Shown in pieces: positions 1-34,396 of a stretch of DNA of 34,396 bases. Below the pieces are notes generated by a model. It did not search any database. It saw only the letters and a list, made by a program, of their open reading frames with translations, and was not told the DNA's origin. The position numbers and the translations under genes were made by a program. Position 1 is the stretch's first letter, and each line of letters starts with the position of its first letter. The DNA comes from a virus. The stretch is from the IMG/VR virus record IMGVR_UViG_3300032053_000270, positions 1 to 34,396 of that record. One strand, 5' to 3'.

Positions 1-725
1 GCCCCTTGGTCTCGCCCGTTGTACTCCTGTTGCACTTCCTTGAGGGATCGAAGGTAGGCTACTGGCTTGAATTCCGCAGTAAACAAAGCCTCAAGTTTGC
101 CCTGCCGTGAAGCCTCGCGGAACGTCTTTATGAAGGCAGCAGCGATGGGCTTAAATTGTGCATTCGTGAGTGTCTTTGCCTGGTCGATAAACTGCTTCCG
201 GGCATTACTCGGCATCTTAGCCAGCATGTAGGCGTTCCCCAGGGGAATCTCACCTCGGTCTACAGCCTTTTGCTCATCCGCTTTCAGGTGCAGTAGCCCC
301 AGCATGTCGGCCAGCCATTTGGAGTTCTTGCCCGCCAGGCGCGACAACCCAGCCATTGTGATGCCGGAGTTGTGCTCCATCAGCTTCTTCAGTTGTCGGG
401 CAAACTCGATGGGTTTCGTGTGCGGCCGGATAGCGTTTGCTTGAATCTGAAGGGCCAGCACATCTTCATCCGTCAGACCGTGCTTCACGATGCCGGGGAT
501 GATTGGAAGGCCCAAATCCTTACCGCAGTTGTAGCGGTACATGCCTTCAACGATTTCGTACTTACCTGTCGGGCCGGGCCTCACACAGATCGAGTTCAGG
601 AAGCCATGTCTCGCGATTGAATCCTTTAGCTCCAGGTACTCCACACTGTTCTTGTCCACCAGTCTCAGGATTATGCGGGGCTCCACGAGATCGTCGATCG
701 GGATGTCTATGGCGTGGTCAGTCAT
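1..725 (-). CDS. ParB-like partition/nuclease-fold protein (partial, 3' end outside window)
   Basis: The reading frame is open from an ATG at 725 to the left edge, giving 241 residues without a stop, so the C-terminus is missing. Residues 5-80 fit the ParB/Sulfiredoxin N-terminal domain: a 'LKDSIARHGFLNSICVRP' stretch followed by 'VEGMYRYNCGKDLG' (E60, G61, R64), the usual phosphate/NTP-binding loop of the family. Residues about 90-145 fit the central ParB helical part, with an Asn-rich 'QANAIRPHTKPIEFARQL' segment and a likely helix-turn-helix around 122-142. Known relatives bind DNA sites for partition or act as phage regulators or nucleases; which applies here cannot be told. It is divergent from the replication genes, and its upstream region is the inverted repeat at 755-878, a plausible binding site. 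No ParA is visible in the window. The Shine-Dalgarno is weak (AGGGCAG). Confidence 0.8.
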   Translation of the reverse strand, partial: MTDHAIDIPIDDLVEPRIILRLVDKNSVEYLELKDSIARHGFLNSICVRPGPTGKYEIVEGMYRYNCGKDLGLPIIPGIVKHGLTDEDVLALQIQANAIRPHTKPIEFARQLKKLMEHNSGITMAGLSRLAGKNSKWLADMLGLLHLKADEQKAVDRGEIPLGNAYMLAKMPSNARKQFIDQAKTLTNAQFKPIAAAFIKTFREASRQGKLEALFTAEFKPVAYLRSLKEVQQEYNGRDQG

Positions 726-754
726 AGCTGCCCTATTTGCGGCGCTGCGTTGTG

Positions 755-798
755 CTTTCTGCCTATATACGACCGGACTTTGGCCTGATTGTGCAAAA
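755..798 (-). promoter_or_regulatory. Leftward two-block promoter-like element
   Basis: Read on the minus strand this holds TTTTGCACAAT, a 13-nt spacer, then GGTCGTATATA and, two bases later, CAGAAAG. It faces the ParB-like gene at 725. The same two blocks with the same 13-nt spacing occur facing the other way at 837-878, while the spacers are unrelated. The blocks resemble a -35 (TTGCAC) and -10 (TATATA), but the 21-nt gap between those hexamers is longer than the usual 17 nt for the main bacterial sigma factor. Promoter or operator function is inferred. Confidence 0.5.
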
Positions 799-836
799 GG
801 AAACAGGAAACATTTTCAAGTATTTTCCACTGTTTC

Positions 837-878
837 TTTTGCACAATGTCTGTTTTTCACGGTCGTATATACAGAAAG
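837..878 (+). promoter_or_regulatory. Rightward two-block promoter-like element
   Basis: TTTTGCACAAT (837-847), 13 nt, GGTCGTATATA (861-871), CAGAAAG (872-878). It is the mirror partner of 755-798 and faces the replication unit that begins at 942. Identical blocks with fixed spacing but different spacers suggest selection on two protein contacts on one face of the helix. Confidence 0.5.
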
Positions 879-941
879 GCGGGCAGATTTCTGAGGCGCT
901 ATCGCGGCGCGTTTACACGAACTCCGAGATTGACGCGGCAC

Positions 942-1418
942 ATGAAACCAAAACCGATGCCGGTACTCACACCGGAAGACATCACACGATTCTGGTCCAG
1001 AGTGGATCAAAGCTGCGGAGCCACCGGCTGCTGGGAGTGGCAAGGCACCTCAAATGGGAGGGGCTACGGCTCAGTACACTTCCTGGGTGTCAACTACCTT
1101 GCCCACAGAGTTGCCTATTACTTAGCAAACCAGCAAGACCCGGGCGAACTCTTGGTGTGTCACAAGTGCGATAATTCGCATTGCTGCTGCCCTGGGCATC
1201 TCTTTCTTGGCACACAACGAGACAATAACGAAGACTCCCACCGCAAACACAGGGGAGTCCCAAGCAGGCACGTAACTGACAAGCAATATCTTTTCATCGG
1301 AAGTTCTACTGAATCAAACGATGCTCTAGCGTCCCGCTTTGGCACAACAAGCGCAGTAGTGGCTCGAATTAAGTACAGCTATGGCCAATTCCGTGGACGC
1401 CGGAAGCACCCCGTATAG
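942..1418 (+). CDS. HNH endonuclease (HNH_3 type), copy 1
   Basis: 158 residues. The start at 942 is chosen because it aligns exactly with the start of the paralogue at 1427 (MKPKPMPVLTPE versus MKTKPIPVLTPE); longer upstream readings cross the inverted repeat. An N-terminal 'FWSRVD...CWEWQG...GYG' segment (17-43) leads into the His-Me finger: H74 in 'CHKCDN', then the Cys cluster C81-C83, H86 and N95 in 'GHLFLGTQRDN'. Residues about 112-150 look like a helix-turn-helix (ALASRFGTTSAVVARIKYSY), which would help DNA recognition. Such free-standing nucleases are typical phage homing or DNA-processing enzymes. It is the first gene of the rightward unit and no strong ribosome-binding site is visible. 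Confidence 0.85.
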   Translation: MKPKPMPVLTPEDITRFWSRVDQSCGATGCWEWQGTSNGRGYGSVHFLGVNYLAHRVAYYLANQQDPGELLVCHKCDNSHCCCPGHLFLGTQRDNNEDSHRKHRGVPSRHVTDKQYLFIGSSTESNDALASRFGTTSAVVARIKYSYGQFRGRRKHPV

Positions 1419-1426
1419 GAACACCC

Positions 1427-1966
1427 ATGAAGACGAAACCAATCCCGGTACTCACACCGGAAGAGATTGAGCGATTCTGGTCCAAGGTGGACCAAAGCGG
1501 CGGGCCAGACGCCTGCTGGGAGTGGCAGGGTGCTCATTATAGTAACGGCTATGGCTGCTATTCACTCCCGAGCGGGCAATACGGTGCTAGTCGTATAGCC
1601 TACCGGATTGAACACGACCAAGACCCAGGAGAATTATTTGTCCTTCATATCTGCGACAACGGACACTTAGGGTGCGTAAATCCACAGCATCTATTCCTGG
1701 GGACGCAAAAGGACAACGGACACGATTGTCACTTGAAGGGAAGGACAGCCAAGGGCGAAGGACACGGACGCCACAAACTCTGTCGCACACAGGTGGAAGC
1801 AATCCGCGCATCATCTGATACATGCAAATCACTAGGGGCCCGCTTCAACGTCAGCCCTGCTGAAATCTGTCTGATAAAGAACAACAAGAAGTGGAACACC
1901 GATGAAGGTCACCCAAGCGATAGACTCCTACCTCACGTCTCGACTCAACACTCATCCGGGGCGTGA
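1427..1966 (+). CDS. HNH endonuclease (HNH_3 type), copy 2
   Basis: 179 residues; a tandem paralogue of the preceding gene, starting 8 nt after its stop with AGGA upstream. It has the same layout: 'FWSKVD...CWEWQG' (17-35), His-Me finger H74, C83, H88 and N97 ('CVNPQHLFLGTQKDN'), then a helix-turn-helix-like tail (SLGARFNVSPAEICLIKNNKKW, residues 135-156). The last 21 residues are read from the same DNA as the beginning of the primase gene (overlap 1902-1966) and have no counterpart in copy 1, which stops cleanly before the next start. The original stop was probably lost, so this tail is likely non-functional sequence. Nuclease fold: confident. Biological role: homing or packaging-associated nicking are both possible. 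Confidence 0.82.
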   Translation: MKTKPIPVLTPEEIERFWSKVDQSGGPDACWEWQGAHYSNGYGCYSLPSGQYGASRIAYRIEHDQDPGELFVLHICDNGHLGCVNPQHLFLGTQKDNGHDCHLKGRTAKGEGHGRHKLCRTQVEAIRASSDTCKSLGARFNVSPAEICLIKNNKKWNTDEGHPSDRLLPHVSTQHSSGA

Positions 1967-4526
1967 CCTTATTGACCGCTTCCTGGCGGCCGGAGGTGCT
2001 GCATCCCTGGAGGTGCAATTGAACGTCCGACAGGGCGATGGCGAGGCGGTAGCTGGCAGGCGCAACACCTGGACCAACGGTTTGGTAACATGGCACAACA
2101 TCCGCTCACCGAAGAATGCACACGACAATCCCGAAGCCGTCGACTATGAATTGTGCTTCCCGCTCGAAGAACACGCTGAAGGCATCGGGGCTACGGGCTG
2201 GCGATGGACGGATCGCCAATCCCTGTGGTGCGGTTTCGACGTGGACAGCATTACTGGACATGCCAAGGGCGTCGGCGTCACGGACGAGGAATTGGCTAGG
2301 GTCTGTGAGGCAGCCAAAGCCCTGCCCTACGTGGAGGTGCGCCGGAGCACTGGAGGGAAAGGCATTCACCTGTATGTGTGCTTTGACGGCATCCCTACCG
2401 CCAACCACACCGAACACGCCGCCCTGGCGCGTTGCGTGCTGGGGATGATGTCCAGCGAGGTGAACTTCGACTTCGCGGGCCAGATTGACGCATGTGGACA
2501 AGTCATGTGGTTGTGGCATCGCAAACTGACTCACGACGGCCTCGCACTGCTGAAACCCGCCCCCCAAGTGTTGACCATTGCCGACCTTCCGCTTAACTGG
2601 CGCGACCATATCGAGGTGGTCAGCCGTAAGCGGGCCAAAGTCAAATTGAGCGGCGTGCCCGACGATTTCGAGGCAATGGCGTCTTCAAGAAACGCCATCC
2701 CGCTGGACGCCAGCCACAAGGCCGTTATTGCAGCCCTGGGCGAGACTGGTTGTTCTACCATCTGGGTCGAAGATCACCATCTGCTGCAGACGCATACCGT
2801 GGGTTTGCAGGAATTGATTAACGACCCCGAAAGCCGCCAGCGTCTTGGACTCGTTGGCGCCTTCCTCACTAACAGCCAGGGTAAGGACAAGGGGCAACCC
2901 AACTGCTTCCTGTTTCCACTGAGTAAGGGCGGCTGGCGCGTCTTTCGCTTCAGCCAAGGAATCAACGAAACCCCTACCTGGACTCAGGATGGCAACGGTT
3001 GGACCACCTGCTATTTCAACCGGCTGCTGGACTTTGATACCGCTTGCAAGATCAACGGCGGCGTGAAGGACCCAGAAGCGAAAACATTCGTCTTTACAGA
3101 TTCCACCTGTGCGGTCAAAGCCGCCGAGGCGGTCGGGCAAACGATTACCCTCCCTGCTGATTGGGGCGGCCGCACTGTCAGCCTGAAGCTCAGTGACGGT
3201 AAGATCGTCTGCATCGTGGATCGGGACAAGACAGACGAGAAGGCCATCAAAGGCTGGGTCAACAAGAAGACCCGGTGGGTGCGCGAGTTCGACAAACGGA
3301 TTGAATCAGAATTGGACGAGAATGAAGTCCAAGATCACGACGAGATCGTGCGAACCCTCATCACACCGGGCGGCGAGTCGGCGGGGTGGGTATTGCACGC
3401 ACAAGACAAACTTTGGGTGCGCCACAACGCCGGCAACGTCAAGCTGGTCCTCCAGAACAAAGGAATGAGCAAACTGGACGCCGAGGTGGCAATGGGCGGG
3501 GCTATCTGCCGCCACTGGCGTCTAATCAACCTCCCTTTCCGCGAGGAGTATCCGGGCGGCCGGCAATGGAATATGGACTCACCCCAATTCGTCTTCAAAC
3601 CCTCTGACACAGCGGATCAGCACCCGCACTGGGATATGATCTACCGCCATCTCGGGACCAACCTCGATGCACCTATTAAAGAGGCCCCGTGGGCGATCCG
3701 AATGGGAATCAAGTCTGGGGCCCAGTATCTCCTGACCTGGGTCGCGTGCATGTTTCGCGAACCCTTTGAGCAGTTGCCGTACTTGTTTTTCTTTGGTGAT
3801 GAAAACTGCGGCAAATCAATGTTTCACGAAGCCTTGTCCGAGGTGTTGGTCACCGGAGGCATTGTCAAGGCTGAAAAGTCACTAGCGAAGGGCAACGAGT
3901 TCAACGGGGAACTCGCCAATGCCATCCTGTGTGTTGTGGAGGAGACAAATGTAGCAGCCTCCCCAGTAGCTCACGGCCGCATCAAAGAGTGGATCACTGC
4001 TAAGAAGATCAACATCCGAAAGATGCGGACTGACGCCTACACCCAGGCCAACACGACCCATTGGGTGCAGTGTGCCAACGACCAGTCCTTTTGCCCGGTC
4101 TACCCAGGCGACAGCCGAATCACCGTGATCCAGGTCAATGATCTTCTGGTGGATGTACCCCGGCAGATAATGATGCAGAATCTCAAGGAAGAGGCATCGC
4201 ACTTCATGCACACGCTGTTGAACGTGGAACTGCCGCCCATCGAATGCCGGCTGCGACTGCCGGTAATCGAGACGGCGGCAAAGTTGACCAGCCAGGAGTT
4301 CAACCAGAGTGAGTTGGAGCAGTTCATCACCGAGAACTGTCACGAGAGTGGTGAATCCATTCTCTTCAAGGACTTCTACGACAAGTTCTATGAGTGGCTG
4401 GGTGAGGACCAACGCCGACAGTGGAGTCGGAAGCGGTGCGCCCAGAAGATGCCGGTCAAGTTCGCCATCAAGACCGGCAGTTCCAACAAGAAGTACGTCC
4501 CCAACCTATCCTTCGAGCCCAGGTGA
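1902..4526 (+). CDS. Primase-polymerase / SF3 (D5-like) helicase fusion
   Basis: 874 residues. The N-terminal half matches archaeo-eukaryotic-type primases: metal-binding D113-x-D115 in 'WCGFDVDS', then S149-T-G-G-K-G-I-H156, the nucleotide-binding SxxGxGxH-like motif. The C-terminal half is a superfamily 3 helicase of the phage DUF5906/D5 type: Walker A GDENCGKS (632-639), Walker B ILCVVEE (675-681) and a sensor-like 'HWVQCAND' about 45 residues later. The enzyme would lay primers and unwind the phage DNA at the fork. The start at 1902 lies inside the 3' end of the HNH gene; its upstream context GGAACACCG matches the GGAACACCC before the HNH copy 2 start, which supports it. The stop at 4524-4526 is 5 nt before the next start. 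No separate DNA polymerase is visible in the window. Confidence 0.88.
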   Translation: MKVTQAIDSYLTSRLNTHPGRDLIDRFLAAGGAASLEVQLNVRQGDGEAVAGRRNTWTNGLVTWHNIRSPKNAHDNPEAVDYELCFPLEEHAEGIGATGWRWTDRQSLWCGFDVDSITGHAKGVGVTDEELARVCEAAKALPYVEVRRSTGGKGIHLYVCFDGIPTANHTEHAALARCVLGMMSSEVNFDFAGQIDACGQVMWLWHRKLTHDGLALLKPAPQVLTIADLPLNWRDHIEVVSRKRAKVKLSGVPDDFEAMASSRNAIPLDASHKAVIAALGETGCSTIWVEDHHLLQTHTVGLQELINDPESRQRLGLVGAFLTNSQGKDKGQPNCFLFPLSKGGWRVFRFSQGINETPTWTQDGNGWTTCYFNRLLDFDTACKINGGVKDPEAKTFVFTDSTCAVKAAEAVGQTITLPADWGGRTVSLKLSDGKIVCIVDRDKTDEKAIKGWVNKKTRWVREFDKRIESELDENEVQDHDEIVRTLITPGGESAGWVLHAQDKLWVRHNAGNVKLVLQNKGMSKLDAEVAMGGAICRHWRLINLPFREEYPGGRQWNMDSPQFVFKPSDTADQHPHWDMIYRHLGTNLDAPIKEAPWAIRMGIKSGAQYLLTWVACMFREPFEQLPYLFFFGDENCGKSMFHEALSEVLVTGGIVKAEKSLAKGNEFNGELANAILCVVEETNVAASPVAHGRIKEWITAKKINIRKMRTDAYTQANTTHWVQCANDQSFCPVYPGDSRITVIQVNDLLVDVPRQIMMQNLKEEASHFMHTLLNVELPPIECRLRLPVIETAAKLTSQEFNQSELEQFITENCHESGESILFKDFYDKFYEWLGEDQRRQWSRKRCAQKMPVKFAIKTGSSNKKYVPNLSFEPR

Positions 4527-4531
4527 GAGTA

Positions 4532-4915
4532 GTGGCTGATCCAGTAATCAAAGACTCAGGAACGCGAACCGAGTTTGGCACCGGGGCCGTCAGGGATGGA
4601 CAAGAAGGTAAGGGGCGTATGGACTTGCTCCCCGTCCGCGCCTTGATTGAAGTCGCAAAAGTCTTCGAGGCAGGGGCAAATAAGTATGCGTCCCGCAACT
4701 GGGAGAAGGGAATCAATCTGTCCCGATACATGGACAGTGGCCTGAGACACGCATTCAAATGGTTGCGGGGCGACCGAGACGAGCCGCATCTGGCGATGGC
4801 GATTTGGAATTTCATGTGCCTTCAAGACACTCAACAACGCATCGCTGAGGGGCTGTTGCCAATGTCCCTAAACGACCTCCCTTGCAACGACATTCAACTA
4901 CAGAACAAACCATGA
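4532..4915 (+). CDS. dATP/dGTP diphosphohydrolase-like protein
   Basis: 127 residues from a GTG at 4532. This start follows an AGGTGAGAG ribosome-binding site and sits just after the primase stop; the in-frame ATG at 4421 would overlap the primase by about 100 nt. Conserved family blocks are clear: 'DSGTRTEFGTGAVRDGQEGK' (8-27), 'DLLP' (31-34), 'GANKYASRNWEKG' (48-60), 'SRYMDSGLRH' (64-73) and 'DEPHLAMAIWN' (83-93). This is the domain known as dATP/dGTP diphosphohydrolase N-terminal, a small all-helical enzyme with acidic metal ligands expected to convert dNTPs to dNMP and pyrophosphate. In phages such enzymes reshape the nucleotide pool, sometimes alongside modified-base synthesis; no purine-modifying partner is seen here. 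The stop overlaps the next start as ATGA. Confidence 0.82.
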   Translation: MADPVIKDSGTRTEFGTGAVRDGQEGKGRMDLLPVRALIEVAKVFEAGANKYASRNWEKGINLSRYMDSGLRHAFKWLRGDRDEPHLAMAIWNFMCLQDTQQRIAEGLLPMSLNDLPCNDIQLQNKP

Positions 4916-5529
4916 CCAAGGTCTACTCGGGGCTCATCAATCTGAATGGGAATCTGCTGGCAGCGGTTGATTTTGAGACCACGGGCCGCCGGCCGGGCTA
5001 CCATGAGATTTGCCAGATCGCCGCGGTGCCCTTGGACAGCGACATCCGACCACTGAAAGATGTTCGACCTTTCTACACTAACATCCGGCCGGAGCACCCT
5101 GAGCGGGTTGAGAAAATGGCCTTCAAGGTGAATAGCATCAGCCTCGAAGAACTCATGCTCTACGCCCCTGAGCAGGAACGAGTCAAGGACCTGCTCATCG
5201 AGTGGGTCGACGGGCTCGAACTGCCATGCGGCAAGATGCTGGTGCCTCTGGTTCAGAATTGGGCCTTCGAGAGTAGCTTTCTCAAAGCGTGGATCGGGCC
5301 CGACCAAACAGACACCCTGTTCCACAGCCATGCCCGCGATCCGATGCTTTACGCGGTGGCCCTGAACGACAAGGCCACCTTCCACGGGGAGGATTTACCA
5401 TTCAACCGGGTCGGGTTGGGTTCCCTGTGCAACAGGCTGAACGTCATAAATCAGAACGCCCATAACGCCTTGGCCGACTGTCTCGCCACGGCGGAGGTCT
5501 ACCGGGCCATGCTCTTGCTAGGATTGTAA
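4912..5529 (+). CDS. DnaQ-like 3'-5' exonuclease (DEDDh)
   Basis: 205 residues, starting at the ATG of an ATGA overlap with the previous gene, so translation is probably coupled. Motif I is D20-F-E22-T-T-G and motif III is H184-N-A-L-A-D189, the DEDDh signature. Motif II reads 'NWAFESSFL' (116-124): the usual Asp is replaced by E120. Members of this family proofread for polymerases or trim DNA/RNA ends. Next to a primase-helicase it most likely acts in replication or repair, possibly serving a polymerase encoded elsewhere. The conservative Asp-to-Glu change may alter metal binding, but the other three acidic ligands and the histidine are present. Confidence 0.85.
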   Translation: MTKVYSGLINLNGNLLAAVDFETTGRRPGYHEICQIAAVPLDSDIRPLKDVRPFYTNIRPEHPERVEKMAFKVNSISLEELMLYAPEQERVKDLLIEWVDGLELPCGKMLVPLVQNWAFESSFLKAWIGPDQTDTLFHSHARDPMLYAVALNDKATFHGEDLPFNRVGLGSLCNRLNVINQNAHNALADCLATAEVYRAMLLLGL

Positions 5530-5531
5530 CT

Positions 5532-6068
5532 ATGCCCTACTACGACGATGGTCCATTTACACTGGACCAATGGAATGACCTCTTGACAGACATTAACGAC
5601 CTCTGTACCGACCCCGACAGCGGCTGCGAACCACTTGAACCAATCGAGTTGGTAACTGACCCCCATGTGTGGTCAGTCGACGATATAACAGTCGCGCGTG
5701 ACAAACTGGTAGACATTTGCGGTGAAAACACCTTTGATACAGAGCTTGATTTGTGGTCCGAGGGAATGATTGATGAACTCGAAACCGCAATCGAACGGGG
5801 TTGGTGCGGATGTTCTAACCCTCGCTACGATATAAAAATTTACTACTCTACTGGCTGGTGGGTCACAGTGGACGGATCGCCAAGTTTCGTCACGACTAGT
5901 GGTTTTTTCTATTTCACCATAGCCGCCGATCACCCCCTAGCAGGGACATTCACGTATTTGCAACTTAATCCGAATATGACTGGGATTGTTGGATGGCCCC
6001 CTTCTATGTCCCACCCCGGCGAGGTTCTGGGGTCTTATGTGGTTGCTGAAGTATCATACATATCATAG
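5532..6068 (+). CDS. Hypothetical acidic protein
   Basis: 178 residues; start 2 nt after the exonuclease stop, with AGGATTG upstream. I recognise no family. The first 90 residues are strongly acidic (many Asp/Glu, repeated 'DLLTDINDLCTD'-like patterns) and helical in character. The second half (about 100-178) is rich in Tyr, Trp, Thr and Gly with alternating hydrophobics, suggesting a beta fold. Five cysteines are scattered (C26, C32, C63, C92, C94). There is no signal peptide or membrane segment. Its position in the replication unit suggests an early host-takeover or accessory role, but nothing in the sequence fixes it. An acidic protein of this size could be a DNA mimic; that is speculation. 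Confidence 0.65.
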   Translation: MPYYDDGPFTLDQWNDLLTDINDLCTDPDSGCEPLEPIELVTDPHVWSVDDITVARDKLVDICGENTFDTELDLWSEGMIDELETAIERGWCGCSNPRYDIKIYYSTGWWVTVDGSPSFVTTSGFFYFTIAADHPLAGTFTYLQLNPNMTGIVGWPPSMSHPGEVLGSYVVAEVSYIS

Positions 6069-6082
6069 CGAGAGTACCGGCA

Positions 6083-6412
6083 ATGCCAACACTAGCCGAC
6101 ACACTGCCGCCCCACAAGGAAGGAAGGGACCGCAAAGTCCGCTTCGAGGGTGACACAATCGTCTACGAACGGAACGGGGATAAGTTTGAAGAACCGCCCA
6201 AAGACATCAACGGTTACGAGCGGGACCCCAATGACCCCTACCGCTTCGTGTCCTTGTGGCCTGCGTGCATCTTCTGGCACGCGACAGCGGTACGCCTAGT
6301 CTTGTGCGGCTGCATCAACGTGCTCACTCGCTGCAACAACCCGCAAGCACCCCTATTCGGCCATCGAGTGGCGCACACCCAATGCCAAGCCTGCCAGGAG
6401 AGACAGCAATGA
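6083..6412 (+). CDS. Small Cys-rich protein, paralogue A
   Basis: 109 residues, 14 nt after the previous stop, with GAGAG upstream. The family is unknown. The C-terminal part contains 'PPKDINGYE' (38-46), WPAC (59-62), C75, C77, C84 in 'TRCNN', and a final C101-x-x-C104 (QCQACQERQ). The same order of landmarks appears in the next gene, so the two are probable paralogues. The spaced CxxC pairs suggest zinc binding. Its stop overlaps the next start as ATGA, so the pair is likely translated together and may work as a pair. Confidence 0.65.
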   Translation: MPTLADTLPPHKEGRDRKVRFEGDTIVYERNGDKFEEPPKDINGYERDPNDPYRFVSLWPACIFWHATAVRLVLCGCINVLTRCNNPQAPLFGHRVAHTQCQACQERQQ

Positions 6413-6801
6413 CTTGCCAAGACTGTCCCGACACCCCAAGCGACGGTGTAAAATACATCGTCTACGGCGGCGGGCCTCCCCACGCCCAGTACCCACTCGT
6501 TCGACTCGTCATTGACAACACGGTCCTGCGACAGTACCAGCCAGTCGTTCACCCAGACGGACGCATCGAGTACACTGAAGGTGTAGACCCGCCACAAATC
6601 GAAGGTTATGAACAGAGTGGCAATACTCTCACCCCCGTGTGGCCATCCTGTAGTGAACGGATGCTCCGCTGCACACAACGGGATAATGGATCACTGTGCG
6701 TGGAGGCCCGCTGCCTGAATCTCGCGTCCGGTAACAGAGCGAGCATAGTGTTGAAGCTGGACGGCTGTAAAGCCTGCTCAGTGAGACAGCCGATCAAATA
6801 G
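6409..6801 (+). CDS. Small Cys-rich protein, paralogue B
   Basis: 130 residues. The start at 6409 (ATGA overlap, AGGAGAG upstream) is preferred over an in-frame ATG at 6256, which would overlap the previous gene by about 150 nt. It begins MTCQDC, giving an extra CxxC at 3-6. The shared landmarks are 'PPQIEGYE' (61-68), WPSC (78-81), C88, C97, C102 in 'ARCLN', and C120-x-x-C123 (GCKACSVRQ). Function is unknown; a zinc-stabilised fold is likely. It is longer than its neighbour because of an N-terminal extension with a 'VKYIVYGGGPPHAQYPL' segment. Confidence 0.68.
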   Translation: MTCQDCPDTPSDGVKYIVYGGGPPHAQYPLVRLVIDNTVLRQYQPVVHPDGRIEYTEGVDPPQIEGYEQSGNTLTPVWPSCSERMLRCTQRDNGSLCVEARCLNLASGNRASIVLKLDGCKACSVRQPIK

Positions 6802-6811
6802 GTAACCCCCA

Positions 6812-7300
6812 ATGAAGCAAATTCCTTTGACACAAGGCAAGGTCGCCATTGTTGATGACTGCGATTACGACTTTCTCACGCAATGGACATGGTGCGTGTC
6901 GATTCGACCGGACGGGCGTCCGTATGCAGTTCGCGCATCAAGAGGCTCGAAAGGTAAACACCACGTCCTCATGCACCGAGAAGTTGCCCATCGGGCGGGT
7001 CTACTTGGACAATATGTTGACCATCGCAATAACACACGGCCACTAGACAACAGACGCGCAAATCTTCGGCCGGCAACAAAATCGCAGAACGGTGCAAATC
7101 GAGGACCCACTCGATTAAATACGTCAGGTTATAAAGGCGTCTTCTGGCACAAACGAGGCCGCAAATGGCAGGCCCAAATCATAGTTAATCAAACGGCCAT
7201 CCACCTCGGTCTCTTTGTCGACAAGATAGCCGCCGCCAGAGCCTATAACCAAGCAGCCATTGAATACTTTGGCACATTTGCCTATCAGAACCCAGTCTAA
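6812..7300 (+). CDS. HNH endonuclease with AP2 DNA-binding domain
   Basis: 162 residues. The N-terminus (MKQIPLTQGKVAIVDD) is the standard beginning of phage HNH-AP2 homing nucleases. The HNH part has H55 in 'LMHREV', D70-H71 in 'VDHRNN' and the N80-R-R-A-N84-L strand. Residues 105-161 form an AP2 domain (SGYKGVFWHK, KWQAQI, LGLFVDKIAAARAYNQAAI, FGTFAYQN). The AP2 part reads the target sequence and the HNH part cuts it. It is the last gene of the rightward unit and ends just before a long terminator hairpin. These enzymes are usually self-mobile and need not serve the phage. Confidence 0.9.
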   Translation: MKQIPLTQGKVAIVDDCDYDFLTQWTWCVSIRPDGRPYAVRASRGSKGKHHVLMHREVAHRAGLLGQYVDHRNNTRPLDNRRANLRPATKSQNGANRGPTRLNTSGYKGVFWHKRGRKWQAQIIVNQTAIHLGLFVDKIAAARAYNQAAIEYFGTFAYQNPV

Positions 7301-7302
7301 CA

Positions 7303-7341
7303 AAACAGGCACATGGCGCAATTCGCGCCGTGTGCCTGTTT
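7303..7341. terminator. Bidirectional rho-independent terminator between convergent genes
   Basis: Stem 7303-7319 pairs with 7325-7341 (17 pairs including one G-U wobble) around a five-base loop AATTC. The stem starts with AAA and ends with TTT, so it can act on both strands. It separates the rightward early unit from the leftward virion unit. Confidence 0.85.
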
Positions 7342-7344
7342 CAT

Positions 7345-7920
7345 TTAGTGATAATACTGGTAGGTCGCTTGTCCAGACTTGTCTGGTGAAGAGACCATCA
7401 ACTTGTAGCATCGCGTCTCCGCGAAATCGACCAACTTGCAACGCGAAACGTGGACGCCAAATTGTCGCAGTTCTCGACGTACCGCGTGGGTGAGCTTTTT
7501 AGTGAGGCTCTCATCGGCAATCCCTTCCATGATCTCCTTGTAGGTGTGCGTGGCAATGACATGCACAACGGCCGCTTGGGTCATATCGTTGACAGTCACA
7601 TCGCAATCCCAGTTGATCTTCCCAATGGCCTTGATGACATCAGGGATTCGATAGACGACCAGCGTCTTTACCACGACCTTAACAGCATCCTTGGTCGCCA
7701 GCACTTGGTCGGGAATCGCAAGCGTCTGCCTCGCAGTGACAATGACCTCCACTTCCGTGAAGAGGGGCCAGTACCAATGCCAGCCAGGATTTAAGGGTTT
7801 GATGTGCTTGCCTCGAACCCACTTCACGCCGCCGTGCGTCGCGCGGATAATCAGCACGCGCGGGAAGAACTTCAGTATCGCATCAAAGATTTGGCCCAAC
7901 CACGAAAAGGCGGCTTCCAT
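7345..7920 (-). CDS. SPFH/Band 7 (stomatin/prohibitin-like) protein
   Basis: 191 residues from the ATG at 7920 (GGGAGA upstream); the in-frame ATG further up would lie in the terminator at 7940-7967. An N-terminal hydrophobic/amphipathic stretch (about 5-28) probably anchors it to a membrane. The hallmark 'LNPGWHWYWPLFTEVEVI' follows at 43-60, then 'VTARQTLAIPDQVLATKDAVKV' and alternating beta/alpha segments to 'LRQFGVHVSRCKLVDFAETR' (151-170), all typical of the SPFH domain. It lacks the long coiled coil of cellular relatives. SPFH proteins form membrane-associated rings that control proteases or lipid domains. In a phage it might remodel the membrane during injection, superinfection exclusion or lysis; this is inference. 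It is the last gene of the leftward unit. Confidence 0.85.
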   Translation of the reverse strand: MEAAFSWLGQIFDAILKFFPRVLIIRATHGGVKWVRGKHIKPLNPGWHWYWPLFTEVEVIVTARQTLAIPDQVLATKDAVKVVVKTLVVYRIPDVIKAIGKINWDCDVTVNDMTQAAVVHVIATHTYKEIMEGIADESLTKKLTHAVRRELRQFGVHVSRCKLVDFAETRCYKLMVSSPDKSGQATYQYYH

Positions 7921-7939
7921 AGCTGTCTCCCTCAAATGC

Positions 7940-7967
7940 AAAGGGCCGCCCAGGTGGGCGGCCCTTT
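7940..7967 (-). terminator. Hairpin terminator upstream of the Band 7 gene
   Basis: Near-perfect stem 7940-7951 / 7956-7967 with a short GC-rich loop (AAAGGGCCGCCC and its complement). It lies between the tiny Cys-rich gene and the Band 7 gene, so it would end or attenuate virion transcription before 7920. The T-run on the minus strand is short, so read-through is plausible. Confidence 0.7.
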
Positions 7968-7980
7968 TGAACTCCTGGTA

Positions 7981-8160
7981 TCAATCTCCCATCATCGGAT
8001 CATTCATTGGATCGCCCGCAGGATCAGGGTAGGCGCAACAGCAACCTGGGTCACAGTTGCCGGGTGTGTAGTCGGCTACCGGCTGAGTTGGCATTTGCGG
8101 AGGATTGGGGACCATCGTGATCGTAGAATCACACGATTGTAGCATTCCACAGTTCTGCAT
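7981..8160 (-). CDS. Tiny Cys/Pro-rich protein
   Basis: 59 residues, ATG at 8160, stop TGA at 7981-7983. It begins 1 nt after the preceding stop, with AGGAAG upstream. There are six cysteines: C4, C10, a C37 that opens 'CDPGCCC', and the adjacent C41-C43. The tail is 'YPDPAGDPMNDPMMGD', rich in Pro, Asp and Met. No family is recognised. Its good ribosome-binding site and tight coupling to 8162-8332 argue that it is real. A small metal-binding or disulfide-linked virion component is possible. Confidence 0.6.
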   Translation of the reverse strand: MQNCGMLQSCDSTITMVPNPPQMPTQPVADYTPGNCDPGCCCAYPDPAGDPMNDPMMGD

Positions 8161-8161
8161 G

Positions 8162-8332
8162 TTACTTCTTCCTCATTTTGCGCAGGGTCTTAGCGAGGTT
8201 CACCTGACGTTGGGTAGTCGGGTTCTTGTGTGGGGCGGCCATGAACTGGCTGAGGGACATTCCCGCAGCCTTAGCCTTTGCCGTTAAAGCCCCCGGATGT
8301 TTGATCGCACTCTGAATCCACTTCTTTGCCAT
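8162..8332 (-). CDS. Small basic 'WIxxAIKxPGAL' protein
   Basis: 56 residues from the ATG at 8332, with a strong AGAGGAG 17 nt downstream of the hub stop. It starts MAKKWIQSAIKHPGALTAKA and continues with AAGMSLSQFM and a very basic end (LAKTLRKMRKK). This short Trp-Ile...Lys-x-Pro-Gly-Ala-Leu pattern recurs in small proteins of many phages and other DNA viruses, but I know of no established function. High positive charge (about a quarter Lys/Arg) suggests nucleic-acid contact or packaging inside the virion. It sits directly after the tail hub gene, in the late operon. Confidence 0.7.
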   Translation of the reverse strand: MAKKWIQSAIKHPGALTAKAKAAGMSLSQFMAAPHKNPTTQRQVNLAKTLRKMRKK

Positions 8333-8349
8333 AGTTGGCTCCTCTAGGG

Positions 8350-11300
8350 TTACTCGGGTTTCAGGAAAGCGGTGCCAGCGCCCCACTTTTCGCCTTCTGT
8401 GTCGAACCGGAAATCGAATTCCTTGGAATTTTCAGCATCTGAGTAGTAGGCATTTGTGCGATTGCACAATCGAACAACATTAGCATCATCGGCCTGAAGT
8501 ATAAACACGTTGTTGAGAGCGGCCCCTTCAGGATAGTTGTCTGCAGCCACCCGAGCCGACATATCAAGCACTAATTGATTGCGATAGCTAGGCATTTCAA
8601 CCATCGAACCATCAAGCTCAGACATTTCGACCCCATCTTGTCGCTCAGTGATAGCAAACACGTCGGAAAGCGGCCCGCCGTCTGGGTAGCCACTATGCGC
8701 GACCAACGCACCCATCCGAAGCGTAATCTGACCACCATCAGTGATCCCGTGAAAGATTGTCTTAAACGTAGACCGTCTTGACTCATCAACACACTGCGCG
8801 CCGAGTTCCTCCTCCTCAGCAACACTGATTGCCTCACTGGAGTCAATAACAGTTGTATTTGCAATGTCAATCACCAGGCCCTCAGTTCCCTTTGTCCCTT
8901 TAGAGCCGTCTCTACTTGTTGGAGTTCGAGGCACTCTAGGGGGCGTCGACTCCGCATGTTTGGGCCTGGTATTAGGACTTGGCCGAGGTTCCGAATCTGG
9001 CACTTGCGTGTCGCCTGTGGGATTGTTAATCGGCTGCGGGACAAAATTCAGGTCGGTCGGATGTGTGTCACCCCAATCCGAGAACGGCGGGAAGATCACG
9101 TTCGGTCCGGCCACGTAGACGGTTCCGCCGAAGTTCGGCGTCAATTCTGTGTAGCCGATCGGCAACGCCCCAACAGCCTGCTGTCCGATGCCGCCACCGC
9201 CAGCGTCCCCTGAATCAATATCCGCCTGTGGCGGCCAAGTGTGATCCACAACCACCTGAGCGGGCCAGTACAGGTCATACGGCGACATGGTGCCCGCCCG
9301 AACCGGGACAAGACACTCAAAGTCAATCAGATTATCAGCCGAATTGTAGGTTGCCTTCTCGACCATCATCTTCACCGGCCCAGACGCAACGTAACCGCTC
9401 GCATCAAATGTTACGCAGTCAAGAGTCTCCAGATTCAGTTTGTGCAGAAACGTCTTGAACTTCACGCGCTTCCAAGTGTGCGACTTGCGAATGAGCCAAA
9501 AGGTCGCGCACTTGAGTACAGTATCGGGCTGATTGTAGATGTACCAGTTGTAATCCTCAGCATGAACCCCATAGCGAGTAATGTTGTGTCGCAAGATCAG
9601 CGTCTTCTCAGACTTGTCCTTCTCACGATCAGACGCCCCCGGGGCCCACGACATACGCCACTTGACCGTCATTTTGGTTACAAGGTCTTCCGTGGGGGTC
9701 AAGTCAACTTCCAGGCTATTCTCCGCATCAATGTCTGACACTGTAATCGTGTCTACTACATCCAACCCTTCAGGCTCCTCCGGCAAATACTTGAGATAGA
9801 AGACCCCGTTGGAAATCCACAAAGCACACCGGGCCTGATAGGCGATCTCCTGTAAGACTGTGATCGCGTTCTTCCGCTCCAAGAGCGGGAAGTTCGCCGG
9901 AAATGCCGTCAGCTTAGTGGCCACTGCATTGAATGTTGTGGTATCGTAGTCCAGATCGGTGTAGTTGTCGATCAGGTACTTCAAAATGTCCACAATGTTT
10001 GGGCCGATGGACGACTGATACGTGACATAGATGTCATCGCTCCAACCGCCGTCTGTGACGCTACTCAAGGCACGCTTTAGCACAACCTGCACGGCTGTGA
10101 TCGAGCCGTAATTCTTCACTTCAACCCGATACAGATTTCGAGGTACATTAACAAGCCCTTGCTGACCGACAAACTGCTTGAATGCCTTGACAGCAAACAC
10201 CCCTGTGTTGCTAATGCCGCCCGTACCTGGAGTGATCGCCACGATATACGTCAACGGCTCTGCACTGTGCATTCGCACAGTCGCCCCCGCCTCTGCCCAA
10301 AACACGCGGATGATCTGGCCGCCAGTTGTCGTAATCGTCTCTCCACTGGTTGTGACAACTTGCCCGGCCGGTGACACTACTCTGTTGCAATTGTCTCTAC
10401 GGCTCTCAAAATCTTGTTTTGCCTCCGCGTCCCCGTCAGGCCAATAGCGGCTCTGAATATGGAACATTTCACCCCGGAAAAAGCCTGTGAAAAGGCACCC
10501 ATTGATGTCAAGGGTGATTACTCGTCGCTGCGGGAACTCAGTGCCGCCCAGAACTCGCAACGGATTATGTCCGCCGGTTGCTTTCTCGGCATCTTTAACC
10601 TGCTTTTGCCGATCTATCCAAATACAGGAACTAAAATCAGTTGTAACATACGTAAATGATTTAGATTCAGACTCCTCGCGCTGGCGTGCATACTCGTCCG
10701 CCCGCCCATCATCCCTCTTACGCCAATACCCCTCCAAACATTCCAATGCAGCCTCTTCAATAGCATCCTCGGCCTTCTGTTTCTTCTTCTCGGGGTCGTG
10801 ATTTGTGCCATTATCATATATTGGCAGCGCTAGGTGCTCAGCAGCCCCTGCCAGAGCCCCGACCGAAGCCATTGTGATGCCGGTTACTGCGTGCTTTATC
10901 TGTAGAGCGGGTACATCAAAGACTTTGCCAAAGACCATAGGCCAGACTTTGCCAACCAAATCTGCGGGCAACAAGGGGAACTGACCCTCCTCAGCCGAGA
11001 ACCCAATTTCCTTATCTTCAAGGCGACTGAGAATCGTGCATTTGAACGTCCGATCCCGCTCACTCCAAGTGATAGGCGTCGAGATGCGTCCGGCAAACAA
11101 CAAGAACTTGTCGACCAGAGCCAGCCCAGAGAAGTATTGATAGACGCGCACAGTTCGGCCTTGCACATCATGGGCATCCATGATTTGCTTAATGGAGCCA
11201 TCCGTATCATCCAACGTGACTTCCAAATCCTGGCTGCTGCTGTTCTTGAGAACATTGATGACATTATCCAAGTCACTGACCTGAAGGATTTTGCCGGGGA

Positions 11301-11433
11301 TGCCTTGCATATCACGATCCGCGTACCACTTCGGTGCTGCAACATCTGCCCAGTCTATTTCAATGAGGTAAATCGGTTCTCCGCCGTACCGCTGAGCGAG
11401 TTGGGCCAGACCATTTGACGAAATGCTACGCAT
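8350..11433 (-). CDS. Tail/baseplate hub protein with long C-terminal extension
   Basis: 1027 residues. The start at 11433 (MRSISSNGLAQL, AGG upstream) avoids overlap with the gene before it. The N-terminal 'EPIYLIEIDW' region and the central 'SDIDAENSLEVDLTPTED... KMTVKW', 'ATFWLIRKSHTWKRVKF' and 'LETLDCVTFD' segments fit the gp27-like hub fold that closes the tail tube and holds fibres. A Gly-rich break is followed by a Pro/Ser/Thr-rich linker (about 814-845, with a short 'GSKGTKGTEG'). The last 170 residues carry an internal duplication: 'GYPDGGPLSDVFAI' near 913 and 'NYPEGAALNNVFIL' near 966. The extension is probably an exposed appendage. It follows the lectin-like and repeat proteins, as expected for tail-tip components. 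Confidence 0.75.
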   Translation of the reverse strand: MRSISSNGLAQLAQRYGGEPIYLIEIDWADVAAPKWYADRDMQGIPGKILQVSDLDNVINVLKNSSSQDLEVTLDDTDGSIKQIMDAHDVQGRTVRVYQYFSGLALVDKFLLFAGRISTPITWSERDRTFKCTILSRLEDKEIGFSAEEGQFPLLPADLVGKVWPMVFGKVFDVPALQIKHAVTGITMASVGALAGAAEHLALPIYDNGTNHDPEKKKQKAEDAIEEAALECLEGYWRKRDDGRADEYARQREESESKSFTYVTTDFSSCIWIDRQKQVKDAEKATGGHNPLRVLGGTEFPQRRVITLDINGCLFTGFFRGEMFHIQSRYWPDGDAEAKQDFESRRDNCNRVVSPAGQVVTTSGETITTTGGQIIRVFWAEAGATVRMHSAEPLTYIVAITPGTGGISNTGVFAVKAFKQFVGQQGLVNVPRNLYRVEVKNYGSITAVQVVLKRALSSVTDGGWSDDIYVTYQSSIGPNIVDILKYLIDNYTDLDYDTTTFNAVATKLTAFPANFPLLERKNAITVLQEIAYQARCALWISNGVFYLKYLPEEPEGLDVVDTITVSDIDAENSLEVDLTPTEDLVTKMTVKWRMSWAPGASDREKDKSEKTLILRHNITRYGVHAEDYNWYIYNQPDTVLKCATFWLIRKSHTWKRVKFKTFLHKLNLETLDCVTFDASGYVASGPVKMMVEKATYNSADNLIDFECLVPVRAGTMSPYDLYWPAQVVVDHTWPPQADIDSGDAGGGGIGQQAVGALPIGYTELTPNFGGTVYVAGPNVIFPPFSDWGDTHPTDLNFVPQPINNPTGDTQVPDSEPRPSPNTRPKHAESTPPRVPRTPTSRDGSKGTKGTEGLVIDIANTTVIDSSEAISVAEEEELGAQCVDESRRSTFKTIFHGITDGGQITLRMGALVAHSGYPDGGPLSDVFAITERQDGVEMSELDGSMVEMPSYRNQLVLDMSARVAADNYPEGAALNNVFILQADDANVVRLCNRTNAYYSDAENSKEFDFRFDTEGEKWGAGTAFLKPE

Positions 11434-11455
11434 GGTAACCTCGCTTCGCTTGAAG

Positions 11456-12232
11456 TTAGACTTCTGTGCCTTCAAATTCGACATCCACGTTCACAAGCTC
11501 GCCGCGCAAAAATGGGGTAATTGCCGGAGCCGCCTTGGAGGTGACATCCAATTCCAAAGGATTGGTCGTAAAATATCCTAACCAGACCCGGCCGTTGTGA
11601 TCGGTGACCCGTATCTTCACGGCGTTGTATGCTCGGTAGAACTCAAACAATTCTAGTGACTTGGGACGAGAGAGCCTGAAAGGCCAGTGGAATTTCTTGC
11701 GAGAACGCCGTTTGACATACGTGTATCGTGTACCATCGACGGCTGTCTTACGGCTGACCGAATCAAGCAGTTGCTCCGAATCTGAGAACTGCAGATTCGG
11801 CAATATCGTAGTAGTAACAATCGCAGGATAGGGTGCCTCGAAAATGAACATGCGTTTTGACTCCCTACTAGTTGCGATCAACACCGCCCCAGCAACATCC
11901 GTTAATTGAAGCTGGGATGCGCACATCCCCACCAACCCGCCAAGAACCTCGAAACCCAGCCGACTCACTCGAAGTTCAGTTGTCGAGACACCCAGCACTT
12001 CCAAGTCCAACCGACTCGTCTGCAACCACGCCGCTGACTTGCCCAGCACCTCCGCAACAATCCGGCTGGCTCTAAGTTGAGGGGCTACTTGCTCGCCAAG
12101 TACCTCAGTGACGAGGCGACTCGCCCGCAACACGCTCGGACCCTGGCCCAAAACTTCCAGGGTGGTTCGGCTTGTTCTCACAGCACTCGGACCGGGCCCG
12201 AGTGCTTCAACGGTTAGGCGGGTCACTCGCAT
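11456..12232 (-). CDS. Tail protein with six 17-residue 'xRxSRxxxEVLG' repeats
   Basis: 258 residues. The start at 12232 forms a TGATG overlap with the preceding gene's stop. Residues 1-103 are six near-exact repeats of about 17 residues with the core R-x-S/T-R-x-x-x-E-V/A-L-G. Residues about 105-258 form a globular domain ('YTYVKRRSRKKFHWPF', 'LELFEFYRAYNAVKIRVTDHNGRVWLGYF', ending 'VNVDVEFEGTEV') whose order of landmarks resembles the C-terminus of the 13271-14860 product (tube-distal tail protein style). It lies just upstream of the hub in the operon, so a distal-tail/baseplate role is likely. The repeats may be a docking strand for the lectin-like partners; inferred. Confidence 0.72.
   Translation of the reverse strand: MRVTRLTVEALGPGPSAVRTSRTTLEVLGQGPSVLRASRLVTEVLGEQVAPQLRASRIVAEVLGKSAAWLQTSRLDLEVLGVSTTELRVSRLGFEVLGGLVGMCASQLQLTDVAGAVLIATSRESKRMFIFEAPYPAIVTTTILPNLQFSDSEQLLDSVSRKTAVDGTRYTYVKRRSRKKFHWPFRLSRPKSLELFEFYRAYNAVKIRVTDHNGRVWLGYFTTNPLELDVTSKAAPAITPFLRGELVNVDVEFEGTEV
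11924..12232 (-). repeat. Six tandem 51-bp coding repeats (type A)
   Basis: Encodes residues 1-103 of the 11456-12232 protein. Units begin at residues 1, 18, 35, 53, 70 and 87. Each contains S/T-R ... E-V/A-L-G. Three degenerate copies of the same unit open the 13271-14860 protein. Confidence 0.85.
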
Positions 12233-13269
12233 CAGGTCACCTGCTCGACTCCCGCCTGCACTGTGTTCAACTCCGCCACAGTCCAAGGCGCGCTTGTGCT
12301 GGGATTTTGTTCCTGCAAGATTGTATAGACCTTGTAGCCGGTGTTCACAACCACCTGGCCGCCCTGCGGCGTCTCAACCCCGCCTGCCTTCAAGACGGGG
12401 CGTAGATTGAGCGGCGCAACATCCGTCACGCGGGCGTCCACATTCAATTGAACGCCTTTGATGTTTCCGTTGATGCGTGTAAGACTCCCCATCCCGTACA
12501 GGTCTTTGTTTCCGACCATGTTGGACGACACGTAATCCGCGTCATCGTTCGTCGGGTTCTCGTCAACACAACTGTTATTAGTGCTCCCACTGGGCGTCCA
12601 ATCGCCTCGCACGGTGCTGGTTGGGTAGACGGCCTCCACAATCTGGCTGCCGAGGAAGGTGTTGTTGTCGCCTAAAGTGTTCAACACGTAGATGTCATCG
12701 TAGCGGACATAGTAGGAACCCGAGAATTCCAAACCACGGAACTGAACCCGGTCGATCAGCCCTGTGCCGCCATTGCGTGTGTCGATGCCCGTGGCGCTGG
12801 CCACCGTCACTCCATTGACGCGAACTTCGTAGGAGCCCGTGTCACCAATGGTGGTTCGGAATTCAATGTAGTACCACTGCCCGGCCGCCAGGATATTGGT
12901 CGTGCTCTCGCCGGGCAGCGTTGTGCCAGCCCGATTAACTCGGATGGCACCAGAGTTGACGATCTGGAGCCCTAAGTGGTAGAGCGACTCGCCTTCGTAG
13001 AACCTAATCAGATCGTATGCCCAACCGATCACATCCACCTTAATCGCGAAACCGACAACAATGGTGCTGGCGGGTGTAAAGGGTGGCGTCGAAAAGCTCT
13101 GAGCCGGGTTGGTAGTCGCCATCATCCCAGCCTTACCCGTGCGACCCGGCGTCAGGTAGCACAGAGTCGCATTGATAGGGGCGGCGTACTTGCGAATCAG
13201 ATTCGCGTTGATGGGCGAACTGTCCACAGTGCCGAACGTCTCAAAGCCTTCAATCCAGAGCAGTGCCAT
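12232..13269 (-). CDS. Lectin-like (concanavalin/LamG-type) tail protein, paralogue 1
   Basis: 345 residues from MALLWIEGFETFGT at 13269, 1 nt after the previous stop and with GGGAG upstream. It is one of four paralogues in this block. Shared features are the opening 'LLWIxGFExFGT'; a jelly-roll-type core with 'TIVVGFAIKVD', 'GQWYYIEFRTTIG...GSYEVRVNGVTV' (the LamG/concanavalin signature strand pair), 'YVRYDDIYVLN' and 'DADYVSS'; and a C-terminal small domain. This copy is the most diverged: its end replaces the common 'DPxGxxWT...FGVKV' with 'APWTVAELNTVQAGVEQVT'. Such modules usually bind sugars, so tail-fibre or receptor-binding function is likely. Its stop overlaps the next start. Confidence 0.75.
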   Translation of the reverse strand: MALLWIEGFETFGTVDSSPINANLIRKYAAPINATLCYLTPGRTGKAGMMATTNPAQSFSTPPFTPASTIVVGFAIKVDVIGWAYDLIRFYEGESLYHLGLQIVNSGAIRVNRAGTTLPGESTTNILAAGQWYYIEFRTTIGDTGSYEVRVNGVTVASATGIDTRNGGTGLIDRVQFRGLEFSGSYYVRYDDIYVLNTLGDNNTFLGSQIVEAVYPTSTVRGDWTPSGSTNNSCVDENPTNDDADYVSSNMVGNKDLYGMGSLTRINGNIKGVQLNVDARVTDVAPLNLRPVLKAGGVETPQGGQVVVNTGYKVYTILQEQNPSTSAPWTVAELNTVQAGVEQVT

Positions 13270-13270
13270 A

Positions 13271-14860
13271 TTATGACTCCCATTCCGCAAGATCACCCTC
13301 GAACTCGAACCCGACTGTAAAACATCCTGGAGAATCTTCTACAAGCGGATCAAAAGTCAACACCACCCCTCGCCAGTATCGCTGCTCGTAGTCGACAAGT
13401 CCCACTTCCAGGCCAAGATAAGACGAGAAGAACGCGAGCACCGCATCACCTCGCACACGGGTTAGACCTGTGACCGTCCACACCAGTGTGGTGAGCTTCG
13501 GCCAGATCGAATCCGCAAACGTGACGAGCGTACCACCACGAGTCTCCCGGCTAATCCGCTGACAAGTGAGCCGTTGCTTGTTGCCGAACTCTGGCGATCG
13601 CAACGGTACATTCACGGTCGGAGAAACGGGCGGCCACACGAAACGGCAGGCTCCGATTCCAGCGATCGGACCATCAAGTGTGGCGGGCGGCGGTGTCCCT
13701 CCCGAACCTATGAAGGGGCTGTAGATATTCTCAACGCCCAGGGTGATTCGAGACCAGCCCACCGATTGTTGCAGATTCAGCGTGTCGGACGCTGAGAGCG
13801 TGTAAACGACATTCAGCGTTGCCGCGTCAGTCAGGACTAGGGTGTCGGCGACCGCTTTGGAGGCCACCACCTCAGCCGTCTGCATCAGGGCCAGCGTATC
13901 GGCCGCTAGGGGCGTCTGGTTGACGTAGGCTGCGTCCGAAAGGGATAGGCTGTCAGAAGCCTCGGCCGGTATTCCGTCCGCCCTGACGTGCTCCACGAAC
14001 GCTACGTGCCACAGGGGTAGGTTGTGAACAGTGCCGACTGGCAGTTGCCGGTCAGCTTCCAGTCCTGCCGCGTCCTGGAGCCCGACCAGATACTCGACTT
14101 CAGTGTCTGTTGCCGCGTCATATCGACTTCGCGTCTCAACCAACGTGCTGGAGGCTGACACGCTGATCGGGTGCCCAACTGGAGCGTTGTGAGTCAGGTT
14201 GAGCGTGTTACTCGCCGAGAGATTCGCCACAAGCCCCGGGGTCGCCGTGTGGCTCAGATTGATAGTGTCGGCGACTACCCGATAATTCCCTGCAAGGAGA
14301 ATCGCAGAGTCCGTGAGTGTGAGTGTATCGCCGACTCGTTGAATTCGATCAGCGACCAACGAATCTGTCAAACTGACAGTGTTTGATGCGCTGACATTTA
14401 GAACAGCGCCCGGAAGAGCCCCATCTGTTAGAGACAGTGTATTGCTTGCCTGACGAGCTACACTCAGCCCCACGGTCGCTTCATCAGTGAGCGTCAGAGT
14501 GTGAGCAATAACAATTGGCGACAGTGCAAGTTCAGCATCAGCATCGTGACTGAGCGTCAGAGTGTCTACAACTGGATAAATCAAGTCGGCAACAACATCG
14601 TGTGTCAGACTCAGGGTGTCCACAGCGGACATGAATCGAAAGCTGATTACATACGCCTGTGATGTGAGAGACAACGTATCCGTGCTGTCCACGTCGACGG
14701 CACTTGCTGCATCCCCCAACACCGCAACGGACTGCCGAGCCACTATCACCGGCGGCACAATGGCCAACACTTCGACAAACTGTCGGGATACCCGGACTTT
14801 GCCCGAGGCACCGCCCAACGCTTCAACAGTCTGGCGAGTAACGCGAGCGTTCGTCGTCAT
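13271..14860 (-). CDS. Large repeat-rich tail protein (type A and type B repeats)
   Basis: 529 residues from the ATG at 14860 (AGGGGTG upstream). Residues 1-54 carry three type A repeats (RVTRQTVEALG, VRVSRQFVEVL, VIVARQSVAVLG). Residues 55-372 carry about thirteen 18-20-residue type B repeats with the core S-A-S/D-x-T-L-x-L-T-D/H-x-A, interrupted at about 246-298 by a non-repeat segment. The C-terminal 130 residues ('GACRFVWPPVSPTVNVPLRSP', 'LTCQRISRETRGG', 'LVDYEQRYWRGVVLTFDP', 'FEFEGDLAEWES') form a globular domain like that of the 11456 product. The repeats should form a long beta-rich stalk. It sits between lectin-like paralogues 1 and 2, so it may be a shaft that carries or anchors them. 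Confidence 0.72.
   Translation of the reverse strand: MTTNARVTRQTVEALGGASGKVRVSRQFVEVLAIVPPVIVARQSVAVLGDAASAVDVDSTDTLSLTSQAYVISFRFMSAVDTLSLTHDVVADLIYPVVDTLTLSHDADAELALSPIVIAHTLTLTDEATVGLSVARQASNTLSLTDGALPGAVLNVSASNTVSLTDSLVADRIQRVGDTLTLTDSAILLAGNYRVVADTINLSHTATPGLVANLSASNTLNLTHNAPVGHPISVSASSTLVETRSRYDAATDTEVEYLVGLQDAAGLEADRQLPVGTVHNLPLWHVAFVEHVRADGIPAEASDSLSLSDAAYVNQTPLAADTLALMQTAEVVASKAVADTLVLTDAATLNVVYTLSASDTLNLQQSVGWSRITLGVENIYSPFIGSGGTPPPATLDGPIAGIGACRFVWPPVSPTVNVPLRSPEFGNKQRLTCQRISRETRGGTLVTFADSIWPKLTTLVWTVTGLTRVRGDAVLAFFSSYLGLEVGLVDYEQRYWRGVVLTFDPLVEDSPGCFTVGFEFEGDLAEWES
13745..14698 (-). repeat. About thirteen 54-60-bp coding repeats (type B)
   Basis: Encodes residues 55-372 of the repeat-rich tail protein. 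The unit consensus is roughly xSASDTLxLTDxAxxxxxx. Copies differ in their last six to eight residues, and several use Ser-His or Thr-His in place of Thr-Asp. A gap at residues 246-298 splits the array into nine or ten plus four units. Confidence 0.82.
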
Positions 14861-14874
14861 GGGGCACCCCTGTT

Positions 14875-15897
14875 TTACAGTTTGAAGCCAAACTGCGTGG
14901 CGTTGAGATTCGTCTGGTTCCAGGTCGCGCCATCCGCATCAGTCTCCATGACTCGGCGCTGCGTAGTGTAGCTGGTAGTCCCAATCGCCGTCGCACTCCC
15001 ATTAGAAGTCGCTGTACCTTTTGCCACTTGGATCGGACTGTGATTGGTGGCGTCTTCGTTACGGCAATCCAGATTCATCTGCACAGCAATCACAGTTGAG
15101 TAGTTTGAGGCAGCCGCATAGTCGAATAGGTCGTACTGTGTGGCCGTGTCACTGTACACGTAATCGGTGTCATCGTTGACCGTATTTCCATCGTCGACAT
15201 ACGTGTAGTGGCTGCTTGTGCCAGCACTACGGGTCCAGTCATTCTGGCCAGTGTCGCCATCAGCCGACAACATGCTCACACGCATGTTGCCTAAGAAATC
15301 GTTGACCCCAGCCGTGCCATCTGCAATGTACAGATCATCAAAGTAGTGAGCCACCGTGTTGTGAAAAGGCAACTGGACCTTATTGTTGTAGGTCTGACCC
15401 GAGGGGCGAGTGTCCGCATCTGCACTACTAAGCACATTCACCCCATTGATCCGCACTTCATAAGTTCCATTCAGCCCGCAGACCACTTTCAACTCCACCC
15501 AAAACCATTGTTTTGCACGGAGCGGAGCGGTCGTAGAGGTTGCCAACAGCGTATTGGCAAGATAGACAAGCACTTGACCGTGAGCATTAGACCTAATGTT
15601 AATCCCGTTGGTCGCATCCTTTGACAGATACAAGATTCCAGTGGGGGTCGTTCCATCAGAGAGGAAGTCCAGGTATACAGCGCATCCAACAATCAAAGTC
15701 GTGTTTGTGGTAAGGGCCGGCGTGATAATCGCCTCAGCGGAACTGGTAACTTTCGCGCAGTAGCCGCCATAGCGTCCTGTCGCGATCTTAGCGGTGGTAG
15801 CCGTGTAGCCCCTGCGGGCCATGATCCCCGCTGGACTCTGGGCTGTGCCTGTCGTCCCGGTGCCATATACCTCAAAGCCGTCAATCCATAGCAACAT
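14875..15897 (-). CDS. Lectin-like tail protein, paralogue 2
   Basis: 340 residues from MLLWIDGFEVYGTG at 15897; the start overlaps the preceding stop as TAATG. It has the family core: 'TTLIVGCAVYLDF', 'KQWFWVELKVVCGLNGTYEVRINGVNV', 'HYFDDLYIADGTAGVNDFLG', 'NDDTDYVYSDTATQYDLFDYA', and the family ending 'METDADGATWNQTNLNATQFGFKL'. Lengths and landmark spacing match paralogues 3 and 4 closely. Residues predicted on the jelly-roll faces vary between copies, as expected if each binds a different ligand. No signal peptide or membrane segment is seen. Confidence 0.78.
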   Translation of the reverse strand: MLLWIDGFEVYGTGTTGTAQSPAGIMARRGYTATTAKIATGRYGGYCAKVTSSAEAIITPALTTNTTLIVGCAVYLDFLSDGTTPTGILYLSKDATNGINIRSNAHGQVLVYLANTLLATSTTAPLRAKQWFWVELKVVCGLNGTYEVRINGVNVLSSADADTRPSGQTYNNKVQLPFHNTVAHYFDDLYIADGTAGVNDFLGNMRVSMLSADGDTGQNDWTRSAGTSSHYTYVDDGNTVNDDTDYVYSDTATQYDLFDYAAASNYSTVIAVQMNLDCRNEDATNHSPIQVAKGTATSNGSATAIGTTSYTTQRRVMETDADGATWNQTNLNATQFGFKL

Positions 15898-16928
15898 TAT
15901 GCCACCTCTACACCGAACGCGGTGTTGCTAAGGTTCACTGCAGTCCAGGGGTTGCCGTCAGGGTCGGTCGCCATCAAGCGAACAACAGTCGCATAGTTCG
16001 CCCCGGGCACAGCAGCGGCGGCACTCTTGTTCAAAGTGCTCCCTAACTTCGCAGTGCTCTTAATCGAGAAACTCTGAGCATCAGTGTCCCGCACATCGGT
16101 GCAAATCTGCACACACGTAACGGTATCGCCAACATAGTCAGCGTAATCCCATATCTCGGCATCACTGGACGATGACGATTCAACGTATGTTGAATCGCTA
16201 TCGAGCGTTGCCCCATCACCGACCATTGCAGCATGATTGCTGCCGCTTTGCGTCGTCCACTGATTGGTGCCGTTGTCAGACGCGGGGTCCAGGCGAGTAA
16301 CATGAACAGGTCCAAGAAAATCGTTGTGAATGCTGCCCGAGGTGTCGAGAACATAGAGGTCATCCAACAACTTCGAGGCACTTGCAACCCCCGACACACT
16401 GACGACATCGTGATAGGCGTTACTGCCGGCTTGGGTGTTTGCGGAGCCATTGCTTGCGACATTCACCCCGCCGCTCCGCAACTCGACAGTCCCGCCCGAG
16501 GTCGCGCACTTAACCTTCAACTCAAACCAATACCACACGCCAGTTGTCAGGCCAAAGCCGCTGGTGATTGCCAACTGAGTTCCACCAGAGCCCCCACGCA
16601 TGATCTTCAATTCACCGCTGGCGGCAACAAAGACGCCAACGCCTTCAGTGGTCCCATCGTAAAGACTAAGGATATGGTTGCCCGCAGTCGCGTAACCAGA
16701 GACGAGCTTCAGTGCAAAACCGATTACTACAGTATCGACCGTGGTCAACTTCCATGTACGAAAGAATTCATTGTTACTGTCGAAATTCAAGGCATAGCCA
16801 CTGATCTGCCCCGCCGCAATGCTGCCGAAATTAGAAATACCTGAAGCGCAAATGACCGGATAGCGGCGGGACAGATTCCAACTGCCCGAGGTGCCGAGAC
16901 TATCAAAGCCGTCGAACATGAGCAACAT
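15897..16928 (-). CDS. Lectin-like tail protein, paralogue 3
   Basis: 343 residues from MLLMFDGFDSLGT at 16928, with AGAGGTG upstream. The core strands are 'DTVVIGFALKLVSG', 'TGVWYWFELKVKCATSGGTVELRSGGVNV', 'KLLDDLYVLDTSGSIHNDFLG' and 'DSDSTYVESSSSSDAEIWDYA', and the end is 'MATDPDGNPWTAVNLSNTAFGVEV'. It is serine- and glycine-rich and begins with a shorter N-terminal loop than its neighbours. It lies head-to-tail between copies 2 and 4, 10 nt from the latter. Confidence 0.78.
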   Translation of the reverse strand: MLLMFDGFDSLGTSGSWNLSRRYPVICASGISNFGSIAAGQISGYALNFDSNNEFFRTWKLTTVDTVVIGFALKLVSGYATAGNHILSLYDGTTEGVGVFVAASGELKIMRGGSGGTQLAITSGFGLTTGVWYWFELKVKCATSGGTVELRSGGVNVASNGSANTQAGSNAYHDVVSVSGVASASKLLDDLYVLDTSGSIHNDFLGPVHVTRLDPASDNGTNQWTTQSGSNHAAMVGDGATLDSDSTYVESSSSSDAEIWDYADYVGDTVTCVQICTDVRDTDAQSFSIKSTAKLGSTLNKSAAAAVPGANYATVVRLMATDPDGNPWTAVNLSNTAFGVEVA

Positions 16929-16937
16929 GGGACACCT

Positions 16938-17948
16938 CTACAGTACCTTGACGCCGAATTGCGTAGAGTTGATATTGGCCGCAGTCCAATCAGTGCCAGT
17001 GGGGTCTTGCTCCATCAAGCGAGAGAGTGTTGCATAGGATGCAGGTGCCGCTTGACTCGCATTTCCGGTCTCGGTCGAACTCAACTTAGCCTGTTGTGAT
17101 ACATTGTGGGCTACGCCCGAGTGGCGAAGTTCCGTGTTGATCTGCACCCCTACAATGCCTGCAACACCCGTATCAACATCAGAGTAGTTGTACAGATCAA
17201 GATTACCTGACTGCCCACTGACATAATCTGCGTTGTCAGTTGAGGGGTTTTCGTCCACACAGGCATAGTTGCTGCCCGCCGAGGGTATCCATTGCGAGGT
17301 TCCCGCCCCATTTGGAAACAAGGTGATGACTTGCTTGGCACCAAGGAACGATGTGTTTCTCGCGCCTGTACTATCAAGGCAGTACACGTCATCGAAAATC
17401 GGCGACTCACCTGAGATTGCTTTCAAACGGAATGTCGTATGAAAGTCGTGGCCGCCCGCCCGTGTATTCGCACTGGCTGACGTGAGGGCTGCAATTTGCG
17501 TACCGTTGACATGCACCTCATAGGTGCCGTCGGCCGCACACTTCACCTTCAACTCGATGTAGTTCCAAGCATTAGCAACAAGACCAAGGCCAGAACTGAT
17601 CGCCAATTGTGTGTTGTCGCGATAGATCGCCAACTCACCGGCCGTTGTAGACCGAAGGTTAATACCACGGGTAGCCCCATCGTAGAGAGTCAGGAAATCC
17701 AAGTCCGCCGACAGTGGCGTCTTGTATGCCAGTCCAACAGTCATGGTCTGGTCAACCGTCAGGTTCGCCGGTTGGAGATAGGCCCCGGCCGCATTGAGCT
17801 TCAGAGCCATGCCAACATAGCGGCCGGTGACAATGAGGAAATCTGATTCAGAGGCCACGGTATACTTGCGAGCCATGACATTCGCAGGAGAGGGTGCTGC
17901 CCCATTGCTGGTGCCAAATCCCTCGAAGCCTTCAATCCACAGCAACAT
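16938..17948 (-). CDS. Lectin-like tail protein, paralogue 4
   Basis: 336 residues from MLLWIEGFEGFGTSNG at 17948, with GGGGTG upstream. Core: 'QTMTVGLAYKTPLSADLDFL', 'AWNYIELKVKCAADGTYEVHVNGTQI', 'PIFDDVYCLDSTGARNTSFLG' and 'TDNADYVSGQSGNLDLYNYS'; end 'MEQDPTGTDWTAANINSTQFGVKV'. It is the first lectin-like copy in transcription order, just after the terminator hairpin at 17983-18029. 'SCVDENP' in copy 1 and 'ACVDENP' here are nearly identical, linking the two outermost copies. Confidence 0.78.
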   Translation of the reverse strand: MLLWIEGFEGFGTSNGAAPSPANVMARKYTVASESDFLIVTGRYVGMALKLNAAGAYLQPANLTVDQTMTVGLAYKTPLSADLDFLTLYDGATRGINLRSTTAGELAIYRDNTQLAISSGLGLVANAWNYIELKVKCAADGTYEVHVNGTQIAALTSASANTRAGGHDFHTTFRLKAISGESPIFDDVYCLDSTGARNTSFLGAKQVITLFPNGAGTSQWIPSAGSNYACVDENPSTDNADYVSGQSGNLDLYNYSDVDTGVAGIVGVQINTELRHSGVAHNVSQQAKLSSTETGNASQAAPASYATLSRLMEQDPTGTDWTAANINSTQFGVKVL

Positions 17949-17982
17949 GGCAGCACCCCTTCATACGGTGGACTTCATAAAA

Positions 17983-18029
17983 GTGGGCCGAGCCAGGACG
18001 ATCCTGCACAGATGCCCGGCTCGGCCCAC
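17983..18029 (-). terminator. Rho-independent terminator upstream of the lectin-like block
   Basis: Twelve-pair stem 17983-17994 / 18018-18029 with a small inner AGGA/TCCT hairpin in the loop. On the minus strand the stem is followed by TTTTA. It would reduce transcription from the 18053-18643 gene into the lectin-like genes. Confidence 0.8.
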
Positions 18030-18052
18030 ACGAGGGAGAGACACACTAAGCA

Positions 18053-18643
18053 CTAGGCGTTGACGGTGTAGGTGACCTTCAACTGGTCGCCATTTCCGAC
18101 CGTGACCGTACCGCTGGTAAACGCGGCAGCCGCCCACAGGGACCCGCCGCCGGCTGCATCAGCCTTAGTGATCGCAGCGGTGCCGCCACCAACCAGAAAC
18201 AGGCCATAGACACTACCGGCCCCGGTAATATCAAACACCACAGGGGAGGCGTTCGTAATCGACTGACTGGCCGCCGTACCTTCGGTCCATGTCCCACGGT
18301 CAGTAGAACTCGGTCCAGCAACATCATAGGCCGTAAACTCATCCCACGCATTCGTGCCATTGATCTGGGCGTACACGTCACCGGCTGCCAGCGTGGGACC
18401 ACCGGCCCCATCCACCAGACCAATGTACCACGTTGAAATGGCCGAGACAGCGTGGAACATCACGTTGAGCAACTTGTTCTTGCCCTCGTTCGTGATGGCA
18501 TTGTCGATCTCGTACTTGCCGATCACCTTACCTTCGCGGATGTGCTCGACCACAAAGCGGCCGCGCGGCTTGATGCTATCGGCGTTGCCGCGAGCACGAA
18601 CCGTGTTTGCAACCGCCGACTGAGAAATGTTCAGCTTGTCCAT
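18053..18643 (-). CDS. Beta-rich virion protein
   Basis: 196 residues from the ATG at 18643 (MDKLNISQSAVANTV). The in-frame ATG further upstream lies inside the terminator and is rejected. After a short basic N-terminus ('RGNADSIKPRGRFVVEHI') comes 'AITNEGKNKLLNVMFHAV', 'STWYIGLVDGAGGPTLAAGD' and a Gly/Thr/Ala-rich beta region that ends 'VTVGNGDQLKVTYTVNA'. This pattern recurs in tail-decoration or minor tail proteins of phages, but no function is fixed. It is flanked by terminators on both sides, so its expression can differ from its neighbours. Two hairpins bracketing a gene often mark an abundantly expressed structural protein. Confidence 0.7.
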   Translation of the reverse strand: MDKLNISQSAVANTVRARGNADSIKPRGRFVVEHIREGKVIGKYEIDNAITNEGKNKLLNVMFHAVSAISTWYIGLVDGAGGPTLAAGDVYAQINGTNAWDEFTAYDVAGPSSTDRGTWTEGTAASQSITNASPVVFDITGAGSVYGLFLVGGGTAAITKADAAGGGSLWAAAAFTSGTVTVGNGDQLKVTYTVNA

Positions 18644-18663
18644 GTGACTTCTTTCAAGAAACG

Positions 18664-18683
18664 AAAAGGCCCCTTGCGGGGCC
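18664..18683 (-). terminator. Rho-independent terminator after the tape measure gene
   Basis: Six-pair perfect GC stem (GGCCCC/GGGGCC) with a four-base loop, followed on the minus strand by TTTTC. It lies between the tape measure stop (18715) and the start at 18643. Confidence 0.85.
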
Positions 18684-18714
18684 ATGACTCAGACGGTCGG
18701 GCTACATACCCGGC

Positions 18715-21700
18715 CTATAAACTGGACGTTCCACGCCGCAGTTCGCGACGCAATTCACTGGCAATAGACCGAGCCGTCTGACGACTCGACCCACCGCCAG
18801 TGACACTCACGTTGATGTCACCGATATTTGTGACGGAGCCACCATCGCTCCGGTAAACTGGTTGAACCCCCGCATTCATTGCGGTTAGCTGTGAGGCAAA
18901 GTTGCGGGCCGACCTTGGATTGATGACTACCTCACCCGGGGAAAGTTTTGCGTTGATCGTATCCATGCCGACATTTCCGCCGGACGCGAAGTAGCGAGCA
19001 ACGCCGCCGTGTGCGGCATACTGGGCGCTCGTAGCTTGAGCAGCCGCAGCCGCCGCAGCGTATGCAGCGTCGGCCAAATCCCACATTGCAGAGATCGCGG
19101 TATCAATCTCACCAATCAAACCGCCCATACTCGTTGCAGACAAGTCATCGAGAGCGGCACCCGCGCCATCAGCATCCCCCCACAAATCCCAAGCCGCATC
19201 ATCCAAAATCCAGAGGTCATCTATTGCGCCACCAGCATCCACTTGGTTAAGATTTCCAAGTGCAGCCTCAGCACCAATTGCACCTTCCTCTGCACCTTCC
19301 GTGGAGCCCTTAAGCGACTCGGCCTTAGACTGAGCCGCCTTCAAAGCATCGTCAATGACCTTAAGTTTTCGCTCGATCTCTGCACGATCCTTTTCAACGC
19401 CTTGGAGCCCTTCTTTGCCTTTCTTAACGGCATCCCAGGCTTGTTGAGCCTGATTAGCGGCGTCAATCACTATTTTTAGAGCTTTTTCCGTTTCAGCGGA
19501 GGGTTTTGCGACTTCCTTGTACTCCTCATACAGTTTGGTCAATCTCTTGTATGCTGCGGGACTAGCATCGCCGGCCGCCATGCTCTTAATCGCGGTAACT
19601 AAGTCCGCAAGGGCTTCAATCTTATCTGGGGTGAATTGGCGCTTTGCCATCTCAGCCGGACTCGAAGTGGCCACTACTGCCGCCGCCCGAATCCCCTCCG
19701 CAAACTTATCAAGGCCAGCAGTCATGTCCCCTAACTGCTCATTCAAGAGTGCTTCGGATTTTCTCAAATCGGCAGCCGTCTGAGCAAACTTCATCTGCCT
19801 ATCTTGCAAGACTTTCTGCTCTTGCCCGGCAAGATTGGATATGTCCTCAGCGGACTTGCCTGCAAACTGTTTGCCAAGTGCTGGGTCTTTCATAACGGCT
19901 TCGACCAACACCTGCATGGGACCCATGCCCTTTTGAATGTCGTCGTGTAGTTGTTGGATTGCCGTTGGAGTCGCAAAGAGCTTGTCAATCTGAGCCTCCG
20001 AAACACCGCCACTCACAGCCAGTGCAATGCGCTTGCCCAGCTTGTCCATGTCCAACAAGGCTGACGGATCAAGTTTATCCCCAGCCAGGAAATTCTCACG
20101 AAGTTCCTTCAGAGCCTTTTCCAGCTTCGCCTTATTTGCATCGAGTTCAGGCCCTTTTAACGGCTCACCTTTCTTATCGAAGGAATTCAACCCCTCCAAA
20201 ATTGCCTTCATCGACTCCCGCATAGAAGCAAGGCGTTCCTGCTCTTTTGCCGCCTTCGCAGCATTCGCCTCGGCCGCCCTTGCCTGAAGACCTTGCAACT
20301 CCTTTTCGGCTTCAAGCTGTTGCCGCATGACAGATAGAATGGCTTCTTGAGCCCGCTGGCGAAGGATGCCACTAGACGATTTATCTGCAAGCTGCTCGGC
20401 GCGAGACGCCGCCTCTGACGCTCGTTGAAAATCCTTAAGAGCCCTCGCGATGTCATCGGGTGTCTTTGCGTTAGCCAATTCGTTAGCCGCATTCTTAGCC
20501 AGGTCCATAGCCCGGAAGAGATTATTGGCCGCCTGGACACCTTCATCCATGCCTTTGTTCAAGTCCTTGAACTTCTTGTCGTCAATCTTATCGGTCAAAC
20601 CCTCCGAGCGTTTCTTCGAGTCATCAATAGCCCGCGCGTTTGCCTCCGCTGCGGACCTGTAGGCTGCGACAACTCGCTCTTGGGCGGCAATCATTGCGTC
20701 CATCGTCAAACGACTGCTGTCAATAATCTCGCGGTTCTTTTCCTTGACCTCATCCAAAGCCTTGATATAAGAGCCGCGAATGACGGCAGCACCCTCCTCC
20801 CACTTTCCATGCGCAACGCGATCGGCTTCCTGCTGGACTTCCAACTCTTTAGCCAACACGCCATTTAAGGCTTGCATCCGCTCCTGTATTGCTTCCTGCC
20901 TCGCGTTTGCCTCCTTCTGAATACCCTGGACAGCGCGCATAGATTGATAAGTTGACACACCTGCAAGTGTGCCGAGAGCGGTTGTAATACCGAGAATCGC
21001 CCAGCCAATAGGACCCATCGCGATGTGCATTAACGTGAAAGCGCCGGCCAATCCTAAAATAGCTACCCCAACGGGTACGGCGGCGGCTGCAATAGCCATG
21101 ATCGCGGCGGTCAACTTATCGGCCCCTCCGATAAACTCCATTAGCCCCCGCCCGATCGAGACCATAGCCTCGCCGAAGTCACGAGTCATGTTGACTTTGA
21201 ATTCGTTCCAGCTTTTACTCAGGGCATTGGCGTCTATGGACATCATCTCCTTGCGAAGCGTTGCCATTGCCTCGGGTGTGACTTTCTTCATAGCCTCCAT
21301 TGCTTCAATGTACTTCTTCGCCCCCTCCTCGCTCGACAATCGAAATTCAGCCAACAAGGCGCGAACATTCGGCACAGCCCCAGCTATCTTCCCACCCATA
21401 CCATCAACTGCGTCCGATATTGCTTGCAGTGCCCCTTGATACCCTCTAGCAGCAACTAATTGTTCTGGTGATCCGAAACCCATTTCGCGAACAATTTTCT
21501 TCAAGTCATCTGATGGCTTGAGAAGGGCCATCATTCCACCGCGAACTGCGGTTGCCGCCTTCGCATAACTCAAACCACCAATGGTTAAGGACACCATCGC
21601 GGCATTACTTTCACGAACACTAACGCCTAATTGAGCGGCTATTGGAGCAATTTGCCCCATCACCTGAGCCAACTCGTCCACACGAACGTGACCAAGTTTA

Positions 21701-22554
21701 ACAGTCTCAAAAAACTCAGCCGACAACTGGCGAGCCTGAATCGTCGACATGCCATAGGCATTCAATGTGCCGGTAATGAGGGTGGCTGCTTTATCAAAAT
21801 CAGCTACACCGAGCTTCGCCAACTCCATCGACGCCTGCATCACATTTGCACGGTCGGCCACGTTGGTGAACTGATCCGACATGATTTGATAAACACCCTC
21901 AGCCGCCTTCGGCAAAGGAATATCAAACGCTTTAGAAAAATCAGCAACCTCCCGAGCCAGTGTCTCCAGTCTCGCAGGATCGCCAAAATCACTCATCGAC
22001 GCTTGGATACGGGGTGCAATCGCCTGGATTTCTCCGAGTGCCTTTTGGAAATCCATCGCCGACGTAAACGCATCCTTGATTGCATCTCGAATCGCAGACA
22101 TAGCCCGTACTATGGCTTGCGTTATCATAATACGGCCAATCATCTCCCACGAAAGAGCCATTCCGTGTGCTTGTTTATTGGCGTCCTCGGTCGCTGCCGC
22201 GATGGGCTTGATCTGACCCGGGACACCGCTGGCAATCTGACCGGTCTGTGTCAAAGCACTATTGACCCCAGCAATATCTTCCTTCACTCCCGGTGGCAAC
22301 CACAGTTGCGAAGCGGGCGCAGCGGTGGCAGCGGGGGCGGCGGGGGCAGCCATTCCAATAACTTTTGAGGCAGCAGCCGAAAGCTCCTGCATTGTGCGCA
22401 GGGCTGCCGAGGCCGACGCATTAAACGCCGCCAGAGCATTGCCGTAAGTCGCAAAGGCAGTGCCGGACGTTTTCAATGCGGTATCCAGGCGCGCAAGGGC
22501 GCTCAGGGCTTCATCAACATTGAATCCAAGAGTATTGATGATGGACTCGGACAT
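18715..22554 (-). CDS. Tail tape measure protein (TP901 type)
   Basis: 1279 residues, start at 22554 with AGGTAGGTG upstream. The N-terminal helical part is followed by the TP901 core ('SKAFDIPLPKAAEGVYQIMS', 'LGVADFDKAATLITGTLNAYG', 'VKLGHVRVDELAQVMGQIAP', 'GGLSYAKAATAVRGGMMALL'). A hydrophobic, glycine-rich segment at about 478-540 could enter the host membrane during injection. Long coiled coils fill 560-1150. The end has the standard 'AHGGVARYFASGGN...LSPGEVVIN' (about 1183 on) and an Arg-rich tail. It sets tail length: at roughly 1.5 angstroms per residue this implies a tail near 190 nm, typical of siphoviruses. No lysozyme or peptidase domain is evident. Confidence 0.93.
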   Translation of the reverse strand: MSESIINTLGFNVDEALSALARLDTALKTSGTAFATYGNALAAFNASASAALRTMQELSAAASKVIGMAAPAAPAATAAPASQLWLPPGVKEDIAGVNSALTQTGQIASGVPGQIKPIAAATEDANKQAHGMALSWEMIGRIMITQAIVRAMSAIRDAIKDAFTSAMDFQKALGEIQAIAPRIQASMSDFGDPARLETLAREVADFSKAFDIPLPKAAEGVYQIMSDQFTNVADRANVMQASMELAKLGVADFDKAATLITGTLNAYGMSTIQARQLSAEFFETVKLGHVRVDELAQVMGQIAPIAAQLGVSVRESNAAMVSLTIGGLSYAKAATAVRGGMMALLKPSDDLKKIVREMGFGSPEQLVAARGYQGALQAISDAVDGMGGKIAGAVPNVRALLAEFRLSSEEGAKKYIEAMEAMKKVTPEAMATLRKEMMSIDANALSKSWNEFKVNMTRDFGEAMVSIGRGLMEFIGGADKLTAAIMAIAAAAVPVGVAILGLAGAFTLMHIAMGPIGWAILGITTALGTLAGVSTYQSMRAVQGIQKEANARQEAIQERMQALNGVLAKELEVQQEADRVAHGKWEEGAAVIRGSYIKALDEVKEKNREIIDSSRLTMDAMIAAQERVVAAYRSAAEANARAIDDSKKRSEGLTDKIDDKKFKDLNKGMDEGVQAANNLFRAMDLAKNAANELANAKTPDDIARALKDFQRASEAASRAEQLADKSSSGILRQRAQEAILSVMRQQLEAEKELQGLQARAAEANAAKAAKEQERLASMRESMKAILEGLNSFDKKGEPLKGPELDANKAKLEKALKELRENFLAGDKLDPSALLDMDKLGKRIALAVSGGVSEAQIDKLFATPTAIQQLHDDIQKGMGPMQVLVEAVMKDPALGKQFAGKSAEDISNLAGQEQKVLQDRQMKFAQTAADLRKSEALLNEQLGDMTAGLDKFAEGIRAAAVVATSSPAEMAKRQFTPDKIEALADLVTAIKSMAAGDASPAAYKRLTKLYEEYKEVAKPSAETEKALKIVIDAANQAQQAWDAVKKGKEGLQGVEKDRAEIERKLKVIDDALKAAQSKAESLKGSTEGAEEGAIGAEAALGNLNQVDAGGAIDDLWILDDAAWDLWGDADGAGAALDDLSATSMGGLIGEIDTAISAMWDLADAAYAAAAAAAQATSAQYAAHGGVARYFASGGNVGMDTINAKLSPGEVVINPRSARNFASQLTAMNAGVQPVYRSDGGSVTNIGDINVSVTGGGSSRQTARSIASELRRELRRGTSSL

Positions 22555-22562
22555 TGCTGCAC

Positions 22563-23063
22563 CTACCTGGACGTGATAAATGGTGAGACATTAGGGAGTC
22601 TCACGGATTCCGCAAACTTCTTGAACGACGCCACCCCAATCTCTTGGAAGCCATAAGGCCCCGGCTGAAGCAACTCAGTTCCGGGCCACTTGGTTGGATC
22701 GGGGTCAGTGTTGGCATCATGGGATTCATTCCAGACGAGCCAAGGCAGCGTCGTACCGTAGATGAACGTGTAAACACCGCGATCCGCTTGTGTTATCACA
22801 TGCCCGGTACTCTCGGATAACCCTTGTCCAACGCGACTGTGGCCCCATCGCTGGGGCGACATATTCAGGTTGTAGCCCGCCTCTTGAGCGAGCTTGAGAA
22901 AGGTCGCTCGCGAAGCTCCACTCCAGAGCGGTATCTTCAAAGCAACGGCCTCCAGCCAGTCAATCGCGGCTCGCGTTATGACATCCTTCATGTGGTCATC
23001 GAGGACCTTCTTGTAGCCAGCCAGATTCAGTGCCGGAACTTTGAAGTTGAAAGTGACTTTCAT
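22563..23063 (-). CDS. HK97 gp10-like / minor tail-neck protein
   Basis: 166 residues from MKVTFNFKVPAL at 23063, with AGGG upstream. It starts 8 nt after the stop of the frameshift extension and ends 8 nt before the tape measure start. Helical N-terminus ('YKKVLDDHMKDVITRAAIDW') followed by 'ALKIPLWSGASRATFLKL', which fits the 'Ala-x-x-x-Pro-(hydrophobic)-x-x-G-x-x-(R/K)' core of gp10-type proteins, then a beta part ending in 'GFQEIGVASFKKFAESVRLP'. Such proteins join head and tail or complete the tail. The position between chaperone and tape measure is unusual for a neck gene, so a minor tail function is equally likely. Confidence 0.6.
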   Translation of the reverse strand: MKVTFNFKVPALNLAGYKKVLDDHMKDVITRAAIDWLEAVALKIPLWSGASRATFLKLAQEAGYNLNMSPQRWGHSRVGQGLSESTGHVITQADRGVYTFIYGTTLPWLVWNESHDANTDPDPTKWPGTELLQPGPYGFQEIGVASFKKFAESVRLPNVSPFITSR

Positions 23064-23071
23064 TCAAGCCC

Positions 23072-23335
23072 TCACTTGCTGCTAAGACCCGGGGGCATCC
23101 CTGCCCCAGCTAACTGAGCCTCCCGCTCGCTCTCGTCATAGCTTCGCGTCTGATTGAAGGCGATAATGAGTGCCTGAGCCTCCAGACCGCAGGCGTCCCA
23201 AGAGTCCTTGACTCCGGGTGGCCGTACCCCTAGACGCTCGCAAGCTCTCCAGACTTCGTACTCTACGGTGCGATGGGTTGGCCAGAGAACTCTGCCGGCA
23301 TGGGAGCCTGACCAAGTAGAAAACTTTCGCGCGCC
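23072..23335 (-). CDS. Tail assembly chaperone extension read by -1 frameshift
   Basis: Open frame of 87 residues, -1 relative to the 23263-23757 gene, beginning after a TAA at 23336-23338 and ending with TGA at 23072-23074. It overlaps the upstream frame by 73 nt. There is no ATG, GTG or TTG in its first 50 codons, so it should be reached only by slippage from the upstream frame. The product beyond the zero-frame stop reads 'VEYEVWRACERLG...', then '...AQALIIAFNQTRSYDESERE'; a short acidic helical tail of this kind with 'FNQxRxYDExE' matches the T part of G/GT-type chaperones, which recruits the tape measure protein. It lies exactly where lambda-like phages put this part. Confidence 0.78.
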   Translation of the reverse strand, partial: GARKFSTWSGSHAGRVLWPTHRTVEYEVWRACERLGVRPPGVKDSWDACGLEAQALIIAFNQTRSYDESEREAQLAGAGMPPGLSSK

Positions 23336-23757
23336 TTAGCCAACTTGGCTTCGTCCAAAGCGTTAGCTTCCAACACCAGACCAAGCACTCGGTTGCACTC
23401 GATCTGTGTGAGTCCACCATCTTTCAGATCGGCGTCCCATTTACTCCAGGTGCGCGGGTCTTCCAGCTTCACCGTGTCCCACTCAATCTCGGAAGGCTTG
23501 AGCGACTGGACGACCATGTAGCCAAGCCGCTTCTTGCCGTACTCAGTCATCATCTGTTGGTACGTCGGGTCTTTGTCGTTGGCCACCCAGCCATCCTTGG
23601 TGATCTTCCCCGGCGGCTTAGGCTGCGGACACTTCGCCTCAAACTCTTCCATGTCAGGCAGACCCTTGGCACGAAACACAAGATTCTGCTCTGCTCGTGG
23701 CAGAACAAGAACACATTCGGAACACAGGTTTTTCGGATCAACGCCGGCAATCTTCAT
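23263..23757 (-). CDS. Tail assembly chaperone (zero-frame product)
   Basis: 164 residues from MKIAGVDPKNL at 23757 (GAGGGAG upstream); the in-frame ATG at 23817 lies in the terminator and is rejected. Conserved blocks: C12-x-x-C15 in 'LCSECVLVLPR', 'LVFRAKGLPDMEEFEAKCPQ' (26-45), 'PPGKITKDGW', 'YGKKRLGYMVVQSLKPSEIE' (73-92), 'DPRTWSKWDADLK' and 'EANALDEAKLAKARESFLLG'. These fit a common phage tail assembly chaperone family. It would coat the tape measure protein and help polymerise the tail tube. Located between the major tail protein and the tape measure gene, as expected. Continuation into the -1 frame gives a longer form. Confidence 0.82.
   Translation of the reverse strand: MKIAGVDPKNLCSECVLVLPRAEQNLVFRAKGLPDMEEFEAKCPQPKPPGKITKDGWVANDKDPTYQQMMTEYGKKRLGYMVVQSLKPSEIEWDTVKLEDPRTWSKWDADLKDGGLTQIECNRVLGLVLEANALDEAKLAKARESFLLGQAPMPAEFSGQPIAP
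23317..23325 (-). other. Candidate -1 slippery site
   Basis: Minus-strand AGT-TTT-CTA in the zero frame. A P-site Phe tRNA on TTT can slip back one base onto TTT. It lies within the only overlap (23263-23335) that allows the two frames to be joined. It is not a textbook XXXYYYZ heptamer, so another site in the same overlap (for example around GGCTCCCAT) cannot be excluded. Confidence 0.35.
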
Positions 23758-23779
23758 AGGTTCTCCCTCACTTGACAAG

Positions 23780-23812
23780 AAAAGGCAGTGCCGGATAGAG
23801 TCCGGCACTGCC
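23780..23812 (-). terminator. Rho-independent terminator after the major tail protein gene
   Basis: Twelve-pair perfect stem 23784-23795 / 23801-23812 with a five-base loop, followed on the minus strand by TTTTC. It allows high expression of the upstream head-tail genes relative to the chaperone. Confidence 0.9.
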
Positions 23813-23828
23813 CACAAAAGCTAGACTA

Positions 23829-24956
23829 CTAGGCCGCAACAGCGGGCCACTCTGCGCCAGAAGCAATACGATCCACTTGGGGCTCCACTGCCTTGCACTT
23901 ACCCTTGATCGAGATAGTAGCCTTCGAGAGGTCGATATCCTTGCTGTCGGCTCGGAACATCGGGAAGGCCGTCTGCTCTCGTTGGGCGGTTCCACAGGGC
24001 GGCGTATGTCGCACCAAGACATGAACACAGTACGGCTCGCACAGATCGGACGAGGCACTAACCCACTCGGCTGCACCGCTTCGACCCTTCAGAGCGTCCA
24101 TCGGGTTGACCGGCTCGCCGGTCCCTTGCGTGATGTGCTCATACACGAACTCGATGTTGACATCCATCGGAATCTGTTTGCCTTCACGCACAGAATCCAG
24201 GTCGCCCCGATCGAGCAGATACTCGTATTCCATCTTCTCGCTGTAGGTCAGATTTCCGTCGCCGACCTTGATCTCCAACTCCTGCGGCAGGAACGTAACC
24301 ACCCCGCCATCTGCATACGTGCCGGCCCCGAGAGCAGGCGAGAACACGATGTCAATAGTCGTCGTTGTGGCTACCGGCACAGCACCGACCACGTTATTCG
24401 TCACGGTTATGGTCTGAATCAAGCCACCACCGCCGGTGAGATTTGTGCCATTGCCAGTAATGAGCGCTCGCGGGGCATCGCCCAAGGCCCCGTCAAACTC
24501 AACCACCCACGCGGCGGCAACACCCGTAACCGCCCAGTCATCGGTGGTGTATCCGTCGTCCATCGCCACAAGAGCCGATTTGACTGCCGAAGTGGCGGCG
24601 TTGTAGGCAATCGCGGCAGTCGTCTTACCGCCCCACGTCAGAGTGAACGTGCCGCCGGTCGGCGCACCCGGGCTACTGGCGTCCAGGCTGACGTTTTGCT
24701 TCGCGTTAGTACCCGCTGCCGTGCCTTGGGTGCGGCCGGTGACCGTGTGAACGGCATCCGCATCCGTCTCGCCGGCAATCGTAAACCGCGCACCAATCGG
24801 AATCTTATCCGTGATAGTAGAGTTCAGCACAACCGTATCGACCGCAAACGTGGTATCCATTACGGTCGGGGGTGTGCTCGGTTCGTTAATCGCCGCCGTG
24901 CCGCTAAGACCGTCTTGCAGCACAATATCAGTATCTCTAAGCTCGATTCTGGCCAT
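23829..24956 (-). CDS. Major tail (tube) protein with inserted beta domain
   Basis: 375 residues, start at 24956 with AGGAG upstream. N-terminal 'MARIELRDTDIVLQDGLSG' and C-terminal 'ELEIKVGDGNLTYSEKMEYEY', 'DLDSVREGKQIPMDVNIEFVYE', 'FPMFRADSKDIDLSKATISI' form the tube-protein core. Residues about 35-200 are inserted; the central piece (101-177, 'GGTFTLTWGGKTTAAIAYNA', 'VEFDGALGDAPRALITGNG') is a Thr/Gly-rich beta-sandwich repeat of a kind seen in many surface proteins. It would decorate the outside of the tail. A strong terminator follows the gene. Position before the chaperone and after the tail terminator supports the call. Confidence 0.85.
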   Translation of the reverse strand: MARIELRDTDIVLQDGLSGTAAINEPSTPPTVMDTTFAVDTVVLNSTITDKIPIGARFTIAGETDADAVHTVTGRTQGTAAGTNAKQNVSLDASSPGAPTGGTFTLTWGGKTTAAIAYNAATSAVKSALVAMDDGYTTDDWAVTGVAAAWVVEFDGALGDAPRALITGNGTNLTGGGGLIQTITVTNNVVGAVPVATTTTIDIVFSPALGAGTYADGGVVTFLPQELEIKVGDGNLTYSEKMEYEYLLDRGDLDSVREGKQIPMDVNIEFVYEHITQGTGEPVNPMDALKGRSGAAEWVSASSDLCEPYCVHVLVRHTPPCGTAQREQTAFPMFRADSKDIDLSKATISIKGKCKAVEPQVDRIASGAEWPAVAA

Positions 24957-24976
24957 TGAAATGGCTCCTGTTAGGC

Positions 24977-25477
24977 TTATTCTGTGTCGTTGATTTCCAT
25001 CCGATAACGGGCATCCACCATTGACTGACGAAGACCGTCAGTCGGATTATTTTGGCCGAAATGGAAGACCCGTACTGCGTCGTTCCGGCCAGACAAGGGT
25101 GACAAGCACCCAACAAGAGCGTTTGCATCGTCGCCAGGCATGTTCCCGCACTTGTAAACAGCAATCACACTGTCAAGTGCTTCGTGAAAGATGCCGGCGA
25201 TACGTGTGAACTCGTACCGATTCTTCTCCTGGCTACCGTAGCGGCTGGAAATCAGCACGTTTATGTCGAACTTCAGTTCGTAGTAGTTGTGACTCAACTC
25301 ACGACTAAAGGGGCCTGTAAACCTGATTTCTGCCAGATCAGTGGCCGACATGAGTGCATCCGTGCGAATATCCAGCCCTTCCACAAGGGCGGCCACATTC
25401 TCTTGTGCAGCTATCTGCTTCAAATAGGCAGCCGTTGACGCAAACAACCAACGTGCCCAATTAGGATTGGCCGGCAT
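24977..25477 (-). CDS. Putative tail terminator protein
   Basis: 166 residues from MPANPNWARWLFAS at 25477, with a strong GGAGGG and start 3 nt after the previous stop. A helical N-terminus is followed by a mixed alpha/beta body: 'AEIRFTGPFSRELSHNYYEL', 'KFDINVLISSRYG', 'YEFTRIAGIFHEALDSVIAVY' and 'DDANALVGCLSPL'. The alternation of strand, long helix and strand together with its slot right before the major tail protein matches tail terminator proteins, which cap the tube. Family assignment is from context and fold pattern, not a diagnostic motif. Confidence 0.6.
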   Translation of the reverse strand: MPANPNWARWLFASTAAYLKQIAAQENVAALVEGLDIRTDALMSATDLAEIRFTGPFSRELSHNYYELKFDINVLISSRYGSQEKNRYEFTRIAGIFHEALDSVIAVYKCGNMPGDDANALVGCLSPLSGRNDAVRVFHFGQNNPTDGLRQSMVDARYRMEINDTE

Positions 25478-25480
25478 GAC

Positions 25481-25981
25481 TTAGCCCTCCTCTCCACTTT
25501 GAGACACTTGCAGTTGGTCAGACGCCTCAAGCGATTGAACCAGAGTCGTAGACGAAGCAGTCTCGCCAGCAAGATGTTTGGCCACAATGACCCAAGCAGA
25601 CTTGAACTCGTATTCCTCAATCGACTCAATCGCGTATTTGGCCCCTTCGTAAGCAAGCCAGTCGTCCTTCACCAACACGAGATTCGGAGCGTCGCGCCGC
25701 TCAATGATAAAGACACGCTTACCACCCTCGTGCGAGCCACCCATGACCATCTGCTTATTGGCCGAGATAATAGAGATATTTCGCTCCACCTCTCGCGTCA
25801 CTTTGACGGGCAGAATGATCGCACGAGAAATTCGTGTTGCAATCGTCTTGACTTCGGCCACACCAGTTTGCGGGTCGGCCTCCGAGGAGACGAGATGATA
25901 GATAACGATTGCCCCGCCATAGAGCCTCTTAAGGCTGTATAGAGCAACCTGAATCTGACGATTGAGAAACTTCTGGCTCAT
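25481..25981 (-). CDS. Putative head closure / neck protein
   Basis: 166 residues from MSQKFLNRQIQVALYSL at 25981; the ribosome-binding site is weak. The body is beta-rich: 'GAIVIYHLVSSEADPQTGV', 'RAIILPVKVTREVERN', 'VFIIERRDAPNLVLVKDDWL' and 'YAIESIEEYEFKSAWVIVAKHLAG'. The pattern 'IxxxDWLxYEGxxYxIxxIxEYE' is typical of stopper/head-closure proteins (SPP1 gp16 type). The charged, low-complexity C-terminus (after about 145) is probably disordered. Position between coat and tail terminator agrees with a head-tail joining role. Confidence 0.62.
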   Translation of the reverse strand: MSQKFLNRQIQVALYSLKRLYGGAIVIYHLVSSEADPQTGVAEVKTIATRISRAIILPVKVTREVERNISIISANKQMVMGGSHEGGKRVFIIERRDAPNLVLVKDDWLAYEGAKYAIESIEEYEFKSAWVIVAKHLAGETASSTTLVQSLEASDQLQVSQSGEEG

Positions 25982-25991
25982 GGCACTACCA

Positions 25992-26285
25992 CTATTTATT
26001 GTCTTGGTTCAGGCAACTCGCCTTGCATGTCCATCTCTCGTTCATCGCCTGCTCCAGCCGACGCATGATGAAGGTGTTCTTAGCAATAACCCTCGTGCAT
26101 TTCACCACCAGTGGCAGCAAAATGCTTTTGTGATCGTCCTCTAACTTCATGATTCGCGCCGACATTCGATTCTCGCGATGCCACCCCTGCCAAAGGAAGA
26201 AGGCCACAACAATGGTGAGCGGTCCATACTGTCGCAAGACGGTGATGGCCTCACCAAAATCAATCTGAGCAAACAACAAATCCAT
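25992..26285 (-). CDS. Small single-pass membrane protein
   Basis: 97 residues from MDLLFAQIDF at 26285, with a strong AGAGGAG. A hydrophobic segment at about 20-36 ('GPLTIVVAFFLWQGW') is followed by a basic, helical cytoplasmic-type tail with 'RIMKLEDDHKSILLPLVVKC' and a C-terminal Cys pair (C88, C92). No family is recognised. It sits between the coat and neck genes, an unusual place for a membrane protein. A small holin or spanin-like protein, or a virion-membrane contact protein, is possible; a holin would normally have more than one segment or a lysin partner, and neither is seen. Confidence 0.6.
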   Translation of the reverse strand: MDLLFAQIDFGEAITVLRQYGPLTIVVAFFLWQGWHRENRMSARIMKLEDDHKSILLPLVVKCTRVIAKNTFIMRRLEQAMNERWTCKASCLNQDNK

Positions 26286-26316
26286 GTCGTATCTCCTCTG
26301 CTGCGAGGCGTGAGAA

Positions 26317-26348
26317 GTCTCCCGCCCGGACAGTTCCGGGCGGGAGAC
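26317..26348 (-). terminator. Strong hairpin after the coat protein gene
   Basis: Thirteen-pair perfect GC-rich stem 26317-26329 / 26336-26348 with a six-base loop. The minus-strand T-run after it is weak (TTCTC), so it may act partly as a terminator or as an RNA-stabilising 3' end for coat mRNA. Confidence 0.7.
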
Positions 26349-26377
26349 ATGATTACGCGCTCAGGACGCAGGATTGC

Positions 26378-27790
26378 TTAGCCAAGCAACACTGCGCACA
26401 GGTCGGTATCCAGAACGGCAATACCGGCCAGGATGTCGAGATTGACAACCGTGCCGCCATTCTGAATGTCGTACTGCATCGAAACCCGCATGGCGATGTC
26501 GTTGTAGACACCGACGTGCGAGAGGACGCCCATCGCATTGTTCGGCACAGCCAGGGGGCGCGTGACGAGGGCAAGGGCATCCCGGTGAAACGCCATGTTG
26601 AGCGAGCCGCCAGGGCCGGGGAACGCCGCCTGGTCATTTATCAAAGCAACGTCCAGCGGACGATCCAGGATCACGGACTGATCCGTGGTGCTGGCGCTAA
26701 GCCACGACTCGATCACCGTGTAGACACGGCGAGCAGAGCCGGTGCCAAACGCGACCAACTGACCAACTTGAGGGGCAACAGTCCAACCATCCAGAACGAT
26801 GGACTCTGCGTAGCCAATCGCATAGCCGCCCTGGACCGCGCACGCCTTGTAGACTGTGACCACAGCGTCATTGGCAACCGCGTACTTCAGCGCGGCGCTC
26901 AGCGTCATGCCGACCGGGGTGCCAGCGCCCGAAGTAGCCGTGAGATAGGTGGGCTGATCGTCGCCCGCCACTGTCACGTACTCATTGGCCGCACGCGCGC
27001 CTGTAAAGCCATTGACCGTCAGTTCACCAGCTTCGCCAGCGGCATAGCCAGAAACTTCGTCAATTGCACCGATCACAGTGTCACAGCTAACAGCCGCCAC
27101 ACTGTTGACGTTCTGGTCCATGTAGGTGTTGAACCCAAGGATGCGGCCGAGGGTAGCGTTCTGCAACGCCGTCCCGCCGTCTCCGCGCTCGTTGGCCTTG
27201 AGGAACAGTTCGTTCTTCAGCAACGCCGTCTCCGCCGTAGCCGCCAGAACGAGATTACGTCCGTCCGCCGGGGCCTTGTTGACGTTCATCTTCTCGCGAG
27301 CTTCCAGCAAGAAGTCCTTGCTGTTGGCACTCGTCAGATTCCCGAGCCGGCCGACCTTGTTCGCGAGGAACTTGTGAGCCTGGCCGAGAACCGCGCGGTC
27401 CACGGCGCGGGCGATCGTCTGCATACCAGGGCGCAGATAGATGTCCACGAGGTCCTGGAAGCTCTTGCTGGCCTCGCCATCCTTGATGACGAAGCTGTTG
27501 TAAATCCACTGATCCAACGGCACGCGCACGTTGGTAGCGTTTGCGTCCTGCTGCGTCAGCGCAGTGCCGTCCTTCTTACGGCGAATGCGGAAAGTTCCCG
27601 GCTTGCGAGTGTTCACCACGTCGCCGTAGCTGCGAACTTCCGACTCGAAGTCGCGGTGGACGAGGTTCGCGATGACCATATTCTCTTCGAGAATGGCCAA
27701 GCCTTCGTTCGCCCACTGCTCGGGAACGTAAGCGTCGTTGTCGTTGGCGAAGCAAGCGAATTGGGCCTGGGACAGATACAGAGTCTTCAT
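26378..27790 (-). CDS. Major capsid protein (P22 coat type, HK97 fold)
   Basis: 470 residues, start at 27790 with AAAGG upstream. Residues 20-70 carry the P22-like coat signature 'YVPEQWANEGLAILEENMVI', 'ANLVHRDFESEVRSYGDVVN' and 'TRKPGTFRIRRK'. The core continues with 'DLVDIYLRPGMQTIARAVDR' and 'FLLEAREKMN', and ends with 'AFHRDALALVTRPL' and 'MRVSMQYDIQNG...VVNLDILAG'. An inserted beta domain at about 245-385 matches the P22 insertion-domain position. Residues 4-14 (LYLSQAQFACF) are almost identical to the start of the scaffold, which precedes it. Flanking hairpins on both sides fit high expression. It would build an icosahedral shell. Confidence 0.88.
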   Translation of the reverse strand: MKTLYLSQAQFACFANDNDAYVPEQWANEGLAILEENMVIANLVHRDFESEVRSYGDVVNTRKPGTFRIRRKKDGTALTQQDANATNVRVPLDQWIYNSFVIKDGEASKSFQDLVDIYLRPGMQTIARAVDRAVLGQAHKFLANKVGRLGNLTSANSKDFLLEAREKMNVNKAPADGRNLVLAATAETALLKNELFLKANERGDGGTALQNATLGRILGFNTYMDQNVNSVAAVSCDTVIGAIDEVSGYAAGEAGELTVNGFTGARAANEYVTVAGDDQPTYLTATSGAGTPVGMTLSAALKYAVANDAVVTVYKACAVQGGYAIGYAESIVLDGWTVAPQVGQLVAFGTGSARRVYTVIESWLSASTTDQSVILDRPLDVALINDQAAFPGPGGSLNMAFHRDALALVTRPLAVPNNAMGVLSHVGVYNDIAMRVSMQYDIQNGGTVVNLDILAGIAVLDTDLCAVLLG

Positions 27791-27825
27791 GTGTTTACCT
27801 TTCGGTTTGTCAAGAAACGAAACGG

Positions 27826-27841
27826 GCCGCGACTGCGGCCA
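27826..27841 (-). terminator. Hairpin between scaffold and coat genes
   Basis: Six-pair GC stem (GGCCGC/GCGGCC) with a four-base loop; on the minus strand CGTTTCGTTTC follows. Weak terminator, possibly tuning the scaffold-to-coat ratio. Confidence 0.6.
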
Positions 27842-27868
27842 TCAAACGGACAAACCCCTGGTGAGACG

Positions 27869-28711
27869 TTACGAGCGGTTGGCCTTAAGAGGCCGGAGTC
27901 CGAGAAGCTCAGGGTTCTTCGCGCGAAGCTCCCGATACTGTTGCGGAGTCAACTTCGCAACATCAATACGACCACTCTGACCCGGCGCAAGGCCGCCGGT
28001 TGCCGATCCTGCTCCGATTCCGCTGACCACGCCGGATTTGAATTGATTGCCGTACTCCGGCAACTCTTTCATCCGTTTGACCGCTTCTTCGGGTGTATGA
28101 ACATAGAGAGTGGACTCACCGGTCTTGGGATCAATGCCGGGCATTTCGACGACAACCTTAAATCCGTTAGATCGCTTCGTTATGGGGTCCATCTCTTCAA
28201 TCATTTTCGTCATAGGCTTCAACAGCGTGACGATTTGAGATGCGCTAAAGGCATCATTCTTGATCGCGGCATCTTGCAGCGATCGCTGTACAGTAGAGTC
28301 ACGGTATCTCGACTCCCAACCGCGCGATGTCTCCTCCAGTGCTGTCAGTTTCGCCTGATACGACGATTCCAACTCCTGTTTTTCCAAAGCGGCTTGCTGT
28401 TCCTTCGATCGCAACTGCCCTTGGACTGCGGCCAAGTTTTCTTGCAGCGACTTGCGATCACTCTCGTTAAGAGTGTTGGATTTCAGAGTATCCTGCAGCT
28501 TCGTCTCTTGTACCTTGAGTTGGGCTTGGTGCTTCCGGCGGTCCTCAGCCAGGAATGCGTTTACTTCGTCCTGGGTGTACGTAGATTTTTCACCCGCCAC
28601 GCCAGCACCAGCCGCGCCAGCACCAGCCGCTCCAGCCACGGCCGCACCAGCGGCACCTTCGCCCTCGAAGCAAGAGAATTGAGCACGCGAACGATACAGA
28701 TCAAACAACAT
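27869..28711 (-). CDS. Capsid scaffolding protein
   Basis: 280 residues from MLFDLYRSRAQFSCF at 28711 (AGGA upstream). After an 11-residue motif shared with the coat protein comes an Ala/Gly low-complexity stretch (17-40), then 'YTQDEVNAFLAEDRRKHQAQ' and a long charged coiled coil (about 56-145). Residues 150-225 form a small compact region ('FSASQIVTLLKPMTKMI', 'TGESTLYVHTPEEAVKRMKE'), and the C-terminus 'LTPQQYRELRAKNPELLGLR' is basic and helical, the typical coat-binding end. The coiled-coil architecture and position before the coat gene define it as scaffold. No protease domain is seen. Confidence 0.82.
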   Translation of the reverse strand: MLFDLYRSRAQFSCFEGEGAAGAAVAGAAGAGAAGAGVAGEKSTYTQDEVNAFLAEDRRKHQAQLKVQETKLQDTLKSNTLNESDRKSLQENLAAVQGQLRSKEQQAALEKQELESSYQAKLTALEETSRGWESRYRDSTVQRSLQDAAIKNDAFSASQIVTLLKPMTKMIEEMDPITKRSNGFKVVVEMPGIDPKTGESTLYVHTPEEAVKRMKELPEYGNQFKSGVVSGIGAGSATGGLAPGQSGRIDVAKLTPQQYRELRAKNPELLGLRPLKANRS

Positions 28712-28843
28712 TGGAAATCCTCACCCAGCCTAGTTAAACAGAGTCGTAATTGGCCTTCGGACCGGTTCGTCGACCGACTCTTCCTAGCGATGCTGGCCTG
28801 CTAGTAGGGCGATCGAACTACACGTTCGATCCAGTGCAGCGGG
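28712..28843. other. Gene-free spacer with a hairpin
   Basis: A 132-bp stretch between the adaptor and scaffold genes. It contains a perfect eight-pair hairpin at 28811-28831 (GATCGAAC/GTTCGATC, five-base loop) and other short self-complementary pieces. No reading frame with a ribosome-binding site or clear tRNA cloverleaf was found. It may carry a promoter or processing site for the scaffold/coat pair. Confidence 0.55.
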
Positions 28844-29365
28844 CTATGACACCCTTGACAATTTGATGGCGTCAGGATCGCGAAGATAGGGCGAGAGCAA
28901 TCGCCATGCCAACGCATTCGGGACCAAATTTACCAAATGAGTAGTCGGTATCATGCTGCGATCGTAAGAGGTTCGCACAGCCCCGTAGCCCACACTCGTC
29001 ACCATCAACGCTTCAAGTTCAAGTTCCGCATCCCTGTCATCAAGCAGACTGTGAGCGATCTCATAGCTCGCCCGGCGGATGTCTTCCGGCACCACTATGT
29101 CTGCGCCGCGCGGAAACTCGCGAACTTGAGCAGCCTCGGCCGCCCGGGTCTGGGCCACGGTCGGTTCGGTAGATTGCTGCTTAATCACCCAGACCGTGTG
29201 CTTGTCGCCCTTGAAAGCCAGCCCATCAATCAGGCGAGTGGCCGCAATCAGGGCATTGGTCCGGTCCTTGGTCGAAGCGGCACTCCACGCAAACTCGTGA
29301 AGCCGTGTGTCGAAGTAGGCGATTGCCTCCTCTAAGCCGCCGTAGAAAGTAGCGTCAAGTGGCAT
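28844..29365 (-). CDS. Head-tail adaptor (DnaT-like ssDNA-binding fold)
   Basis: 173 residues from MPLDATFYGGLEEAIAYF at 29365 (AGGTGACTT upstream). Landmarks of the DnaT-like family used as connector proteins: 'EEAIAYFDTRLHEFAWSAAS', 'DRTNALIAATRLIDGLAFKG' (about 32-53), 'REFPRGADIVVPEDIRRASYEIAHSL' in two adjoining blocks (about 80-105) and 'LVPNALAWRLLSPYLRD' near the end. In tailed phages these all-helical proteins sit below the portal. It lies upstream of scaffold rather than after coat, an uncommon order. The name DnaT refers to fold only; no primosome role is implied. Confidence 0.78.
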   Translation of the reverse strand: MPLDATFYGGLEEAIAYFDTRLHEFAWSAASTKDRTNALIAATRLIDGLAFKGDKHTVWVIKQQSTEPTVAQTRAAEAAQVREFPRGADIVVPEDIRRASYEIAHSLLDDRDAELELEALMVTSVGYGAVRTSYDRSMIPTTHLVNLVPNALAWRLLSPYLRDPDAIKLSRVS

Positions 29366-29395
29366 AAGTCACCTATACGACAACAAGGATGTAAG

Positions 29396-30586
29396 TTACG
29401 GTTGCGAGTATCCCCGCAGCCAATGAGCATCAGGTGTCGAGTGCTGGGCGTACCAACCCTCGCCCCACAAGTCTTGCAGTTGCCGAAAATACGATTCGTA
29501 TCTCCAACGCACCACATTCATTGAGTAATTGGCAACAGCGTGCTGGTGGATGACGTAGGGGTTTAACTTCGGCGCTTCTTTCGCGGCCCACACAAATTCG
29601 TTGAGCGTGTGACAGCGAAAGCCCGTCTTGCCGTGGATCACAGTTTCAGGAAAAGCTCCAAAGTCAGTGGTGATCGCCGGTGTTCCAGCGAACTGACACT
29701 CGACGGCAACTGCACCAAAGGGTTCTGTGTACGTCGTAGCGATGAAGGTCGCTAAGGCCCCGCCGTAGAGTTTGGCCCGTTTGTCGCCTGTCGCGAAGCC
29801 GACGTACTCCAAGTCGCCTTCGTAGACTTCGCCATCTGCACAGTGGATGCGTTGTCCGCCTTCTATCCGCTCGACTTTGGTGCATCCTTGTCCCGCAATC
29901 TTGAGCTTTGCCCCAATCCGCTTGCACGTCTCGACCGCAATGTGTATTCCCTTCCGCTTCACCAACCGGCCGAGGTATAGGTAGTAGTCATCCTTCTTGA
30001 CTTGCAGCGGATAGTCTTCGGGATTGAGGTAATTTTGTATTACCCGATCGTACCAGTAGCCATCAGGATCAAAGCCGCCCTCTGCGCCCCAGATTTTGGC
30101 TTGATGCGAATAGGATTCATACACACGGTAGCGTCCTTGCTTTCTCGGCAGCAATCCATTATAACCCGCCCCGTACTCCACCACCATCACGTCGCCTTCA
30201 ACAGCCTCTACCAATGGCAGGCTTAGGTTGCCGGTGATAATGAGAACAAAGTCGCGAGGTTGCTTCCGTTTGTTGATCTCGACAGCCGCGCGTTCGTTAA
30301 GCAACTTCCAGTAGGGGGCATCTGATGTCCATTGTACATCATAAAGGGCGTCGGGATTATAGGGACCAAAGAATCCCTCTTGCTCGGCGTGTGTCATCAC
30401 GTTCACGTCTTCCACACACCACTTACCAATGTCACTACCTTCAACGCCGTAGTGAAAGCACTCGTGCCCCAGTGACGAGAGCATTTGAATCCCGTGAAGA
30501 ATCTTTTGAGTAAAGGCACAAGCTGAATGCGAATTATTCGTCTGCGTGTGGGGGAGACCGACGAAATGAAAGCGGAATTTGCTCAT
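29396..30586 (-). CDS. GT4-type glycosyltransferase (GT-B fold)
   Basis: 396 residues. Start at 30586 (MSKFRFHFVGLPHT, GAAGG upstream) chosen because the family's N-terminal strand begins here; it overlaps the endonuclease gene by 53 nt. The C-terminal Rossmann domain has 'YYLYLGRLVKRKGIHIAVET' (201-220), 'AKLKIAGQG', 'LEYVGF' and the E288-x7-E296 nucleotide-sugar motif in 'EPFGAVAVECQFAGTPAITT', followed by 'GAFPETVIHGKTGFRC'. The enzyme would transfer a sugar from an activated donor. Between an endonuclease and a head connector gene it may modify virion protein, phage DNA or host surface; the acceptor is unknown. No membrane segment is present, so it is probably cytosolic. Confidence 0.85.
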   Translation of the reverse strand: MSKFRFHFVGLPHTQTNNSHSACAFTQKILHGIQMLSSLGHECFHYGVEGSDIGKWCVEDVNVMTHAEQEGFFGPYNPDALYDVQWTSDAPYWKLLNERAAVEINKRKQPRDFVLIITGNLSLPLVEAVEGDVMVVEYGAGYNGLLPRKQGRYRVYESYSHQAKIWGAEGGFDPDGYWYDRVIQNYLNPEDYPLQVKKDDYYLYLGRLVKRKGIHIAVETCKRIGAKLKIAGQGCTKVERIEGGQRIHCADGEVYEGDLEYVGFATGDKRAKLYGGALATFIATTYTEPFGAVAVECQFAGTPAITTDFGAFPETVIHGKTGFRCHTLNEFVWAAKEAPKLNPYVIHQHAVANYSMNVVRWRYESYFRQLQDLWGEGWYAQHSTPDAHWLRGYSQP

Positions 30587-31148
30587 AGTGACCTTCAAGA
30601 TACAGGATGGCGGTTCGCAGTAACGCAGGGTTGTCTTTGAAATTACCGATGCCGTGATTACACCTGTGACACAGTAGTCCACGAATCTCGCCTAATGCGT
30701 GATCGTGATCGACTGAAAGCGTGCCAACTTCCTCTGGTGTTTTCCGGCAAATAAAACACCCACCACCCTGATGTTGTAACAGCGATTCGTACTCGCCCGG
30801 CTCCAACCCATAGCAGTGATCTCGTATCGCTGCACATTGAGTAATTGAATCTTCGCGATAGGCTTGGTTGGCACGGGCGCGTCGACACTCGGCGCAGTAG
30901 GGCGTGTTATAAGTCTTCCCGCGCTTAAGCCGTTGAACGTCAAACAGTTCAACAGCTTTCAACTCACCACAGTCAAGGCACCGTCTTGTCCCTTCGGGAA
31001 CAACCTCCTCTGTCCGACGACGATAGCGTCTTTCATAGCCACGATGATTTCGGTAGCACTCCTTGCAATCTGGGCGTCGGCCATCCTTGGAGGCGCGATT
31101 CCGAACAAATTGACTAAGTAACTTTTCCTCACCGCAACGCGAACACAT
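30534..31148 (-). CDS. Endonuclease VII-like nuclease with two N-terminal zinc knuckles
   Basis: 204 residues from MCSRCGEEKLL at 31148. Two treble-clef-like Cys4 modules come first: C2/C5/C28/C31 and C57/C60/C85/C88, joined by a very basic stretch (35-47). The endonuclease VII domain follows: C131-x-x-C134, D147-H-D-H150 and C160-x-x-C163-N164 ('CFICRKTPEE', 'LSVDHDHALGEIRGLLCHRC'). T4 endonuclease VII cuts Holliday junctions before packaging; relatives are also free-standing homing nucleases. The last about 18 residues ('QIPLSFRRSPPHADE' included) are encoded inside the next gene and look like added tail. Start context is weak (GAGACGAAG). Confidence 0.85.
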   Translation of the reverse strand: MCSRCGEEKLLSQFVRNRASKDGRRPDCKECYRNHRGYERRYRRRTEEVVPEGTRRCLDCGELKAVELFDVQRLKRGKTYNTPYCAECRRARANQAYREDSITQCAAIRDHCYGLEPGEYESLLQHQGGGCFICRKTPEEVGTLSVDHDHALGEIRGLLCHRCNHGIGNFKDNPALLRTAILYLEGHYEQIPLSFRRSPPHADE

Positions 31149-31186
31149 CTTCGTCTCTGTTACCGTGTCTATGTTGTCACCTCAAA

Positions 31187-31537
31187 CTAAGGTTTCGGAA
31201 ATTGAGTCTTCACACCTGCGATCGCGGCCAACCAATCCAACAACCCGGCCTTGACCGGGTTGTTGGAGGCTAGACCGTTGATCGCGTGAAACAGCATGTC
31301 CAGTTGATCGCCAGTCGTCGGATAGGCAAACTGTCTCTGCGACTGATAGGCCGCATCCTTTTCAGCCTGTGTTCTCGGATCGGGGAACGTCGTATCAAAA
31401 CGCGGATTGATGCTGGCAGGGGGTATCTGTTGCGTGCCAGTGTAGAACACCACTTCGCAGTCTGGATAGTCAGACGGCTTGGCATTGTCTCTGTCGTGCC
31501 AGCAAATCACAATTTCATTCTTGATTATGAGTTGCAT
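31187..31537 (-). CDS. Small fibre-associated protein
   Basis: 116 residues from MQLIIKNEIVICWHDRD at 31537. AGGAGGGG overlaps the stop of the fibre gene, so the two are coupled. A beta-rich beginning is followed by 'FPDPRTQAEKDAAYQSQRQF', then 'AYPTTGDQLDMLFHAINGL', a pattern that recurs in small proteins beside phage fibre genes, and an alpha C-terminus. Fibre assembly chaperone or fibre-tip attachment is plausible from position; the motif alone does not prove it. A perfect 12-bp inverted repeat lies inside the gene (31237-31266). Confidence 0.6.
   Translation of the reverse strand: MQLIIKNEIVICWHDRDNAKPSDYPDCEVVFYTGTQQIPPASINPRFDTTFPDPRTQAEKDAAYQSQRQFAYPTTGDQLDMLFHAINGLASNNPVKAGLLDWLAAIAGVKTQFPKP
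31237..31266. repeat. Perfect inverted repeat inside a coding region
   Basis: 31237-31248 and 31255-31266 are perfect 12-bp complements around six bases. It encodes part of 'LASNNPVKAGLL'. No T-run follows on the minus strand, so termination is unlikely without other factors. Confidence 0.75.
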
Positions 31538-31545
31538 GACCCCTC

Positions 31546-34396
<2,851 letters not shown>

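Follow-up and report, generated by a model that had tools for sequence, protein, structure and literature searches.

A short N-terminal peptide tag shared by, and covarying between, the coat and scaffolding proteins of a group of viruses with P22-like coats

The window analysed here corresponds to a complete IMG/VR virus record (34,396 bases), and the coat and scaffolding proteins that it encodes open with one and the same short peptide. An N-terminal tag is present on both coat and scaffold in about 130 related contigs, which represent a large and uncultured group of bacterial viruses. The tag varies widely among these relatives (ACF, LICF, WTPAG, YQIKWVG, and LLADVR versions), but within any one genome the coat and scaffold agree in their version of it.

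The tag and the genes that carry it

The scaffold (28711-27869) and coat (27790-26378) genes are tandem genes on the minus strand, the scaffold gene lying directly upstream of the coat gene. Both identities had been proposed earlier and were borne out by profile searches: the coat gene matches PF11651 (P22 coat; E 1.4e-27, 97 bits against a cut-off of 24) and phrog_283 (E 7e-58), and the scaffold gene matches phrog_206 (E 1e-8). The top Foldseek matches of the AF2 coat model in the PDB are the Sf6 and P22 coats, and the coat is P22/Sf6-like with a P22-type HK97 fold. For the scaffold, the profile match, the gene position, and a coiled coil with a C-terminal helix-turn-helix all fit a phage head scaffolding protein. 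The features discussed below are the following (a slash in a protein start marks the boundary directly after the tag, or the equivalent position in untagged proteins).

28667-28711, minus strand: scaffold tag MLFDLYRSRAQFSCF (residues 1-15), followed by EGEG; covaries with the coat tag
28583-28666, minus strand: scaffold linker, Ala/Gly-rich and length-variable (residues 16-43; alignment, AF2 pLDDT below 50 at residues 14-39)
27869-28582, minus strand: scaffold body, coiled coil and C-terminal helix-turn-helix (LTPQQYRELRAKNPELLGL; phrog_206, AF2)
27749-27790, minus strand: coat tag MKTLYLSQAQFACF (residues 1-14); covariation stops past F14, AF2 pLDDT about 50
26378-27748, minus strand: coat body, P22/Sf6-like HK97 fold with N-arm helix at residues 23-37 (PF11651, AF2, Foldseek)
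23829-24956, minus strand: major tail protein, M/ARIELRD..., untagged in this genome; tagged homologs carry the tag before the same residue

A six-frame scan of the window for LYxSxAQFxCF found all eight fixed positions at exactly two places, the starts of the coat (MKT-LYLSQAQFACF-ANDND) and of the scaffold (MLFD-LYRSRAQFSCF-EGEG). There was no third site in the window, the runner-up matching 5 of 8 positions and lying in no plausible gene start. The 11-residue motif that the original prediction placed at these two starts is indeed common to both and its coordinates are correct, the tags lying at 27790-27749 and 28711-28667. Because both genes have an ATG codon with a Shine-Dalgarno-like site upstream, and the tag is kept in relatives, the start codons do not lie downstream of the motif, as had been considered.

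The tag is unstructured in the AF2 models of both proteins. Confidence is low for residues 1-39 of the scaffold, i.e., the tag and a length-variable Ala/Gly/Pro linker, and for residues 1-16 of the coat, and it is high for the coat N-arm helix and for the bodies of both proteins, with scaffold helices at residues 47-151 and 256-270. The linker tethers the scaffold tag to the coiled-coil body, and placement on a disordered tether of variable length is what one would expect of a short motif acting by binding in trans. In the coat, the body opens with ANDNDAYVPE right after the tag.

Covariation of the tags within genomes

Relatives were gathered in three rounds. Searches with the coat and scaffold yielded close relatives; alignments of these gave about 140 further loci in viral contigs, together with four loci in bacterial MAGs labelled Planctomycetota, Pirellulales, and Anaerolinea; and divergent coats as queries gave 80 loci of a second clade, the relatives taken being the best 80 per scan of 366 and 398 matches. 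We found no literature report on this phage group. Nearly all loci that hold both gene starts carry the tag on both proteins, and the opposite outcome, i.e., a motif kept in one of the two only, is clear only in L312, where the scaffold retains MVLDLYDLLVWAG and the coat and tail protein start M/A or M/S.

Most tags are 7-15 residues long and many are polar; the coat tag of L014 and L016 is very short (MLNFATF). Pairs of coat and scaffold tags include LLADVRETSF and LLADIRPVAY (L165), NILASF and NLLASF (L154), TIELACY and FTELACY (L150), SPVQLACY and SPVALACY (L131), VVVSY and VLISY (L048), and ARARFVCF and TRARLVCF (L063). In the second clade the coat, scaffold, and major tail protein can be read together, as in L276 (LWTPAG, LWTPSY, and IWMPAG), L288 (RLWYG, RLWYG, and RNWYG), and L315 (YQIKWIG, YQIKWVG, and YEIKWVG). 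Among close relatives the same substitution is often seen in both proteins, e.g., C to S or SY to CF. A secretion or lipoprotein signal, which would have a basic start, a long hydrophobic core, and a lipobox or AxA site, was rejected on inspection, the tags being too short and in many cases polar, with the Cys replaced by S, L, A, or F jointly in both proteins.

For 82 pairs of coat and scaffold tags the score was 30 within the own genome and 15 against other genomes. With 25 representatives below 65% coat identity, the BLOSUM score was 26.3 within and 8.3 across genomes (z 9.9, 0 of 20,000 permutations), and with 25-28 representatives under 65-70% coat identity it was about 26 versus 8-9 (z of about 10). 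Tag ends were placed by eye for a minority of the divergent loci; an anchor-free test, which guards against bias from this, gave z 10.5 for the coat and scaffold starts, and control regions treated likewise gave 0.7 (coat residues 26-50 and scaffold start), 0.5 (coat start and scaffold end), and -2.1 (both ends). For the second clade z ranged from 10.5 (21 representatives) to 17 between coat and scaffold, from 6.6 to 12.6 between coat and tail, and from 5.8 to 11.5 between scaffold and tail. Chance likeness of the gene starts, with 0 of 20,000 permutations in every test, has a negligible probability. Shuffling the residues within the tag lowered the likeness from 28 (aligned) to -5; composition is therefore not its cause and the covariation is positional. 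It is significant at most positions between -11 and -1 and is gone at +1 and beyond, so the tag has a sharp end. The check proposed at the outset, i.e., whether the motif covaries among relatives of both proteins, has thus turned out strongly positive, which supports the common docking site suggested there.

Similarity had also been claimed for the DNA of the two gene starts, and CTGTATC, CAATTC, and CTTGCTTCG are indeed present in both, but in relatives codon identity is close to what codon usage predicts. Codons agree at 52 of 124 shared residues in the window's clade, versus 57.8 expected from the codon usage of the same genes, and at 156 of 322 in the second clade, a slight excess over the 138 expected. 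Identity over the 30 bases upstream is practically equal within and between genomes (28% versus 27%). The DNA of the gene starts is therefore alike because the amino acids are shared, and what is kept alike is the peptide rather than DNA or RNA. Gene conversion or repeated duplication of the gene starts would produce likeness within a genome and agrees with the three short DNA strings common in the window, but the codon counts, the unrelated upstream DNA, and a likeness that ends at one residue make it very improbable, and the trace of duplication or recombination originally envisaged finds no support here. The same holds for the translation-control element that had been offered as another explanation. 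A regulatory or expression element at the starts of highly expressed genes would suit carriers that include the most abundant virion proteins; selection, however, acts on amino acids rather than codons, the upstream DNA is unlike, other late genes are untagged, and portal and tape measure are tagged in some phages. We rate such control at the RNA level a shade lower still than gene conversion.

Further carriers and the boundary of the tag

The N-termini of other proteins were scanned for each genome's own tag. Across 31 large contigs, 89 starts preceded by a ribosome site score at least 28 with the own tags, compared with 2.3 with the tags of other genomes. Chance-level matches aside, those scoring at least 28 belong to the scaffold, the coat, the tail protein, a few tape measure and portal proteins, and one 234-aa protein. 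Tagged homologs of the major tail protein occur in L168, L152, L136, L160, and L166 and in most of the second clade (32 of the 51 listed genomes); in L168 the tail protein starts MNPLYLAPAMLICF/ARIELRD and the coat MNPLYLATAMLICF/ANDND. In the window's own clade most tail proteins, that of the window among them, start M/ARIELRD and are untagged. The tape measure is tagged in G043 and G045 and more weakly in G048 and G052, and the portal in G049 by the scan and in L263, L272, L326, and L330 by eye. The adaptor, two neck/terminator families, and a chaperone-like family carry no tag. Restricting the motif to coat and scaffold, as was done originally, was thus too narrow.

The 234-aa protein of G046 (L360:10408-11112, minus strand) has no PHROG match and carries the tag MTMNRIFVSVF; its homologs occur in 22 surveyed loci and are tagged only in G046, and it is possibly not a virion protein. 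The major tail protein occurs twice in tandem within one genome in L004, L013, L023, L035, L143, and others.

The tags on tail, tape measure, and portal proteins make it unlikely that the tag serves the contact between scaffold and coat only. Such a contact is known from P22, which has a homologous coat and whose scaffold C-terminus binds the coat N-arm (D14, E15, E18; N4) (PMC9965877). In the coat, the tag directly precedes the N-arm helix, the element that the scaffold C-terminus meets in P22, and acidic residues follow both tags. The C-terminal helix-turn-helix of the scaffold could bind the coat tag, with the scaffold tag as a copy for scaffold-scaffold contact or autoinhibition. However, this mimicry leaves the tags on tail tube, tape measure, and portal unexplained, the scaffold C-terminus is conserved across tag types without special co-divergence, and the tag is undocked in the AF2 scaffold model. 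We regard this explanation as improbable. In P22 itself the contact uses the scaffold C-terminus and not a shared N-terminal peptide (PMC9965877), and coats of P22 type from outside this group begin with the residue that follows the tag here.

Untagged relatives start at the boundary itself. None of the three proteins is tagged in L261, where they start M/ADENV, M/ANDLDAF, and M/AQIDFK, and the coats of five isolated phages (Vibrio phage SSP002, Dinoroseobacter phage R26L, Gordonia phage VanLee, Streptomyces phage Hiyaa, and Microcystis phage MaAM05), about 30% identical, have M or V and then A-N or A-T at approximately this position. The tag was thus added before an ancestral M/A start. An initiator Met before Ala is normally removed, so that cutting off the tag would give tagged proteins the mature N-terminus of the untagged ones. 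These M/A starts are the main argument for a removable leader, although insertion of a tag after the start codon would look alike. Directly before the boundary stands F, Y, or H (with one R) in the window's clade, and the second clade has mostly F or Y there, but also G, S, H, C, K, or R; such variation would be unusual for a single protease, unless its specificity drifts, and counts against removal.

Proposed role of the tag and comparison with known systems

The N-terminal 8-15 residues may act in trans as a peptide tag on several virion proteins of one phage, nearly always the scaffold and coat, often the major tail protein, and at times the tape measure or portal. One common partner, presumably encoded by the phage, would read the tag, and its binding groove would diverge with the tag, so that all carriers have to change together. 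Most likely the leader would be cut at its sharp C-terminal edge, leaving the ancestral N-termini (A-N-D.. for the coat, A-R-I-E-L.. or A-Q-I-D-L.. for the tail tube, and E/D-G-E.. for the scaffold). To this combination of a shared trans-acting tag, one co-diverging partner, and most likely removal we assign about an even chance. The tag-like start on the scaffold only in L312 and the mostly untagged tails in the window's clade count against it.

The covariation within genomes is equally expected for a tag that is retained and docks new virion proteins uncut on a phage-made hub, a chaperone, or a site of the cell. The varied residue before the boundary favors retention, as does the lack of a candidate among the proteases searched for. 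A search of 36 contigs, which may be incomplete, gave no Peptidase_S78 (prohead protease), with positive controls in four genomes; CLP_protease and Trypsin_2 matched only 1 and 3 of 25 contigs, respectively, which provides no general protease candidate; and S77 matched 0 of 25 contigs in a search in which the positive controls gave no match either. Against retention, untagged homologs start exactly one Met ahead of the boundary residue, and the finished particle would have to tolerate an extension on its tail tube, coat, and tape measure. We hold a retained tag to be less probable than the removable leader. The co-divergence of nine structural genes with the tag, with coat distance controlled for, gave partial correlations of 0.03-0.34 and no clear partner among them.

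Of the known systems, the closest are the T4 capsid-targeting sequences of IPI, IPII, IPIII, and Alt, N-terminal propeptides of roughly 10 residues that are removed by gp21 (PMC7411985, PMC9026906). The tag resembles these in being a short N-terminal peptide (about 10-20 aa) on several phage proteins, separable from the body and probably read in trans, and in these respects it works like them. We do not, however, count it as a member of the T4 family: the carriers here are scaffold, coat, tail tube, and at times tape measure or portal rather than internal ejected proteins, the boundary lacks the gp21-type cleavage motif with an acidic residue before the cut, the S78 protease was not found, and the tag diverges widely, covarying among its carriers across a very diverse group. 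In the giant phage SPN3US many head proteins have N-terminal propeptides, which a known protease cleaves at a T4-like motif (PMC7411985); on several proteins these propeptides are reported to be as long as 111-130 residues, compared with 8-15 residues here, where tail proteins are included and the protease families searched gave no general candidate. RaK2 and the viunalikeviruses also have different structural proteins with a common N-terminal segment, thought to bind a common partner (PMC3622015), although this segment is about 50 residues long, is confined to tail spikes, and does not include a short covarying tag.

A shared tag implies a common step in the making of head and tail that has not been seen before, and its co-divergence is a handle for finding a new protease, chaperone, or hub. 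We know of no phage with one short covarying N-terminal tag common to coat, scaffold, tail tube, and in some cases tape measure or portal. The natural series of tags documents short-motif coevolution with unusual clarity, and the system lends itself to testing phage-specific assembly. More tentatively, the tag may be a private peptide code, in which a phage-encoded reader matures or sorts head, scaffold, and tail proteins and co-diverges with the code so as to act on its own proteins only; we consider this possible but somewhat short of an even chance. If true, processing in each phage would be confined to its own virion proteins, also when infections are mixed.

Some further observations concern other genes of the window and the coat gene of relatives. 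A group 1 glycosyltransferase gene (29396-30682, minus strand) lies among the head genes, and its homologs are found upstream of the scaffold in L008, L024, L040, L136, and G012. Directly after the coat gene, a small membrane-like protein (LRQYGPLTIVVAFFLWQGW; 25992-26285, minus strand) is kept in approximately half of the relatives. Four related proteins (336-354 aa) encoded in or near tandem at 12232-17948 (minus strand) start with MLLWIEGFE.FGT or similar. The coat genes of three relatives contain Rfam group I introns (RF00028) at L044:6065-6725, L105:1790-2416, and L106:6951-7579. They sit just after the tag and IPEL, so that the tag and the start of the N-arm are split from the body, and in L143 the coat gene has an unexplained insert two codons further on (past ...IPELWA).
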